Source of the DNA: an uncultured Sphingomonadaceae bacterium
GTDB taxonomy: Bacteria > Pseudomonadota > Alphaproteobacteria > Sphingomonadales > Sphingomonadaceae
Direction: 5' to 3'
DNA length: 64,000 bases
Assembly (NCBI GenBank): GCA_947501325.1
Contig: CANMVC010000002.1
Coordinates: 62,001 to 126,000 of the forward strand
The notes below the pieces were generated by a model. It had not been told where the DNA came from and did not search any database. It was given only the letters and a program-made list of their open reading frames with translations. The position numbers were made by a program, and so were the translations under genes. Of the stretch, positions 1 through 64,000 are shown piece by piece. How positions within the stretch are numbered: the stretch's first letter is position 1; the number at the start of each line of letters is the position of its first letter.

Positions 1-571
1 CCAGCTGTTGTTCGATTGTTTCCAAACCTTCGACAGGTTTTTTGAATTCGCCAAATTGTGCGACCAATTTTTTCTCGACACCTTCGCTGGAATCGAGCCC
101 CAGATTGTTGGTTTGCGCTGATGCCAGTGACAAAGCCGCAGCCCAGCTTTCCATGCGATTGAGCGCAAATTCAGGTATGTTGCTTTTGTCTATCACGGCG
201 TCGAGATCATCGCGCAGCGAAGGTTTTATACGTTGTTCTATCTCCGGCTGATTGGGCGAAATGGCGAGCTTGGAAAATATCCGCGCTGCGTTTTGCGTGT
301 CTTCGAGCCCCAATACCTCGATAATCAGCTTGTCCGAACTTTTGAGGGCCTTGTCGATAAGCGGCGTACGCCAATTCACATCTTTCGGTAATATGTGAAT
401 GGTGCCGAAAAGATAAGCCTCACCAACCTGCTCAGGCTTTGTGCCGGTTACTTTCCAGAGCGCCGGCTTGCCGTCTTTCATTGTGTTTAACTGTACAGGT
501 TCCTGCGCATTCGAGCATGCCGCCAGACAGACAGTGGCAATCAGCGTCAATAAGGTTTGAATAAATTTCAT
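1..571 (-). CDS. TraB/GumN family lipoprotein, partial (C-terminus beyond left edge)
   Basis: The frame is open from an ATG at 571 to the window edge, so only the first ~190 residues are seen. The N-terminus is a lipoprotein signal peptide with lipobox LAAC (Cys19). The TraB/GumN signature GTIHILP follows at residues 56-62. It is a paralogue of the next gene (same strand, 55 bp away), sharing the lipobox, the FGT(I/V)HIL motif and the order of conserved blocks. An in-frame ATG at 580 is possible, but GGAA lies just before 571. Family members are thought to be metal-dependent proteases of the Tiki/TraB fold; the substrate is unknown. Confidence 0.82.
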   Translation of the reverse strand, partial: MKFIQTLLTLIATVCLAACSNAQEPVQLNTMKDGKPALWKVTGTKPEQVGEAYLFGTIHILPKDVNWRTPLIDKALKSSDKLIIEVLGLEDTQNAARIFSKLAISPNQPEIEQRIKPSLRDDLDAVIDKSNIPEFALNRMESWAAALSLASAQTNNLGLDSSEGVEKKLVAQFGEFKKPVEGLETIEQQL

Positions 572-626
572 AAATTCCATTTGGTCATGATGGCGGCAAA
601 ATGAAAGATGTTAGGCCGGACAATTC

Positions 627-1562
627 CTAATATTCGATCCGCTCAACAGTAAATCCTCGTTTTTTTAACTGTTCCTGCAGGCTGGCTTCGCCCGCTAAAT
701 GGCCCGCGCCGACAGCCATGAAAACGGTGCCCGGTTTGTCCATCCGGTCATCGACCCAAACAGCCCAGTTGGCGTTGCGATTGGAAAGCAACGTTTCGTA
801 AAGTATTTTTTCTTCCAGGCCAGCGTTCATCAATTCTGCAAGCGCGCCAATATTCGCATTGGCCCAATGGGCGACCATATTTTCCATGCCATCTGCCATC
901 TCGCCAATGGTTTCCACATTGAAGTTGAGGAAACGGATTTGGACATCTTCCGGGAGATTGTCGAAAAATCCCAATTGTTGCCGCGGTGTTTCGAGGCCAA
1001 TAATTTTCAAATTTTTGGCCTTGGCGCTGGACGTCAGCGCATCCTCGACGCCGCTATTCGTATCATAGCCACTTTTCATGAGCGGAACCAGCGACATGCT
1101 GACGCTGGCGAACCACGGGTCCAACGGATCAAAGGCGTTGAGCGGCAACTCCAGCGTCGTCATCGCCGCTTCATATTTTACGCGGTCCTCGGGATCGAGC
1201 TTGTCGCGCAGCGGCACGCCGGTCTTGTCTATGGCCAATTCGCTCACGATTTTCATCATTTCGGCGGGTTCGGGCTCAATCATTTCGACAACCAGTTCAT
1301 CGGAACGGTCGAACGCATCTTTGATCGCTTCGTCAAACCAGGTGAGCCCGGGCTTCAGAATATGTACCGTGCCAAACAGATAGATCGTCGTGTCGTCATC
1401 CTTTAACACCCAAAGCGCTGGATCCGGATCATCCGGTATTGTTGCAATTTCAGCGGCGGCAGGCGCCGTATCGCCCGCCGATTGCGGCGGTTCGGGCTGG
1501 CAGGCTGCCAATCCCAGAACAAGTGGCAAGGATAATAGGGGAGAAAACCAGCGACGCATCAT
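627..1562 (-). CDS. TraB/GumN family lipoprotein
   Basis: A 311-residue protein when started at the ATG at 1562; an upstream TTG at 1577 gives five more residues. Lipoprotein signal peptide with LAAC (Cys21), then an Ala/Pro-rich linker. FGTVHILK at residues 63-70 is the N-terminal GxxH motif of the TraB/GumN family, and VGAGHLAG near residue 284 is the C-terminal GxxH motif. Both catalytic-type motifs are intact at the usual family length, so this looks like a functional membrane-anchored periplasmic enzyme. It is followed by the paralogue at 1-571, probably a tandem duplication. It is divergent from the molybdopterin oxidoreductase, with 174 bp between them. Substrate unknown. Confidence 0.85.
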   Translation of the reverse strand: MMRRWFSPLLSLPLVLGLAACQPEPPQSAGDTAPAAAEIATIPDDPDPALWVLKDDDTTIYLFGTVHILKPGLTWFDEAIKDAFDRSDELVVEMIEPEPAEMMKIVSELAIDKTGVPLRDKLDPEDRVKYEAAMTTLELPLNAFDPLDPWFASVSMSLVPLMKSGYDTNSGVEDALTSSAKAKNLKIIGLETPRQQLGFFDNLPEDVQIRFLNFNVETIGEMADGMENMVAHWANANIGALAELMNAGLEEKILYETLLSNRNANWAVWVDDRMDKPGTVFMAVGAGHLAGEASLQEQLKKRGFTVERIEY

Positions 1563-1736
1563 GGGTATAAATTCCAATTTCTTTGAAAGACCGGGGGCTT
1601 GATAAGTTGCGAACGTTAATTGACTATTTATGCCGGAAATCCCAGCAATTTTTCAATATTGAAATAATTTTCCCTCCCGGCGGTAGTCACTGCTTTGTCA
1701 CTCTGCTAATTGATCAGTTAAATTAGGAGAGACCCG

Positions 1737-3836
1737 ATGAGCCAGATTCACGCCCGCACCTGCCATATCTGTGAAGCCAATTGCGGCGTTTTGGTTGAAG
1801 TCGAAGGGCGCGAGATACTCTCGATCAAGGGCAATCCCGACCACGTCCTGAGTCGCGGTCATATCTGCCCGAAGGCAACCGCCATTGCGGATTTGCAGGA
1901 CGATCCGGATCGGCTCCACAAACCCGTCAAAAAAGTGAACGGCGAGTGGCAGGAAATTGGCTGGGAAACGGCCTTTCAGGAAATTGCCGCGAAGCTCAAG
2001 GACCTGAAAGAAGCAGGAGCCAAGCCCGCCATGTATATGGGCAATCCCAGCGCGCATGATTATGGTATCTCGACACAGATCAGCACGCTGCGCCGGGCAA
2101 TGGGCCTGAAAAATATCTATTCAGCCTCGACACTGGACCAGATCCCGCATCACGTGGTGCAATATCATATGTATGGCCATGTTAGTCTGGCGGCCGTGCC
2201 GGATATTGATCGCTGCCAGTATCTGGTCATAGTCGGCGGCAATCCAGTGGCTTCCAACGGCAGTATCTGGACAGTGCCGGACTTCAAGAAGCGCGTGAAG
2301 GAAATGCAGGCGCGTGATGGCAAGATGGTCGTTATCGATCCGCGCCGGACCGAAACCGCGAAACTGGCCGATGCGCATCATTTCGTAAAGCCCGGAACCG
2401 ATACGGCCTTGTTTATCGGCATTTTGAAAGCGGTCTTTGACGATGGTCATGCCGATATTTCTCGTCTGGACGCCATTATGGATGATAGCTGGGGCGCGAT
2501 TGAGCCAGCGATTGCCGGCTTTGACATGGCGCAGCTGTCCGCCCATTGCGGGATAGCGGTGGACGATATGCGGGAAATCGCCGCGCAACTGGGGGCCGAT
2601 CAACCGGCTGCGATATATGGCCGCATGGGTGTTTCTGTTTGTGAATTTGGTACATTGAACCAATGGCTGATTCAGGTGATCAACATCGCAACGGGCAATC
2701 TCGACCGCGAAGGCGGTACGATGGTGCCGGAGCCGGCGCTCGATACGATCAATCTGGTGGGCAGGGGTTCTATTCGGAAAACCCAGACCGCACGCGGTGA
2801 AATGCCGGTCGTGATGGGCGAGTTGCCGACGATCACCTTTGCCGAGGAAATGCTGCGGGACGATGACGAGCGTATCCGCTCTTTATTCGTTGTTACCGGC
2901 AATCCTGTCCTGTCCGCCCCTGATGGCGCCAGACTGGACCGGGCGCTGGAAAAGCTCGACCTGATGGTGTCATTCGACATGTATGTCACCGAAACGAGCC
3001 GCCACGCCGACTATATTCTCCCGCCATGTGGTCCGCTCGAAAAAGACCATTATCCGTTCTTTTTCGGACCTCTGGCCGTGCGCAACTATGCCAGCTATTC
3101 GCCTGCGATCTTCGATATTCGTGATGGTGAAAAGGCCGATTGGGAAATTATTGCCGAATTGGCGCGCGAAATACTGGCGACGGACGGGCAGGATGTGCCC
3201 AATATCCGCGAGCCGCGCGATGTGCTCGACAATATGCTGCAAAGCTCGCCAGCTGGCCTGACTTTGGCAGAGGTAGAGGCGGCGCCGAACGGGATTGATC
3301 TCGGGCCCTTGCGCCCCTGCATGGCGGACCGGCTGATGACGGAAGACAAGTTGATCCAGTGCGCGCATCCCGATTTTCTGGCCGAGTTAAAGCGATTTGC
3401 GCAGTCTCTGGCCGAAACGCGCCCCGACGTGCTGCGGCTCATTGGTCGCCGTCATGTGCGGAGCAACAATAGCTGGCTGCACAACAGCAAGCGTCTGCTC
3501 AAGGGGCCTGAACGCTGCACATTGATGATCCATCCTGATGATGCCGCCGGGCGCGGATTGGCGGATGGCGACATGGCCACAGTTGAAAGCCGGGTGAACA
3601 GCGTTGAGATTGTCGTCGAGGTCACCGATGACGTCATGCCCGGTGTGGTGTCGATCCCCCATGGCTTCGGTCATGGCCGTAAAGGGGTGGGGCTGTCCGT
3701 CGCTGCCTCAAAACCGGGGGTCTCGATAAACGATTTGACCGATCCGACCAATTTTGATCCCCTGTCGGGCAATGCCGTGCTCAACGCTACGCCCGTAACG
3801 GTTGCGCCGGTACGCGAATTGGAAGCGGCGGAGTAG
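1737..3836 (+). CDS. Molybdopterin-dependent oxidoreductase with N-terminal [4Fe-4S] site
   Basis: A 699-aa protein of the DMSO-reductase/formate-dehydrogenase superfamily. Cys9, Cys12, Cys16 and Cys44 form the Cx2Cx3Cx27C motif for one [4Fe-4S] cluster. The molybdopterin domain follows (for example VIDPRRTETAKLAD), and the C-terminal ~110 residues are the molydopterin-dinucleotide-binding barrel (VESRVNSVEIVVEV). There is no Tat signal, so it is probably cytoplasmic. AGGAG precedes the ATG by 7 bases. No electron-transfer subunit, FdhD or cofactor gene is adjacent, so the redox partner and substrate cannot be named. Assimilatory nitrate reductase-like and formate dehydrogenase-like proteins are the nearest relatives by organisation. 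Confidence 0.85.
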   Translation: MSQIHARTCHICEANCGVLVEVEGREILSIKGNPDHVLSRGHICPKATAIADLQDDPDRLHKPVKKVNGEWQEIGWETAFQEIAAKLKDLKEAGAKPAMYMGNPSAHDYGISTQISTLRRAMGLKNIYSASTLDQIPHHVVQYHMYGHVSLAAVPDIDRCQYLVIVGGNPVASNGSIWTVPDFKKRVKEMQARDGKMVVIDPRRTETAKLADAHHFVKPGTDTALFIGILKAVFDDGHADISRLDAIMDDSWGAIEPAIAGFDMAQLSAHCGIAVDDMREIAAQLGADQPAAIYGRMGVSVCEFGTLNQWLIQVINIATGNLDREGGTMVPEPALDTINLVGRGSIRKTQTARGEMPVVMGELPTITFAEEMLRDDDERIRSLFVVTGNPVLSAPDGARLDRALEKLDLMVSFDMYVTETSRHADYILPPCGPLEKDHYPFFFGPLAVRNYASYSPAIFDIRDGEKADWEIIAELAREILATDGQDVPNIREPRDVLDNMLQSSPAGLTLAEVEAAPNGIDLGPLRPCMADRLMTEDKLIQCAHPDFLAELKRFAQSLAETRPDVLRLIGRRHVRSNNSWLHNSKRLLKGPERCTLMIHPDDAAGRGLADGDMATVESRVNSVEIVVEVTDDVMPGVVSIPHGFGHGRKGVGLSVAASKPGVSINDLTDPTNFDPLSGNAVLNATPVTVAPVRELEAAE

Positions 3837-3926
3837 AGCAAAAACGCCAATCACGGCTTGACCCTTTCGGGCGCTTTCGCCAAAGCAAGCGCGAAACTTG
3901 TTGCACTCGCGAAGAAAGCTATCACC

Positions 3927-4799
3927 TTGACCGACCAGAAGCCTCTCAGCTTCCAGCAGATCATCCTGAAACTCCACGATTATTGGAGTGATCAGGGCTG
4001 TGCAATCCTGCAGCCCTATGACATGGAAATGGGCGCCGGTACGTTCCACACAGCGACCACCCTGCGCGCGCTGGGTCCCGATCCGTGGAATGCCGCTTTT
4101 GTGCAGCCTTGCCGCCGGCCCACCGATGGCCGCTATGGCGAAAATCCCAACCGGCTGCAGCATTATTACCAATATCAGGTGATCCTCAAGCCTTCGCCGC
4201 CGGATATCCAGCAGCTCTATCTCGACAGCCTGACCGCCATCGGCATTGATCCGATGCTCCACGACATTCGCTTTGTCGAGGATGACTGGGAAAGCCCGAC
4301 TTTGGGCGCCTGGGGTTTGGGCTGGGAAGTCTGGTGCGATGGCATGGAGGTGACGCAGTTCACTTATTTCCAGCAAATGGGCGGTTTTGACTGCAAGCCG
4401 GTGGCTGGCGAACTGACCTACGGGCTCGAACGGCTCGCCATGTATATTCAGGGCGTCGATAGCATCTACGATCTGGATTATAATGGGAATGGAGTCAGTT
4501 ACGGCGATATCTTCCTGGATAATGAGAAGCAGATGTCGGAATGGAATTTCGAGGTTGCGAATACCGAAACGCTGTTTGATCTGTTCAAGAAAGCCACAGC
4601 GGAATGCGAGAATTGCCTCGAAGCAAAGCTCCCCATTCCGGCCTATGAACAAGCGATCAAGGCGAGCCATGTGTTCAACCTGCTGCAGGCGCGCGGCGTG
4701 ATCAGCGTGCAGGAACGGGCCAGCTATATGGGTCAGGTCCGCGATCTCGCCAAAGGCAGCTGTGAGGCCTACATGGTCAAGAATGGATGGGACGCATGA
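3927..4799 (+). CDS. glyQ: Glycine--tRNA ligase alpha subunit
   Basis: Alpha subunit of the alpha2beta2 bacterial glycyl-tRNA synthetase, carrying the class-II catalytic core that makes glycyl-adenylate. Diagnostic blocks are [39 protein letters not shown] and [19 protein letters not shown]. The open frame extends to a TTG at 3858 (313 aa). I chose the TTG at 3927 because it gives 290 aa and an N-terminus that leads directly into the conserved [13 protein letters not shown]; the extra 23 residues look like untranslated leader. No ATG start is available. glyS follows after a 127-bp spacer holding a palindromic repeat. Confidence 0.93.
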
Positions 4800-4814
4800 G
4801 GCGCTTCAGAATCC

Positions 4815-4903
4815 GTCACCCTGAACTTGTTTCAGGGTCTATTTGTCAACTTGAAACAGGTTCAGCAGACGCGCGATGGATCCTGAAACAAGTTCAGGAT
4901 GAC
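4815..4903. repeat. Palindromic intergenic repeat, family P3 (copy 1)
   Basis: Inverted arms GTCACCCTGAACTTGTTTCA and its near complement (TGAAACAAGTTCAGGATGAC on the same strand) bracket a shorter internal pair (CAACTTGAAACAGGTTCAG). The unit can fold into a long hairpin between glyQ and glyS. A second copy lies at 30263-30336. Confidence 0.8.
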
Positions 4904-4926
4904 AAGTTAGTGGGAGGAGTGGCATA

Positions 4927-7299
4927 ATGGCTGATTTCCTGCTCGAACTGCTCTCCGAAGAAATCCCCGCCCGCATGCAGGCGAAAGCCCGTGCCGATCT
5001 GGAACGGCTATTTGCCGCGCAATTGAATGATGCCGGCCTGAAAGCCGCGGATATCACCGTTTACTCGACGCCAAGACGGCTTGCGCTGATCGCAAAGGAT
5101 CTGCCCGACCAGACCGAAGCGGTGAGCGAAGAAGCCAAGGGGCCACCGGAAGGTGCGCCGGATCAAGCGGTTGACGGGTTCTGCCGCAAAAATGGCGTGA
5201 CCCGCGATCAGCTCGAGGTACGTGACGTCAAGGGTCGGGCAACCTATTTTGCGGTGATCAACAAGCCGGGCCGAGCAACCAGTGATGTGCTGGCCGAAGC
5301 GATTCCGGCGATCATCAAGGCCTTCCCATGGCCCAAATCCATGCGTTGGGGCGATGCGAGCCTTTCGACCGAAAGCCTGCGCTGGGTGCGGCCTTTGTCT
5401 GGCATTGTTGCGATATTGGGCGATGATCTGGTGGAATGCGAAATTGACGGCGTGACGTCAGGCTATGAAACCGTCGGTCACCGCTTTCATCATGAGGGTA
5501 TGATAACCATCGGTAATGCCGGTGATTATGCAGAAAAGCTGCGCGCTTGCCATGTATTGGTAGATCACTCGGAACGCGAAGCGATTGTCCGCGAAGGGGC
5601 CGTCAAGGCGGCATCGGACGGCGGACTGGAGCTGGTAACAGACGAAGGTCTGGTGATCGAAAATGCCGGTCTGACCGAATGGCCTGTGCCTTTGCTGGGC
5701 GGTTTTGATCCGGCCTTTCTGGATGTACCGGAAGAGGTGATTCAGCTCACCGCCCGGGTGAACCAAAAATATTTCATTTGCCGCGATAAATCCGGTAAAC
5801 TGGCCCCAAATTTCATCTGCACCGCCAATATTGACGCCACCGACGGCGGCAAGGCAATTGTAGCGGGCAATGAAAAAGTATTGGCGGCAAGGCTGTCCGA
5901 CGCCAAATTCTTCTGGGAATTGGACCAGAAGACACCGTTGGAAGAGCATGCCAAGAAATTGAGCAACATTGTGTTCCATGAAAAACTGGGAACGGTTGCC
6001 GACAAGGTAGAGCGTGTGGCCAAGTTGGCCGAGTGGTTGGTTTCTTTAGAAGGGAATGGTTTTTACCAGTCCAGCCCCGGCGATGCACTTCGTGGTGAAG
6101 TGATTGAGGCCGCACGTCTCTGCAAAGCCGATCTCGTCACCGAAATGGTCGGCGAGTTTCCCGACCTACAAGGTCTGATGGGCGGCTATTATGCAGAGAA
6201 ACAAGGCAAGTCAGAGGCGGTCGCAAACGCGATCCGTGACCATTACAAGCCGGTCGGGCAGGGTGACGAGGTGCCCACCGACCCGGTGACGGTGGCGGTG
6301 AGTTTGGCGGATAAGCTGGATACGATCGGAGCGTTTTTTGCTATAAGAGAACTACCGACCGGTAGCAGTGATCCATTTGCTTTGCGCCGCGCTGCAGTTG
6401 GAGTGATTCGGGTTATTTTGCACTCCAAGCTCCGTATTCCGCTTCGCCCAATTCTTGAATCTGTTAATATCGAATGTTCTTCCGCTTTCAGCAAATGGAG
6501 CACGCAGTTGAGCGAAGAGCAATATCGGAATCATGGTGGTGCGGGTTATTTTTCCTCTTTTGGGGAATGGTCCCCTCAAGCAGCTGATCGCGCAATTGAT
6601 TTTATTTTTGACCGCCTCAAAGTCCAACAACGCGAGGCTGGCGTCCGTCACGACCTGATCGACGCGGTCTTCGCTCTCGGTAGAGAGGATGACCTGGTCC
6701 GCCTGCTCGCCCGGGTGAACGCCTTGCAGGCTTTTGTCGAAACACCGGACGGTGACAACCTTCTCGCCGGTTACAAGCGCGCCGCCAATATTCTGAAGAA
6801 GGAAAGTGCTCCGGGCGCAGACCCGGAGCCCAGGGTGGAGGGCGCGACAGCTACCCTGGGCTCCGCATCAAGTGCGGAGCACGGCGGCGCAAAAACCCGC
6901 CCCGACAGCGCTCCGGGTGCGGTCGGGTCTGGAGAAAGCAGTGCACCTGCGCAGGCAGGTGCCCACCTCCCGTCTGACACTTCAGACGCGCCCTCAGGAG
7001 ATGGCCCCCTGCCTTCGCAGGGGAACAAAGGCCTTTCCTACACGCCCGAAAAAGCCGAAAAGGCACTGATTGACGCGCTGGATGCAGCGCAGCCGGACGT
7101 GACCGCCGCCATTGAAGCGGAAGAGTTTGAAAAAGCGATGACCGCGCTGGCCAATTTGCGTGCGCCGATTGACCAGTTTTTTGAGGATGTGACGGTGAAT
7201 GACAGCGATGCGGACAAACGGGAGGCGCGGCTTGCTCTGCTGGCCCGTTTTCGCGCGGCGGTGCATCAGGTCGCTGATTTTTCCAAGATTGAGGGATGA
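4927..7299 (+). CDS. glyS: Glycine--tRNA ligase beta subunit with repeat-derived in-frame insert
   Basis: Beta subunit of glycyl-tRNA synthetase, needed for tRNA-Gly binding. Conserved blocks include FLLELLSEEIPARM at the start, an HD-like and B3/B4-like middle, DPVTVAVSLADKLDTIGAFF, and a C-terminal DALR-type anticodon-binding region (LANLRAPIDQFFEDVTVND). At 790 aa it is about 90-100 residues longer than usual. The excess sits at residues ~628-710, where the DNA is two palindromic repeats (6808-6882, 6941-7025) read through without a stop. The translated block is rich in Ser, Pro, Gly and Ala and resembles no enzyme domain. The frame is intact on both sides, so the protein is probably functional with a disordered loop. 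Confidence 0.93.
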   Translation: MADFLLELLSEEIPARMQAKARADLERLFAAQLNDAGLKAADITVYSTPRRLALIAKDLPDQTEAVSEEAKGPPEGAPDQAVDGFCRKNGVTRDQLEVRDVKGRATYFAVINKPGRATSDVLAEAIPAIIKAFPWPKSMRWGDASLSTESLRWVRPLSGIVAILGDDLVECEIDGVTSGYETVGHRFHHEGMITIGNAGDYAEKLRACHVLVDHSEREAIVREGAVKAASDGGLELVTDEGLVIENAGLTEWPVPLLGGFDPAFLDVPEEVIQLTARVNQKYFICRDKSGKLAPNFICTANIDATDGGKAIVAGNEKVLAARLSDAKFFWELDQKTPLEEHAKKLSNIVFHEKLGTVADKVERVAKLAEWLVSLEGNGFYQSSPGDALRGEVIEAARLCKADLVTEMVGEFPDLQGLMGGYYAEKQGKSEAVANAIRDHYKPVGQGDEVPTDPVTVAVSLADKLDTIGAFFAIRELPTGSSDPFALRRAAVGVIRVILHSKLRIPLRPILESVNIECSSAFSKWSTQLSEEQYRNHGGAGYFSSFGEWSPQAADRAIDFIFDRLKVQQREAGVRHDLIDAVFALGREDDLVRLLARVNALQAFVETPDGDNLLAGYKRAANILKKESAPGADPEPRVEGATATLGSASSAEHGGAKTRPDSAPGAVGSGESSAPAQAGAHLPSDTSDAPSGDGPLPSQGNKGLSYTPEKAEKALIDALDAAQPDVTAAIEAEEFEKAMTALANLRAPIDQFFEDVTVNDSDADKREARLALLARFRAAVHQVADFSKIEG
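6808..6882. repeat. Palindromic repeat, family P1, inside glyS
   Basis: The arms share the core GGAGCCCAGG / CCTGGGCTCC, with the 3' end CTCCGCATCAAGTGCGGAGC and the central text GGGCGCGACAGC. These match the intergenic copy at 7372-7448 (centre GGGCGTGACAGC). It is translated in frame as part of GlyS. Confidence 0.78.
6941..7025. repeat. Palindromic repeat, family P2, inside glyS
   Basis: Starts with ACCTGCGCAGGCAGGT, itself a small palindrome. The centre is GTCTGACACTTCAGAC and the end is CCCCTGCCTTCGCAGGGG. This is the layout of a common sphingomonad intergenic repeat, here read in frame through GlyS (peptide APAQAGAHLPS). Confidence 0.7.
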
Positions 7300-7315
7300 T
7301 GTGATTGCCGATCGA

Positions 7316-7341
7316 CACCCTGTGAATTGTGTGAACTTTGG
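7316..7341 (+). repeat. Short interspersed element A, copy 1
   Basis: Contains CACCCTGTGAATTGTGTGAA followed by CTTTGG. The same text recurs at 7475-7501 on this strand and three times in inverse orientation at 14350-14668. It lies just after the glyS stop. Confidence 0.8.
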
Positions 7342-7371
7342 AAGAGGCAACGCGCATGTTTCAGAACATTT

Positions 7372-7448
7372 GTGCTCCGCACTTGATGCGGAGCCCAGGA
7401 TAAACGGGCGTGACAGCCATCCTAGGCTCCGCATCAAGTGCGGAGCAC
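7372..7448. repeat. Palindromic repeat, family P1, glyS-ppdK spacer
   Basis: A near-perfect inverted repeat: GTGCTCCGCACTTGATGCGG on the left answers CCGCATCAAGTGCGGAGCAC on the right. It is enclosed by two direct copies of element A. Confidence 0.85.
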
Positions 7449-7474
7449 AGGTTCTGGCAGATTTAAGCGAAATA

Positions 7475-7501
7475 CACCCTGTGATGTGTGTGAACTTTGG
7501 G
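7475..7501 (+). repeat. Short interspersed element A, copy 2
   Basis: CACCCTGTGATGTGTGTGAA followed by CTTTGGG. It is a direct repeat of 7316-7341 and ends 28 bp before the ppdK start codon. Confidence 0.8.
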
Positions 7502-7529
7502 CCGATAAATTTCGGAGATAGAACATAAT

Positions 7530-10211
<2,682 letters not shown>

Positions 10212-10272
10212 AAAAACATATAAAATGGCTTGCCAGCGCGGACAACTACCCCTATCTGACTGCCTTCAATGC

Positions 10273-10349
10273 GCGCCCATAGCTCAGCTGGATAGAGTAC
10301 TTGACTACGAATCAAGGGGTCGGGAGTTCGAATCTTCCTGGGCGCGCCA
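10273..10349 (+). tRNA. tRNA-Arg (anticodon ACG), CCA encoded
   Basis: Full cloverleaf: acceptor GCGCCCA pairs with TGGGCGC, D arm GCTCAGCTGGATAGAG, anticodon stem CTTGA/TCAAG around loop CTACGAA, T arm GGGAG-TTCGAAT-CTTCC. It is 77 nt including the encoded CCA. The first anticodon base A is expected to be edited to inosine, to read CGU/CGC/CGA. Confidence 0.97.
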
Positions 10350-10457
10350 CTTTCCCCACATTATTGATGATACGGCCTTAGGTGCACTTGCGCTGCTGTG
10401 CGGGGAAGCGTAACTTATCGGCATTATGTATTTATTCCACGCGTAAAGGATTGCCTT

Positions 10458-11078
10458 TTGGCTGACTATTCTGACTCTTTTGAAGATGCTCTTGCTGCCC
10501 GCGAGGCGGCGAAACTTCCTGTGCCGGAGGACGTGCAAGAGGCGGTCAAGACTCTGTTGCGTTGGTCCGGCGAGGATCCGGAGCGAGAAGGTCTGCTTGA
10601 TACTCCCAAGCGTGTAGCCCGGGCATGGAAGGAATATTGCGAGGGCTATCAGGAAAATCCAGCCATACATTTGGCGCGGACGTTCGAAGAAGTCGGCGGC
10701 TATGATGAACTGGTATTGCTCAAGGACATCCCGTTTCACTCGCATTGCGAGCATCATATGGCGCCAATTATTGGCAAGGCGAGCATCGCCTATATGCCGA
10801 CCGATCGGGTGGTCGGTATCTCCAAGCTTGCGCGCGTACTGCATGGCTTTGCACGGCGGCTGCAAGTGCAAGAGCGTCTCACAGCCGAAGTGGCAGAATG
10901 TATCTGGGACAACCTAAAGCCGCATGGCGTCGCCGTCGTCATCGAGGCCAGCCACAGCTGCATGACAGCTCGCGGTGTCCGGACACCGGGCGTAGGAATG
11001 ACCACGAGCCGCCTGTTAGGCTGTTTCCTTGATGATGCGCGAAGCCGCAAGGAAGTAATGAGCTTGATGGGTTACTAG
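10458..11078 (+). CDS. folE: GTP cyclohydrolase I (FolE1)
   Basis: Converts GTP to 7,8-dihydroneopterin triphosphate, the first step of folate biosynthesis. Zinc and active-site residues are in HSHCEHHMAP and SHSCMTARGVR, with the typical C-terminal TSRLLGCFLDD. I chose the TTG at 10458 (206 aa) because AAAGGA ends 7 bases upstream and the protein then starts in the variable leader typical of FolE. The open frame reaches a GTG at 10398, but those 20 residues look non-homologous. It lies 108 bp after tRNA-Arg and converges with the hydroxylase gene, 5 bp apart. Confidence 0.93.
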   Translation: MADYSDSFEDALAAREAAKLPVPEDVQEAVKTLLRWSGEDPEREGLLDTPKRVARAWKEYCEGYQENPAIHLARTFEEVGGYDELVLLKDIPFHSHCEHHMAPIIGKASIAYMPTDRVVGISKLARVLHGFARRLQVQERLTAEVAECIWDNLKPHGVAVVIEASHSCMTARGVRTPGVGMTTSRLLGCFLDDARSRKEVMSLMGY

Positions 11079-11083
11079 CTGGA

Positions 11084-11740
11084 CTAGTCCATCCACATAC
11101 GCATGAGATTATATTGCAAAGCCTGCATACGGGTATAGTTTTCGTGCTTCATATTCAGTCCTTCGAGCGCGGCGACTTCGTTTAGCTCATAAAGCAGGTT
11201 GCGCTTCATCACGTCACGTACCTTGCTCTGAATGAAGGTGATCGCAACCATGCGCTCCCCACCAGAAATTTCTTCAACCTCATGGAGCGTATGGGATGGA
11301 TAGACGATTGCGGTCCCCGGTAGCCCTTTGAAGCGCATTCCCGCTTCACCTTGTGTGACGCGGAGAGCGCCGCCTTTATAGTCTTCGGGGCCATTTAAGA
11401 AGACAGTACAGCTCAAATCGGAACGAAGCGGTCCGTCGGGCAGCGGGATAACAGCGCTGTCTGCATGAAGGCCATAATGCATGCCCGGCTGATACCGGGT
11501 GATAAGTGGCGGGGCCACCTTCTCCGGAAAGGCGAAGTCGGTGAACTCGGGATTGGACATCAGCGCATCGTGGAGGATTTTGGACGTCTTGTTATAGGCA
11601 TCCAGATCATGCAGCTGCAGGTTGTTCTTTACTTTCGAATGCGGGTTACTGATCTTGCCATCGACAAACTGGCCGCTGCTCGCGATCTTCTTGATTTCGT
11701 TGACTTGGCTCTGGTCCAGTAATTTCAGCTGTTTGAACAT
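11084..11740 (-). CDS. Fe(II)/2-oxoglutarate-dependent PKHD-type hydroxylase
   Basis: A 218-aa protein of the prolyl-4-hydroxylase-like (P4Hc / PiuC-YbiX) family. The iron triad is visible as HxD in YGLHADSAV and a distal His in VYPSHTLHEVEEI; the 2-oxoglutarate-binding Arg is in ISGGERMVAITF. It is cytoplasmic, with no signal peptide. Its start codon overlaps the stop of the sulfotransferase-like gene (TAATG), so the two are translationally coupled. In sphingomonads such hydroxylases often accompany TonB receptors and tryptophan-halogenase-like genes, but none is nearby here. The substrate cannot be inferred. Confidence 0.88.
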   Translation of the reverse strand: MFKQLKLLDQSQVNEIKKIASSGQFVDGKISNPHSKVKNNLQLHDLDAYNKTSKILHDALMSNPEFTDFAFPEKVAPPLITRYQPGMHYGLHADSAVIPLPDGPLRSDLSCTVFLNGPEDYKGGALRVTQGEAGMRFKGLPGTAIVYPSHTLHEVEEISGGERMVAITFIQSKVRDVMKRNLLYELNEVAALEGLNMKHENYTRMQALQYNLMRMWMD

Positions 11741-12789
11741 TATTTTCTCGTTTCAATCCATTGCATGGCATCGGCCACCAGGGGAAATTCGGTAGCTATT
11801 TTCTCGACCCATAATATCGCGGCGCGAATATCGGCTGCGTGTTTCTGGTTCGCCTCGTTGAGCAGTTCTTGCCGCAAATTGGGACTATAGTCATGTTCCG
11901 GTGCTTTGGAATAGGAAGACATGATTGGCCCCGAGATTAGGTCAGCCGCTTTTTGCATCGACATTTCTTGATCGAAATGCGCCGCAGCACTTAGCAACCG
12001 TTCTTCGGGATGCTGGAGAAACGACTCAAAATCCATCCATAATATCTGGGCGTAGGGGCTGGCCTTTTGTGCTGCGAAGAGCGTGACCAGCTCGCACATC
12101 CAGCTCATCGCAACGCGCTGAGCCAGCGATAATTCCCACAATCGGGCAGGGGCTTTTCCGAGATGGCGCGTTAGTCTGTTCAATCGCGCGCCTGCCATCA
12201 TATGGGTTTCTTGTACCGATGCTTCGCCGGCTAATATGGTCGGGATATAGCGATCAAGCGGGGCATAGAGAAACAGCGCATCGGTCGGTGCCGCCAGCAA
12301 CTGGGGCGCCAATTCGCTCACGAAGCTGCTTGCCTTGATCATCACCCGCTGGTCAGTTCGAAATGACCGTGAAAGCCAGTGAACAGCCTCGGAGAAGCGT
12401 TTCTCGTAAACGTCTGGCGACCAAGGACTTTCGGGTTGATCCCGGATTTGGGAAATTTCGCATAAAGTTCGCAGCAATTGCGGTTCTCTGAGTGCCAGCA
12501 CGGTATCGATTTCGCCCAAAAGGCGGGACAGCAAGGTCGAACCGACATGACCGATATGGAATATATATTGCGGGGTCGGCGACTTAACCAATGCAACTTG
12601 AGACAGTTCCGCCCATGGCACCAGCTGCCGCCGCAATTGTGGCGTGATAATCCGTTGGTCCAGGAAGCTTGCCTTGCGGTAGTCGTCTTCGGTCAAATGC
12701 GACAGCAGCACCTGATCGGTTGGCAGGTCGACCAGGTGCGGGAGCAGTCCCGCGTCCTGAGAAAACTGATTTTGCCAACTGTTGGTCAA
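11740..12789 (-). CDS. Sulfotransferase-like P-loop protein
   Basis: A 349-aa protein. HIGHVGSTLLSRLLGE around residues 97-112 matches the 5'-phosphosulfate loop of PAPS-dependent sulfotransferases, and the following LALREPQLLRTL is typical of the same class. The rest is mostly helical, with no membrane segment. It is the first gene of a two-gene unit with the PKHD hydroxylase, overlapping by one base. The acceptor is unknown and sulfotransferase activity is only inferred from the loop; members of this set could also be non-catalytic. A rho-independent terminator belonging to rplI lies just upstream. Confidence 0.7.
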   Translation of the reverse strand: MTNSWQNQFSQDAGLLPHLVDLPTDQVLLSHLTEDDYRKASFLDQRIITPQLRRQLVPWAELSQVALVKSPTPQYIFHIGHVGSTLLSRLLGEIDTVLALREPQLLRTLCEISQIRDQPESPWSPDVYEKRFSEAVHWLSRSFRTDQRVMIKASSFVSELAPQLLAAPTDALFLYAPLDRYIPTILAGEASVQETHMMAGARLNRLTRHLGKAPARLWELSLAQRVAMSWMCELVTLFAAQKASPYAQILWMDFESFLQHPEERLLSAAAHFDQEMSMQKAADLISGPIMSSYSKAPEHDYSPNLRQELLNEANQKHAADIRAAILWVEKIATEFPLVADAMQWIETRK

Positions 12790-12808
12790 TGCGCCCTCAT
12801 ATCTATGG

Positions 12809-12859
12809 AAAAGCCCGAAGGCGGATTGTTACTCTGTAACGCACCAGCTCCGGGCTTTT
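12809..12859 (-). terminator. Terminator downstream of rplI
   Basis: Inverted repeat AAAAGCCCG (12809-12817) / CGGGCTTTT (12851-12859). Read on the minus strand it follows the rplI stop by about 20 bases and ends in a short T-run. It separates the ribosomal operon from the sulfotransferase-like gene. Confidence 0.7.
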
Positions 12860-12879
12860 CAATCACTTGCTGACAAATA

Positions 12880-13530
12880 TTATGCTTTGTCTTCGGCGCT
12901 TTCTTCGGTTGTTTCAGCAGTTTCCTCGGAAGCAGCTTCATCAGAAGCTTCTTCTATTTCGGCTGCGTCGCCTTCACCTTCGTCTTCGCTATCGGGTGCC
13001 AAAGCATTTGCAGCCAATTCGGCTTGCTCTTCTTCGAACATCTGAGCGATCACGTCGATGCCGTCTTTCTGAAGCTCTGCTTCGTCATCGGAACGGGCCA
13101 CATTCACCTGCACGTTGACCGAAACTTCAGGGTGCAAACGGATGCGAACGTCGAAAACACCAAGCGTCTTGATTGGTTTTTCAAGGATCACCATGCTTTT
13201 CTCAACCGTGGCGCCATCGGCTGCCAAAGCTTCGACAATATCGCGAACCGAAACCGAACCATAAAGCTGGCCACTGGCGGAAGAGGCGCGGATCAAGATG
13301 ATCTGCTTCCCGTCAATGCTGCCGGAAGCTTTTTCCGCTTCCTTGCGTTTTTCTTCGTTTTCCGATTCAATCTGCGCACGATTGGCTTCGAAAACCTTTT
13401 TGTTGGCTTCGTTGGCGCGCAGAGCTTTTTTATTAGGCAGCAGGAAGTTACGGGCATAGCCGTTCTTCACGGTAACAACATCACCGATACCGCCCAGTTT
13501 TTCGACTCGTTCGAGCAAAATAATATCCAT
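12880..13530 (-). CDS. rplI: 50S ribosomal protein L9 with acidic C-terminal extension
   Basis: The N-terminal rRNA-binding domain is clear (MDIILLERVEKLGGIGDVV, then VKNGYARNFLLPNKKA), followed by the connecting helix and C-terminal domain to about residue 150. The remaining ~55 residues are almost entirely Glu, Asp, Ala and Ser, making it 216 aa against ~150 for a typical L9. Acidic tails on L9 occur in several alphaproteobacteria. It is the last gene of rpsF-rpsR-rplI, 11 bp after rpsR. Confidence 0.97.
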   Translation of the reverse strand: MDIILLERVEKLGGIGDVVTVKNGYARNFLLPNKKALRANEANKKVFEANRAQIESENEEKRKEAEKASGSIDGKQIILIRASSASGQLYGSVSVRDIVEALAADGATVEKSMVILEKPIKTLGVFDVRIRLHPEVSVNVQVNVARSDDEAELQKDGIDVIAQMFEEEQAELAANALAPDSEDEGEGDAAEIEEASDEAASEETAETTEESAEDKA

Positions 13531-13541
13531 GTCTCTTGCTC

Positions 13542-13766
13542 CTATTTCACGAGATAAGGCAGCAGGCCAAGATGGCGTGCGCGCTTAATGGCTTTGGACA
13601 ACTCGCGCTGCTTCTTGGCAGAAACGGCGGTGATACGACTAGGTACGATTTTGCCACGCTCGGAAATATATCCCTGCAGCATCTTCACATCTTTATAGTC
13701 GATTGATTGTGCGTTCTTGCCGGAAAAGGGGCAGCTTTTGCGGCGACGGAAAAATGGACGTCCCAT
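13542..13766 (-). CDS. rpsR: 30S ribosomal protein S18
   Basis: A 74-aa small-subunit protein with the conserved [22 protein letters not shown] and [20 protein letters not shown] blocks. S18 binds next to S6 on the 30S platform, and the gene lies 21 bp downstream of rpsF, the usual arrangement. Preceded by an AAGGAGTAAT-type ribosome-binding site on the minus strand. Confidence 0.98.
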
Positions 13767-13787
13767 GATTATTACTCCTTTTCTAGC

Positions 13788-14159
13788 TTAACTATCGCGA
13801 CGCGGGCGATCGCCGCCACCACGCCGTGTGTCACGTTCAGGCTTGCGCATCATGACGGATGGACCTTCTTCGTGCTCGTCTACGCGGATGGTCAGAAAAC
13901 GGATCACGTCTTCGTTGATACGGGTCTGACGCTCCAATTCGGCAATCACGTTGGTCGGTGCGTCGAGACGCAGCATAACATAATGCGCTTTGCGGTTTTT
14001 CTGAACCTTGTAAGCCAGCGTGCGCAGGCCCCAGGTTTCCGTCAAAACAACTTTGCCTTCATTGGCTTCAACAATTTTTGTAGCTTCCTGAGCGAGTGCA
14101 TCGACTTGAGACTGGCTCAAATCCTGACGCGCGAGGAAGACATGCTCATAATGCGGCAT
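13788..14159 (-). CDS. rpsF: 30S ribosomal protein S6
   Basis: A 123-aa protein with the S6 fold markers [39 protein letters not shown] and [15 protein letters not shown]. The Arg/Asp/Gly-rich C-terminal tail after residue ~105 is common in alphaproteobacteria. It is the first gene of rpsF-rpsR-rplI. The promoter must lie in 14160-14349, because beyond that the DNA is repeats. Confidence 0.98.
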
Positions 14160-14349
14160 GCAGTATTTCCTTCATATTACCGATCGCTGACGCCGCACCA
14201 TGCAGACACGCCCCTCCGGCTTTCTTTGGTTTTCCAAGTGATTCGAACAATCGAATGACGCGGAAGCGGCGCTCATGGCGGATTTGCGAGAGGAATGCAA
14301 GTGTTGTGATGATGGTTTGCAGGTGCCCAACGCCCAATAAACAATCGCC

Positions 14350-14372
14350 CCCAAAGTTCACACAGATCACAC
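14350..14372 (-). repeat. Short interspersed element A, copy 3 (inverse orientation)
   Basis: CCAAAGTTCACACAGATCAC on the plus strand, the complement of the GTGTGAACTTTGG element at 7316 and 7475. First of three copies that alternate with P4 palindromes. Confidence 0.75.
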
Positions 14373-14379
14373 GTCCTTC

Positions 14380-14390
14380 ACCCCCCCCCC
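14380..14390 (+). repeat. Homopolymeric C tract
   Basis: A run of ten C residues (14381-14390) between element A copy 3 and the first P4 palindrome. It is non-coding here. Confidence 0.9.
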
Positions 14391-14475
14391 GCTCGTGCTG
14401 AGCCTGTCGAAGCACAGGCCGAGGGTTCCGCAACCATTTGCGCAGGTCGCCCTTCGACAAGCTCAGGACGAACGG
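14391..14475. repeat. Palindromic repeat, family P4 (copy 1)
   Basis: The left arm GCTCGTGCTGAGCCTGTCGA answers the right arm CCTTCGACAAGCTCAGGACG, separated by ~35 bp. This resembles the CTTCGACAAGCTCAG palindromes widespread in alphaproteobacterial intergenic DNA. Confidence 0.8.
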
Positions 14476-14496
14476 AAGGGTGCGTGGCCAAATCCT

Positions 14497-14520
14497 TCCA
14501 AAGTTCACACCATTCACACG
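14497..14520 (-). repeat. Short interspersed element A, copy 4 (inverse orientation)
   Basis: CCAAAGTTCACACCATTCAC plus ACG, lying between the two P4 palindromes. Near-identical to copy 5 at 14645-14668. Confidence 0.8.
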
Positions 14521-14533
14521 CCCTTAACCCCAC

Positions 14534-14621
14534 CCGTTCGTGCTGAGCTTGTCGAAGCACGGGCGGAGAGTGGCCGCAACCGCTTGCGCGGATCGCCCTT
14601 CGACAAGCTCAGCACGAACGG
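14534..14621. repeat. Palindromic repeat, family P4 (copy 2)
   Basis: CCGTTCGTGCTGAGCTTGTC on the left and GACAAGCTCAGCACGAACGG on the right are exact complements, a 20-bp arm. This is the best-preserved P4 copy. Confidence 0.85.
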
Positions 14622-14818
14622 AAGTGGGGCGTGGCCTCATCCTTCCCAAAGTTCACACCATTCACACCTCCCTTCTCACCACAACCCGTTCTCGCCACGG
14701 CTTCCAGAAACACCACCTGTCTATCCGGCGACCAGCCATCATGGGGTTCCTTGGGATGAGCGAGATCATCAACGGAAGGAGTATCGGTAAATTGTTCATG
14801 GTTCGGGTGTTGGGTCAT
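14609..14818 (-). pseudogene. Truncated N-terminus of a helix-turn-helix-type gene
   Basis: The ATG at 14818 has a good ribosome-binding site (GGAGAAAG, 7-8 bases upstream) and opens a 69-codon frame. Residues ~27-46 (HDGWSPDRQVVFLEAVARTG) look like the start of a sphingomonad family of small proteins in which GWTPERQ-type text leads into a helix-turn-helix; that family link is from memory. After Cys46 the similarity stops. From residue ~51 the frame runs into element A copy 5 and then a P4 arm, ending at 14609. No continuation is visible in 14160-14600. It may still be translated as a 69-aa peptide. The region 14160-15004 is otherwise repeats and leader DNA. Confidence 0.5.
14645..14668 (-). 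repeat. Short interspersed element A, copy 5 (inverse orientation)
   Basis: CCCAAAGTTCACACCATTCA plus CACC. It forms the breakpoint at which the open frame of the truncated gene 14609-14818 loses its family-like sequence. Confidence 0.8.
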
Positions 14819-14945
14819 TGGTGCTTTCTCCATAAAAGTGAAAGCGCGCAAATAACCTATCTGGTACAATGTAGGAAAGAGGGAATTTTGAACGCTGGCT
14901 GTTCCGGAAATGTCCGTTTCACCGCGGTAGCGGAAATTAGCGCCC

Positions 14946-14986
14946 AAACAAAAAGCCCCGCCAGATCGCTCTGACAGGGCTTTGGG
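14946..14986 (-). terminator. Terminator of the PEP-CTERM gene
   Basis: AAAGCCC (14951-14957) pairs with GGGCTTT (14976-14982). Read on the minus strand the hairpin is followed by TTTTTGTTT, about 20 bases beyond the stop codon of 15005-15607. Confidence 0.75.
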
Positions 14987-15004
14987 GTAAACTTGTTGTT
15001 TTGC

Positions 15005-15607
15005 TTAAGCGTAGCTAACTTTAACGTTCGCTTTGCGCGCCATATTCTTTTGGCGGCGCATCGCTCCGCCAATGGCACCGAAACCAAAGATCATGAACGC
15101 CCATGTGGCTGGCTCGGGAACGGCGGCTACGGCGGCCCCGGCAACCTGGAGTTCGACATTATAGTCCAGCACGACCACGCCGTTGCCGAGTAGCAAGCCA
15201 TATGTGCCTGGCCCCAAGTCGGGGAGCACTGAAGAAAAATTGGCTAGCGGTGTATCGATGAAAAAATCACCGGTAGAGAAAGACGTGCTGCTCAGAAATA
15301 TCTGCGTACCATCGTTGATCAATGAATTCATTATTGACACATTTAGGCCAGTTAATGTTTGACCCATCAAAATCTCAAACGGGATAAAATCGGCTGGATC
15401 TCCCGGAGAATTCAAGCTGCCAGCAAATGTATTTGTTCCCGGCATAAGCGGAATAAAGTTTCTTGTCGGTTGGCCCAGAGCATCAACAGCGGCCGTAAAA
15501 GTATCAATATCTCCGCTTACGGCTTCATCAAATGTCACAGCGGCGTGAGCTGGTGCTGCGGCGAATGTCATCGCCGCGGCTGTTAGAGCGAAAGTCAGTT
15601 TTTTCAT
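15005..15607 (-). CDS. PEP-CTERM (PEPxxWA-type) sorting-domain exported protein
   Basis: A 200-aa secreted protein. The signal peptide ends near APAHA-A, followed by a ~145-residue Ser/Thr/Gly/Asp-rich beta-type body with two Met and no Cys. The C-terminal sorting signal has PEPATWAFMIFGFGAIGGA, a hydrophobic stretch, then a basic tail (MRRQKNMARK). Such proteins are recognised by exosortase and exported to the cell surface or extracellular matrix; no exosortase is in this window. AGGGG precedes the ATG. It is a single-gene unit with its own terminator. The ligand or role of the body domain is unknown. Confidence 0.85.
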   Translation of the reverse strand: MKKLTFALTAAAMTFAAAPAHAAVTFDEAVSGDIDTFTAAVDALGQPTRNFIPLMPGTNTFAGSLNSPGDPADFIPFEILMGQTLTGLNVSIMNSLINDGTQIFLSSTSFSTGDFFIDTPLANFSSVLPDLGPGTYGLLLGNGVVVLDYNVELQVAGAAVAAVPEPATWAFMIFGFGAIGGAMRRQKNMARKANVKVSYA

Positions 15608-15799
15608 TTGATACCCCTGTTCAATATATTACACGAAGCAGTATGATATATCCATCAGTCTCCGTCCGGAGCGACCCTAACCGTTCGTTAACAGATTATG
15701 TTACTTAAACCTAAAGATAATTTGGCGCAGCGGTATAGCCTGTCCCGATACAGCACATAATTCAATGTCCACAGATGCGCCCAAAGCCGACATTAGCTC

Positions 15800-17065
15800 T
15801 CATTTAATAAACTTAAACATATGCCCGCCAATTTTCCGCATCTGGATTTCTTCCGAGCCTTCGGTAATCCGGTAGCGGCGGTGATGGCGGTAGATATGTT
15901 CAAACGGCTTGTGGCGGGAATAGCCCATGCCGCCATGGACCTGCATCGCGCGGTCGGCGGCGTCGCAGCATAGGCGGTTGGCGCGATAGTTACACATGGA
16001 GACCTGCGCCGAGAGATATTTGGCGACGTCGACCTTGGGCATGCCGTCCATTTGTGACGCGGTCTTGTAGATGAGCTGGCGCAGCATGGCGGCTTCTGTA
16101 TGGAGTTCGACCAGCGGAAACTGGATCGCCTGATTGACCGACAGGGGCTTGCCAAAGGGTTTGCGCTCTCCGGCATATTTGACAGATTCATCGATGCAAT
16201 ATTGCGCGGCACCCAAAGAGGATGCGGCTTGGCGAATGCGGTTTTCGTGGACGAAATGCTGCGCGGCGGCGAGGCCCATGTCGAGGTCGCCTAATATCTG
16301 GTCCGCCGGAATCCAGACATTAGTAAAGCTGCATTTCGGGTGGTCGGTGGGCATGTTGAATGTCCACATATATTCGCCGATTTCGAAGCCTTCGGCGTCT
16401 GTCGGAACAATGAAACAGCCTATGCCCTGCGCATCACCGTCCTTGCCGCGATGACGGGCGAAGGTCATGACATGACTCGCGACATGCAGGCCGGTGGTCC
16501 ACATTTTGTTGCCGTTGATCAGCCAGCCATCGACGCCATCGCGCTGCTCGGCGACAGCTGTCGTGTCCATCCAGGTCGCATCGGAGCCATGATCTTCTTC
16601 GGTCAGACCAAAGCACCATTTCATTTCGCCCGCGAGCATGGCGGGTATGCATTCCTTTTTTTGTTTCTCGGTTCCGAAATCGCGGACCATTAAAGGTTGG
16701 ACCAGATTGCCGACGATAGAATTTTCATTCTGCAAGTCATTATGGAGACCCAGGCCTTTGTGCGCGAGATGTTCGCGGATCCGCGCCATGCCGAGATTGG
16801 AGCCATCTTTCCCGCCAAATTCCTTGGGCAGGGCATAGCGAAAATGGCCCGCAGCATCCGCGGTGCGACGCATCTCGTCGAGCAGGTCCTCCCATTCCTT
16901 GGTCGGCAGGCCTTGATTGTCCCAGTCGGTCCGGCTGTCTTCCCGGCGATGGTCGAAAAAGCGGATATTATCATCGCGCCGCTCAATCGGCTTGATTTCG
17001 GCTTCGATAAAATCATCGAGAACGGTGAGGTAATCTTCTATTTCCTGTGGAATATCAAAGCTCAT
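15800..17065 (-). CDS. Acyl-CoA dehydrogenase, ACAD10/11-like
   Basis: A 421-aa FAD-dependent acyl-CoA dehydrogenase. Markers are the central FAD-binding CFGLTEEDHGSDATWM, the C-terminal helical domain with NRIRQAASSLGAAQYCIDES, and the strongly conserved tail QVHGGMGYSRHKPFEHIYRH, RYRITEGSEEIQMRKI. The N-terminus DIPQEIEDYLTVLDDFIEAE is typical of the subgroup fused to an APH-like kinase in eukaryotic ACAD10/ACAD11. It lies 1 bp after a kinase-like gene, so the two are one transcript. Probable role: dehydrogenation or dehydration of a CoA-bound hydroxy- or branched acid. Confidence 0.93.
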   Translation of the reverse strand: MSFDIPQEIEDYLTVLDDFIEAEIKPIERRDDNIRFFDHRREDSRTDWDNQGLPTKEWEDLLDEMRRTADAAGHFRYALPKEFGGKDGSNLGMARIREHLAHKGLGLHNDLQNENSIVGNLVQPLMVRDFGTEKQKKECIPAMLAGEMKWCFGLTEEDHGSDATWMDTTAVAEQRDGVDGWLINGNKMWTTGLHVASHVMTFARHRGKDGDAQGIGCFIVPTDAEGFEIGEYMWTFNMPTDHPKCSFTNVWIPADQILGDLDMGLAAAQHFVHENRIRQAASSLGAAQYCIDESVKYAGERKPFGKPLSVNQAIQFPLVELHTEAAMLRQLIYKTASQMDGMPKVDVAKYLSAQVSMCNYRANRLCCDAADRAMQVHGGMGYSRHKPFEHIYRHHRRYRITEGSEEIQMRKIGGHMFKFIK

Positions 17066-17066
17066 A

Positions 17067-18467
17067 TCATCGTCTCCATTTGTTGAGTGCCACCGCTAAG
17101 CCAGCATATTTGGGTTGGTCGATCGTCAGGCGTTCCAGCGCGGAGAGCCGGAAATGATCCCAAAGGCCGGGATGTTCGGGACTTATGCGCCCTTCTGAAA
17201 GGGCAGCGCAAAGCTGTCCATGGTCAAATCCAATAGCCTTAAGGCGTTCGTCAGAGGCTGCCTGAAAGGCGGGCCCGTAGAGCGCCTGCCGCTGCGCGAT
17301 ACCCAGCGCATTGCCGGCCACCCTTGACTGGAACCGGTCGTGCCCCTTGAGGTCGGGCTGAACCGTTCCGCTATTCCATTCGCCGATTGCCGTCAGCAAT
17401 TCATCATAGCCAATTTCTCCGCGTGACACGGGATGTTCGGGTGGCTGCAAATCCAGCTTCGTGCACAATTCTGCCGGCAAAATATCTTCAAAGAGCAACG
17501 CCAGATCGACTTCCACTTCCGAGACGCGGCGGCCGATAACGGTGCGTTCCAGCGACCGGTCACCATGGCTGCGCCAAATTTCGCCCATCAGCAGGCAGCT
17601 CACTCCCCACCACAGGGTCGAGTAAATCAGCCAGTAGCGAAAGCGTTCCGGATCGACAGTTTCGCCGCTATATTTGGCATAGGCGGCAAAAAATGCTTCC
17701 GCGGTATCAAATCCGCCGGCGACTTTTTTATAATGGCCAAACCGCCAGCTTGGCGTGCACAGATAGGCAAGATCCTGGACCGGATCGCCCAATCGGGTCA
17801 GTTCCCAGTCCAGCACCGCCGACAACCCCGCTGGCGTGATCATCAAATTGCCCATGCGAAAGTCACCATGGACGACCTTTTTAACGTCGCTTTCCGGCGC
17901 GTTGGTTTTGAGCCAATGAAAGGCATATTCAAACAGGGGAATAGCGGCGCCAATTTCGTCATAGCGCTCTCTCTGCTGATCGATCAGCTGAGCTGGCGAT
18001 AAATAGTCGAGCGTGTCGACAAGGCTTGCAGGATTGATATTGTGAATGTTCCAAAGCTCGGCCGCGCATTGCTCGGTTAACTTGCGCTCTGCCTCCGCAA
18101 ATTCCGGTCGTCCCAGGATTTTATGGGGCAGTGTTTCGCCCTCGGCTTTATCCATGATGAAGCCTTCACCAAGCCGATCTTCAGGGCGCAAGCGCGCACG
18201 CACGATCGGTGCCGTGACACCCGATTCCACCGCCAGATCAATAATGTCGGCCTGGGTCGCCAGAGAAATGCCGCGCATCCCCTCGTCATCGCGAGCGATA
18301 CCGCTAGGCAGCCGGCGCAAGACAAAATCCTCGTGACCATAGGTGAAGGACCAGCTCTCCATACTGGCGCCGCCAGACAGACGCCGGATATCGGTTAGCT
18401 CACCTTCGCTGCCGAAGCTATTGGCGCAAAATTCAGCCAATTTGTCTTCAAATATGCTGCTCTCCAT
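17067..18467 (-). CDS. APH-family phosphotransferase fused to a DUF6285-like domain
   Basis: 466 aa from the ATG at 18467; an upstream ATG at 18542 would add 25 residues that do not resemble the family. Residues ~20-300 are an aminoglycoside-phosphotransferase-like kinase: GGASMESWSF nucleotide loop, VVHGDFRMGNLMI catalytic loop, SAVLDWELTRLGDPVQDLAY metal-binding segment. The last ~130 residues (GYDELLTAIGEWNSG, RVAGNALGIAQRQ, ALERLTIDQPKYAGLA) match my recollection of DUF6285, usually a separate small gene beside such kinases. With the adjacent dehydrogenase it probably acts on a hydroxyacyl-CoA, not an antibiotic. Confidence 0.85.
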   Translation of the reverse strand: MESSIFEDKLAEFCANSFGSEGELTDIRRLSGGASMESWSFTYGHEDFVLRRLPSGIARDDEGMRGISLATQADIIDLAVESGVTAPIVRARLRPEDRLGEGFIMDKAEGETLPHKILGRPEFAEAERKLTEQCAAELWNIHNINPASLVDTLDYLSPAQLIDQQRERYDEIGAAIPLFEYAFHWLKTNAPESDVKKVVHGDFRMGNLMITPAGLSAVLDWELTRLGDPVQDLAYLCTPSWRFGHYKKVAGGFDTAEAFFAAYAKYSGETVDPERFRYWLIYSTLWWGVSCLLMGEIWRSHGDRSLERTVIGRRVSEVEVDLALLFEDILPAELCTKLDLQPPEHPVSRGEIGYDELLTAIGEWNSGTVQPDLKGHDRFQSRVAGNALGIAQRQALYGPAFQAASDERLKAIGFDHGQLCAALSEGRISPEHPGLWDHFRLSALERLTIDQPKYAGLAVALNKWRR

Positions 18468-18603
18468 AGGCTTTGGCCTAATTGCTCGCCGGGTGTTTGG
18501 CAATCGCAATAGTGCTAGCGAATTGCATCGCAATACTTGCATGCCAGCGCAATCCCTCTTACCTGCGGCTAATGCAAATTAACAAAATGAATAAGGGGCA
18601 AGC

Positions 18604-19539
18604 ATGAGGGCATTTATTTTTCCGGGACAGGGCAGCCAGGCGGTTGGCATGGGCAAGGCGCTCGCTGACGCCAGCAGCACCGCTCGCGAAGTCTTTCAGG
18701 AAGTTGACCACGCACTGGAACAGAATCTGTTCAAATTAATGTGCGAAGGTCCGGAAGATGAATTGACCCTGACGGAAAATGCTCAGCCAGCGATCATGGC
18801 CAATGCCATTGCGACGTTGCGGGTGATGGAGAAAGAGGGCGGCAAATCGCTGGAAACGCTTTGCTCTTATGTCGCGGGCCATAGTCTCGGCGAATATACT
18901 GCGCTCTGTGCTGCCGGTGCCCTGAACCTGACCACCACGGCGGAACTGTTGAAATTGCGCGGGCAATCGATGCAGAAAGCCGTTCCGGTGGGTGAGGGCG
19001 GCATGGCCGCTTTACTGGGCGCGGATATCAAGAAAGCCGCTGGTTTGGCAAAAGCCGCCGCGCAGGGCGATGTTTGCACGGTTGCCAATGATAATGACCC
19101 GACCCAGGTCGTGATTTCCGGCCATATGGGCGCGATTGAACGCGCCATTGCGCTGGTGAAAGAGCATGAGATTAAACGCGGTGTTTTGCTGCCGGTATCG
19201 GCGCCTTTCCACTGTTCATTGATGCAACCGGCAGCAGAAGCCATGGAAGAGGCATTGGCCGAGGCCAGCATTTTGCCACCTGCGGTTCCCGTCTTTGCCA
19301 ATGTCACCGCTGACCAAGTGACGGATGCCGATGACATCCGCCAGTTGCTGGTCGAGCAAGTTACCGGAACTGTGCGCTGGCGGGAGTCCGTGCTGAATCT
19401 CTCCGAAGCTGGCGTGGAGCAATTTGTCGAATTTGGCGGCAAGGTGCTCGGCGGCATGGTCAAACGGATCAACAAGGATGTCGAGACGACCAGCTTGATC
19501 TCCATGGACGATATTGAGGGCTTTCTGGCTTCGGCCTAG
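18604..19539 (+). CDS. fabD: Malonyl-CoA:ACP transacylase
   Basis: Loads malonyl groups from CoA onto acyl carrier protein for fatty-acid elongation. At 311 aa it is the usual length. FPGQGSQAVGMG opens the protein; Ser94 in AGHSLGEYTA is the acyl-enzyme nucleophile; the catalytic His is in VSAPFHCSLM. First gene of a same-strand run fabD-fabG-hypothetical-acpP-fabF-mltG-hypothetical, 61 bp after the divergent kinase ORF start region. Confidence 0.97.
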   Translation: MRAFIFPGQGSQAVGMGKALADASSTAREVFQEVDHALEQNLFKLMCEGPEDELTLTENAQPAIMANAIATLRVMEKEGGKSLETLCSYVAGHSLGEYTALCAAGALNLTTTAELLKLRGQSMQKAVPVGEGGMAALLGADIKKAAGLAKAAAQGDVCTVANDNDPTQVVISGHMGAIERAIALVKEHEIKRGVLLPVSAPFHCSLMQPAAEAMEEALAEASILPPAVPVFANVTADQVTDADDIRQLLVEQVTGTVRWRESVLNLSEAGVEQFVEFGGKVLGGMVKRINKDVETTSLISMDDIEGFLASA

Positions 19540-19581
19540 ACGCGTTAGTTTTCTGGCCGACATAAAAGAATAGGAACATAT

Positions 19582-20325
19582 ATGTTTGATCTCACAGGAA
19601 TGACCGCGCTGGTAACCGGCGCTTCGGGCGGTATTGGTTCGGCCATTGCCAAGTCTCTGGCAGAGCGCGGCGCGACCATCGCGCTGTCGGGGACGCGCAA
19701 AATGTCTCTAATGGATTTGATCCCCGAGATGAAAGGCACAGGTCATGTTGTGGTGCCATGTAACCTGTCTGATGCCGAAGCCGTAAACGAGCTGGTTCCT
19801 TCCGTGATAGAGAAGCTCGGCAAGCTCGATATTCTGGTGAACAACGCCGGCATCACGCGCGATGGCTTGGTCATGCGGATGTCCGATGAAGACTGGTCGG
19901 ATGTTTTGAACGTCAATCTGGAATCCGCATTCCGTCTGGCTCGGGCAGCCGCACGGCCAATGATGAAGGCGCGCCATGGCCGGATTATTTCGATTACCTC
20001 GGTCGTCGGTGCAACCGGCAATCCCGGTCAGGTCAACTATGTCGCTTCCAAGGCTGGTCTGGTTGGCATGTCAAAAGCGCTGGCACAGGAACTGGCATCC
20101 CGCGGGATCACGGTAAACTGCGTATCACCAGGATTTATTGCCTCGCCGATGACCGATGCACTGACCGATGCACAAAAAGACGAGATAAACCGCAAAATTC
20201 CCGCCGGGAAAATGGGTGCGGGCGATGATATTGGCGCAGCGGTTGTTTACCTCGCGAGCAACGAAGCCTCTTACGTCACCGGTCAGACACTGCACGTCAA
20301 TGGCGGCATGGCGATGATCAGCTAA
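19582..20325 (+). CDS. fabG: 3-oxoacyl-ACP reductase
   Basis: NADPH-dependent beta-ketoacyl-ACP reductase, 247 aa. Short-chain dehydrogenase features: cofactor loop TGASGGIGSAIA (12-23), NNAG (87-90), catalytic Ser ~140 with Tyr153 and Lys157 in NYVASKAG, and a C-terminal GQTLHVNGGMAMI. It lies 42 bp after fabD with a weak AGGAACATAT leader, clearly in the fatty-acid operon. Confidence 0.97.
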   Translation: MFDLTGMTALVTGASGGIGSAIAKSLAERGATIALSGTRKMSLMDLIPEMKGTGHVVVPCNLSDAEAVNELVPSVIEKLGKLDILVNNAGITRDGLVMRMSDEDWSDVLNVNLESAFRLARAAARPMMKARHGRIISITSVVGATGNPGQVNYVASKAGLVGMSKALAQELASRGITVNCVSPGFIASPMTDALTDAQKDEINRKIPAGKMGAGDDIGAAVVYLASNEASYVTGQTLHVNGGMAMIS

Positions 20326-20336
20326 GGGGCGCTGAT

Positions 20337-20873
20337 ATGTTCTCCACTTTGTTGCTTTTGGCTATGACCGCAAATCCGCAACCGGACATGCCGACCAGTG
20401 GATTGCTGACCATTGAAAATCTTGATTGTATCAGCAGCAAAGTCTCTGCCGATCAGGCGCAGATTTTCTTTGAAATGACGAGCAAAGGCAAAGAACTAGA
20501 AGCGTTTGGATCGGTCGAAAAACTGGCTAAAAGCTGCCAGATAGAGCATGGTTGGTCGGATATTGAGACGCGCAATGCTTTTCGGGTCTCGTTGATGGAC
20601 GGTTGGATGCGGGAAGAGCGATTGATCGAAAAAATCCAGGCTCTCGGAGATTTCAAACCATTTCTCGATCAATATTATACCGACAATGTCAGCGCGACCG
20701 GACGCCATATCCTGGAAGATGTCTTTCTGTCGGGCAAAATGGACAAGGATTTGACCGCCGCTGGCTATCCCGCAGACGAAGAGTTAAGGGAATTGGCGTA
20801 TAATTATTGGGAATGGCGGGGCACACTCTACGGGATCGAGGAAGATTTTCGGAACGGGGAATTACGGCGATAA
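20337..20873 (+). CDS. Hypothetical protein in the fab operon
   Basis: A 178-aa protein of unknown function, 11 bp after fabG and therefore co-transcribed. The first ~12 residues (MFSTLLLLAMTA) are hydrophobic and could be a short signal peptide or anchor. The remainder is soluble and helical, with many charged residues and two Cys (~31 and ~67). The C-terminal half contains TGRHILEDVFLSGKMDKDLT and a Trp/Tyr-rich ending (YNYWEWRGTLYGIEEDF). I recognise no domain. Position between fabG and acpP suggests, but does not show, a link to lipid metabolism. Confidence 0.75.
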   Translation: MFSTLLLLAMTANPQPDMPTSGLLTIENLDCISSKVSADQAQIFFEMTSKGKELEAFGSVEKLAKSCQIEHGWSDIETRNAFRVSLMDGWMREERLIEKIQALGDFKPFLDQYYTDNVSATGRHILEDVFLSGKMDKDLTAAGYPADEELRELAYNYWEWRGTLYGIEEDFRNGELRR

Positions 20874-20970
20874 TAGCCCTCGTGAAACAAAGCTGCGCTT
20901 GCCCTCTTGCAAGCGGCGCGGCATGCCACTAGGACAAAAGAGAATTTAATAAAACGAAGAAGGAACTCTC

Positions 20971-21207
20971 ATGAGTGAGACTGCAGACCGCGTAAAAAAG
21001 ATTGTTGTTGAGCATCTTGGCGTTGAAGCCGACAAAGTAACCGAAGAAGCGGCATTCATCGATGATCTTGGCGCTGACAGCCTCGACATTGTTGAGCTTG
21101 TGATGGCTTTTGAAGAAGAGTTCAGCGTTGAGATTCCTGACGATGCGGCTGAAAAAATCGCAACAGTCAAAGACGCGATCGATTTCATCGACAAAAACAA
21201 GGGTTAA
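20971..21207 (+). CDS. acpP: Acyl carrier protein
   Basis: 78 aa, strongly acidic, with Ser37 in [20 protein letters not shown] as the 4'-phosphopantetheine site. Carries the growing acyl chain between Fab enzymes. Preceded by GAAGGAACTCTC, and separated by 97 bp from the hypothetical gene and 167 bp from fabF, so it may have its own promoter, as is usual for this abundant protein. Confidence 0.98.
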
Positions 21208-21374
21208 TTGATTTTGGGATGCGGGCCATTTTTTGGGCCGACATTCTGGGGCCAATGATCGCTAAATAATATCAAAGCGGCTCACCGGCCTGGGAAATTG
21301 TTCCTGAACCGGTGGCCGCTTTTGAATTGGGACCACGTAAAAGGGGCAGGCAAGCCCGAAATAAGGAGCATAGC

Positions 21375-22628
21375 ATGCGTCGTGTTGTAGTGACCGGACT
21401 GGGTTTGGTAACGCCTCTTGGTGGAGATGTGGAAACGACTTGGAGCAACATATTGGCTTCAAAATCCGGCGCTGGAAAGATTACACGTTTTGATGCGTCC
21501 GATCAAAAATGCCACATTGCCTGTGAAGTAAAACCAGCCGACCATGAATATGGTTTTGATCCCGACAAGCGTGTGGATCACAAGGTCCAGCGTCAAGTTG
21601 ATCCATTTATCGTGTACGGTATCGATGCCGCAGGACAGGCTTTGGAAGATGCCGGTCTGACCGAGATGAGTGACGAAGACAAGATGCGGACCGGTTGCTC
21701 TATTGGCTCTGGGATTGGCGGATTGCCTGGCATTGAAAAAGAGTCTCTCGTTCTGCACGAGCGCGGTCCGGGCCGGGTTAGCCCGCATTTCGTCCATGGC
21801 CGATTGATCAATCTGATCTCTGGACAGGTTTCGATCAAATATGGCTTGATGGGCCCCAACCACGCGGTTGTGACCGCCTGTTCGACCGGTGCGCATAGCA
21901 TTGGCGATGCGGCACGGATGATCGCCTTGGATGATGCTGACGTCATGTTGGCTGGCGGCGCAGAAGCAACAATTTGCCCGATTGGTATTGCCGGCTTTGC
22001 GCAAGCCAAGGCGCTTTCCACGAGAAATGACGATCCAGAAGGCGCGTCACGGCCTTACGACAAAAACCGCGACGGTTTTGTAATGGGCGAGGGCGCTGGT
22101 GTAGTGGTTCTGGAAGAATATGAGCGCGCCAAGGCTCGCGGTGCGAACATCTATGCGGAAGTGGTCGGTTATGGCCTGTCTGGCGATGCGCATCATGTTA
22201 CTGCGCCTCATCCTGATGGTGTCGGTGCCTATCGCTCGATGGAAATGGCGCTGAAACGTTCTGGTTTGACCACGGCGGACATTGATTATGTCAACGCGCA
22301 CGGCACATCGACCATGGCCGATGTTCTGGAACTGGCTGCTGTACGCCGCTTATTTGGTGATGATATCAAGACCATGTCGATGAGCTCGACCAAGTCCGCG
22401 ATCGGCCATTTATTGGGCGGGGCAGGCGCGGTCGAAGCGATTTTCTGCATATTGGCACTGCGCGACCAGATTGTGCCACCCACGCTGAATCTCGACGATC
22501 CCGAGGAAAGCTGCGCGGACGTAGATCTGGTGCCACATGTTGCCAAAAAACGCGAAGTCAAAGCGGTGCTGAGCAACAGCTTCGGTTTTGGCGGAACCAA
22601 TGCCAGCATCATCATGAAGGCGGTATAG
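21375..22628 (+). CDS. fabF: Beta-ketoacyl-ACP synthase II
   Basis: Condensing enzyme of fatty-acid elongation, 417 aa. The catalytic Cys169 is in VVTACSTGAHSIGDAA; the two His are in VNAHGTSTMADV and STKSAIGHLLGGAGA. I used the ATG at 21375 because AAGGAG lies 6 bases upstream and MRRVVVTGLGLVTPLG is the family start; the open frame reaches 21312 but adds 21 unrelated residues. Followed 7 bp later by mltG. Confidence 0.97.
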   Translation: MRRVVVTGLGLVTPLGGDVETTWSNILASKSGAGKITRFDASDQKCHIACEVKPADHEYGFDPDKRVDHKVQRQVDPFIVYGIDAAGQALEDAGLTEMSDEDKMRTGCSIGSGIGGLPGIEKESLVLHERGPGRVSPHFVHGRLINLISGQVSIKYGLMGPNHAVVTACSTGAHSIGDAARMIALDDADVMLAGGAEATICPIGIAGFAQAKALSTRNDDPEGASRPYDKNRDGFVMGEGAGVVVLEEYERAKARGANIYAEVVGYGLSGDAHHVTAPHPDGVGAYRSMEMALKRSGLTTADIDYVNAHGTSTMADVLELAAVRRLFGDDIKTMSMSSTKSAIGHLLGGAGAVEAIFCILALRDQIVPPTLNLDDPEESCADVDLVPHVAKKREVKAVLSNSFGFGGTNASIIMKAV

Positions 22629-22635
22629 CACAATC

Positions 22636-23607
22636 ATGCGGCGCTTCGGTTGCCTCGTCCTTATTATTGCAGCAGTGATTTTTGGACTGGTTGCAGGCAA
22701 TTTCATCTATGGATGGAATGCCAGCGGACCGCTGGAAAACGAGCGCGAGATTGTTATTCAGTCAGGGTCTAGCCTTGGCATGGCCGCCAAGACGCTGGAA
22801 GAAGAAGGCGCGATTAAATCTGCTGAGGCGTTTCTCAATCGCGCCAAAATTTTCGGTGGATCCGAACCCATTAAGGCGGGTGAATTCATTATCCCTGCGG
22901 GGGCCAGCAATTCCTCAATATTGAATATATTGCAGGGCGGAAAGACGGTGCAGCGGCTGATCACCATTCCCGAAGGCACGCCGTCAATCATCGTCCATGA
23001 AAAGCTGATGGCCGAAAAACTGCTGACCGGAGAGATTTCGGTCCCTGCAGAGGGTTCGATATTGCCGGATAGCTATAGTTTTGAACGCGGTGAATCGCGC
23101 GCCGCGGTGGTGGGGCGCATGCAGCAGGCGATGAAGGACACGATCGCTGAGCTATGGCCCAAGAAAACCGCAGCCAGTGTCGTCAAAACGCCGGAAGAGG
23201 CGATCATATTGGCTGCGATCGTCGAGAAAGAGACAGCCTTGGCGAGCGAGCGGCGCACGGTTGCAGCAGTCTACAGCAACCGGATCACGCGCAATATGAT
23301 GCTGCAAGCCGATCCGACGATTATCTATCCGATTACCAAGGGCAAGCCGCTGGGCCGCCGTATTCGCCAATCCGAAATTGCGGCGGTGAACGATTATAAC
23401 ACCTATTCTATGGTTGGATTGCCCAAGGGGCCGATTGCCAATCCCGGACGTGCGTCGATTGAAGCTGTTCTGAATCCCGTCAAGACGGACTATCTGTTCT
23501 TTGTGGCAGACGGCAAAGGCGGCCATATCTTTGCCGAGACGTTGGCCGAGCATAATGCCAATGTCGAAAAATGGTTCGCCATCCGCCGCGAACGCGGTGA
23601 GATGTAG
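22636..23607 (+). CDS. mltG: Endolytic transglycosylase MltG (YceG-like)
   Basis: A 323-aa inner-membrane protein that cleaves nascent peptidoglycan within the strand. An N-terminal membrane anchor (CLVLIIAAVIFGLVAGNFIY), a LysM-like region, then the YceG catalytic domain. The catalytic Glu is in AAIVEKETALASERRTVAAV, with the typical NSRITRNMMLQADPT-like text and YNTYSMVGLPKGPIANPG. The gene sits right behind fabF, an arrangement common in alphaproteobacteria that couples lipid and wall synthesis. Confidence 0.95.
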   Translation: MRRFGCLVLIIAAVIFGLVAGNFIYGWNASGPLENEREIVIQSGSSLGMAAKTLEEEGAIKSAEAFLNRAKIFGGSEPIKAGEFIIPAGASNSSILNILQGGKTVQRLITIPEGTPSIIVHEKLMAEKLLTGEISVPAEGSILPDSYSFERGESRAAVVGRMQQAMKDTIAELWPKKTAASVVKTPEEAIILAAIVEKETALASERRTVAAVYSNRITRNMMLQADPTIIYPITKGKPLGRRIRQSEIAAVNDYNTYSMVGLPKGPIANPGRASIEAVLNPVKTDYLFFVADGKGGHIFAETLAEHNANVEKWFAIRRERGEM

Positions 23608-23615
23608 GAGAATAT

Positions 23616-24041
23616 ATGACCGGTTTGTTGGCAAGCAGTCTGATGATTTCCATGCTGGCTGTGACTGCCCCTCAAGCAAAGGGAGAAGCCGCAGAACCGG
23701 CTGAAACGGCTCCATCGATAGAGTCCGTTGGTTCCAGAGAAGACTTATTAGGTCGCTATAATCTGCGCGGCGTAATGGAGACTGCATCAGGCCTCGAGCT
23801 ATCCCAGGATGGCAGTTTTCGGTGGTATTTGATGGTGGGATCGTTGGACGCCTTCTCAGGCGGCCGTTGGGATTATAGCAATGGTCAAGTAACTCTGGTA
23901 TTTGATCCGCCAGCAGAGGGCGCGAGATATGATCCCATAGGCACGGTCGTCATGCAAATCGACGGAGACAATCTCTTGCCACCAGAGAAAATGGGTGGCG
24001 GCGCTTATGTTAAGTTGAAGCCTCGCCCGGAGAGCAAATAA
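23616..24041 (+). CDS. Hypothetical exported protein
   Basis: 141 aa, 8 bp after mltG and so part of that transcript. The N-terminus (LLASSLMISMLAVTAPQAKG) is a likely signal peptide cleaved near residue 22-24. The mature part has an acidic linker, then a small beta-rich domain: LLGRYNLRGVMETASGLEL, FRWYLMVGSLDAFSGGRWDY, QVTLVFDPP. The layout (a strand-rich domain reporting a ligand-free baseline, with GRWDY) is reminiscent of lipocalin-like or META-like small domains, but I cannot assign a family. Confidence 0.7.
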   Translation: MTGLLASSLMISMLAVTAPQAKGEAAEPAETAPSIESVGSREDLLGRYNLRGVMETASGLELSQDGSFRWYLMVGSLDAFSGGRWDYSNGQVTLVFDPPAEGARYDPIGTVVMQIDGDNLLPPEKMGGGAYVKLKPRPESK

Positions 24042-24066
24042 TCCGGTTCAGTCTTTCTCGCTATGA

Positions 24067-25038
24067 TCAGTAGTTAAACCGCGTCTTGAGGCTGTCCCGC
24101 GCTTCCTGATATTCCGAAATCAGGATATCGACCATCTCCTGAACCGAGCGGACTTCATCAATCGCGCCAATGCCTTGGCCGCTGCCCCAAATGTCTTTCC
24201 AGGCTTTCTTGTCGGTATTACCGCCCGAACCGAAGTTCATCGTCTTATAGTCGCCTTGTGGTAGGTCATCAGGATCGAGACCGGCATTTTCAATCGAACC
24301 ACGGAGATAATTGCCGCTGACGCCGGTAAACAGATCGGAATAGACAATATCCTTGGCTCGGCCTTCAACGATACCGTCTTTATAGCCTTGGTCCGCATTG
24401 GCTTCCTTGGTGGCGATAAAGGCAGAACCCATATAGCCGAAATCTGCGCCCATCGCTTGCGCGCCCAAGATGGAGGCGCCACAGCCGATAGAACCAGAAA
24501 GCGCAACAGGACCGTCAAACCATTGACGAATTTCCTGCATCAGCGCGAAAGGAGAAATAACCCCGGCATGGCCGCCAGCGCCGGCAGCAACCGGGATGAG
24601 GCCGTCTGCGCCTTTCTCGATGGCTTTGTGAGCGAAACGGTCGTTGATAATATCGTGCATCGTAATCCCGCCCCAGCTGTGAACAGCGGTATTGAGATCT
24701 TCGATGGCGCCCAGTGATGTGATGATCAGGGGCACTTTCCACTTTTCGCAAGTCGCCATGTCCTGATCGAGGCGATCATTGGACTTGTGAACAATCTGGT
24801 TCACCGCAAAAGGGGCAGCGGGTTTGTCGGGATTGTCCCGGTTCCAGGCTGCCAATTCCTCTGTAATCTGATGCATCCACTCATCAAGCAGGGTTTGTGG
24901 CCGTGCGTTCAGAGCAGGGAAGGAACCGACGATGCCGGCTTTACACTGCGCAATGACTAATTCTGGGCCCGATACGATGAAAAGCGGTGAGCCGATAAGC
25001 GGCAGGCGAAGATTGTCGAACAATGCAGGTAAAGTCAT
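24067..25038 (-). CDS. Nitronate monooxygenase (2-nitropropane dioxygenase family)
   Basis: FMN-dependent TIM-barrel enzyme, 323 aa from the ATG at 25038 (GGGGAA just upstream); the open frame reaches 25080 but the extra 14 residues are not family-like. LPLIGSPLFIVSGPELVIAQ opens the barrel, and the flavin/catalytic His segment is AGAGGHAGVISPFALMQEI. The SIGCGASILGAQAMGADFGY stretch binds phosphate. It detoxifies alkyl nitronates such as propionate-3-nitronate; some relatives are enoyl reductases. Converges with the hypothetical at 23616. It lies 91 bp beyond leuA on the same strand but probably is not co-regulated. Confidence 0.9.
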   Translation of the reverse strand: MTLPALFDNLRLPLIGSPLFIVSGPELVIAQCKAGIVGSFPALNARPQTLLDEWMHQITEELAAWNRDNPDKPAAPFAVNQIVHKSNDRLDQDMATCEKWKVPLIITSLGAIEDLNTAVHSWGGITMHDIINDRFAHKAIEKGADGLIPVAAGAGGHAGVISPFALMQEIRQWFDGPVALSGSIGCGASILGAQAMGADFGYMGSAFIATKEANADQGYKDGIVEGRAKDIVYSDLFTGVSGNYLRGSIENAGLDPDDLPQGDYKTMNFGSGGNTDKKAWKDIWGSGQGIGAIDEVRSVQEMVDILISEYQEARDSLKTRFNY

Positions 25039-25128
25039 AAATTCCCCATATAAAAAAGGTGATAACCCGCCATAGCCCAAGCACAGGCGGATTCCACTGT
25101 TATTTTAATCGATCGCTTAATATGATCG

Positions 25129-26787
25129 CTAGATACGGTTTACAGCGCTGAGTAGGGCCTCAACCGAAGCTCTGGCGACATCACTATTAATCCCGACACC
25201 GAAAAACTCCTGACCTTCGCCAGATTTGCACTCGATATAGGCTGCCGCTTGCGCGTCCTTGCCGGAACCCAAGGCATGTTCTGAATAATCGATAATTTCC
25301 AGTTCCACGCCCAAAGCCGAGGATACAGCATCGACGACGCTCGAAATCAGGCCATTTCCGCGCCCGCTTACCGATATTTCGCCATCCGGGCCTTTGACCT
25401 TTCCGACAAAGATCCGTTCACCGCTAGCCTGGCGTTCTTCGTAACTCACGAGGCTATATTGGCCACTGCCGTTGAGGTGATAGCGTTTCTGAAAAGCGCT
25501 CCATATATCCTGGGAAGACAATTCTCTGCTTGTCTCGTCGGCGAGTTCCTGAACCGTACGACTGAAGTTCGCCTGCAAGCGTTTGGGCAGCTTCAATCCC
25601 TGGTCCTGCTCCAATATCCATGCAATACCGCCTTTGCCCGATTGGCTGTTGACGCGGATAACCGCTTCATAGTCACGGCCAATGTCGCGAGGATCAATCG
25701 GCAGATAAGGCACATTCCACAGCTCGTCATTGCGCTGTTCCTGCGCGGCAAAGCCTTTTTTGATGGCGTCCTGATGGGAGCCGGAAAAGGCGGTGAAAAC
25801 CAGCTCGCCAGCATAGGGATGGCGTTCCGGAACCGGCAACTGGTTGCAATATTCGACCGTCTTGACGATTTCATCCATGTTGGAAAAATCCAGCTTTGGA
25901 TCCACACCTTGTGTGTACATATTCAGGCCCAGCGTCACCAGATCGACATTGCCGGTGCGCTCGCCATTACCGAACAGGCACCCTTCAACCCGGTCCGCGC
26001 CGGCCATCAGGCCCAGTTCGGATGCCGCAATGCCTGAACCGCGATCATTATGGGTATGCAGGCTGATCACGACATGTTCGCGCTTGCTGATATGCTTGCA
26101 CATCCACTCTACCTGGTCGGCATAGATATTGGGCGTCGACGCTTCGACCGTCGCAGGCAGATTGAGGATCAGCGGTTTTTCTGCTGTAGGCTCGATAATA
26201 TCCATCACAGCCTCGACCACTTCCAGACTGAAATCGATTTCGGCAGTCGAGAATGTTTCGGGCGAATATTCGAAATGCCAATCGGTATCGGGGTATTTTT
26301 CCGCCTGTTCGCGCAGGATGGTGGCACCTTCTTTGGCAATATCTTTGACGCCATCCTTACCAAGTTTGAACACAACATCGCGCCAGGCCGGGGAAACCGC
26401 ATTGTACAGATGGACGATGGCCTGTTTGGCCCCTTCCAGACTGGCAAAGCTGGTTTCAATAAGATCGCGGCGTGACTGGGTCAGGACCTGTACCATGACG
26501 TCATCGGGGATATGGCCGGACTTCACCAGTCCGGATATAAAATCAAAATCTGTCGCCCCGGCAGAGGGAAAGCCCACTTCAATTTCTTTAATCCCTATTT
26601 TGATAAGCAGATCAAAAAACCGCTGTTTCTTTTGCGCATCCATCGGATCGATGAGCGCCTGATTGCCGTCGCGCAGATCGGTGGAAAGCCAACGGGGCGC
26701 CTTTTCAATGATGCGGGAAGGCCATTGGCGATCGGGCAAATCGATTTGGCCAAAGGGGCGATATTTTTGAGATGGATTTGGATGCAT
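25129..26787 (-). CDS. leuA: 2-isopropylmalate synthase
   Basis: Condenses acetyl-CoA with 2-oxoisovalerate, the first committed step of leucine synthesis. The 552 aa belong to the longer LeuA type: catalytic barrel with WLSTDLRDGNQALIDPMDA and metal site HTHNDRGSG, then the C-terminal leucine-sensing LeuA dimer domain (ISVSGRGNGLISSVVDAV, QAAAYIECKSGEGQEFFGVG). This regulatory domain implies feedback inhibition by leucine. Transcription is probably also controlled by the leader peptide and terminator at 26857-26957. ilvB-ilvN-ilvC, which make its substrate, lie 2.4 kb away on the same strand. Confidence 0.96.
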   Translation of the reverse strand: MHPNPSQKYRPFGQIDLPDRQWPSRIIEKAPRWLSTDLRDGNQALIDPMDAQKKQRFFDLLIKIGIKEIEVGFPSAGATDFDFISGLVKSGHIPDDVMVQVLTQSRRDLIETSFASLEGAKQAIVHLYNAVSPAWRDVVFKLGKDGVKDIAKEGATILREQAEKYPDTDWHFEYSPETFSTAEIDFSLEVVEAVMDIIEPTAEKPLILNLPATVEASTPNIYADQVEWMCKHISKREHVVISLHTHNDRGSGIAASELGLMAGADRVEGCLFGNGERTGNVDLVTLGLNMYTQGVDPKLDFSNMDEIVKTVEYCNQLPVPERHPYAGELVFTAFSGSHQDAIKKGFAAQEQRNDELWNVPYLPIDPRDIGRDYEAVIRVNSQSGKGGIAWILEQDQGLKLPKRLQANFSRTVQELADETSRELSSQDIWSAFQKRYHLNGSGQYSLVSYEERQASGERIFVGKVKGPDGEISVSGRGNGLISSVVDAVSSALGVELEIIDYSEHALGSGKDAQAAAYIECKSGEGQEFFGVGINSDVARASVEALLSAVNRI

Positions 26788-26856
26788 GGTTCATACTCTT
26801 ATGCTGCAAGCCACTTCGCGCAAGGCAGAAATTGCTAGTTAATTTCAATTTTTTGG

Positions 26857-26916
26857 AAAAAACATCCCTTAGGCGGGTGCGGCCGCTTCGCGCAGCCGCA
26901 TCGGTGCGCCTAAGGG
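26857..26916 (-). terminator. leuA attenuator (rho-independent terminator in the leader)
   Basis: On the minus strand a perfect 10-bp stem, CCCTTAGGCG (26916-26907) with CGCCTAAGGG (26875-26866), is followed at once by ATGTTTTTT (T-run 26862-26857). Inner complementary pieces TGCGGC/GCCGCA lengthen the hairpin. It begins inside the last codons of the leader peptide, so a ribosome reaching the peptide stop would decide whether it folds. Position: ~70 bases upstream of leuA. Confidence 0.85.
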
Positions 26917-26957
26917 CGCATAAGTCGTAGTAGCTGTAGGTTTGAGACCATAACCAT
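26910..26957 (-). CDS. leuA leader peptide, leucine-rich
   Basis: A 15-codon frame from the ATG at 26957 to TAG at 26910-26912, peptide MVMVSNLQLLRLMRP. Four Leu codons cluster in the middle: three CTA, a codon normally rare in GC-rich alphaproteobacteria, and one CTT. The stop codon overlaps the 5' arm of the terminator stem. This is the classical layout of translation-coupled attenuation: starvation for charged tRNA-Leu would stall the ribosome on the CTA run and favour read-through into leuA. No strong Shine-Dalgarno is visible. The 187 bp from 26958 to 27144 hold the divergent promoters of leuA and the YHS gene, with nothing else recognisable. Confidence 0.8.
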   Translation of the reverse strand: MVMVSNLQLLRLMRP

Positions 26958-27144
26958 GGTGACGGTATTATCCGTTGCGGTGCAAAAATCAACCATGCCG
27001 GTGAATTTATTTTGCCCCAAGTGAAACCTTTTTACGGCGCCTCGCGAAACCATCAACGAGCCGATCGCCTCAAACATGTGTCTCAAACAGATTTTAAGTT
27101 TCCCTCAAACCACACCCAATTCAAAGTTAATCAAGGAATAGAAA

Positions 27145-27630
27145 ATGAAAGAATTTATTATACCATTTGCCCTCGCATTGGCGGCAAGTTCAGCAAGCTT
27201 TGCCTTGCCGATTGACGCAGCCCTTGCTGGCCCAACCTATACCGGTGTCCAAGGTGGCAATATCGCTGTTGGCGGATATGACGTTACCTCCTATTTCACT
27301 GGCAACGGTGTGCCGGTCAAAGGCAGCAACGCGCACCGGATCAAATATAAAGGTGTTGATTATCATTTCCGCACCGCCGCAAATGCTGCGAAGTTCAAGA
27401 AAAATCCTGCCAGCTTTGCGCCGCAATATGGCGGCCACTGCGCCTGGGCTTTGTCTCGTGGCTCTCTCGCTCCCGGTGATCCCACCATCTACAAAGTGGT
27501 GGATGGAAAACTCTACCTGAACTTCAACAAGCTGGTTCAAAAAACGTGGCTGGGCGACATTGCCGGCTTCATTACCAAGGCAGATATCAAATGGCCTTCA
27601 TTCCCGGACGACGCCAAATTCGGCGGATAA
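27145..27630 (+). CDS. YHS domain-containing exported protein
   Basis: 161 aa. Signal peptide to about ALA-G (residue ~28). The mature domain is a YHS-type module: NIAVGGYDVTSYFTGNGVPV, IKYKGVDYHFRTAANAAKF, PQYGGHCAWALSRGSLAPGD and DGKLYLNFNKLVQKTWLGDI. The Cys in GGHCAWA sits where some relatives carry selenocysteine (known as YHS (seleno)proteins); here it is an ordinary Cys. AAGGAATAG precedes the ATG. A close paralogue is at 28076-28657, with a Cys-rich gene between. YHS domains are linked to metal binding, but the ligand here is unknown. Confidence 0.85.
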   Translation: MKEFIIPFALALAASSASFALPIDAALAGPTYTGVQGGNIAVGGYDVTSYFTGNGVPVKGSNAHRIKYKGVDYHFRTAANAAKFKKNPASFAPQYGGHCAWALSRGSLAPGDPTIYKVVDGKLYLNFNKLVQKTWLGDIAGFITKADIKWPSFPDDAKFGG

Positions 27631-27690
27631 TCGGGTCCCAAATTCGTCACGCGCTTTTTTAACGCAAATATATAATCAAAGGAAAATATC

Positions 27691-27978
27691 ATGAATAACC
27701 AACGCAAACTATCCGCCATGCTCGCTGTAATGGGTGGCCTGTCTCTCGCAACACCCTCAGCCGCTCTGGCAACCTGTGCAGCTGCCCCAGCGACCCAAGC
27801 AGCCTGCAGCGCCTGTGCAGCCTCTGCTTGTGCAGCGGCGTGCGGGGCTTGTGCTGCTGCAACTTGCGCGGCTGCTTGCGGCGCCTGCGCTGCCGCCACC
27901 TGCGCGGCTGATTGCAGCGCTGATGCTGGTGCTTGCGCTGCAGACCCTGCAGTATGTGGAGCTTGCGCACCTGAATAG
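27691..27978 (+). CDS. Secreted Cys/Ala-repeat protein of unknown function
   Basis: 95 aa. Residues 1-27 are a signal peptide ending ALA. The mature 68 residues are low-complexity, with 14 Cys, about half Ala, and no Lys, Arg or aromatic residue. The core is two exact copies of a 12-residue unit CAAACGACAAAT (Cys spacing 4, 3, 5), flanked by looser CSAC, CGAC and CAADC steps, with Asp appearing towards the end. AAAGGAAAATATC precedes the ATG, a sound ribosome-binding site. It lies 60 bp after one YHS gene and 97 bp before the other, all on one strand. It could bind thiophilic metals or form disulfides; no family was recognised. Confidence 0.75.
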   Translation: MNNQRKLSAMLAVMGGLSLATPSAALATCAAAPATQAACSACAASACAAACGACAAATCAAACGACAAATCAADCSADAGACAADPAVCGACAPE

Positions 27979-28075
27979 GCCCAAAATAGCTTCAATCATT
28001 CAAAGACTTGGCCGGGGAAGGGTTTTCAACTAGAACGTTCTTCCCCCAAGTTTTTAGTCGAAAGAGGATAAGCCA

Positions 28076-28657
28076 ATGAAAAGAACTTTAATCCCTGCCA
28101 TTATGTTGGCAGCACTCCCAATCGCTTGCTCTGGCCAAGGCGCTGGCGAAGAAGCCTCCAGTACTGAAGCGGGTGCGGAATCAGGCGATATGATGCCCGG
28201 TACCGAAATGCCGATGTCCGACTTTGCGGAAGTAACCGACGACATGACCGGCCCAGTTTTTATCAATCCCGATGGACCGGCAGGTGTTGCCGTCAGCGGA
28301 TATGACGCGGTCAGCTATTTTGAGGGTGACGGTACACCGGTGAAGGGCTCCGAAGAATTTGGAGTAACCTATAACGATGTGGACTATTATTTCTCGAGCG
28401 CGGAAAATGCCAAGAAATTTGAAGAAGAACCTGGAAAATATGCGCCGCAATTTGGCGGGCACTGTGCATGGGCCATGTCCCGCGGGCGCTTGGCGCCGGG
28501 AGATCCGGTCTATTATCGAGTGGTCGATGGAAAACTGTACCTGAACTTTAACAAGCCAGTGCAGGAAATGTGGTTGAAAGATATTCCAGGCTTTATCGAA
28601 AAAGCCAATGCAGCCTGGCCCTCCGTTCCGGAGGACGCCACCTTCGACAACCAGTAA
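28076..28657 (+). CDS. YHS domain-containing putative lipoprotein
   Basis: 193 aa. The N-terminus MKRTLIPAIMLAALPIACSG has a lipobox-like LPIAC (Cys18) followed by an acidic, low-complexity linker of ~45 residues. It is then collinear with 27145-27630 from GVAVSGYDAVSYFEGDGTPV to the end: KGSEEFGVTYNDVDYYFSSA, GGHCAWAMSRGRLAPGD and LYLNFNKPVQEMWLKDIPGF. Most likely membrane-anchored where its paralogue is soluble. AAAGAGGATAAGCC precedes the ATG, and a strong terminator follows at 28677. It ends the YHS/Cys-rich/YHS group. Confidence 0.83.
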   Translation: MKRTLIPAIMLAALPIACSGQGAGEEASSTEAGAESGDMMPGTEMPMSDFAEVTDDMTGPVFINPDGPAGVAVSGYDAVSYFEGDGTPVKGSEEFGVTYNDVDYYFSSAENAKKFEEEPGKYAPQFGGHCAWAMSRGRLAPGDPVYYRVVDGKLYLNFNKPVQEMWLKDIPGFIEKANAAWPSVPEDATFDNQ

Positions 28658-28676
28658 AAATGGTATGAAATTATTG

Positions 28677-28711
28677 AAAAGGCGGCAGTGAGAACATTGC
28701 CGCCTTTTTTT
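28677..28711 (+). terminator. Rho-independent terminator after the YHS cluster
   Basis: AAAAGGCGGCA pairs with TGCCGCCTTTT around a 9-base loop, followed by a run of Ts. It lies 20 bases after the stop of 28076-28657. Confidence 0.9.
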
Positions 28712-28780
28712 GTGGGAATAGGTGAAAATTAACGCTTGGCTGATAATTTTCATGCTCACCGCGTTTTCGAGAGCCGTTTT

Positions 28781-29179
28781 ATGTTCCGTCTTATCTATAT
28801 CAGCACACCAAAGCCGGAGATCAGGCAGGCGGATGTTGCCGGTATTTTGGATTCATCGCGGAAAAATAACAGCAGTATCGGGATTACGGGCCTGCTTATT
28901 CAGGATCACCGTCGGTTTATGCAATATCTTGAGGGTGAACAGAGCAAGGTTGAAGAAACGTTCGCTCGGATATCTTCCGATCCCCGGCATTTCGCGGTTA
29001 TACCCCTAAAAATGGGTTTTATTGGTCGCCGGCAGTTCCCGGACTGGGCCATGGCGTCGAAGCAGGTAGGCCGTGGCAATAGCCTGACCGATACCGTTAC
29101 CAAATTGGTGCATGGCTGTGACCGCGATGTTTCTGCGGAATTGCTAAGTTTTGCGGCAGCCCGGGACCGCGCCGCGTAG
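28781..29179 (+). CDS. BLUF-domain blue-light photoreceptor
   Basis: 132 aa from the ATG at 28781 (GAGAG upstream); an earlier in-frame ATG at 28736 gives 15 unrelated residues. A single BLUF domain that binds FAD: Tyr6, Asn30 and Gln48 have the spacing of the AppA flavin network (Tyr21, Asn45, Gln63), in LIYISTP, NNSSIGITGLL and RRFMQYLEG. FPDWAM supplies the variable Trp/Met. After ~95 residues only a short helical tail remains, so there is no output domain and signalling must go through a partner. Its promoter lies just behind the YHS terminator. Confidence 0.92.
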   Translation: MFRLIYISTPKPEIRQADVAGILDSSRKNNSSIGITGLLIQDHRRFMQYLEGEQSKVEETFARISSDPRHFAVIPLKMGFIGRRQFPDWAMASKQVGRGNSLTDTVTKLVHGCDRDVSAELLSFAAARDRAA

Positions 29180-29223
29180 CTATTGGAATAGCTGACGCAG
29201 ACGCGGACCCGGTATCTTTTGGC

Positions 29224-30336
<1,113 letters not shown>

Positions 30337-30365
30337 GAGTGATTAAATAACCCAATTACATATTC

Positions 30366-30881
30366 TTAAGCGGAATCCGGTCCCCGGCCTATGGCCACAA
30401 CGCCGGTACGGCCAACTTCGACGAGACCAACTTCGCGCATCAAGCCAACGAAGGTCTGAATTTTGTCTGGCGCGCCGGTAATTTCAAATACGAAGCTATC
30501 GGTCGTCGCGTCGACGACACGCGCACGATAAACATCGGCCAGACGCATGGCTTCGATGCGATTTTCGCCTTTGCCGGCAACTTTGACCAAGGCCAGCTCA
30601 CGTTGCACATGCGGCCCGGCTTCGGTGAGGTCGCGGACACTGTGTACCGGCACCAACCGGTCAAGCTGGGCTATAATCTGTTCGATCACATGAGGAGGGC
30701 CATTGGTGGCAATGGTAATCCGGCTGATGGCGTGGTCGGCGCTGATATCGGCCACGGTCAAGCTTTCAATATTATAGCCGCGCGCGGTGAACATGCCCGC
30801 AATTCGCGCCAAAATACCAGCTTCATTATCAACCAATACCGCTAGGACGTGGCGTTCAACTTGTTCTTCTTTGATATGCAT
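30366..30881 (-). CDS. ilvN: Acetolactate synthase, small (regulatory) subunit
   Basis: 171 aa with an N-terminal ACT domain (HVLAVLVDNEAGILARIAGM, GYNIESLTVADIS) that binds valine for feedback inhibition, and a C-terminal domain (FEITGAPDKIQTFVGLMREV). It activates the large subunit. The start codon overlaps the ilvB stop by one base (TAATG), so the two subunits are translationally coupled. Confidence 0.96.
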   Translation of the reverse strand: MHIKEEQVERHVLAVLVDNEAGILARIAGMFTARGYNIESLTVADISADHAISRITIATNGPPHVIEQIIAQLDRLVPVHSVRDLTEAGPHVQRELALVKVAGKGENRIEAMRLADVYRARVVDATTDSFVFEITGAPDKIQTFVGLMREVGLVEVGRTGVVAIGRGPDSA

Positions 30882-32644
30882 TAAACAAGCGCCTTTGCGT
30901 TATCGTCCATTGTGCCTTTGACGTCCTCTGGGGTGAGCAGCATTTCGGTATGCGCCGCACCAGACGGGATCATCGGGAAGCAATTGGCAAGCTTGGCGAC
31001 GCGGCAATCGACCAATACCGGCCCATCGGTTTCAATCATCTTTTTAATGCCGGTTTCCAGATCAGCGGGATCTTCAATCAAAATACCAGTCCAGCCATAG
31101 CTTTCCGCAAGCTTGATAAAGTCTGGCAAACTATCACTATAACTATTTGAATAACGGCTTTCATAGGTCAGCTCCTGCCATTGCCGGACCATGCCCATAT
31201 ATTCGTTATTGACGATGAAAATCTTGACCGGCAGGCGATATTGGCTGGCGGTTGCCAGTTCCTGAATGTTCATCTGGATCGACGCTTCGCCAGCAATATC
31301 AATAACCAGAGCGTCGGGATCACCTAGTTGCGCACCGATGGCGGCAGGCAGGCCATAGCCCATGGTGCCAAGGCCGCCACTGGTCAGCCATTTATTGGGT
31401 TTCTCAAAATCAAAATGCTGCGCCGCCCACATCTGGTGCTGGCCAACCTCGGTCGTTATGATCGGGTGGCGTTCATGGGTTGCTTCCCAAAGCTTGCGAA
31501 TGGCCAGTTGTGGCATGATCTCGGTCTTGCTCTCCGGGAAGGCTAAGCAATCGGTTGCGCGCCAGCCTTTGATGCGTGACCACCATTCTTCATAGTCAGG
31601 AGCATTGAACTTGCGGCCTTTTAACACTGCAAGCAACTGTTCCATCACCCGTCCCACGTCACCGATAACCGGTAAGTCGACGCGCACGGTTTTATTGACC
31701 GATGACCGATCGATATCGACGTGGATTTTCTTGCTGTTGGGGGAAAAGGCATCCAGTCGGCCCGTAATCCGATCATCAAAACGCGCGCCCAGGCATACGA
31801 CCAGGTCTGCCCGGTTCATCGCCATATTGGCCTCAAACGTTCCGTGCATACCGAGCATGCCCAGCCATTGTTCGGACGAGGCCGGAAAAGCGCCCAGACC
31901 CATTAATGTGGATGTAACCGGAGCACCAAGTAATTCCGCCAGTTGGCACAAGGCCTCGCTAGCCTTTGGGCCGCTATTGATAACGCCGCCGCCTGTGTAG
32001 AGAATAGGCGCCTTGGCCCGCATGATCATCTCGGCGGCTTCATTTATGGCCTTGAAATCACCATCCACCTGCGGCTGATAGCGAGAGTTTGTCTTCCCGT
32101 TATGGGCGCTGAATTCAGCTTCCGCGACCTGAACATTTTTGGGAATATCAACCACAACAGGGCCGGGACGGCCTTGGGTGGCGATATGAAAGGCCTCATT
32201 CAATACGCCAGCCAGTTCTGACGGCTTTTTGACCAGATAATTATGCTTGGTGCAGTGACGGGTAATGCCAACCGTATCGGCTTCCTGAAAAGCGTCGGAA
32301 CCGATCAGATTTGTCGCAACCTGCCCGGTGATAACCACCATCGGAATGGAATCCATCAGCGCATCGGTAATCCCGGTGACCGCATTGGTGGCGCCCGGAC
32401 CGGAAGTCACCAGAACAACACCCGGCTTGCCGGTAGAGCGCGCATAGCCCTCGGCTGCGTGGGTAGCGGCTTGTTCGTGGCGCACCAAGATATGTTTGAT
32501 CTTTGGATGGTTATAAAGGGCATCGTAAATCGGCAGCACCGCGCCGCCAGGATAGCCGAATACGGTATCGACACCCAGATCAAGCAGGGTTTCAACCAAT
32601 ATTTCTGCACCGCTTTTTTCGGCCACTTTACGCTCCATTACCAT
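30881..32644 (-). CDS. ilvB: Acetolactate synthase, large (catalytic) subunit
   Basis: 587 aa from the ATG at 32644; the open frame extends to 32698, but the extra 18 residues look untranslated. ThDP-dependent: GYPGGAVLPIYDAL with RHEQAATHAAEGYARSTGKP (N-terminal domain, catalytic Glu), a central FAD-binding region, and C-terminal IDIAGEASIQMNIQELATA with NNEYMGMVRQW binding the diphosphate and Mg. It forms the first common step of valine, leucine and isoleucine synthesis. Lies 127 bp downstream of miaA; on the minus strand the leader includes a small hairpin (AAACCC/GGGTTT) close to the start. Confidence 0.96.
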   Translation of the reverse strand: MVMERKVAEKSGAEILVETLLDLGVDTVFGYPGGAVLPIYDALYNHPKIKHILVRHEQAATHAAEGYARSTGKPGVVLVTSGPGATNAVTGITDALMDSIPMVVITGQVATNLIGSDAFQEADTVGITRHCTKHNYLVKKPSELAGVLNEAFHIATQGRPGPVVVDIPKNVQVAEAEFSAHNGKTNSRYQPQVDGDFKAINEAAEMIMRAKAPILYTGGGVINSGPKASEALCQLAELLGAPVTSTLMGLGAFPASSEQWLGMLGMHGTFEANMAMNRADLVVCLGARFDDRITGRLDAFSPNSKKIHVDIDRSSVNKTVRVDLPVIGDVGRVMEQLLAVLKGRKFNAPDYEEWWSRIKGWRATDCLAFPESKTEIMPQLAIRKLWEATHERHPIITTEVGQHQMWAAQHFDFEKPNKWLTSGGLGTMGYGLPAAIGAQLGDPDALVIDIAGEASIQMNIQELATASQYRLPVKIFIVNNEYMGMVRQWQELTYESRYSNSYSDSLPDFIKLAESYGWTGILIEDPADLETGIKKMIETDGPVLVDCRVAKLANCFPMIPSGAAHTEMLLTPEDVKGTMDDNAKALV

Positions 32645-32771
32645 AGTTAAACCCGCGAAGGGCGGGGGTTTGATAGGCGATGCTGCACTGCAAGGCAATC
32701 TACAAGATTCAGCGCATTATTCGCTCGAACTGGGCGGCGCTACATATTTATATATAATGTGTCAAGGCCAA

Positions 32772-33704
32772 TTATTGTAATAATCTAACAATATGATCCA
32801 TATTATCGTTATTTATAATCTCGGTATGGCGAGGCCAAGGGGCCGGGCATTGGTTGCGAAACCAAGTATATTGCCGCTTGGCATATTGGCGCGTTGCCGC
32901 CGATGCTTGGACTTGGGCTTCGTCCTGAGCGATGCTTCCTTTGATCCACGCGCTCAACTCTCGGACACCGATCGCCCGCATAACCGGGCAATCGTCAGGA
33001 AGCTGTCTTGCCAATAATCGCTGCACTTCATCCGCAGCGCCGCTATCGAGCATGATCTGGAACCGACGATCGCAGCGTTCATAAAGCCAGTCGCGCGGCG
33101 GCAATAAAATCAATGGATGCAAGGCAATGTCTTCGGCGATCCCGCCTTCCATGTGCGTATGCCAATGATCCAGCGGTTTTCCAGTAGACCTGACAACTTC
33201 GAGCGCGCGCATGATCCGCGTTGAATCTCGGGCATTAAGGCGCTTTGCCGATAACGGATCTTCTTCGGACAAGGCCTCATAGGCATCGCTGACTTCCAGA
33301 TTTCGAATTTCCGAGCGAGTGACGGGATCGATATCGGGGATCGGCGCGATGCCATCTAGCAGTGTGCGGACATACAGGCCTGTTCCACCAACCAATATGG
33401 GCAAGATATCATTATCATGTGCCGCGCCTATTTCTGCTTTGGCGTCGCTAGCCCAGCGCGCAGCAGAGCAAGATTCCGCGCCATCAATATAACCATAGAG
33501 CCTATGATTTATGCCGCCCATTTCCGCATCGCTTGGCCGGGCGCTAAGAACTTGCAGGTCGGCATAGACCTGAGCGCTATCGGCATTGATGATTACAGAG
33601 GGTTGCTTTTTGGCGAGCTCCAGTGCCAATGCGGATTTGCCACTGGCTGTCGGGCCAATGATCAACGCAACATCTTTTGTTTCTTTCGGAGAATATATGC
33701 TCAT
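32772..33704 (-). CDS. miaA: tRNA dimethylallyltransferase
   Basis: 310 aa from the ATG at 33704; a GTG two codons earlier (33710) is possible. It adds the isopentenyl group to A37 of tRNAs reading UNN codons. P-loop LIIGPTASGKSALALELAK, then INADSAQVYADLQVLSARP and GGTGLYVRTLLDG, with the C-terminal RQYAKRQYTWFRNQ. The 5' end overlaps the start of the divergent serB by 8 bp, so each promoter must lie in the other gene. No good ribosome-binding site is seen. Confidence 0.95.
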   Translation of the reverse strand: MSIYSPKETKDVALIIGPTASGKSALALELAKKQPSVIINADSAQVYADLQVLSARPSDAEMGGINHRLYGYIDGAESCSAARWASDAKAEIGAAHDNDILPILVGGTGLYVRTLLDGIAPIPDIDPVTRSEIRNLEVSDAYEALSEEDPLSAKRLNARDSTRIMRALEVVRSTGKPLDHWHTHMEGGIAEDIALHPLILLPPRDWLYERCDRRFQIMLDSGAADEVQRLLARQLPDDCPVMRAIGVRELSAWIKGSIAQDEAQVQASAATRQYAKRQYTWFRNQCPAPWPRHTEIINNDNMDHIVRLLQ

Positions 33705-34578
33705 TGCCACGCTAATAGCAGCAGATCAGCTGGAAAAGGGAGAGCTAAGTTCCGCCGCCGATCGATTGGCCGCCGCTGGCGGGCAGATTGCACGTATAGG
33801 TAACATTATCGATGGGAAAGCCGCTGATATTTATTTTGATGGTGATTTGGCGGCATCTAGGGCTGCATTGGGGGAGGGAAGCGCCGCGATAGATTTCGCG
33901 GTCCAACCAACCGAAAATCGCGAGAAGAAGCTGCTTATATCGGACATGGACAGCACCATGATCACGGTGGAATGCATTGACGAACTGGCGGACTATGCCG
34001 GTATCAAGGACCAGATAGCTGCGATTACCGAACGCGCCATGCTGGGGGAACTGGATTTTGAAGAAGCGTTGCGGGGCAGAGTTTCATTACTTGCTGGACT
34101 GGACCTTTCCGCAATAGATCGTTGCCTTGCGGAAAAGGTCAATCTGATGCCCGGTGCGCAGATTTTGGTCCAAACAATGGCTGCGCGCGGTGCGGAAACC
34201 ATTTTGGTGTCCGGTGGTTTTACCAGATTTGCAAACCCGGTTGCGAAGGCAATCGGTTTTCATAGAGCAGAGGCTAATATTTTGGCAGAAGCGGACGGAC
34301 AATTGACCGGGGCACTGGACGGTCCGGTTGTGGATGGGCAGCGCAAGGCCGAATTGCTTCGACAGAGCGCTCAATCAAATGGCCTATCGCTTGATCAGTG
34401 CCTGGCTGTCGGTGATGGGGCTAATGATATTCCGATGATTGCAATTGCTGGCATGGGCGTCGCCTATCACGCGAAACCCAAGGCCGCCGCTGCCGCCGAT
34501 GCAGCAATCGCCCATAATGATCTGACCGCGCTGTTGTATATTCAGGGCATCGGATCTGGTGACTGGGCGACCAGCTGA
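33697..34578 (+). CDS. serB: Phosphoserine phosphatase
   Basis: Last step of serine synthesis, HAD superfamily. The N-terminal ~75 residues are an ACT-like domain, followed by the catalytic domain with Asp83 and Asp85 in LLISDMDSTMIT, VSGGFTRFANPVA and AVGDGANDIPMI. 293 aa from the ATG at 33697, which has GGAG 5 bases upstream and the family-typical MLIATLIAA start; the frame opens earlier at 33586 inside miaA. Overlaps the divergent miaA start. Confidence 0.96.
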   Translation: MLIATLIAADQLEKGELSSAADRLAAAGGQIARIGNIIDGKAADIYFDGDLAASRAALGEGSAAIDFAVQPTENREKKLLISDMDSTMITVECIDELADYAGIKDQIAAITERAMLGELDFEEALRGRVSLLAGLDLSAIDRCLAEKVNLMPGAQILVQTMAARGAETILVSGGFTRFANPVAKAIGFHRAEANILAEADGQLTGALDGPVVDGQRKAELLRQSAQSNGLSLDQCLAVGDGANDIPMIAIAGMGVAYHAKPKAAAAADAAIAHNDLTALLYIQGIGSGDWATS

Positions 34579-34596
34579 ATTTCCCGACCAGTCAGG

Positions 34597-35652
34597 TTAA
34601 AGGGATTTCACAATACAATCATTTCCAGAGGCTTTCACCGCGCTGCACATCTTGCTCGCCTGCGCTTTGGTAGCAAACGGGCCGGCTTGCAGCCGCGTGA
34701 TCGAACCAGCGGCAACCAGATAAGGTTGCAAGCCGTTCAGAGCGGCAACCCGTTTTTCGAGATTGTTCCAAAGCGACTTTGCCTTGTTCTGGTCACCAAA
34801 GGCACCGAGTTGCACGCGCCATTTACCCGAAGCGGCTGTTTGCACAGGCGCGGGTTTCGGTGCCGAAGTTGTTGCGACTTTAACAGGGGGAGGCTTTGGT
34901 GCCGGAGGCGTTGCGATTTGCACAGGCGCCGGCTTTGCAGCGGGCACCACCGGCTTAGGCTGTGGTTTTGGCGTGGGAACGGGCGGAACCGCCTTAGAGG
35001 CAGGCAATTGTGCAGTTTGGATGGCGCCAGTTGAGGGTGCCGGTCGCAAGCCGCCAACTTGAGCGGTGCGCACGCGTTTTTCATTTTCCTCCATTTGACC
35101 CGCTAACGCTATGGCGCTGCGGCGCTGGTCAAGCGGAATATATTTATCCATTTGTGCCATGTTGGACGTCGCCTGCGGCAAACCAGCAGCCGACGCGCGG
35201 GTCATCAACGCATAGGCTTTGATCCAGTCTTTTTCGACAAAATCACCATTGAAATGGCCGGTGCCCAATACATATTGCGCGCGCGGTTCGCCGCGATTGG
35301 CCGAAGCTTGCAAATAGGGGAGGGCCGCTTCCTGGCGCTTCTGTTGAAAGAGAATGAGGCCGTAATTGTCATTGGCCTGCAGGTGCCCCTGATCGGCGGC
35401 CAATTTATAATAGCGCTCTGCCTGCGCCAAATCCGCAGGTACGCCGCGGCCGAGTTTGTAGGCTTGCGCCATATTAAATTGCGCGTCAGCGTCTCCCGCA
35501 GCAGCTGGACCGCGCCATTCCGAAACGGCAGCTTTATAGTCACCGCGTCCCCATGCATCCACACCAGCCTTCACATCCGCGAGAGCGGGGGAAGCCAATC
35601 CGAAAACTGCGGATACCAACAAAAAATGCCGTGCTATTTTTGAATATTTCAT
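34597..35652 (-). CDS. Sel1-repeat/SPOR-domain periplasmic protein
   Basis: 351 aa from the ATG at 35652 (signal peptide cleaved near SPALA-D). After it come Sel1/TPR-like repeats (DADAQFNMAQAYKLGRGVPA, GEPRAQYVLGTGHFNGDFVE), a Pro/Lys/Ala-rich linker of ~90 residues (PKPQPKPVVPAAKPAPV), and a C-terminal SPOR domain (GKWRVQLGAFGDQNKAKSLW, SKMCSAVKASGNDCIVKSL). SPOR domains bind denuded septal glycan, so this is probably a division-site envelope protein. It faces away from the ParA gene, with 263 bp between, and converges with serB. Confidence 0.88.
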   Translation of the reverse strand: MKYSKIARHFLLVSAVFGLASPALADVKAGVDAWGRGDYKAAVSEWRGPAAAGDADAQFNMAQAYKLGRGVPADLAQAERYYKLAADQGHLQANDNYGLILFQQKRQEAALPYLQASANRGEPRAQYVLGTGHFNGDFVEKDWIKAYALMTRASAAGLPQATSNMAQMDKYIPLDQRRSAIALAGQMEENEKRVRTAQVGGLRPAPSTGAIQTAQLPASKAVPPVPTPKPQPKPVVPAAKPAPVQIATPPAPKPPPVKVATTSAPKPAPVQTAASGKWRVQLGAFGDQNKAKSLWNNLEKRVAALNGLQPYLVAAGSITRLQAGPFATKAQASKMCSAVKASGNDCIVKSL

Positions 35653-35915
35653 GGTTAGGCCCTTGGTCTGCTTTAGTTGTTTGATACATCTTATGCGTAA
35701 TTTTGTCTTAACGCCAATATGCAAAGATTTCGTAACTTTGATCCCCAGTTCCGAGTGAAATCAAAACCAACTTCTAACGCCGTGTAAAATAATTTTCGCA
35801 CCGCCAAAAAACATCATATGTTTGTTAACCCTATTTTAGCCCTGTTCTGTCAGAGAAGGCGGTGAACGAATTTCAGACGTCCTGATTAACCCGCGATGAG
35901 ACTAAGGGGAATAGA

Positions 35916-36638
35916 GTGCGAGTTCTAGCAATGGCATCCCAAAAAGGTGGTTCCGGCAAAACAACTTTGTCGGGCCATTTGGCCGTACAAGCGCAACTGG
36001 CCGGAGCTGGCCCGGTTGTCCTGATTGATATCGATCCCCAAGGCTCTTTGGCCGACTGGTGGAACGAACGCGAAGCGGAATTGCCCGCTTTTGCGCAAAC
36101 AACTGTTTCCCGCCTCGCGGCCGATCTGGCGATTTTGCGCCAACAGGGTTTCAAGCTGGCCGTTATTGACACACCGCCTGCCATTACTATGGCGATCCAG
36201 TCGGTTATCTCCGTCGCTGAGCTTATTGTTATTCCGACACGGCCGAGCCCGCATGATCTGCGCGCTGTTGGTGCTACTGTTGATTTGTGTGAGCGCGCGG
36301 GCAAACCACTGCTGTTCGTCGTAAATGGCGCAACACCAAAGGCGAAAATTACCTCGGAAGCCGCTGTGGCTTTGTCACAGCATGGCACCGTTGCTCCGGT
36401 TACCGTTCATCACCGGACCGATTTCGCCGGTTCGATGATTGACGGTCGCACCGTTATGGAAGTCGATCCTCAGGGACGTTCTTCGCAGGAAATCCAGCAA
36501 CTTTGGGGTTATATTTCCGACCGGTTGGAAAAGAATTTCCGCCGCACCGTCTTTTCCTCTCCTGCCATGGCTCCAACGGCCAATGTCGGGGTGCCTCGGC
36601 CCGGAAGCAATTTCGGTCGCCGGGTCATCGGATCTTAA
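35916..36638 (+). CDS. ParA-family ATPase
   Basis: 240 aa. The deviant Walker A KGGSGKTTLSGHLA starts at residue 10, followed by switch I-like IDIDPQGSLADWW and LAVIDTPPAI (Walker B). It is a small ParA without an N-terminal DNA-binding domain, as in plasmid type Ib systems, but sits in a chromosomal context. The start is GTG at 35916, with AAGGGGA 5 bases upstream. Followed 18 bp later by a gene with a C-terminal ribbon-helix-helix-like segment, the probable partner. It positions some cargo; it is not MipZ-like by sequence. A degenerate CtrA-type box lies at 35825-35839. Confidence 0.9.
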   Translation: MRVLAMASQKGGSGKTTLSGHLAVQAQLAGAGPVVLIDIDPQGSLADWWNEREAELPAFAQTTVSRLAADLAILRQQGFKLAVIDTPPAITMAIQSVISVAELIVIPTRPSPHDLRAVGATVDLCERAGKPLLFVVNGATPKAKITSEAAVALSQHGTVAPVTVHHRTDFAGSMIDGRTVMEVDPQGRSSQEIQQLWGYISDRLEKNFRRTVFSSPAMAPTANVGVPRPGSNFGRRVIGS

Positions 36639-36656
36639 TGGGAAGGAGCACAGAAA

Positions 36657-37373
36657 ATGAGCGAACCTAAACCATTAGCATCCCTGTCATCCTCTCTTCT
36701 GGCACGCAAGGGTGGCGCAAAGCCGGCAATGCGACGTCAGGGCATGGCATTTCCCACAGAGCAGGATCACGAAACGGAAGATCTTGGCTGGAACGATATG
36801 GGTTACGATACCAACCCGGATCACGAAGCCGCTCCAACCGCTGACCAAGGACCTGTGGAAGCAGATCAATATCATTATAATCCCTTGGCAGGCGCAATTC
36901 CCGAACCGGTTCCGGCTGTACGGAAACAGCAAGAAGAAATTGCTGCCAAATTGAGCCAGCATCCGAAGCGTGAAGCGGAACAGGTTCCTTCGCAAGAAGC
37001 TGCACCAGAGCAAAAAGCACCCGTCGCAGCAGCGGAACCAGCTATTCCCGTTCCACTTTCCATTTCGCGCGAAGTTGCTCCCTCGGTTGAAAATTCAAGT
37101 ATTGGTGCAGTACCTCCCCGCCCCAAAACGGCGACCGAAGCTGTTCAGCCGGCCAAAACGCGACGTCCGGCGAAAAAATCACGAACACGGAAAGCCAAGG
37201 CTGCGTTTACCTTACGTTTGGATGCCGACAGGCACCTGAAACTGCGGTTGGCGACAGCCGTCAAGAATGTTTCGGCACAGCAGTTGGTAACCAAAGCTGT
37301 GGACGAATATTTGATGACTATCCCCGAACTAGAAGACTTAGCAGAGCGCATTCCGTCACGCGGCGCTGCATAA
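36657..37373 (+). CDS. ParA partner with C-terminal ribbon-helix-helix-like domain
   Basis: 238 aa. Residues 1-~175 are low-complexity (Pro/Ala/Glu/Lys, with SSLLARKGGAKPAMRRQG near the start) and probably disordered. A very basic patch (KTRRPAKKSRTRKAKAA) precedes the last ~55 residues, AFTLRLDADRHLKLRLATA then NVSAQQLVTKAVDEYL, which fit a ribbon-helix-helix strand plus two helices. This is the layout of small ParG/ParB-like centromere binders, but longer. 18 bp after parA. DNA target unknown; no iterons were seen nearby. Confidence 0.75.
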   Translation: MSEPKPLASLSSSLLARKGGAKPAMRRQGMAFPTEQDHETEDLGWNDMGYDTNPDHEAAPTADQGPVEADQYHYNPLAGAIPEPVPAVRKQQEEIAAKLSQHPKREAEQVPSQEAAPEQKAPVAAAEPAIPVPLSISREVAPSVENSSIGAVPPRPKTATEAVQPAKTRRPAKKSRTRKAKAAFTLRLDADRHLKLRLATAVKNVSAQQLVTKAVDEYLMTIPELEDLAERIPSRGAA

Positions 37374-37409
37374 ACTGACGATATTGAATTTAATTGCGAG
37401 GGCATTGAT

Positions 37410-38849
37410 ATGAAACGCGATATGATACTGAAACTGGCCGCATCAACCATGGTCATTTCTACAACCCTGACTGGCTGTGGTCCGTTTGGAGGTGGTTCAG
37501 TCGCATCTTCGTCGAGCAAACCGGCTACGGTGAAAGATGGCGCGAAATACGCCAAGAAGGCAGAAAAAGCGCTTTCCAAAGGTCAGGTAGAAAACGCGGT
37601 TATCTATGCCGAGCGCTCCGTCGCCGGTGTGGGCAATGATCCCGAGACACGGGCATTGCTTGGTCAGGCCTATATGGCTGCCGGTCGTTTCTATTCTGCG
37701 GAACGCAGTTTTCTTGATGCCATGGAATTGGGCAAGAATGATGCACGCACCGTATTAAGCCTGAGCATGTCGCAATTGGCTCAGGGTAAAGCGAATAAGG
37801 CAAAGCAGCTGATTGAAGCCAATCGTCAATTCATTCCAACAGCCGACTATGGTCTGGCATTGGCGCTGATGGGCGATCCTAAAGCGGCGATCAGCCTATT
37901 GGAAAATGCCATTCGTTCGAACAATGCCTCTGGTCGTACACGTCAAAATCTGGGTCTGGCTTATGCACTGGATGGCCGCTGGAAAGAAGCGAAATTGATG
38001 GCGATGCAGGACATGACTCCTGCAACTGTCGACAATCGCATCATGCAATGGGCCCAAATGGCTCGTCCAGGCGCCTACGAAGTGCGTGTAGCATCGTTGC
38101 TGAACGTGCAGCCCATTGCCAATGATCCGGGTCAACCGGTCGGTTTGGCGCTGAACGCTGCGCCCTCTATGCCTGCTGTGGCAAGCCCTGCAGAAGATTA
38201 TAGCCGCGAAGTTGCAAGCTTCGACCGTGACACACCGCTTCCCGCTGTCGGCCCTGCGCCGGTTGCCGAATCCGATGTGGATTTCATGGCGAAAGAAAAT
38301 AACGTCAAGGTAACTCCGGTTGCTATTCCCGCCAGTGATGTAGGTGCAGCTGAAATCGAAGCACCGCTGATTAAGGCGGTCGCAGAGCCTGTTCGCGTTG
38401 CTCCTGAAAAAACCTTCATCGCCGAAGTCGAAGCGGCTCCGGCAGAGAAGCCAGCACCCGTTGCGAATGCAGCCGTACAGGCTATTTCGGTTGTGAAACC
38501 GGTCATGCAGAAAGTGGCTTTCGTGCCGCGCGCGCGGGCGATTGATACGGACAAGCATTTGGTGCAGCTCGGTGTCTTTTCCTCTCCGGAAAATGTGAAG
38601 CGCGCTTGGGGCATTTTGTCCACACAGAATAGCGATCTGAGCTCGTTTCAATATGCAAGTTCGCCGATCGAACGGAATGGCAAAACATTATATCGTCTAG
38701 CCGCCATGGGCTTTGGCAACGAAAGGTCAGCCAAAGATATGTGCGCGGGCATCAAAGCAAAAGGCGGAAATTGCATTGTGCGTAACGTCAAAGCGGTACG
38801 CCCGACCCAAATGGTCAGCAACGAACCACGGGAAATTGCTGCACGCTAA
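37410..38849 (+). CDS. TPR and SPOR domain lipoprotein
   Basis: 479 aa. Lipobox LTGC (Cys ~23). Residues ~45-220 are TPR-like helices (KAEKALSKGQVENAVIYAER, ALLGQAYMAAGRFYSAERSF, GRTRQNLGLAYALDGRWKEA). A long Ala/Pro/Val-rich linker follows, with the C-terminal SPOR domain at ~385-465 (KHLVQLGVFSSPENVKRAWG, SAKDMCAGIKAKGGNCIV). It resembles the SPOR proteins of the alphaproteobacterial division machinery. Preceded by GCGAGGGCATTGAT, 36 bp after the ribbon-helix-helix gene, so it belongs to that transcript. A second SPOR protein lies on the other side of ParA. Confidence 0.88.
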   Translation: MKRDMILKLAASTMVISTTLTGCGPFGGGSVASSSSKPATVKDGAKYAKKAEKALSKGQVENAVIYAERSVAGVGNDPETRALLGQAYMAAGRFYSAERSFLDAMELGKNDARTVLSLSMSQLAQGKANKAKQLIEANRQFIPTADYGLALALMGDPKAAISLLENAIRSNNASGRTRQNLGLAYALDGRWKEAKLMAMQDMTPATVDNRIMQWAQMARPGAYEVRVASLLNVQPIANDPGQPVGLALNAAPSMPAVASPAEDYSREVASFDRDTPLPAVGPAPVAESDVDFMAKENNVKVTPVAIPASDVGAAEIEAPLIKAVAEPVRVAPEKTFIAEVEAAPAEKPAPVANAAVQAISVVKPVMQKVAFVPRARAIDTDKHLVQLGVFSSPENVKRAWGILSTQNSDLSSFQYASSPIERNGKTLYRLAAMGFGNERSAKDMCAGIKAKGGNCIVRNVKAVRPTQMVSNEPREIAAR

Positions 38850-38872
38850 GACGGGCTATCTAACGATGTATT

Positions 38873-38902
38873 GGGCGGGAAAGCTAAAGAGCTTTTCCGC
38901 CC
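38873..38902. terminator. Hairpin at the convergence of the SPOR gene and pyrC'
   Basis: GGGCGGGAAAGCT pairs with AGCTTTTCCGCCC (one mismatch) around AAAG. Followed on the plus strand by TTATATAT. The stop codon of pyrC' lies inside the stem. Confidence 0.65.
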
Positions 38903-40104
38903 TTATATATGGCGCGTACGCGGCCTTGAACGGGCAGCTTGTCAAACGGCGTGTTTCCGGCGGCCGCAGCCATTTTGCGGGTATCAATCTGCCAGGGTGC
39001 ATCAAGATCGACGAGAATCAAATCAGCTTCAAACCCTTTGGCGATTTGACCAGCCTGCACGCCCAGTATTCTGGCCGGAGATGTCGAAAGCAATTCGAAC
39101 AATCGGCATAGATCAATATATCCGTCTCGCACGAGATTGAGTGATAGAGCGAGCAATGTCTCGGCTCCGGCCATGCCGAATTCTGCCTCCGCAAAGGGAA
39201 GGCGCTTGTCTTCGGGGCCGCGCGGGTCGTGACCAGATGAAATCACATCAATCGTCCCGTCTTTCACGGCTTCCAGACATGCCATGCGATCCTCTTCGCT
39301 CCTTAAAGGCGGGGATAGCTTGGCGAAGGTTCTAAAATCGCTGATCGCAATATCGGACAGGAAGAGGTGAGCCGGGGTGATTCCGCACGTGACTGGCAAT
39401 CCGTCGGCTTTTGCCTGACGAATCAGGTCGAGACCCTGTGCCGTGGTCACCTGCCGAAAATGCACTTTGGCGCCACTTTCGCGGACCAGCGCAATATCCC
39501 TAGCAATCGACAAGGCTTCTGCGCTGGCAGGGGCACTCGACAATCCCAGGCGTGTGGCCGTTTCGCCTGATGTTGCAGCCGCGCCAGCAGTCAGGCCGCG
39601 GTCTTCGCTATGCACAATCACCGGCATATCCAAAGACCGGCAATAATGGAGCAGCTTCAGCATGATGCCGCTATCAGCAATCCAGCTTCGGCCTGTTGAT
39701 ACAGCGCGCGCACCGGCCTGTTTCATCAGGCCAATTTCAGCGAGCTCCGCGCCTGCCAAGCCTTTGGTCGCCGCCGCTATAGGATGGGACCAGAGGTCGG
39801 GCTTACCCTCGGAAGCATTATGTTTGATCATCGCGGGCAAATCGAGCACCGGTGACTGGTCAGGCATCAGAGCCGCGCGCGTGATACCGCCAAAATGAAA
39901 AGCGGGCTTGTCGATCGCAAAAACACCCAGATCAACAATGCCAGGAGCCATGAGAGCACCATTACAATCAATCTGCGTGTAACCATTATCGGAAATTTCG
40001 GCGCCTATCTGGCTGATGCGATCGCCATCTACGGTTATATTACTGGCTTGAGGAATGTCTTTTCCAGAAACCAAAACCTGCGCGTTGGTAAATATCTGCT
40101 TCAT
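38884..40104 (-). CDS. Dihydroorotase-like protein lacking metal ligands (PyrC'/PyrX)
   Basis: 406 aa in the dihydroorotase fold ([52 protein letters not shown]). Two catalytic motifs are degraded: the HxH after PG(L/I)VDL reads GVF, and the usual TDHAPH reads SSGHDPR. A catalytic PyrC needs both. This is the pseudo-dihydroorotase type that assembles with aspartate carbamoyltransferase in many bacteria. Its ATG at 40104 overlaps the pyrB stop (ATGA), so the pair is translationally coupled. A true PyrC must be encoded elsewhere. Confidence 0.85.
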
Positions 40105-41105
40105 GACCAACCCTCCACGCCGCGCAATCTTCGGGTCAACACGTCCAGGCAGGCCATTCTGACTGCCACACCCATTTCGACCTGTTCCGTTATCGCGGAT
40201 CGATCCGGATCATCGGCGACGTCGCTACTAATTTCTACACCGCGGTTCATAGGCCCCGGGTGCATGACGAGAGCGTCGGACTTGGCCAGTTTCAGACGAT
40301 CTCGCGTCAGGCCATAGAGATGATGAAATTCCCGTGGACTGGGAATAAAATCACCATTCATCCGCTCATTCTGGAGCCGGAGCATCATTACGACGTCAGC
40401 TCCATCAAGGGCCTCATCGAAATGGGAAAAAGCCTCCACATTCATTCGGTCGAGGGCGGCGGGCAAAAGCGAAGTCGGCGCGCAAACGCGGACCTGCGCA
40501 CCCAATGTGGTCAGGCAATAGATATTGGAGCGTGCAACCCGGCTGTGCATGACATCGCCGCAAATAGTGATGGTAAGGCCGCTAATATCTCCCTTGCGCC
40601 GCTGGATTGTCAGTGCGTCCAGTAACGCTTGGGTTGGATGTTCATGGCTGCCATCGCCAGCATTGAGCACGGGGCAATCCACCTTGTCGGCAATTAGCTG
40701 CACTGCGCCCGAACTTGCATGACGGATGACGATAGCGTCCGCGCGCATGGCGTTGAGCGTTACGGCTGTATCGATCAGTGTCTCACCCTTTTTCACGCTG
40801 GACTGTGCGGCGTGCATGTTAACGACATCCGCGCCCATTCTTTTGCCGGCGATCTCAAAGGAGAGCAGGGTGCGGGTGCTGTTTTCAAAGAAGGCATTAA
40901 TGACCGTTAGGCCGTCGAGCCGGTTGGTGTGCTTACTGGATTGGCGGTTTAGATTGACCCACTGTTCGGCCTCTTTCAGCAGAAATAATATCTCCCACGG
41001 CTGTAATCCTGCTATGCCCAGGAGGTGGCGATGGGGAAAAGCGTCCGACCCTGCTGGAAACTGATGTCCGGCGGTCGAAGGTGAGCCTGTTTGGTCAATT
41101 GTCAT
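40101..41105 (-). CDS. pyrB: Aspartate carbamoyltransferase, catalytic subunit
   Basis: Second step of pyrimidine synthesis; 334 aa. Carbamoyl-phosphate binding [20 protein letters not shown], then [12 protein letters not shown], aspartate-binding region with [20 protein letters not shown] and the C-terminal [20 protein letters not shown]. No regulatory pyrI is present, consistent with the class that pairs with a pseudo-dihydroorotase. First of the pair with pyrC', and 22 bp downstream of ruvX. Confidence 0.96.
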
Positions 41106-41127
41106 TAAAGCCAGCCCTATAGAGCCA

Positions 41128-41589
41128 TCATTCTACGGCGGCAAGCCCGTCAATTGCTCCTTGCAAAATATAAGCGGCTGCCATCTGGTCGACCACCTTG
41201 CTGCGACGTTTCCTGCTGACATCGGCTGCAATTAAATCGCGTGTGACCGCCTGCGTGCTCCAGCGTTCGTCCCAGAGCAGAATAGGCAATCCCACAGGGC
41301 GCAAATTCTGGGCGAAGGATTTTGCCGCTTGCGTCTGTTTGCTTTGGCTGCCGTCCAGATTGAGCGGCAGCCCGACCACAAAACCGGATACAAACTGATC
41401 AGCAATAACCGTTTTTATTCTTTCCAGATCTTTCGAGAATTTGCGCCTTTCTATCGTTTCAGCGGCAGTTGCGATCATCCACTGGGCATCACAAAGCGCC
41501 ATGCCAACCGTCTTGGTGCCAACGTCAAGCCCCAGCAGGCGGCCACCATCGGGAAGGGCCGCCCGAAAAGCGCTTCGGTCATCTGTCAT
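41128..41589 (-). CDS. ruvX: Putative pre-16S rRNA nuclease / Holliday-junction resolvase-like YqgF
   Basis: 153 aa, RNase H fold. [19 protein letters not shown] carries the first catalytic Asp; [20 protein letters not shown] and [12 protein letters not shown] the others (Glu, Asp near [15 protein letters not shown]). It processes the 5' end of 16S rRNA. The start overlaps the end of the upstream DUF3089 gene by 1 bp. It heads a ruvX-pyrB-pyrC' run. Confidence 0.95.
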
Positions 41590-42713
41590 CAGCGCGAGAG
41601 AAATGCAGTCATCCTTTTCATCACATCAGCGCGCACGTTACGCCAGAAGAGGCTGTAATCATAGACGTGATAATTGTTGCCGGGCAGGGTATAGGGGCCC
41701 AGATCAGGCGGATCACCAATCAGCAAAAATCCGCGATCATCACAGCGCGCCGGAACGGCACCTACGATCAGCGTCGCGTCGCTCAATTCGTCATTGGGGA
41801 CGAGCGTTCCGAGATTATTTTCCGCCACCGCTTTGGAATTGGTATCACCATTAATCGGGTTGGTGCAAAGCAGGTTGGTACCTTTGCGCGGCTCACCGTT
41901 AAATCCGATCGTTGTATCATAGACTTCGACGATCCGGCCATAATCTGCGGGTTCTGCAAAGCTTTCCCAACTCAGCAAGCAATTGGTTTGCTCTGCCGTT
42001 TCGCAGACATCGAGGCCTAGAGCCGGCACATCTGCCTCAATTGAGACCGGCCAACCAACGACATAGGCTGCGACGATCCGATTGGCGAGCGGCGTACCCG
42101 CTACACGGTCCTTCAACAAGTTGGTGAGATGTAGGCTACCCTGACTATGCCCGGCTAATATGATCGGGCGATCATCAGGGACTTCGCGGATGAAATAGTC
42201 AAAGGCGATGAGAACATCCTGATAGGCGGCGTCCAGTGCCTGTTGTCCTTCTTTCTTTTCGGTCAGAAATGCGCCCAGCGTGGCTTGGCGGTAGCGGGGT
42301 GCCCAGACATCGCCCGCCTTATTGAACGCGCTAGCCTGTCCGCGCAGGAAGATTTTGGTCCGGTCTTCCGTTTCTTTGTCGCCTAGCGGGGCATTCCATT
42401 TTGATTTGTCGATAAATGAGGTGGGATGGATAAAGAAAATTGCGGCGCGCTGATCTTCTTTCGGGCCGACTCCGTTGGGTTCATAACCCTGCGGCAACCA
42501 CAAGGCGGGATTTCCCTTTTTAATCTCGGGGCGGGCATACCACATCCCAACATCCGCATAGATGCTGTCCTCCAGCACCTCCTGCGCCTGGAATTCTGTT
42601 TCGGGGACAAACACCACTTCAGCTAGGTCCTCCCCATATACACGCAGGACAAAGGCGCCTGCGAGGACCAGGACAACCATGACCGCAACGAAATAGAGAA
42701 ATTTACGCGCCAA
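41589..42713 (-). CDS. DUF3089 alpha/beta-hydrolase-like membrane-anchored protein
   Basis: 374 aa. The N-terminus has one membrane segment ([19 protein letters not shown]), leaving a periplasmic domain. [20 protein letters not shown], then the nucleophile elbow [13 protein letters not shown] (Ser in GHSQG) and a C-terminal [16 protein letters not shown] with the His, together fit the DUF3089 family of alpha/beta hydrolases. Substrate unknown. It overlaps ruvX at its 3' end, so it is in that operon, and diverges from gatC with 130 bp between. Confidence 0.88.
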
Positions 42714-42843
42714 TTATTTTACTCCAATTTGGGCTATAGCCGCTCATTCAACTTGAAGCGGCCTCGCGCCAGTGCTAGCGGCGCGAAGTACACAATAGTC
42801 TGTGCTATTACCCGAAAAAAGATGAACCGATAAAGAATGAAAT

Positions 42844-43131
42844 ATGTCAGTCGATAAAGAAACCGTGAAAAAGATCGCAAGCCTGTCTCGGATCGCCGTA
42901 ACGGAGGCAGAAGCCGACGCATTGGTGCCAGAGCTCAACAACATCCTCGGATGGGTTGAGCAACTGGGCGAAGTGGATTGTTCCAAGGTCGAACCGATGA
43001 CCGCCGTGATCCCGAACAAACTGCGCATGCGCGACGATGTGGTTACCGATGGTAATGTTCGCGAGAAGGTCCTGGCTAATGCGCCGGCGGCCGAGCATGG
43101 CTTTTTTGGCGTGCCGAAGGTGATTGAATAA
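42844..43131 (+). CDS. gatC: Asp-tRNA(Asn)/Glu-tRNA(Gln) amidotransferase subunit C
   Basis: 95 aa; [20 protein letters not shown] and [15 protein letters not shown] are the standard GatC blocks. It stabilises the GatA-GatB complex. Its stop overlaps the gatA start (TAATG), and gatC-gatA-gatB are contiguous. In the 130 bp upstream two small hairpins (GCCGCT/AGCGGC and CGCGCC/GGCGCG) are visible. Confidence 0.97.
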
Positions 43132-44615
43132 TGGCTGAGATTTTTGAACTGGGCATAGCGGACATTCGCAGTGGCGTGGCTTCCGGCGATTTTACCGCTA
43201 AGGAAGTGGCTGAGACCTTCATCGCTCGTGTGAGCTCTGCTAAAGCCCTTAACGCGGTTCTCGTTGAAACCCCTGATCATGCGCTGGCAGCCGCCGACGC
43301 GACCGACAAGGCAAAGGCAGCAGGCGAGACGCTTGGTAAAATGGCTGGCGTGCCGATTGGTATGAAAGACCTGTTTTGTACCGAAGGTGTTGCGACAACG
43401 GCCGGCAGCCTGATTCTGGAAGGTTTTACGCCCCAGTATGAGTCCACGGTATCGTCCAATCTGTTCAAAGCTGGCGCTGGCATGCTCGGCAAGCTGAATA
43501 TGGACCAGTTTGCGATGGGTTCCTCCAATGAAACCAGTGCTTTTGGCAATGTGATTTCGCCATGGCGCCGCAATGATGGCGGCAATACGGATTTGGCTCC
43601 CGGCGGTTCTTCCGGCGGCAGTGCAGCGGTTGTTGCTGGCCGCATCGCGCCTGCAGCAACCGGCACCGACACGGGCGGTTCCATCCGTCAACCAGCGGCT
43701 TTTGTGGGGATTACCGGTTTCAAACCAACTTATGGTCGCTGTTCTCGCTGGGGCACAATTGCCTTTGCCAGTTCGCTCGATCAGGCCGGGCCAATGGCGC
43801 ATGATGTGCGCGATTGTGCCATCATGCTCGAAGCCATGGCAGGGTTTGATCCCAAGGATTCGACGTCGCTCGATTTGCCTGTTCCCGAGTGGGAAGCTGG
43901 TCTGAAAAGCGACCTTACCGGGAAGCGTATCGGTATCCCCAAAGAATATCGGGTCGACAATATGCCGCCGGAAATCGATGCTTTGTGGCAGCAAGGTATA
44001 GAATGGCTGAAAGACGCTGGCGCGAAAATCGTGGAAGTATCCTTGCCGCACACCAAATATGCGCTTCCCGCCTACTATATTATCGCGCCAGCAGAGGCTT
44101 CATCCAATCTCGCGCGCTATGACGGTGTGCGCTACGGGATGCGCGATCTGCCGGACGGTGCTGGGCTGCAGGACATGTACGCCGCAACCCGCGAGTCTGG
44201 CTTTGGCCCTGAGGTGAAGCGCCGGATCATGATTGGCACCTATGTGCTGTCGGCTGGCTATTATGACGCTTATTATACTCAGGCGCAGAAAGTGCGTACC
44301 TTGATCTCACAGGATTTCGATAAGGCTTGGGAAAGCTGTGACTTGCTGCTGACCCCGACAGCTCCTAGTGCTGCCTTTGGACTGGGTGAGAAAAGCGATG
44401 ATCCGCTGGCTATGTATCTGAACGACGTGTTCACGGTGCCGAGCTCTCTGGCGGGATTGCCGGCCATGTCAGTACCGGCGGGACTGGACGGGCAGGGACT
44501 TCCTCTGGGATTACAGATTATCGGTAAGGCACTGGACGAACAGGGCGTGTTTAACGCCGGACTGGCATTGGAAGAACGTGCCGGCTTTGTTGCGAAACCG
44601 GAGCAGTGGTGGTGA
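43131..44615 (+). CDS. gatA: Asp-tRNA(Asn)/Glu-tRNA(Gln) amidotransferase subunit A
   Basis: 494-aa amidase-signature enzyme that frees ammonia from glutamine for transamidation of Glu-tRNA(Gln) and Asp-tRNA(Asn). The Ser-cisSer-Lys triad is in [10 protein letters not shown] (Lys), [14 protein letters not shown] and [17 protein letters not shown]. Overlaps gatC by one base and runs straight into gatB. This pathway, with GatB and a non-discriminating synthetase, supplies Gln-tRNA. Confidence 0.98.
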
Positions 44616-44617
44616 GC

Positions 44618-46114
44618 ATGACAGAATCAACATATCGTATTCAGGGTGGAACCGGCGAATGGGAGGTCGTAATCGGCCTCGAAGTTCATGCGCAGATAAC
44701 CACCAACGCGAAGCTCTTTTCCGGAGCCTCTACGGAATTTGGCGCGGAGCCGAACACGCAGGTTAGTCTGGTGGACGCGGCCATGCCGGGAATGCTGCCG
44801 GTCTTGAACAAGGAATGCGTGCGCCAAGCCGTGCGCACGGGTCTTGCTATCAATGCGCAGATTAACAAATATTCGCGTTTTGACCGCAAAAACTATTTCT
44901 ATGCTGATCTGCCGCAGGGCTATCAGATTTCCCAGCTCTATCATCCGATCGTGGGTGAAGGCAAAATCGAAATCTCGCTCGACGAGAAAGATCCTGACGC
45001 GCACGGTAAGACCATTGGCGTAGAACGTATCCATATCGAGCAGGATGCTGGCAAGCTGATGCATGATCAGCATCCGACGATGAGCTATGTTGATCTTAAT
45101 CGCTGTGGTGTCGCCTTGATGGAAATCGTATCCATGCCGGATATGACATCTCCCAAGGACGCAGCCGCTTATGTTCGTAAGCTCAGATCAATTCTCCGTT
45201 ATATTGGCAGCTGTGACGGCAATATGGAGCAGGGTTCGATGCGCGCCGATGTGAATGTTTCCGTCCGCAAGCCAGGAGGTGAGCTGGGAACGCGGACCGA
45301 AACCAAAAACGTAAATTCGATGCGCTTCATTCAGCAGGTCATCGAATATGAAGCCCAGCGCCAGGTGGATGTGATCGAAAGCGGCGGGGAGATTGTTCAG
45401 GAAACCCGGCTCTTTGATCCCGACAAAAATGAAACCCGGTCGATGCGGTCCAAAGAAGATGCACATGATTACCGCTATTTTCCCGACCCGGACCTTTTGC
45501 CGCTAGAACTTGAAGATGACTTTATCTTTGATTGCAAAGCGAGCCTGCCCGAACTTCCTGATGAAAAACGGGCGCGGTATAAAAACGTCCTTGGCCTCAG
45601 CGCCTATAATGCCGCCGTTCTTACGGCCGAGCACGAGACCGCGCTTTGGTTCGAAGAATTGCTGGAAACCACGGACGAGCCAGAAAAAATCGCCAGCTCT
45701 GCAGCAAATTGGCTGACATCAGAATTGTTCGGGGCGCTTAACAAAATGGGATTATCTATCGAAAAAAGCCCCGTGTCTCCGCAGCAGGCAGCAGAGCTTC
45801 TCGGTTTGATCGCAGATGGCACGATTTCGGGTAAAATCGCCAAGCAAGTGTTCGAAATCATGCTTGAAACCGGGGACGGCGCGGCTAAAATCGTCGAAGA
45901 AAAGGGGTTGAAGCAGGAATCCGATACCGGCGCGATCGAGAAGGTGATCGCTGACGTCATGGCGGCAAACGAAGATAAGGTTGCCCAATATCGCGGCGGC
46001 AAGGACAAATTATTCGGTTTCTTCGTCGGTCAGACGATGAAGGCGATGCAGGGCAAGGCCAACCCGCAAGTGGTCAATGAGCTTCTCAAAAAGACGTTGG
46101 GCGAAGCGGGTTAG
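44618..46114 (+). CDS. gatB: Asp-tRNA(Asn)/Glu-tRNA(Gln) amidotransferase subunit B
   Basis: 498 aa from the ATG at 44618, three bases after the gatA stop; an in-frame GTG at 44606 overlaps gatA. Kinase-transamidase domain: [40 protein letters not shown] and [21 protein letters not shown]-terminal YqeY-like tail ([20 protein letters not shown]). It activates the tRNA-bound acid with ATP before amidation. Confidence 0.98.
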
Positions 46115-46216
46115 ATTAGCGGCGCGATGGCGCAAAGCGGGCTTGCCCTTTGGGCATTGATCCGCTAGGCGCACGCGTCAATCAAAATTCGATAGTGATT
46201 TGACGGTGTAACTCGT

Positions 46217-46301
46217 GCGGGCGTGGCGGAATTGGTAGACGCGCCAGATTTAGGTTCTGGTATCTTAGGGTGTGGGGGTTCGAGTCCCTTCGCCCGCACC
46301 A
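46217..46301 (+). tRNA. tRNA-Leu (anticodon TAG), CCA encoded
   Basis: 85 nt class-II tRNA. Acceptor GCGGGCG/CGCCCGC, D arm with AATTGGTAGACGC, anticodon stem CCAGA/TCTGG around TTTAGGT, variable arm, T arm GGGGG-TTCGAGT-CCCTT, encoded CCA. Reads CUA and other CUN codons, including the CTA run of the leuA leader. Confidence 0.97.
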
Positions 46302-46355
46302 AATTCACCGATAAATGGATCGAAACAGAAATTATGAAGGCATTAAAGGGTAATC

Positions 46356-47894
46356 ATGCAGATTGTTGAAACGCTGAACGAAGGTCTGAAACGGGCCTAT
46401 GACATCAAAATCACCGCGAAGGACATTGAAACCCGGGTCGATAATGAGGTCAAAAAACTGGCTCCGCAGGTCAATATGCCCGGTTTCCGCAAAGGCAAGG
46501 TTCCTGCGAATCTTGTTCGCAAGATGCACAATGATGCCCTGATGCAAGATGCTCTGAGCAGCACCGTTCAGGAAAGCGTTGAAAAAACGATCGCGGACAA
46601 CAAACTGCGCCCTGCGATGCAGCCGAGCGTTACATTGGCTGACGGTTATGAAGCCGGCAAAGATGCTGAAGTGAAGGTTGAGCTGGAGATTCTTCCCGCC
46701 GTTCCAACCCCGTCCGTGGACGATATCAAGCTGGAGCGCTTGCAGGTTGAAGCAGACGAGAAGACAGTAGAAGAATCCCTACAGAAATTTGCCGAAAGCC
46801 AGAAGCAGTTCGAGACGGCTCCAAAAAGCCACAAAGCAAAAATCGGGGACCAGTGCCTGATCGACTTTGAAGGTAAAGTCGATGGCGTGCCATTTGATGG
46901 CGGCAAAGGTGAGGGCATGGCGATTGAGCTTGGTTCTGGTCGCTTGATCCCCGGTTTTGAAGACCAGCTGGTCGGTAAGAAAGCCAATGATGAAGTTCTC
47001 GTCAAGGTTACTTTCCCGGATGATTATAATGTCGAGACGCTTAAGGGCAAAGACGCGACATTTGATGTCGTTATCGGCGAAGTGCAAACCGCAAAGACCG
47101 CCAAGGCTGACGATGAAATGGCGAAATCCATGGGCCTCGAAGGCATAGACCAGCTACGCGAGTTGCTGAAAGGACAGATTGAGCAAGAGCTTAACGGTCT
47201 GACCCGCACCCACATGAAGCGGAAATTGCTGGATCAATTAGCTGCGTCTCACGATTTTGAAGTCCCGCCAAGCATGGTGGAAGCCGAGTTTAATCAGATC
47301 TGGCAGCAGCTGGAACAAGAAGCGGCTCAGGAAGAAGACCCTGCAAAAGCCAAGAAGGAAATGGAAGACGAGAAGGACGAGTATCGCGAGATCGCCGTTC
47401 GTCGTGTGCGCCTTGGTCTGCTGCTCTCGGAAATTGGCCAAGCCAATGGTGTGGAAGTCAGCCAGCAGGAAATGTCCATGCTGATCCAGCAAGCGGCTCA
47501 GCAATATCGCGAAGAAGACCGCCAGCGTTTCGTGGAATATATCCAGCAGGACGCCATGGCAGCGGCCCAGCTTCGTGCACCAATGTATGAAGACAAGGTT
47601 GTTGACTTCCTGTTCGACAAAGCGGAAATCACCGAAAAGACGGTGACCCGCGAAGAACTCGAAGCCGCCATAGAAGCGGAAGACGAGGCAGAAACCAAGC
47701 CCGCCAAGAAAAAAGCTCCGGCGAAAAAAGCGGCTGCTAAGAAACCGACGGCCAAAAAGCCGGCGGCTAAAAAACCAGCCGCAAAAGCTGAGCCAGCGAA
47801 AAAAGCTGCAGCCAAAACACCAGCTAAGAAGGCTCCGGCCAAAAAGCCAGCGGCAAAGAAACCTGCCGCGAAGAAGCCCGCGGCGAAAAAGTAA
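46356..47894 (+). CDS. tig: Trigger factor with histone-like Lys/Ala/Pro tail
   Basis: 512 aa against ~430-450 usual. Ribosome-binding N-terminus with VNMPGFRKGKVPANLV, the FKBP-type peptidyl-prolyl isomerase domain (GDQCLIDFEGKVDGVPFDGG, IPGFEDQLVGKKANDEVLV), and the helical chaperone C-domain. From residue ~447 the protein is almost only Lys, Ala and Pro (AAAKKPTAKKPAAKK and similar), about 65 residues, like a histone H1 tail. It assists folding of nascent chains at the ribosome exit. Upstream of a strong bidirectional terminator and the clpP/clpX group. Confidence 0.96.
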   Translation: MQIVETLNEGLKRAYDIKITAKDIETRVDNEVKKLAPQVNMPGFRKGKVPANLVRKMHNDALMQDALSSTVQESVEKTIADNKLRPAMQPSVTLADGYEAGKDAEVKVELEILPAVPTPSVDDIKLERLQVEADEKTVEESLQKFAESQKQFETAPKSHKAKIGDQCLIDFEGKVDGVPFDGGKGEGMAIELGSGRLIPGFEDQLVGKKANDEVLVKVTFPDDYNVETLKGKDATFDVVIGEVQTAKTAKADDEMAKSMGLEGIDQLRELLKGQIEQELNGLTRTHMKRKLLDQLAASHDFEVPPSMVEAEFNQIWQQLEQEAAQEEDPAKAKKEMEDEKDEYREIAVRRVRLGLLLSEIGQANGVEVSQQEMSMLIQQAAQQYREEDRQRFVEYIQQDAMAAAQLRAPMYEDKVVDFLFDKAEITEKTVTREELEAAIEAEDEAETKPAKKKAPAKKAAAKKPTAKKPAAKKPAAKAEPAKKAAAKTPAKKAPAKKPAAKKPAAKKPAAKK

Positions 47895-47907
47895 TTTTCA
47901 GCAAATA

Positions 47908-47942
47908 AGCTAGCCGGACATGCGTGGTACGTCCGGCTAGCT
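47908..47942. terminator. Bidirectional terminator between tig and clpP2
   Basis: AGCTAGCCGGAC pairs with GTCCGGCTAGCT exactly, with an 11-base loop, in the 62-bp gap between the convergent genes. Confidence 0.85.
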
Positions 47943-47956
47943 AAACTTGACCGGCG

Positions 47957-48568
47957 TTAAAAGCTGACTTCGCTCGCCTTTTTGATGACTGTACCCAATA
48001 TCCCATAGTCTTTGGCTTCTTCAGTGGACATCCAATAGTCACGGTCGATATCTGTCCGCACGCGGTCTATCGATTGGCCAGTTGCTTCTGCTATTTTTTG
48101 GGCGATTCGCTCGCGCATTTTAACGATTTCCTCGGCTTGGATGGCAATGTCTGATGCCTTGCCGCCGGCGCCGCCAGAAGGTTGATGGATAAGAAAACGG
48201 GTATTGGGCAGGCAGAATCGTTGTTCCGGTGCGACGCCAAGGAAAATATGGGTCGCGATGCTCGCTACCCAGCCAGTTCCGATCACAGCAACAGGCGCGG
48301 CTATATAGTCGATAAGGTCGTGAATGGTATCACCCGACTCTACATGTCCGCCCGGAGAATTGATCAGCAAGCGGATCGGTTCGTCGCTGAGATGGTCAAG
48401 ATAAAGCATCTGTGCGGAAACGCGTTCTGCCAGTTTTTGATCAACCCCGCCGAAAATCATCACCGTTCGGGTTTCCAGCAGCCTTTTCATCATAAAAGCC
48501 ATAGGGTCTGCTGCCCCATTGTCGTCTCCAGAATCGGATTTCGGTATGGATGATGAAAATGCGTGCAT
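47957..48568 (-). CDS. ClpP-family serine protease paralogue
   Basis: 203 aa. ClpP fold with an apparently intact triad: Ser103 in GTGWVASIATHIF, His128 in RFLIHQPSGGAGG, Asp177 in DIDRDYWMSTEEAKDYG. It diverges from standard ClpP around the serine (TGWVASIA for QAASMG) and carries a ~20-residue Ser/Asp/Gly N-terminal extension (SSIPKSDSGDDNGAADP) in place of the short propeptide. Convergent with tig and divergent from the main clpP across 221 bp. Either a second peptidase ring subunit or a specialised protease; the partner ATPase is not known. Confidence 0.9.
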   Translation of the reverse strand: MHAFSSSIPKSDSGDDNGAADPMAFMMKRLLETRTVMIFGGVDQKLAERVSAQMLYLDHLSDEPIRLLINSPGGHVESGDTIHDLIDYIAAPVAVIGTGWVASIATHIFLGVAPEQRFCLPNTRFLIHQPSGGAGGKASDIAIQAEEIVKMRERIAQKIAEATGQSIDRVRTDIDRDYWMSTEEAKDYGILGTVIKKASEVSF

Positions 48569-48682
48569 AAATTTCTCCTGCGAAACGTAGTTGTTTTTGA
48601 TGTATCCTCCTCATAGCCGCGGGTTAAATGATGCGCAACGGCATCGAATTGCCAATTTGCATGGGAAAAAATCCTTAACCGA

Positions 48683-48711
48683 CTTGAACATTGTGGAAGA
48701 TACACCGATGT
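48683..48711 (+). promoter_or_regulatory. Possible heat-shock (sigma-32) promoter of clpP
   Basis: CTTGAA at 48683-48688 matches the -35 box of alphaproteobacterial RpoH promoters. The -10 region about 17 bases on (CGATGTA) is only a weak match. It leaves a leader of ~75 bases before the clpP ATG. rpoH itself is 3 kb downstream. Confidence 0.35.
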
Positions 48712-48789
48712 AGGGCTCAACGGATGGGGACTCCGTTTTTTGGCACCCCATCATCCTATACTGATTTTCACAGAAGGCGCTAAAACACC

Positions 48790-49413
48790 ATGCATGATCC
48801 GATCGTCGACGCTCTTGTTCCTGTCGTTATTGAGCAATCCAATCGCGGAGAGCGTAGCTTTGACATTTTTTCACGGCTGCTGCGGGAACGCATTGTCTTC
48901 GTAACCGGACAGGTAGAGGACGGTATGGCATCCATCATCACCGCTCAGCTCTTGTTTCTGGAGTCAGAAAACCCGAAAAAAGACATCTATCTCTACATCA
49001 ACTCACCTGGTGGCGTTGTAACAGCTGGCATGGCGATCCATGATACGATGCAATATATCCGCCCACGCGTTGGTACGGTTTGCGTTGGTCAAGCCGCTTC
49101 CATGGGCAGTTTTCTGCTGGCCGCCGGCGAGCCTGGCATGCGAATGGCGACAACCAATGCAAGGATCATGGTGCACCAGCCTTCTGGTGGTGCTCAAGGC
49201 ATGGCATCGGATATTGAAATCCAGGCGAAAGAAATCCTGCGGATCCGCCACCGGATGAATGAGCTTTATGCCAAATATACCGGCAAACCGATCAAAGAGA
49301 TTGAGAAAGCCATGGATCGCGATACCTTCCTTGAGGCGGACGAAGCCAAAGCCTTTGGTATTGTCGACGAAGTCTATGACAAACGGCCAAAGCCCGCAGA
49401 AGATGATAAATAA
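48790..49413 (+). CDS. clpP: ATP-dependent Clp protease proteolytic subunit
   Basis: 207 aa, canonical ClpP. Catalytic Ser104 ([12 protein letters not shown]), His129 ([13 protein letters not shown]), Asp178 ([18 protein letters not shown]). The barrel of 14 subunits works with ClpX (next gene, same strand, 140 bp) or ClpA to degrade regulatory and damaged proteins, including CtrA in relatives. ClpP and ClpX lie together as in most alphaproteobacteria. Confidence 0.98.
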
Positions 49414-49553
49414 GGGGTTATCGCTGCCCTAAATGAAAATTAAGCTGCTTTTGATAGACTTATGGTCAGCACGAGATGGTGCTGAAAAAACCAGTAGCAT
49501 TTTGTATTTTGAGGACTAGATTGCAAACTCTAGCCGAGCTTTAAGGACTTTTT

Positions 49554-50825
49554 ATGACGAAATTGACGGGATCCGATTCGAAGAGCACGCTTTATTGCTC
49601 GTTCTGCGGAAAATCCCAGCATGAAGTTCGCAAGCTGATTGCCGGACCAACCGTCTTCATTTGCGATGAATGTGTTGAATTGTGCAACGACATTATCCGC
49701 GAAGAAACCAAGGGCGCGATTACTGGCAAAAAAGACGGCGAAGTGCCGACACCACAGGAAATCTGCGACGTTTTGAACGATTATGTAATCGGTCAGGGCC
49801 GGGCGAAGCGGGTGTTGTCAGTTGCGGTGCATAATCACTATAAACGTCTGAACCACGCGGCAAAGTCCGGTGAAATAGAGCTGGCCAAGTCCAACATTTT
49901 GCTCGTCGGTCCTACCGGTTGCGGTAAGACGTTGCTGGCGCAGACATTGGCCAAGACGTTTGACGTACCCTTTACAATGGCTGACGCAACAACATTGACC
50001 GAAGCGGGCTATGTTGGCGAGGATGTCGAGAATATCATTCTGAAATTGCTGCAATCTTCCGATTATAATGTTGAGAAAGCCCAGCGCGGCATTGTTTATA
50101 TCGATGAGATAGACAAGATTAGCCGTAAAGCGGAAAACCCGTCAATCACCCGTGATGTATCGGGTGAGGGCGTTCAGCAGGCTTTGTTGAAGCTTATGGA
50201 AGGCACAACGGCTAGCGTTCCACCCCAGGGCGGTCGCAAGCATCCACAGCAGGAATTTTTGCAGGTCGATACGACCAATATCCTGTTCATCTGTGGCGGT
50301 GCTTTCGCCGGGCTGGAAAAGATCATCGGAGACCGTCTCGAAGCGAAGTCCATCGGTTTCGGTGCCCATGTTTCGGCACCCGAAGAGCGCAGAATTGGTA
50401 AAACCCTGCAACAGGGCGAACCGGAAGATTTGCTCAAATTCGGATTGATTCCGGAATTTGTCGGTCGTTTGCCGGTTATCGCAACCCTGGAAGACCTTGA
50501 TATCGATGCATTGGTTCAGATTTTACAAGAGCCAAAAAATGCTTTGGTCAAACAATATGCTAAATTGTTTGAGCTGGAAGATGTTGCCCTGACCTTCACC
50601 GATGATGCGCTCGTTGCGATCGGTAAAAAGGCCATTGAACGGAAAACCGGCGCACGTGGTCTACGATCCATCGTTGAGAATATCTTGCTCGACACCATGT
50701 TCGACCTTCCTGATCTGGATGGTGTTGATGAGATTGTCATCGACAAGGACGTGGTTGCTGGCACGAAAGAGCCGGTCAAGGTGATCGCCAAAAATAGCAA
50801 AGCCAAAAAAGAAGACGCGGCTTAA
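49554..50825 (+). CDS. clpX: ATP-dependent Clp protease ATP-binding subunit ClpX
   Basis: 423 aa. N-terminal zinc-binding domain with Cys15, Cys18, Cys37, Cys40 ([18 protein letters not shown]). AAA+ core: Walker [14 protein letters not shown], Walker [17 protein letters not shown], pore loop GYVGEDVE and sensor region [14 protein letters not shown]. It unfolds substrates and feeds them to ClpP. The usual length and all motifs are present. Confidence 0.98.
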
Positions 50826-50882
50826 AAGCTTCTGATCTGGTTTCTGAGTTTTGCTTGGCACGCCATATTGGCACCAAATCTT

Positions 50883-51575
50883 TCATTTATAAATGCAGCT
50901 GTCTAAGCCTTCGTTCTTCACGACGTTGATGCGCACGGCGATGGTGTTGCCATAGCGCCTGGTAAAGCCGCTAGCGCCGATTACAGCCCGTTTTTTGGGC
51001 AAGGGCAGGGCCGCAGCAATGCGGGCAGCCTCTATCTTCGTTAAATCGGAAGCATTTTTCTTAAAATAGCGCTGAGCGCCAGCCTGCGCTCCATAAGTCC
51101 CGATGCCTGTTTCCGCGACATTGAGATAAACCTCCATGATACGCTTCTTCCCCCAGATTTTTTCGATCAGGAAGGTGAAATAGGCCTCCAGCCCTTTGCG
51201 GAAATAGCCACCGCCTTGCCAGAGAAAGACATTTTTGGCGGTTTGTTGGGAAATAGTAGAGCCGCCGCGAATCCGTCCGCCTTGCCGATTGCGTTCAATC
51301 GCCTGCTTGATGGCTTCTCGGTCAAAGCCGTCATGGCTGCAAAACTTGCCGTCCTCGGCGGCGATAACTGCGCGCGTTAGATTGGGGGAAATATCACCGA
51401 AAGCGGTCCAGTCCTTGGTGATGCCATTGTCATCCATCAACATTGTAGCCGTCACAGGCGGCGGAACAAATTTATACAGCCCGACCCAGAGCAATGTGAT
51501 CAACAGAAAATAGACAGTCAGCCGAAACAGCAACTTGATAAGTCGAATGGGAAAGCTGCGCTTTTTAGTGGCCAT
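50883..51575 (-). CDS. mtgA: Monofunctional biosynthetic peptidoglycan transglycosylase
   Basis: 230 aa. One N-terminal membrane segment (LIKLLFRLTVYFLLITLLWV), then a GT51 domain: AVIAAEDGKFCSHDGFD (catalytic Glu), RIRGGSTISQQTAKNVFL, WGKKRIMEVYLNVAETG and ARIAAALPLPKK. It polymerises lipid II into glycan in the periplasm, without a transpeptidase domain. Convergent with clpX; the rpoH terminator lies just upstream. Confidence 0.95.
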   Translation of the reverse strand: MATKKRSFPIRLIKLLFRLTVYFLLITLLWVGLYKFVPPPVTATMLMDDNGITKDWTAFGDISPNLTRAVIAAEDGKFCSHDGFDREAIKQAIERNRQGGRIRGGSTISQQTAKNVFLWQGGGYFRKGLEAYFTFLIEKIWGKKRIMEVYLNVAETGIGTYGAQAGAQRYFKKNASDLTKIEAARIAAALPLPKKRAVIGASGFTRRYGNTIAVRINVVKNEGLDSCIYK

Positions 51576-51590
51576 AACTACGAACTAAAC

Positions 51591-51628
51591 AAAAAGCGCC
51601 CCGAAAACAAATGCTGTTTCGGGGCGCT
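51591..51628 (-). terminator. rpoH terminator
   Basis: AAAAAGCGCCCCGAAA and TTTCGGGGCGCT pair over 12 bp around a 10-base loop; on the minus strand the stem is followed by TTTTTG. About 33 bases after the rpoH stop. Confidence 0.9.
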
Positions 51629-51660
51629 ATAATCTTTAGATAATTTGGGAAGTTAAAGAA

Positions 51661-52569
51661 TTAACTCGCTGTAAGAAGATGTTTTTCTCCAGCAATACGC
51701 AGCATTGCCTTTTGAAGCTTCTCAAACGCGCGTACTTCAATCTGGCGAATCCGTTCGCGACTGACTTCATAGACCTTGCTCAGGTCTTCCAGCGTCTTTG
51801 GATCTTCGGACAAGCGACGTTCAGCCAGAATATGCTGTTCGCGCTCGTTGAGCGATTCCATTGCTTCCGTGAGCATGTCATGCCGAAAATCAGCTTCCTG
51901 CGCATCGGCAATCTGCTGGTCGTGCAGCGGACTGTCATCTTCGAGCGTATCCTGCCACTGGCCGCCATCACCGTCTTCCGACAATGGGACGTTCAGCGAT
52001 GCATCGCCGCCCATCGACATGCGGCGGTTCATATTGACCACTTCATGTTCAGCCACGCCGAGATCGGTTGAAATCTTGTTCACGTCTTCCGGCGACAAGT
52101 CACCATCTTCAAACGCTTCAAGATTGTTTTTCATCCGACGCAGGTTGAAGAAAAGCTTTTTCTGTGCGGCGGTTGTACCCATTTTTACGAGGCTCCAGCT
52201 GCGCAATACATATTCCTGTATAGACGCACGGATCCACCACATGGCGTATGTCGCCAGGCGGAAACCTCTATCGGGTTCAAATTTCTTCACGCCTTGCATC
52301 AGGCCGACATTGCCTTCGGAAATCAGATCCGAGACAGGTAGGCCATAGCCGCGAAAGCCCATGGCGATTTTTGCCACGAGTCGCAGGTGGGACGTAACCA
52401 GTTGGGCAGCCGCTTCCTGATCCTTATGTTCAGCGTAGCGCTTTGCCAGCATATATTCTTGTTCGGGTTTCAATAACGGAAATTTACGGACTTCCGACAG
52501 ATATCGGTTCAGGCTCGCATCCCCCCCTAAGGCAGGGATTTTGGCCGGAACATTGCTTCCATTAGCCAT
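51661..52569 (-). CDS. rpoH: RNA polymerase sigma factor RpoH (sigma-32)
   Basis: Heat-shock sigma factor, 302 aa from the ATG at 52569 (AGAAGGAAC upstream); the open frame to 52629 adds 20 residues and is not family-like. Region 2: LVTSHLRLVAKIAMGFRGYG, SEGNVGLMQGVKKFEPDRGF, LATYAMWWIRASIQEYVLRS. The RpoH box follows (KMGTTAAQKKLFFNLRR). Region 4 ends with SRERIRQIEVRAFEKLQKAM. Likely controls clpP/clpX and chaperone promoters. 74 bp downstream of rluD. Confidence 0.96.
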   Translation of the reverse strand: MANGSNVPAKIPALGGDASLNRYLSEVRKFPLLKPEQEYMLAKRYAEHKDQEAAAQLVTSHLRLVAKIAMGFRGYGLPVSDLISEGNVGLMQGVKKFEPDRGFRLATYAMWWIRASIQEYVLRSWSLVKMGTTAAQKKLFFNLRRMKNNLEAFEDGDLSPEDVNKISTDLGVAEHEVVNMNRRMSMGGDASLNVPLSEDGDGGQWQDTLEDDSPLHDQQIADAQEADFRHDMLTEAMESLNEREQHILAERRLSEDPKTLEDLSKVYEVSRERIRQIEVRAFEKLQKAMLRIAGEKHLLTAS

Positions 52570-52643
52570 TTTTGTTCCTTCTCTAGTTTGCCGCCGGGCC
52601 TCATCAAGCACCCGTTGGTCTATTTCCATATAGTGTCTATATT

Positions 52644-53597
52644 CTATACACGCAACTTACTGAATAGTTCCTGCATATCGGGTGGAAAGTTACAGTTAAA
52701 CAACAATTTTTCTCCCGTTATGGGGTGAACAAATCCAAGACTAGCAGCATGTAGTGCCTGTCGGCAAAATCGAATATCTTTTCTGCCGGAAAGCAATGAT
52801 TTTCGACGAGTACCATAAAGCGGATCGCCGATAAGACTATACCCGATATGGGACATATGGACCCGCACCTGATGGGTGCGACCGGTTTCCAGCGTACATT
52901 CGACCAAAGTGGCGCCATTTAGCGGTTCTTTCGTCGTATAATGGGTCATTGCTGGCTTGCCCTTATCATCGCCAACCACCGCCATTTTCTTGCGGTCCGT
53001 GTTACTGCGCCCAATATTACCCTCAATGGTTGCCGAATGCGGATTCGGGCGGCCATTGCAAATCGCAAGATAGCGCCTGTCTATATCATGAGCGGCGAAT
53101 AATGCGCTCAAACCCTGATGAGCGTCATCGGTTTTCGCCGTAACCATCAGGCCCGATGTATCTTTGTCGATTCGGTGGACTATGCCTGGTCGCGTAACCC
53201 CTCCGATGCCAGATAACTGCCCTTTGCAATGATGGAGCAACGCGTTGACCAATGTTCCGTCCGGATGGCCAGCGGCGGGATGCACCACCAATCCTGCCGG
53301 TTTATTGACGACGATCAGGTGATGATCTTCATATACGACATCCAGTGGGATATCCTGAGCCTGTGCAGGGCCATCTATGGGAGCTGGCACGGTCAGGGCA
53401 AAGGTCTTACCCGCGCATTTTTTTGATGCTGGGTCGGTACAGGTCACGCCTTCGATCAACAGATTTCCGCCCGTGATCAGGTTTTTAATCCGCTCACGAG
53501 AGAGATCCTCAATGAAACCCGATAAGGCGGCGTCGAGTCGCTGTTTCTTGTCGGTTTCGGGCACTATGCCGGATTTGATGGATTGCCCTGCTGTCAT
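52644..53597 (-). CDS. rluD: Ribosomal large-subunit pseudouridine synthase (RluD family)
   Basis: 317 aa from the ATG at 53597 (another at 53615). N-terminal S4 domain (QRLDAALSGFIEDLSRERIK, GGNLLIEG), catalytic domain with HRIDKDTSGLMVTAKTDDAH (catalytic Asp), LECTLETGRTHQVRVHMSH-like motif and IGDPLYGTRRK. It makes pseudouridines in 23S rRNA. Divergent from the JAMM-protein gene, with start codons only ~16 bp apart. Confidence 0.92.
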   Translation of the reverse strand: MTAGQSIKSGIVPETDKKQRLDAALSGFIEDLSRERIKNLITGGNLLIEGVTCTDPASKKCAGKTFALTVPAPIDGPAQAQDIPLDVVYEDHHLIVVNKPAGLVVHPAAGHPDGTLVNALLHHCKGQLSGIGGVTRPGIVHRIDKDTSGLMVTAKTDDAHQGLSALFAAHDIDRRYLAICNGRPNPHSATIEGNIGRSNTDRKKMAVVGDDKGKPAMTHYTTKEPLNGATLVECTLETGRTHQVRVHMSHIGYSLIGDPLYGTRRKSLLSGRKDIRFCRQALHAASLGFVHPITGEKLLFNCNFPPDMQELFSKLRV

Positions 53598-53613
53598 GGC
53601 GTAGATGTGGGCC

Positions 53614-54045
53614 ATGACACTGGTCTTATCAAGCGCGATATTGGATGATTTGCAGGAACTTGCACGGCAAGCGGCGCCAGAGGAAGTCTGTGGGCTGCTA
53701 TTCGGTGATAATGGGACAGTTTCCGGCTTTTTATCGACAGAAAATGTGGCGCAGGACCCTTTGCGTCACTTTGAAATTGATCCGGCTGATCTAATTGCCG
53801 CCGAACGGGCGATGCGAGATGGCGGACCTGCGATTTGCGGATATTATCATTCTCATCCCTCCGGCAGCGTGTCACCGTCAAAAACAGATGCGGAAATGGC
53901 CGCATCCGATGGCCGGATATGGCTGATTATCAACGGCGAGGAAGCAGCGGCTTGGCGCGCTTTGGCAAATGGTGAAATATATGGGCGGTTTCAACCAATC
54001 ACCCTTGATTGCCACAACACAAACGGCCAAACAGCGGACTGTTGA
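53614..54045 (+). CDS. JAMM/MPN-type (M67) metallopeptidase
   Basis: 143 aa from the ATG at 53614 (alternative ATG at 53605). The zinc motif is complete: Glu24 (APEEVCGLLFG), then YYHSHPSGSVSPSKTD supplying HxH and Asp. Bacterial Mov34/JAMM proteins of this size usually cleave ubiquitin-like or sulfur-carrier fusions (as Mec+ and BrxC-like), or act in cysteine synthesis. Neighbours give no clear pathway: rluD diverges upstream and chpT follows 27 bp later, suggesting a shared transcript with chpT. Confidence 0.85.
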   Translation: MTLVLSSAILDDLQELARQAAPEEVCGLLFGDNGTVSGFLSTENVAQDPLRHFEIDPADLIAAERAMRDGGPAICGYYHSHPSGSVSPSKTDAEMAASDGRIWLIINGEEAAAWRALANGEIYGRFQPITLDCHNTNGQTADC

Positions 54046-54072
54046 GTTTTAACAAGTTAAGGGCCCATTCCC

Positions 54073-54711
54073 ATGTCTCAATCCGGTGTCGATCTCGCAG
54101 CGTTGCTTTGTTCGAAATTATGCCATGACCTGCTCAGCCCGGTAGGCGCGATCAACAATGGTCTGGAATTACTGGAAGATGAGACTGATCCCGAAATGCG
54201 CGATCGCTGCATGGATTTACTCGCCGACAGCGCACGGGCGTCTGCCAATAAGCTGAAATATTTTCGCCTGGCTTTTGGCGCTGCGGGTGGATTTGGCGAT
54301 GAAGTGGATCCGGCGGAAGCCAAACAACTGGTGGAAAGCTTGGTCGGTGATCAGGGTAAAATCACGCTGGGTTGGGCTGTACAAAGCGGAACGCTACCGA
54401 AGAAGGCGATCAAGATATTGCTTAACCTCGCCCTGATTGCCCGAGAGGCGCTCGTACGCGGCGGTAAACTCGACGTAGGCGCAGAGCAGGGCGACAATGG
54501 CATCGAGGTCGTGATTCGAGCGGAAGGGGCTAAAATTGCTCTCGATGATGGCATCCGCGCAGCGCTGGAAGGCACGCTGCCGCAATCAGAACTGACGGCG
54601 CGCACGGCAGCGGCATGGATGTCGCGCGAACTGTCTTGCGAAAATGGCGGCGATTTAAGGATTTCTCCAGCTTCCGATACCGAATTGTTACTCGGTGCAA
54701 TAGTTGCCTGA
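54073..54711 (+). CDS. chpT: Histidine phosphotransferase ChpT
   Basis: 212 aa. The dimerisation/HPt helix SKLCHDLLSPVGAINNGLEL carries the phospho-accepting His18, and the C-terminal part is a degenerate HATPase-like fold (KILLNLALIAREALVRGGKL) that does not bind ATP. In the alphaproteobacterial cell-cycle system ChpT relays phosphate from the hybrid kinase CckA to CtrA and CpdR. Promoter region 54046-54072 is short, so it is probably read with the JAMM gene. Confidence 0.93.
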   Translation: MSQSGVDLAALLCSKLCHDLLSPVGAINNGLELLEDETDPEMRDRCMDLLADSARASANKLKYFRLAFGAAGGFGDEVDPAEAKQLVESLVGDQGKITLGWAVQSGTLPKKAIKILLNLALIAREALVRGGKLDVGAEQGDNGIEVVIRAEGAKIALDDGIRAALEGTLPQSELTARTAAAWMSRELSCENGGDLRISPASDTELLLGAIVA

Positions 54712-54739
54712 TAACGGATAGGGAAAGAGGGCAGTGACC

Positions 54740-55432
54740 ATGGACATGATCTGGACGCCTTCTCCCAATTTTGACGAGCGCAAGCTGCCGATCAGCATAT
54801 TGGTCATGCATTATACCGGCATGAAAGATGCGGCCTCGGCGATCAACTGGCTTGCCAATCCCGAAGCCAAGGTTTCCGCTCATTATGTTGTGACCGAGGA
54901 TGGGCAGATCGTCAGCATGGTCAAGGAAGAGGATCGTGCCTGGCACGCGGGCCGGGGCTATTGGCGCGGCATTGAAGATGTGAACAGTGCCAGTATCGGT
55001 ATTGAAATCGTTAATCCGGGCCATGAATGGGGCTATGTTCCGTTTCCTGAAGAACAGATGGATGCAGTCACGCGGCTCGCGCACGATATTGTCAAACGGC
55101 ATGATATAACGCCTTCTAACGTCATCGGGCATAGCGACTTGGCGCCGGCTCGAAAGCAGGACCCGGGTGAATTATTTGACTGGGATCGGCTTGCCCGGCA
55201 CGGTATTGCGCTAAAAAAACCCTCTTTGAACCGCGGTGAACCGCCATGGACGGATGGTGGGTTCATGCTTGCCCTCGAACGCTTTGGGTATGATATCACT
55301 GCCGCCGAAGACGCGGTGCGCGCTTTTCAGCGACGTTTTCGTCCGAAAAAGATCGATGGTGTAATTGATGGCGAGTGCCGCACGCTGTTATTGTCTTTAA
55401 TGCTCGACAGAGAGCGCGGAATCACTAAATAG
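54740..55432 (+). CDS. N-acetylmuramoyl-L-alanine amidase (AmpD-like)
   Basis: 230 aa from the ATG at 54740 (GAGG 9 bases upstream; a GTG at 54734 is close). Amidase_2 domain with zinc ligands in VMHYTG (His) and IGHSDLAPARKQDPGELFDW (His, Asp), and a C-terminal peptidoglycan-binding-like helical domain (FGYDITAAEDAVRAFQRRFR). No signal peptide, so like AmpD it probably acts in the cytoplasm, recycling anhydromuropeptides. Followed directly by rnpB. Confidence 0.92.
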   Translation: MDMIWTPSPNFDERKLPISILVMHYTGMKDAASAINWLANPEAKVSAHYVVTEDGQIVSMVKEEDRAWHAGRGYWRGIEDVNSASIGIEIVNPGHEWGYVPFPEEQMDAVTRLAHDIVKRHDITPSNVIGHSDLAPARKQDPGELFDWDRLARHGIALKKPSLNRGEPPWTDGGFMLALERFGYDITAAEDAVRAFQRRFRPKKIDGVIDGECRTLLLSLMLDRERGITK

Positions 55433-55438
55433 GGCGCA

Positions 55439-55825
55439 CCAGAGGGTCGGCCAGTCGCGGGAATATGCAAATATTCGCGAGGAAAGTCCGGGCTCCACGA
55501 TTAAAAGGTGCCGGATAACGTCCGGCGGGCAGGGGAGTGATCGCCTGTTCAGGGACAGTGCAACAGAAAGCAGGTCGCGTCGGCTTCGGCCCAATGCTTC
55601 GGCAGCGTGATAATGAAAGGGTGCGGTAAGAGCGCACCGCGGATCTGGCAACAGATTTGGCACGGTAAACCCCACCTGGAGCAAAACCAAATAGGGGCGG
55701 CATATGGCTTTTTCGGCCTGCAGCCCGGGTTGGTTGCTAGAGCGGCGCAGCAATGCATCGCCAAGATGAATGACTGGCTATTTCTTGCAAAAGAATGGAC
55801 AGAACCCGGCTTACAGACCCTCTGG
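55439..55825 (+). ncRNA. rnpB: RNase P RNA (class A)
   Basis: P1 helix: CCAGAGGGTC (55439-55448) pairs exactly with GACCCTCTGG (55816-55825). Universal blocks are in order: GAGGAAAGTCCGGGCTCCA, CAGGGACAGTGCAACAGAAA, GGTAAACCCCACC, and ACAGAACCCGGCTTACAGAC near the 3' end. ~387 nt, the normal size. The catalytic RNA of tRNA 5' maturation. An open frame on this strand (from 55607) crosses the gene but is not translated. Confidence 0.96.
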
Positions 55826-55873
55826 TATTTAAATATGGCTGGAACTCGCGCAGCCCCTTTGGTAGAGAGCAAT

Positions 55874-56410
55874 ATGCCAAAAGCAAAACGATCCGATAAT
55901 TGGGGCTTTCCCCGCTGGGGCAGCTATGAAAGCTCGCGCGAGACGCAGCAGGTAAAGCTGTGCGACCGGCACGGTTGTGGCGAAGCCGGCAATTGTCCTG
56001 CCCCAAAATCCCCCAATAGCCCGGAAAAATGGTATTTCTGCCAGACCCATGCGGCGGAATATAACCGGGGTTGGGACTATTTCGAAGGCCTCGACAAAGA
56101 AGAACGGAAAAAGCGCGAAGCCGATGAGCAGCGCGATGCCAATGCTTATCAGGAAGCGAAACATTATAGCTGGATGGGATCTGGCGACGGTAGCCGATCC
56201 CGCGATGAGATGACGGCGCTAGAGATATTTGATCTGACACCGGATGTTGATTTCGAGGCTGTGAAAAAAGCATGGCGGTCGATGGCTAAGGAATATCATC
56301 CTGACGTCAATCCCGGCGATGCGGAAGCTGCGAAGAAGTTCCAGGCAGCGCAGGCGGCTTTTGATGTGCTGAAAGTGGCCGAAGAGCGACGGGTCTGGAA
56401 ACCGGTTTAG
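55874..56410 (+). CDS. J-domain (DnaJ-like) protein
   Basis: 178 aa from the ATG at 55874; the frame is open upstream through rnpB, but MPKAKRSDNWGFPRWGSY is the natural start. The N-terminal half has a Cys-containing segment (KLCDRHGCGEAGNCPAPKSP, YFCQTHAAEYNRGWDYF), possibly metal-binding. The C-terminal J domain at ~118-170 (ALEIFDLTPDVDFEAVKKAW) has the HPD motif in EYHPDVNPGDAEA. Such proteins recruit DnaK to a client; the client is unknown. 48 bp after rnpB and convergent with sufE. Confidence 0.9.
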   Translation: MPKAKRSDNWGFPRWGSYESSRETQQVKLCDRHGCGEAGNCPAPKSPNSPEKWYFCQTHAAEYNRGWDYFEGLDKEERKKREADEQRDANAYQEAKHYSWMGSGDGSRSRDEMTALEIFDLTPDVDFEAVKKAWRSMAKEYHPDVNPGDAEAAKKFQAAQAAFDVLKVAEERRVWKPV

Positions 56411-56437
56411 TTTTGCTGCCCTCACAGGAGCACAGCT

Positions 56438-56845
56438 TCAGTTCTGATACCGCTCTGCAGTTTGGTTTATAAGCGCGATCATGTTGGGAATGCCCTGCGT
56501 CCGATTGGAACTCAGCTGGTTTTTTAAATCGAACGGCTCAAGCTTCTCGGCGATATCGGTCTTTAACACAGCATCAATGGGTTGATCCTGTACCGTCTCC
56601 AACACCAACGCGATGATACCCTTGGTAATGGCTGCATTGCTGTCGGCCAGGAAATGCAGGCGGCCGTCATCTAATTGAGTCGGATAGACCCACACGGAAG
56701 CCGAGCAACCGCGCACCAAAGTCGCATCTGTTTTGAGCGCATCTGGCATCGGCTCAAGCTCTTTGCCAAGATCGATGAGAAGCCGGTAGCGGTCATCGGC
56801 TTCGAGAAATTCATATTCTTCTACGAGTTCGTCTATTTTGTTCAT
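56438..56845 (-). CDS. sufE: SufE-family cysteine desulfuration protein
   Basis: 135 aa. Cys47 in LVRGCSASVWVYPTQ is the sulfur-accepting residue, followed by DSNAAITKGIIALVLETVQD and a C-terminal LSSNRTQGIPNMIALINQ. SufE accepts persulfide from SufS for Fe-S cluster building. Preceded at 56913 by the last psp-operon gene on the same strand with a 67-bp gap containing GCCC/GGGC stems, so it may be read from the same promoter or its own. Confidence 0.94.
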   Translation of the reverse strand: MNKIDELVEEYEFLEADDRYRLLIDLGKELEPMPDALKTDATLVRGCSASVWVYPTQLDDGRLHFLADSNAAITKGIIALVLETVQDQPIDAVLKTDIAEKLEPFDLKNQLSSNRTQGIPNMIALINQTAERYQN

Positions 56846-56912
56846 CCTCGCCCGCTAGCAGGGCGGAGGATTCGCGTCATCCCTTTTTCATATGCCCTTT
56901 TGGGCAGTATGT

Positions 56913-57155
56913 TTAGAGTTCCACCCCGGCAGCAATCGCTTCCAACTTGCGGATGCGTTCTTTCAGGTCCGCAACTTCAATACGCGATGTGGCGCTTGGC
57001 GGATTATCTTCACGATATTGCTCGCGATGTTGTTCCAATTCCTTGGTCTTGAGCGCGATCCAGTCGCGCCATCCCCGCAAGGCAATCAGCGATACTGCCG
57101 TCAGTCCAATCAGGGTAAATGCAGCAGTCATCAGGTAAAAACTGGGTTCTGGCAT
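56913..57155 (-). CDS. Psp-cluster small membrane protein, coiled coil (paralogue 6)
   Basis: 80 aa. One membrane segment (FYLMTAAFTLIGLTAVSLIAL), a charged stretch (WRDWIALKTKELEQHREQYR) and a terminal coiled coil DLKERIRKLEAIAAGVEL. The last block matches the LKDRVAVLEKI motif of its neighbours, but the TD...EIExLR ending is lost. AAGGAT precedes the ATG. Most diverged member of the tandem set and last of the psp group, 42 bp after paralogue 5. Confidence 0.75.
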   Translation of the reverse strand: MPEPSFYLMTAAFTLIGLTAVSLIALRGWRDWIALKTKELEQHREQYREDNPPSATSRIEVADLKERIRKLEAIAAGVEL

Positions 57156-57196
57156 GATGCTATCCTTCTTCTCTTCCTACTTTTTGGGGAACCGGT

Positions 57197-57457
57197 TTAG
57201 CGGTCCCGCAATTTCTCAATTTCATCGCCAAGCTCGCGGGCGCCGCGATCATCGGTGGCGATTTTTTCTAGAACGGCGACGCGTTCTTTCAGATATTTGA
57301 CTTCCTCACGAAGCCGCCCGGCGTCAGGATCTACCAAAGTTACGGGGTTTCCATCTTCGTCCGACGCAATGCCATGCTTGGCCTGGACACGGGTGTTGAC
57401 CACTTTGCCAACGGTGATGACGATGATGATGGCAACAACCATTTCAAATGGATTCAT
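57197..57457 (-). CDS. Psp-cluster PspB-like small membrane protein (paralogue 5)
   Basis: 86 aa. N-terminal membrane segment (EMVVAIIIVITVGKVV), then NTRVQAKHGIASDEDGNP, then the coiled coil KYLKERVAVLEKIATDDRGA and ELGDEIEKLRDR. The coil is almost identical to paralogue 4 (57488-57754). The AKHG motif is shared with paralogues 1 and 2. Ribosome-binding site GAGAGGGAAGAG. Function unknown; PspB-like regulation of PspA is the working idea. Confidence 0.78.
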   Translation of the reverse strand: MNPFEMVVAIIIVITVGKVVNTRVQAKHGIASDEDGNPVTLVDPDAGRLREEVKYLKERVAVLEKIATDDRGARELGDEIEKLRDR

Positions 57458-57487
57458 ATTCTTCTCTTCCCTCTCAACGCTTTATTT

Positions 57488-57754
57488 TCAGCTGTCTTTC
57501 AGTTTCGCTATTTCGTGATCAAGCTCGCGGGCACCGCGCTCATCAGTGACTATCTTTTCCAGCACAGCCACGCGATCTTTCAGATATTTCATATCTTCAT
57601 TCATACGCCGGCTATCGTCACTTTCCGGCGCGTTTTTACCGAGCAACATAAGCTCCTTTTGCTTGTCCACCATATTGCTTTGATGACGGGTCCATATCCA
57701 GAGGCCGCCGAGGCCAAATGGTGCAAGCGGTATGAGTAAAGCGAGCCAATCCAT
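57488..57754 (-). CDS. Psp-cluster PspB-like small membrane protein (paralogue 4)
   Basis: 88 aa. Membrane segment LALLIPLAPFGLGGLWIW, a linker with MNEDMKYLKDRVAVLEKIVT, and the ending DERGARELDHEIAKLKDS. Start overlaps the stop of paralogue 3 by one base (TGATG), so the two are translated together. No enzyme motif. The N-terminal sequence DWLALLIPLAPFG is near paralogue 3 (IEYLALLIPFAGIG), a recent duplication. Confidence 0.78.
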   Translation of the reverse strand: MDWLALLIPLAPFGLGGLWIWTRHQSNMVDKQKELMLLGKNAPESDDSRRMNEDMKYLKDRVAVLEKIVTDERGARELDHEIAKLKDS

Positions 57755-58014
57755 CAGTTTAATTCCTTTACTTCTGGGGCGTCGCGCAGATTTTCAATTT
57801 GTCCAGCCACGTCGAAACCTTTGTCAGTGACGATACGCTCCAACACCCGGACGCGTTGTTCCAGCTTTTCGGTGTTAGCGACATATTGCGCGGCTTTTTC
57901 CGCTGAGATGGTGGACTGCATCTTCATCATCTTTTGTTGATGACTGGTCCAGATCGCGAATACACCCACGCCAATGCCGGCAAAAGGGATCAACAGGGCT
58001 AGATACTCAATCAT
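57754..58014 (-). CDS. Psp-cluster PspB-like small membrane protein (paralogue 3)
   Basis: 86 aa. Membrane segment LALLIPFAGIGVGVFAIW, a Met/Lys/Gln-rich linker, coiled coil TEKLEQRVRVLERIVTDKGF and DVAGQIENLRDAPEVKELN. Ribosome-binding site GAGGAG six bases before the ATG. Together with paralogue 4 it forms a translationally coupled pair. Confidence 0.78.
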   Translation of the reverse strand: MIEYLALLIPFAGIGVGVFAIWTSHQQKMMKMQSTISAEKAAQYVANTEKLEQRVRVLERIVTDKGFDVAGQIENLRDAPEVKELN

Positions 58015-58024
58015 ATTGATCTCC

Positions 58025-58351
58025 TCAGTTCTTCGTCGAGCGCAATGCTTCGATTTCGTTGGTCAGCCGATGGCTGTCGTCGGTGACAATCCGCTCAACA
58101 TTGGCCAACCGATCTTTCATCGAACCGATCTCGGCGCGCAATTCTGCGTTCTCGTTGGTTAGCAACTTGACCCGCTCTACCGCTTCCTGGTCTGTTTTAG
58201 GGTGAAGCGCATTGCCCCAGCTGCCCTCCAGCGGATATCCATTTTTAATCCTCATCCAAGTGGTCACAACCCAGCCGCCAACAGCAAAAACCGTTATTAC
58301 AGCTGCGAAAGGCAGGATTTCGAGAATGAATGCTGCTTTATCCGGTTCCAT
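58025..58351 (-). CDS. Psp-cluster PspB-like small membrane protein (paralogue 2)
   Basis: 108 aa. Membrane segment LPFAAVITVFAVGGWVVTTW, then MRIKNGYPLEGSWGNALHPK, coiled coil EIGSMKDRLANVERIVTDDS, HRLTNEIEALRSTKN. Shares the W(V/M)R(A/I)K(H/N)GYPLE text with paralogue 1, whose stop overlaps its start (TGATG). Likely a tandem duplicate. Confidence 0.78.
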   Translation of the reverse strand: MEPDKAAFILEILPFAAVITVFAVGGWVVTTWMRIKNGYPLEGSWGNALHPKTDQEAVERVKLLTNENAELRAEIGSMKDRLANVERIVTDDSHRLTNEIEALRSTKN

Positions 58352-58650
58352 CAGTACTTCTCCCTTAGGGCTTCAATTTCATCGGCGGTGCGTTTGGCAG
58401 GATCGGTGGCGATCCGTTCTAATACTGCCAGCCGTTCCTGTAGCCGATCGATTTTTCCGACCAGTTCTTCATTCTCGGTAGATAGCAGTTGGATCTTGCG
58501 TTCCGCATCCGGACTGCCTTTATCGGTTGTGCCGCCCCATTCATTCTCAAGCGGATAGCCATGTTTGGCTCTTACCCAGTTGTTTATAATCCAGCCAGCG
58601 TAGCAAACTGCGATGATGGCGATAACAAATCCCGGTCCACCCCAATTCAT
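58351..58650 (-). CDS. Psp-cluster PspB-like small membrane protein (paralogue 1)
   Basis: 99 aa. Membrane segment GFVIAIIAVCYAGWIINNW, then VRAKHGYPLENEWGGTTDKG and a long coiled coil with NEELVGKIDRLQERLAVLER and KRTADEIEALREKY. Ribosome-binding site AGGGAGA. It follows pspC after 29 bp and is coupled to paralogue 2. Confidence 0.78.
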   Translation of the reverse strand: MNWGGPGFVIAIIAVCYAGWIINNWVRAKHGYPLENEWGGTTDKGSPDAERKIQLLSTENEELVGKIDRLQERLAVLERIATDPAKRTADEIEALREKY

Positions 58651-58679
58651 AACTAGTCTCCCTAAATCTGATCTAATAT

Positions 58680-59060
58680 CTAACGAAGGCTCTCAATCTC
58701 ATTCGAGAGCGTTGTGTTCTTGCTTGTGTAATACAGCTCCATATCGGCGAGGCGGCGGTCAATTTCGCGAAAACGGGATTTGACATCACGAGCCGTCCGG
58801 CGTGGGGACTGGCGGACGCCTTGCCAGAATTCCAGCTCTTCCGCGTCACCATAAAGTTCCAGCGGCTTGGCATCGGCCGATTTTGCGGCAACCCAATAAG
58901 CAATTAATGTCCAAGGGAATGCGAAAGTTACTGTGGCTATCACGGCGGCGATACGAACCCAGATGACATTAATTCCGGTATAATCTGCTATCCCGGCGCA
59001 CACGCCGCTCCATTTGGCGCGCTGTTTATCGAGATAAAATTTGGTGCGTGTGGAAGACAT
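58680..59060 (-). CDS. pspC: PspC-domain envelope-stress membrane protein
   Basis: 126 aa. The N-terminal PspC domain (AKWSGVCAGIADYTGINVIW then membrane segment VRIAAVIATVTFAFPWTLIA) is canonical. The C-terminal half is a coiled coil (FREIDRRLADMELYYTSKNT, TLSNEIESLR) whose ending EIESLR is the same as in the small paralogues. In enterobacteria PspB and PspC sense envelope stress and sequester PspA from PspF. Lies 2 bp after pspB. Confidence 0.92.
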   Translation of the reverse strand: MSSTRTKFYLDKQRAKWSGVCAGIADYTGINVIWVRIAAVIATVTFAFPWTLIAYWVAAKSADAKPLELYGDAEELEFWQGVRQSPRRTARDVKSRFREIDRRLADMELYYTSKNTTLSNEIESLR

Positions 59061-59062
59061 GA

Positions 59063-59359
59063 TTAGCGCCTTTCTTTCAGAAGATTATCAAAATTTTCGA
59101 GGGTTGGTTTCGGATCGCTGGTGGCATCAGACAAAGCTGATTGGCGCCAATTGGGATTATCCGCTGTCATGATCCGCTCAATGGTTTCCATCCGGTCATC
59201 CAGTCTCCGCGCCATCTGGTGCAATTCGTCGAGCAGTTGCTCGTCTTCGTTGGTAATGGTTGCCGCGGTTTTCCACTTTGTAACATAGTGGAAGATGATC
59301 CATGGCAGACCGATGAACAGCATGCCGACGACAAATATCGGTACGAGTATGTCTTCCAT
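59063..59359 (-). CDS. pspB: PspB-like envelope-stress membrane protein
   Basis: 98 aa. Membrane segment VPIFVVGMLFIGLPWIIFHY, then a coiled coil with QMARRLDDRMETIERIMTAD and the PspB hallmark NPNWRQS, which matches enterobacterial HPNWRD. A C-terminal ~25-residue extension follows. Start overlaps the pspA stop by one base, so pspA-pspB are coupled. The ancestor-type of the small paralogues downstream. Confidence 0.9.
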   Translation of the reverse strand: MEDILVPIFVVGMLFIGLPWIIFHYVTKWKTAATITNEDEQLLDELHQMARRLDDRMETIERIMTADNPNWRQSALSDATSDPKPTLENFDNLLKERR

Positions 59360-60042
59360 TATTGGTCACCTTTCTGATTTGATTTTTTCAGGGCCGCTTT
59401 CATCGCTTCCAGCTCGTCATCGACCTTGTCACTGCTTTCCAACGCCGCAATCTGATTTTCCAGCGTATCCGGTTCGCCACCCATGCTCAAAGCATCGGCG
59501 CGGCCTTCGGCATGGTCCACCTGGCGTTCGAGATATTCAAATTTCGAAAAGGCATCATGAACTTTGTCACCATTATACATTTCGCGAATTTTATAGCGGT
59601 TCTCGGCGCTTTCCAAACGGTTGACCAAGCTGCTCTGGCGAGAGCGCGCTTCCTGCAATTTCTTCTGCAGTTTCGCGATGTCCCCTTCCGAAGCGCGCAG
59701 AGCGTCATCCAGTACCTGAATTTCTACCGTAAGTTGCTCGGCCATGTCAGAGGCTTTCCGCTTTTCCATCAGCGCAGCTTTGGCGAGATCTTCCCGATCC
59801 TTGGACAAAGCCAGTTGCGCTTTTTCGTTCCAGTCGTCGGTCAGCTGGTTGAGCTTATCTATATGCCGGCGCATTTCTTTCTGGTCGGCAATGGTGCGGG
59901 CTGCAGAAGCGCGGACCTCAACAAGGGTTTCTTCCATTTCCAGGATGATCATGCGGATCAGCTTGGAAGGATCCTCGGCCTTGTCGAGCATGTCTGTGAC
60001 GTTGGCGGCGATGATATCGCGTGTTCTTGAAAAAATACCCAT
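59359..60042 (-). CDS. pspA: Phage shock protein A
   Basis: 227 aa from the ATG at 60042 (GGAG upstream); the open frame to 60213 is not PspA-like. MGIFSRTRDIIAANVTDMLD opens with the amphipathic helix, and the rest is the coiled-coil PspA/IM30 (ESCRT-III-like) body: DPSKLIRMIILEMEETLVEV, LESAENRYKIREMYNGDKVH. It binds stressed inner membrane and inhibits PspF when bound to it. First large gene of the operon, 167 bp downstream of the small exported gene. Confidence 0.96.
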   Translation of the reverse strand: MGIFSRTRDIIAANVTDMLDKAEDPSKLIRMIILEMEETLVEVRASAARTIADQKEMRRHIDKLNQLTDDWNEKAQLALSKDREDLAKAALMEKRKASDMAEQLTVEIQVLDDALRASEGDIAKLQKKLQEARSRQSSLVNRLESAENRYKIREMYNGDKVHDAFSKFEYLERQVDHAEGRADALSMGGEPDTLENQIAALESSDKVDDELEAMKAALKKSNQKGDQ

Positions 60043-60153
60043 GGTTAAACTCCGGTGGTTGCTAGCGTTGTGCCTGGAATGGTTCGAACGTTCAGGCTGG
60101 TCTTTATAACATTTTGCGTTTTCAATAAATTCTACGTCTTCAATCTGGAAAGG

Positions 60154-60200
60154 TGGCCGGGACCGTACTTCGGCAAGGGGGAATGAAGGGGTCCCGGCCA
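60154..60200. terminator. Perfect hairpin between the small exported gene and pspA
   Basis: TGGCCGGGACC (60154-60164) and GGTCCCGGCCA (60190-60200) are exact complements, 11 bp, loop 25 bases. On the minus strand it begins 10 bases after the stop of 60210-60392, with only a short CCTTTCC tail. It may attenuate transcription or protect mRNA between the first gene and pspA, rather than end it. Confidence 0.55.
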
Positions 60201-60209
60201 TTTCGCCTG

Positions 60210-60392
60210 TCACGCTTTGTAGCTGACAGTTGGGGAAATTGTACCATCTTCGGAGACGACCGGGCCTTGTGCTTCAGCAGGGCCAACGGCGCTGATCAAA
60301 ATTGTCAGGCTGAACAACAGCACGGAAATGATCGCAGAAACATCGGTTCTGCTCAAATTTACGAATTTGCTAGTTTTCGTGGTTGCTGACAT
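60210..60392 (-). CDS. Small exported protein, first gene of the psp operon
   Basis: 60 aa from the ATG at 60392, which has the strong ribosome-binding site GGAGGA 6 bases upstream; a start at 60404 is disfavoured. Basic n-region (TKTSKFVNLSR), hydrophobic core ISVLLFSLTILISAV, then GPAEA-Q, a good signal-peptidase I site. The predicted mature part would be just ~19 residues (QGPVVSEDGTISPTVSYKA). It could instead stay as a membrane anchor. It is the first coding sequence after the sigma-54 promoter. No family recognised. Confidence 0.72.
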   Translation of the reverse strand: MSATTKTSKFVNLSRTDVSAIISVLLFSLTILISAVGPAEAQGPVVSEDGTISPTVSYKA

Positions 60393-60444
60393 TTTTTCCT
60401 CCATTTGGTCGAATTCTGGTCCCTTGCGGGTTCGAAACTAACGT

Positions 60445-60460
60445 TGCAGGAGGCGTGCCA
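60445..60460 (-). promoter_or_regulatory. Sigma-54 promoter (-24/-12) of the psp operon
   Basis: On the minus strand TGGCACGCCTCCTGCA: -24 GG (60459-60458) and -12 GC (60447-60446) are 10 bases apart, matching the TGGCACG-N4-TTGCA consensus with one mismatch. Transcription would start near 60434, ~42 bases before the ATG of the small exported gene. The PspF-type activator gene is divergent on the other side, as in known psp loci. Confidence 0.85.
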
Positions 60461-60550
60461 ATTCTATAACCTACGGAAATTCAAAGATAATATAAAAATT
60501 TCCAAAAAGAGATATGGTATTAATTGCTATTTAGTAGGAATTTGCACTAT

Positions 60551-61609
60551 ATGTTAGCCATGGAGCGCGAAAATCAATTTATTGGGGAGTCCGGGGCTTT
60601 TCTCGATGCGGTCGAAAAGGCCAGTCGTGCGGCCGCTCTGGATCGTCCTGTCCTTGTTATAGGGGAGCGCGGTACCGGTAAAGAGCTGATTGCTGAGCGT
60701 TTGCATCGTCTGAGTGCGCGATGGGATGGGCCTTTGGTCACGCTAAATTGTGCCGCCATGCCTGAAACGCTTATTGAAGCTGAGCTATTTGGCCATGAAG
60801 CTGGCGCTTTCACCGGTGCTACCAAGAACCGGGTAGGGCGATTTGAAGAGGCCGATGGCGGCACCCTCTTTCTCGATGAACTCGGGACTTTGTCATCCGC
60901 GGCACAAGAGCGCTTGTTGCGTGCAGTAGAATATGGCGAAATAACCCGCATAGGGTCTTCCCGCCCGCAACGAGTCGATGTACGGATTGTAGCGGCAACC
61001 AATGCCGATCTACCCAAGATGGCGGATGAGGGCACATTCCGGGCGGATTTGCTCGACCGCTTGTCGTTTGAAGTCGTAACCTTACCTCCCCTGCGGTATC
61101 GCGAAGGCGATGTGCCGGTGCTGGCCGATTATTTCGGGCGGCGCATGGCAGCAGAGCTGGAGTGGGAGCAATGGCCCGGCTTTGGACAACTCGCATCCGA
61201 AGCGCTGGGGCGCCATCCATGGCCGGGCAATGTCCGCGAGCTGCGTAACGTGATCGAGCGGGCCGTCTACCAATGGAACGATTATTCACGGCCTGTAGAT
61301 CATATTGTATTTGATCCATTTGAATCGCCCTGGAAGCCCAAAGAAGCTCCGCCACGAGCAAAATCGCCTGCAGAGTCCGACAATAGATCCGAGCCATTAG
61401 CTACATCGCCCGCGCCGGCACCAACTGCGCCAGAACCTACCTTTGCGGCCGTCGATGATATGAAAGAGGCGGTGGAGGCTTTTGAAAAGCGCATCTTGGA
61501 AGCGGCTTTGGCGAAGTCGCGCTATAACCAGCGGCAAACTGCCAAGGCTCTTAATCTGACCTATGATCAGTTACGCCATTCTCTTAAACGGCATGATCTC
61601 TTGGGATAG
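60551..61609 (+). CDS. pspF: Sigma-54-dependent activator PspF
   Basis: 352 aa from the ATG at 60551 (AGGAA 10 bases upstream); ATG 60560 and TTG 60524 also possible. No receiver domain. AAA+ core: Walker A VIGERGTGKELIAERLH, sigma-54-contact GHEAGAFTGATKNRVGRFEE, Walker B GGTLFLDELGTL and R-finger region. A ~60-residue Pro/Ala linker follows, then a Fis-type helix-turn-helix (YNQRQTAKALNLTYDQLRHS). PspF binds upstream of the psp operon and is held off by PspA. Binding sites should lie in 60470-60545. Confidence 0.95.
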   Translation: MLAMERENQFIGESGAFLDAVEKASRAAALDRPVLVIGERGTGKELIAERLHRLSARWDGPLVTLNCAAMPETLIEAELFGHEAGAFTGATKNRVGRFEEADGGTLFLDELGTLSSAAQERLLRAVEYGEITRIGSSRPQRVDVRIVAATNADLPKMADEGTFRADLLDRLSFEVVTLPPLRYREGDVPVLADYFGRRMAAELEWEQWPGFGQLASEALGRHPWPGNVRELRNVIERAVYQWNDYSRPVDHIVFDPFESPWKPKEAPPRAKSPAESDNRSEPLATSPAPAPTAPEPTFAAVDDMKEAVEAFEKRILEAALAKSRYNQRQTAKALNLTYDQLRHSLKRHDLLG

Positions 61610-61713
61610 CTTTTATTAGGAATATCGCGTTATCCCGTAACGCTCTGCAGTCGTGAGCAGGGTCATGTAATGATTACCTGAAAAGATATAGTATAGGGAT
61701 GTGAGGGCCGGAT

Positions 61714-63075
61714 ATGAGTGAACGCGGAGCGAAGGCGACGAAACGGACTCTGTGGTCCCGGGCCGAAGACATGGCACTCAAGGCGCCACCGGAACGCAAT
61801 CGCTATGTCGATTTCCTACGCGCCTTTTCGATACTCGCTGTCGTCATCGGCCATTGGCTGGTTGCGGCCCCTTATATAGAAGGCGGCGCAGTCCAAGGCG
61901 GGCATCTGCTCGGTATATTGCCGTGGACGCAATGGTTGACCTGGGGCTTTCAGGTCATGCCGATATTCTTTCTGGTCGGCGGGTTTTCTCACGCTCTGTC
62001 CTGGTCGGCAAACCAGCGCAAAAATGGCAGTTATGCCGGTTGGTTTACCGGACGATTGCGCCGCTTGATCAACCCGGTATTGCCGCTTTTCTTGATATGG
62101 ACAGTGTTCGCCCTGTTCGGCACGGCTATAGGTGTGGATCGCAAAATTGTGGAGCTTGCCACTCAACTGGCCCTGATTCCCGTTTGGTTCCTGGCGGTCT
62201 ATTTAATGGTCGGAGCTGTTGTACCGATTACGCATGCGGCTTGGAAACGCTTTGGCATGGCGTCATTCTGGGCTTTGGTAGCCTGCGCGATAGCGATTGA
62301 TGCAGCAACCTTTTCTTTGAACATAGCCTATGTCAATTTTGTAAACTTCGCCTTCATCTGGTTGGCCGTTCATCAACTCGGTTATGCATGGAGCGAAGGT
62401 TATTTTTCAAATTCTTTCCGCGCGCTGACATGGGGTATTGGCGGTTTGACAGCGCTGGGTTTGTTGGTTGGCTTTGGCCCTTATCCCATAGCGATGATCG
62501 GGGTGCCCGGTGAAGCTGTTAGTAATAGCATGCCGCCGACCATCGCTTTGCTGGCGCTCGGCATCGCTCAAACCGGCTTTGCTCTGGCGCTTGAGCCAGC
62601 CGCCCGGCGCATGCTCGATAATATCAAGCTGTGGACCGGCGTCGTTCTTCTCAACGGTATGATAATGACGACCTATTTGTGGCACCTGACCGCTTTTGTC
62701 TTGGTCATGGTAGCGGCATGGCTGCTGGGTGGAATTGGTCTGGATGTGGATCCTGGCAGTGCAACCTGGTGGCTGGCGCGTCCGATCTGGTTTGCGCTCT
62801 ATATAGCCGCCTTGCTGCCACTGATCATGATCTTTGCCAAATATGAACAGGGAGGGGCGGGAGGCGCAGAAGCCGATCGAGCGGATCTCCCGCACTGGCG
62901 ACTGATGGTCGGATTGGTTTTCGTTTGTGCTGGATTGGCGGCTACAGCCGCGATTAGCATTGCCAGCCCTTTGGGTGTAACAGGTGTGCGCCTGTGGGTC
63001 GTGGCCATGCCTTTTATCGGTGCCGCCTTTATAGGCTTTGGCCCAGCCCATAAGCTGGCACGCCGGCTGCGTTAG
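61714..63075 (+). CDS. Acyltransferase-3 family integral membrane protein
   Basis: 453 aa with ~10 membrane segments. It starts NRYVDFLRAFSILAVVIGHW, whose RxxDxLR...H text is the acyltransferase-3 (OafA/WecH-type) signature; the HW His (near residue 47) is catalytic-like. Then PWTQWLTWGFQVMPIFFLVG, RLRRLINPVLPLFLIWTVFA and a final segment GVRLWVVAMPFIGAAFIGFG. It moves acyl groups across the membrane to a sugar or lipid; the acceptor is unknown. Starts 105 bp after pspF on the same strand. Confidence 0.9.
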   Translation: MSERGAKATKRTLWSRAEDMALKAPPERNRYVDFLRAFSILAVVIGHWLVAAPYIEGGAVQGGHLLGILPWTQWLTWGFQVMPIFFLVGGFSHALSWSANQRKNGSYAGWFTGRLRRLINPVLPLFLIWTVFALFGTAIGVDRKIVELATQLALIPVWFLAVYLMVGAVVPITHAAWKRFGMASFWALVACAIAIDAATFSLNIAYVNFVNFAFIWLAVHQLGYAWSEGYFSNSFRALTWGIGGLTALGLLVGFGPYPIAMIGVPGEAVSNSMPPTIALLALGIAQTGFALALEPAARRMLDNIKLWTGVVLLNGMIMTTYLWHLTAFVLVMVAAWLLGGIGLDVDPGSATWWLARPIWFALYIAALLPLIMIFAKYEQGGAGGAEADRADLPHWRLMVGLVFVCAGLAATAAISIASPLGVTGVRLWVVAMPFIGAAFIGFGPAHKLARRLR

Positions 63076-63187
63076 TTTCTGCCACTCAGTTTTCAACTGC
63101 ATATGTTCTTAAAGGCAGTTGATACTGCATCCTTTTGTGACCATATGCGTTCTATGAAAGCTATTCTAACTACGGAGAAATTTCCCG

Positions 63188-63793
63188 ATGTCCTTTGAAC
63201 TTCCTGCGCTACCTTATGCAAAAACTGCTTTTGGAGAGTTGATCTCTGAAGCCACTTTTAACTTCCACCACGGCAAGCATCATAATGCCTATGTCACCAA
63301 AACCAACGATGCGATTGATGGTACGGACCATGCGGGTAAGAAATTGTCCGAGATTATCAAGGCGGCTGACGGCGGCCTGTTCAACAACGCGGCCCAGGTT
63401 TGGAACCACAGCTTTTACTGGTTGTGCTTGAGCCCGGAAAAGAAAGAAATGCCCGCTGAGTTGAAAAGCCGCATCGAAACAGATTTTGGTTCTGTCGAAG
63501 AATTTAAAGAAAAGTTCAAAGCCGAAGCGGTGGGTCATTTCGCCAGCGGTTGGGCATGGTTGGTGTTGAACGGCGACAAGCTGGAAATCACCTCATTGCA
63601 CGACGCGGATAGCCCGGTAGCGCATGACATGAAGCCATTGCTGACGATCGATGTCTGGGAACATGCCTATTATCTCGATTATCAGAACGCACGGCCAGAC
63701 TATGTTGCGGCATTGCTTGATAACGCGATTGATTGGGACTTTGTAGCAAAGAACCTTGATGGCGAAGGTGTAAGCCGCGCCGACCAAGGCTAA
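63188..63793 (+). CDS. sodB: Superoxide dismutase [Fe]
   Basis: 201 aa. Metal ligands: His in NFHHGKHHNAYV, His in NNAAQVWNHSFYW, and Asp/His in TIDVWEHAYYLDYQNARPDY. The Gln in AAQVWNHSFYW favours iron over manganese. It is cytoplasmic, without a signal, and converts superoxide to peroxide and oxygen. GGAG lies 10 bases before the ATG. A single-gene unit; a terminator at 63816 follows. Confidence 0.96.
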   Translation: MSFELPALPYAKTAFGELISEATFNFHHGKHHNAYVTKTNDAIDGTDHAGKKLSEIIKAADGGLFNNAAQVWNHSFYWLCLSPEKKEMPAELKSRIETDFGSVEEFKEKFKAEAVGHFASGWAWLVLNGDKLEITSLHDADSPVAHDMKPLLTIDVWEHAYYLDYQNARPDYVAALLDNAIDWDFVAKNLDGEGVSRADQG

Positions 63794-63815
63794 GCGGCTC
63801 CATTTAAAAAGTTCA

Positions 63816-63851
63816 AAAACCGCGCTCCATTTTGGATGGGGCGCGGTTTTT
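63816..63851. terminator. Bidirectional terminator after sodB
   Basis: AAAACCGCGC / GCGCGGTTTT with an inner CCAT/ATGG step and A- and T-runs on both sides. Serves sodB (+) and the partial gene at 63863 (-). Confidence 0.9.
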
Positions 63852-63862
63852 ATTTGTCCAGA

Positions 63863-64000
63863 TTATTTGGCCGCAGTTTCTTCCGCTTCCTCGTTTTGAC
63901 CAAGGTCCAGGCCATGGCGCATCAGCATTGGTACATTGGCGATTGCGAAGATAAAGGACAAAATCGTGATGCCCCAAACTTTCAGGGTCAGCCAAAGATC
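63863..64000 (-). CDS. YciB/IspZ septation-protein-like membrane protein, partial
   Basis: Only the last 45 residues are in the window; the gene enters from the right edge. They read LWLTLKVWGITILSFIFAIA, then NVPMLMRHGLDLGQNEEAEE and the stop at 63863. This matches the final membrane helix of inner-membrane protein YciB (intracellular septation protein A), where W(V/L)T(L/F)K(V/L)(W/F)G is conserved and a MRH-type motif follows. Assignment rests on this short stretch. Confidence 0.7.
   Translation of the reverse strand, partial: DLWLTLKVWGITILSFIFAIANVPMLMRHGLDLGQNEEAEETAAK

Follow-up and report, generated by a model that had tools for sequence, protein, structure and literature searches.

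A row of small membrane proteins resembling PspB and the PspC tail beside the psp genes of Sphingomonadaceae

To our knowledge, commonly studied species carry one copy each of PspB and PspC, and it is not settled how these proteins sense membrane damage and signal to PspA. In the parts of the literature drawn on here, the C-terminal cytoplasmic domain of PspC binds PspA in the on state (PMC5596341), and the zipper motif of PspC is required for the interaction with PspA (PMC3068692). Since two topologies, one with a possibly periplasmic tail, are discussed for E. coli PspC in the same part of PMC3068692, the placement of the tail is debated even for PspC itself. Section 17 of PMC11237479 mentions PspB duplicates in some psp operons, and PspC proteins with a divergent C-terminal PspB.

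The psp locus and its array of small genes

The window, a 64,000-nucleotide stretch of DNA from an uncultured Sphingomonadaceae bacterium, contains a PspFABC core in which pspF is divergent from pspABC, and PspF, PspA, PspB and PspC each score over their curated cut-offs. The features of the locus are as follows.

60560..61609, + strand: pspF, divergent sigma-54 activator (TIGR02974, 1.2e-146, over cut-off)
60446..60460, - strand: -24/-12 site of sigma-54 type, TGGCACG-N5-TGC, preceding the operon (exact match)
60210..60404, - strand: leader ORF, 64 aa, or 60 aa if begun at an internal ATG, between the -24/-12 site and pspA
59359..60042, - strand: pspA (TIGR02977, 6.3e-83, over cut-off)
59063..59359, - strand: pspB (PF06667, 5.6e-27, and TIGR02976, 8e-26, both over cut-off)
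58680..59060, - strand: pspC (TIGR02978, 4.4e-34, over cut-off); the protein ends ..RRLADMELYYTSKNTTLSNEIESLR
58351..58650, - strand: array gene 1 (99 aa); type g1 in 46/85 loci
58025..58351, - strand: array gene 2 (108 aa); type g2 in 64/85 loci
57754..58014, - strand: array gene 3 (86 aa); type g3 in 75/85 loci
57488..57754, - strand: array gene 4 (88 aa); type g4 in 8/85 loci
57197..57457, - strand: array gene 5 (86 aa); type g5, the most widespread, in 82/85 loci
56913..57155, - strand: array gene 6 (80 aa), the last gene; type g6 in 77/85 loci
56438..56845, - strand: sufE/csdE-like gene marking the syntenic limit of the array (TIGR03391, 2.1e-26, below cut-off)

The layout given in the first-pass annotation was borne out: six small ORFs of 99, 108, 86, 88, 86 and 80 aa follow pspA-pspB-pspC on the same strand, each encoding a protein that has a coil and a single predicted membrane segment, with two stop/start overlaps inside the array, at 58351 and 57754. 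A third such overlap, at 59359, joins pspA and pspB. Of the 314 junctions inside arrays, the genes overlap by 1 or 4 nt at 135, and at 157 others they are no more than 50 nt apart. Within the stretch fetched, the array is followed by a sufE/csdE homologue in 80 of the 85 family loci; we regard this gene as a boundary, and it is not thought to belong to the array.

When one mismatch is allowed, chance occurrences of the -24/-12 pattern are expected in 64 kb, and a control set of array regions gave 10 matches in 138,472 nt. Judged by sequence only, a similar site lies no more than 450 nt upstream of pspA in 69/83 family loci. The right-hand limit of the interval originally annotated (60460) falls on the site in the window. 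The product of the leader ORF has one hydrophobic segment and the C-terminus ..SYKA. A hydrophobic ORF occupies this position in 65 of 69 leaders, and 61 end in A, as compared to 9/69 and no terminal A in the antisense control.

As the survey of gene neighbourhoods proposed at the outset revealed, array genes lie 3' of pspC in 84 of the 85 psp loci from the window's GTDB family, with 1-8 per locus; these loci were the top-listed rows of a search and not a random draw. A further sample comprised the best 80 of 528 loci, chosen by gene 2. An array usually has 4-6 genes (range 0-8), amounting to nearly 400 genes in 84 loci, and the 85 loci display 33 gene order patterns, the empty one included. 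Co-occurrence of types, considered as a sign of fixed pairs, gave weak values, with a largest phi of 0.38 (g2-g6; 85 loci), and was discarded. The two family-f8 loci fetched have a single g5-like gene each, and a genome of 2.1 Mb (G219) has a single array gene. Genome G244, the one family genome among six that has no PspA match, likewise gives no array match (n=1). The array-like pairs in two f133 genomes (G547 and G752) are situated near dut/coaBC-like genes (named by eye), outside any psp operon, and were set aside. As to expression of the array genes, the parts of the Zymomonas literature consulted name, of this locus, only ZMO1061-ZMO1065. Compared with two close congeners, genes 1-6 have pN/pS values of 0.02-0.20, with synonymous sites near saturation in several of them.

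Likeness to PspB and to the PspC tail

In profile comparisons, types 1-5 are one superfamily that resembles both PspB and the C-terminal tail of PspC, and gene 6 appears weakly linked to the rest of the array. Types g1 and g2 align with each other at 99.9% (hhalign), g4 aligns with g3 at 98.9% and with g5 at 99.3%, and g6 reaches 94.5% with g5, 87% with g3 and about 53% or less with g1, g2 and g4. The tails of types 1-5 share the motif L..RV.VLERIvTD....L..EIE.LR, which is profile-related to the C-terminal tail of PspC and the cytoplasmic helix of PspB. The short motifs reported earlier largely recur: AKHG, IKNG and AKHG are present in genes 1, 2 and 5, respectively, and LALLIP is common to genes 3 and 4. 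The EIxxLR ending ascribed to most coils and to PspC is borne, at the C-terminus or close to it, by genes 1, 2 and 5 and by PspC, but not by gene 6, which ends in AAGVEL. Genes 3 and 4 have QIENLR and EIAKLK in this position, so that a PspC-type tail, with T-S/T-D and an EIxxLR-type end, is found in genes 1-5.

Between types g1, g2, g3 and g5 (25 sequences each), the tail cores resemble one another more (0.33-0.43) than the heads do (0.20-0.33); the head/tail contrast is small for g1-g2 (0.33 vs 0.37). All array proteins examined (398/398) have one N-terminal membrane helix with a charge bias that favors a C-in orientation, as a prediction. The AlphaFold model of gene 2 (mean pLDDT 79) consists of a helix at 3-36, a loop and a helix at 54-105, and gave no match in Foldseek. 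The model of PspC, with low confidence (mean pLDDT 63), was left unused. Sequence searches of solved structures produced no convincing match to PspC (best E 0.14), gene 2 (best 0.066) or PspB (none up to E 1).

Curated models were scanned with relatives of types g2, g3 and g5; each set comprised the window protein together with 44 of 63 (g2), 39 of 58 (g3) or 40 of 62 (g5) non-redundant relatives. At E<=0.01, the PspC model TIGR02978 was matched by all 45 g2-type proteins, below the cut-off, and by 23/40 g3-type proteins. Among the Psp models, g2 matches PspC only, while g3 and g5 match both PspC and PspB. The best PspC-model E among the relatives of genes 2, 3 and 5 was 1.9e-5, the cut-off being 104 bits, and none of the six array genes of the window is over the cut-off of the PspC domain PF04024 or of TIGR02978. 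Against out-group PspC tails, hhalign gave 59% for g4 and 56% for g5, and with other alignment rows g3 vs PspC gave 46% only. When the tails of PspB and PspC were compared directly, there was no signal, as 10/60 shuffles reached the real score in both pairings.

The array was originally read as a multiplication of PspB-type sensors. One part of this reading stands: a small single-pass family with a PspB-like layout has multiplied in the lineage, and profile similarity to PspB and among the small proteins is present. The label of PspB paralogues fits less well, given that none of the window's six array genes matches PF06667 or TIGR02976 above its cut-off, and that kinship to the PspC tail is no less evident. 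In its strict form, each array protein would be a divergent PspB paralogue that replaces PspB, or mixes with it, in the PspB-PspC complex, which we consider unlikely. Consistent with such an origin are the one-helix layout and predicted topology, the alignment of g3 with out-group PspB at 96% over 63 columns, membrane helix included, and the E<=0.01 matches of 20/40 g3-type and 17/41 g5-type proteins to TIGR02976, the NCBIfam model of PspB. A g3 relative (L116) even exceeds the Pfam PspB cut-off (28.2 vs 25.6 bits, profile 3-65 of 73). However, this is the one protein that passes among the 31 of 40 g3-type proteins whose PF06667 scores were viewed singly, and none of the 40 comes near the TIGR02976 cut-off (best 27.7 of 51.7 bits). 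The scan of the 45 g2-type proteins lists no match to a PspB model at E<=0.01. Moreover, the out-group PspB consensus ending E-R-I-L-D-x-E-x-P-D-W-R is absent from the g1-g6 consensus sequences, genes 1-5 having the PspC-type ending instead, whereas a PspB duplicate in L037 keeps its WR ending.

Possible roles of the array

On balance, we lean towards the view that the Psp membrane sensor has been enlarged across this lineage; as we infer, the array products would be co-expressed inner-membrane proteins with varied heads and a common cytoplasmic tail similar to the PspA-binding tail of PspC. Because the variable row of small proteins resembles parts of PspB and PspC, a three-part sensor has apparently grown many-part. 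Active PspF would cause the whole set to be made, the leader ORF, pspABC and the array lying behind one sigma-54-type site. The array tails might then pair with the tails of PspB and PspC and/or bind PspA, as the Yersinia PspC tail does. Several different membrane-embedded heads could thereby feed a single PspA/PspF switch, and the tails would give PspA many places to dock at the membrane.

A bolder version is less likely than not, and we put it forward only tentatively. The array would represent a further class of Psp membrane proteins, intermediate between PspB and the PspC tail, in an array that changes quickly and runs to as many as eight closely packed genes, with a conserved leader peptide. 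Heads that read different lesions, and a common tail that competes for PspA, would constitute a combinatorial receptor. The tail would be a portable PspA-docking module, also carried by a zinc-ribbon protein. A tail of this kind is present, near full length, on a soluble zinc-ribbon protein without a membrane helix in 5/149 family genomes.

Rather improbably, the array proteins could be effectors and not sensors, namely co-regulated stabilizers of the membrane or the proton-motive force, for which PspD and PspG are the pattern among small Psp membrane proteins; the tail would serve only for self-association or for sitting beside PspA. The freely varying copy number and order, which would ill suit a sensor of fixed stoichiometry, and the single array gene of the 2.1-Mb genome are in line with this proposal. 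On the other hand, the putative interaction tail is the part most alike between types, and it is found also without a membrane helix.

The coil motifs alone are not specific. With a short tail profile, two soluble proteins encoded in the genome that contains the window (E 5.6e-4 and 7.3e-4) outscore PspB (0.48), and the PspC tail is not listed even at E<=10. These two proteins and a third (E 0.37), all encoded next to methyltransferase-like genes, were excluded from the family. A further weak match in this genome is at C2:151013 (E 0.161). It is nevertheless very improbable that the array proteins are unrelated FtsL/FtsB-like coiled-coil membrane proteins that merely adjoin psp and converged on a similar coil: the coils are low in complexity, a similar motif recurs in those soluble proteins, and 4/41 g5-type and 19/45 g2-type proteins match the FtsL and Npun_F5560 models, respectively, but none of 60 heptad-preserving shuffles reached the real score in any of the 15 tested pairs involving an array family, PspC and PspB are, among 18,950 models, the ones matched by the largest numbers of g3- and g5-type proteins, as PspC is for g2-type proteins, and the six f1 genomes matched whole have one array cluster each, except for the zinc-ribbon protein of G027.

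The array genes keep a similar tail under different membrane heads, in 0-8 copies per locus, a natural experiment by which the sensing part might be told apart from the docking part. The tail motif could also be used to seek further partners of PspA.

Comparison with described psp systems

The enterobacterial system, pspABCDE with pspG, has the same core of PspF, sigma-54, PspA, PspB and PspC; we know of no such array in it, and PspD and PspG are other proteins. The claim that no psp system with so many PspB-like units had been described needs qualification, as PspB duplicates already appear in one line of the part of PMC11237479 consulted. This array itself is unreported in the literature searched. 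The cases in that part of PMC11237479 resemble the present locus in that psp operons carry additional genes of PspB type and that the PspC tail and PspB are supposed to be kin; they differ in being given as one example accession each, without a count, a lineage survey or a PspC-type tail.

PspB (PF06667/TIGR02976) is likewise a small single-helix inner-membrane psp protein with a C-terminal cytoplasmic coil, and aligns at 91-93% with g1 and 78-96% with g3 (hhalign). In contrast, the window's array genes score below its cut-offs, the array proteins are without the P-D-W-R type ending, and g4 and g5 reach only 3-5% with their own family's PspB. As compared to PspC, the array proteins have no PF04024 domain and one membrane helix only, and all score below the cut-off. 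What they share with the C-terminal tail of PspC (TIGR02978) is the EIxxLR end, the match of gene 2 over positions 46-121 of the PspC model, and hhalign values of 88-96% between the g1-g5 tails and the f1 PspC tail.

Operon layout and regulatory signals

The psp operon lies on the minus strand, where a -24/-12 site is followed by a leader ORF, pspA, pspB, pspC, six small genes (the array) and a sufE-like gene.

60446-60460, minus strand: -24/-12 site (sequence pattern) at the operon start
60210-60404, minus strand: leader ORF of 64 aa, between the sigma-54 site and pspA
60560-61609, divergent from the psp operon: pspF (TIGR02974, 1.2e-146)

The window PspA, PspB and PspC pass curated Pfam/NCBIfam cut-offs, and none of the six small proteins exceeds any Pfam or NCBIfam cut-off. 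The motifs named by the first-pass annotation are present in the sequence and its two stop/start overlaps inside the array were confirmed, and gene 6 lacks the EIxxLR-type ending that it described. PspB (59063-59359, minus strand) runs about 25 aa past the Pfam PspB domain (1-73 of 98 aa), and the PspB consensus of the family is long too.

Of the 83 loci with enough upstream sequence, 69 have the -24/-12 pattern no more than 450 nt ahead of pspA, while the 138,472 nt of array regions contain it just 10 times; the array thus lacks its own regular sigma-54 site. Among 314 array-internal junctions, 78 are 1-nt overlaps, 57 are 4-nt overlaps and 157 fall within 50 nt, with 10 at 51-100 nt and 12 longer.

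A hydrophobic leader ORF of 33-85 aa between the sigma-54 site and pspA was found in 65 of 69 family leaders, and in 9 of 69 antisense controls, none with a terminal A. The ORF ends in A in 61 leaders and in L/I/V/K/R/P plus A in 57, with the A-ending ORF chosen wherever a leader contained several. According to passages of PMC3495753, PMC8645129 and PMC8237431, the Zymomonas psp genes and ZMO1062, the gene before pspA, respond to ethanol, xylose or temperature; the expression passages of these papers name no genes after pspC. ZMO1062, called putative pspD in such passages, appears by its number to occupy the place of the leader ORF.

Relationship of the array proteins to PspB and the PspC tail

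In profile-profile comparison, protein types 1-5, named after the window array genes, are linked to one another at 97.9-99.9%, and at 88-96% to the PspC tail of f1, the GTDB family of the window. With PspC tails from the out-group, types 1-3 reach 88-90%, type 4 59% and type 5 56%. The links to f1/out-group PspB are 93/91% for type 1, 75/46% for type 2, 78/96% for type 3, 3/46% for type 4 and 5/76% for type 5, and gene 6 is linked only via type 5 (94%) and type 3 (87%). Under heptad-preserving column shuffles, the real score was reached in 0 of 60 for each of 15 array-family pairs, and in 10 of 60 for PspB against the PspC tail in both pairings. With a separate sequence set, type 2 again matched PspC at 94%, and type 3 at just 46%.

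Single proteins were also scanned against 18,950 NCBIfam models (E<=0.01). The PspC model was matched by all 45 gene-2-type proteins (Npun_F5560 by 19), by 23 of 40 gene-3-type and by 13 of 41 gene-5-type proteins, and the PspB model by 20 and 17 of the latter two types. Pfam PspB was matched by 12 of 40 gene-3-type proteins, one of which (L116) exceeds the cut-off (28.2 vs 25.6 bits), and the PspC gene of one genome (G219) was matched by the array profile (E 0.0011). Profile comparisons, shuffles and family-model matches together give types 1-5, by sequence, a position intermediate between the tail of PspC and PspB, with gene 3 closer to PspB and gene 2 closer to PspC.

Between types, the tail cores are more alike (0.33-0.43) than the membrane heads (0.20-0.33), with types 4 and 6 left out and the contrast small for types 1-2. 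In 5 of 149 family genomes, from 4 genera, an N-terminal zinc ribbon (DUF6487 at E 1.5e-4 and 22.5 bits, below the cut-off of 24) is fused to an array tail in a soluble protein some 129 aa long; the search matched 11 genomes, near full length in these 5 and in the C-terminal part only in six. At the one locus inspected (L200:4728-5117, plus strand; others L203-L207), the gene lies away from the psp operon.

The coil motifs have low specificity, since two soluble proteins of the window's own genome outscore PspB against the tail profile and the PspC tail is absent from the matches there even at E<=10. These two are among three small proteins encoded on contig C1 of this genome that are soluble and bear a (V/T)(L/V)EKI-like motif; each adjoins a methyltransferase-like gene, and they possibly form a separate family.

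L224:1403-1762, minus strand: soluble (V/T)(L/V)EKI protein
L225:1458-1796, plus strand: soluble (V/T)(L/V)EKI protein
L226:1185-1475, plus strand: soluble (V/T)(L/V)EKI protein

Distribution across genomes

Within the order, 391 of 397 genomes gave a PspA match. We analysed the window and 100 fetched loci that stood at the head of a ranked list (85 in f1, 16 outside). Array genes were called with iterated profiles in the interval from pspC to sufE or within 2,500 nt past pspC. At least one array gene was present in 84 of 85 f1 loci (mean 4.7, range 0-8, 398 genes). Outside f1, 13 of 16 loci had none, two f8 loci had one type-5-like gene each and one f5 locus had an extra gene with an ordinary PspB ending. 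In the f8 loci (L040:3365-3607 and L041:3471-3725, plus strand), a second short PspC-like protein without the tail precedes the type-5-like gene. The loci of genus g21 (L014, L087) have either no array gene at all or gene 6 alone, with sufE still adjoining.

In a second set, the best 80 of 528 loci picked by gene 2, pspC precedes the array in 79, the exception (L131) beginning inside the array, and by their record titles all 80 come either from sphingomonads or from MAGs assigned to Sphingomonadales or Alphaproteobacteria. In class-wide draws, where the f1 figures count matching genomes and are not a rate among the f1 genomes drawn, the array profile matched 13 of 387 genomes (six f1, two f133 clearly, five weakly at E 1.6e-6 to 9e-4) and the tail-alone profile 9 of 389 (seven f1, plus the two f133 genomes already matched). 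The f133 loci (L197, approximately 4479-4712 and 4227-4421, minus strand; L198) carry a tandem array-like pair of 76 and 64 aa that lies near dut/coaBC-like genes, not psp. One f1 genome (G244) has neither a PspA nor an array match and retains a partial PspC-domain match; the five other PspA-less genomes, outside f1, say little about co-loss of array and PspA.

Constraint, possible role and known systems

When the window is compared with two close congeners, genes 1-5 show pN/pS values of 0.06-0.20, gene 6 a value of 0.02, and pspB and pspC values of 0.08-0.10. In comparisons with more distant congeners, gene 4 is the least constrained (0.33-0.43). Charge bias predicts an inside C-terminus for 398/398 array proteins; for the PspC tail, a periplasmic placement has also been considered in a passage of PMC3068692. 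According to PMC5596341, PspA in the on state is bound by the cytoplasmic C-terminal domain of PspC, and PMC3068692 reports that PspC requires its zipper motif to interact with PspA. PspC-like tails on other membrane heads may join this contact between the PspC tail and PspA, where the array proteins could compete, act as partners or offer additional docking points. AlphaFold models gene 2 as a membrane helix, a loop and a long helix (mean pLDDT 79), which fits this proposal but adds little weight.

Literature searches on PspB with Sphingomonadales or Sphingomonas found no paper, and a part of the PMC9239133 text contains no comparable array. For PspB duplicates or PspB-like proteins, the only relevant paper found was PMC11237479, passages of which describe PspB duplicates in a subset of psp operons, as well as PspC proteins that bear a divergent C-terminal PspB.
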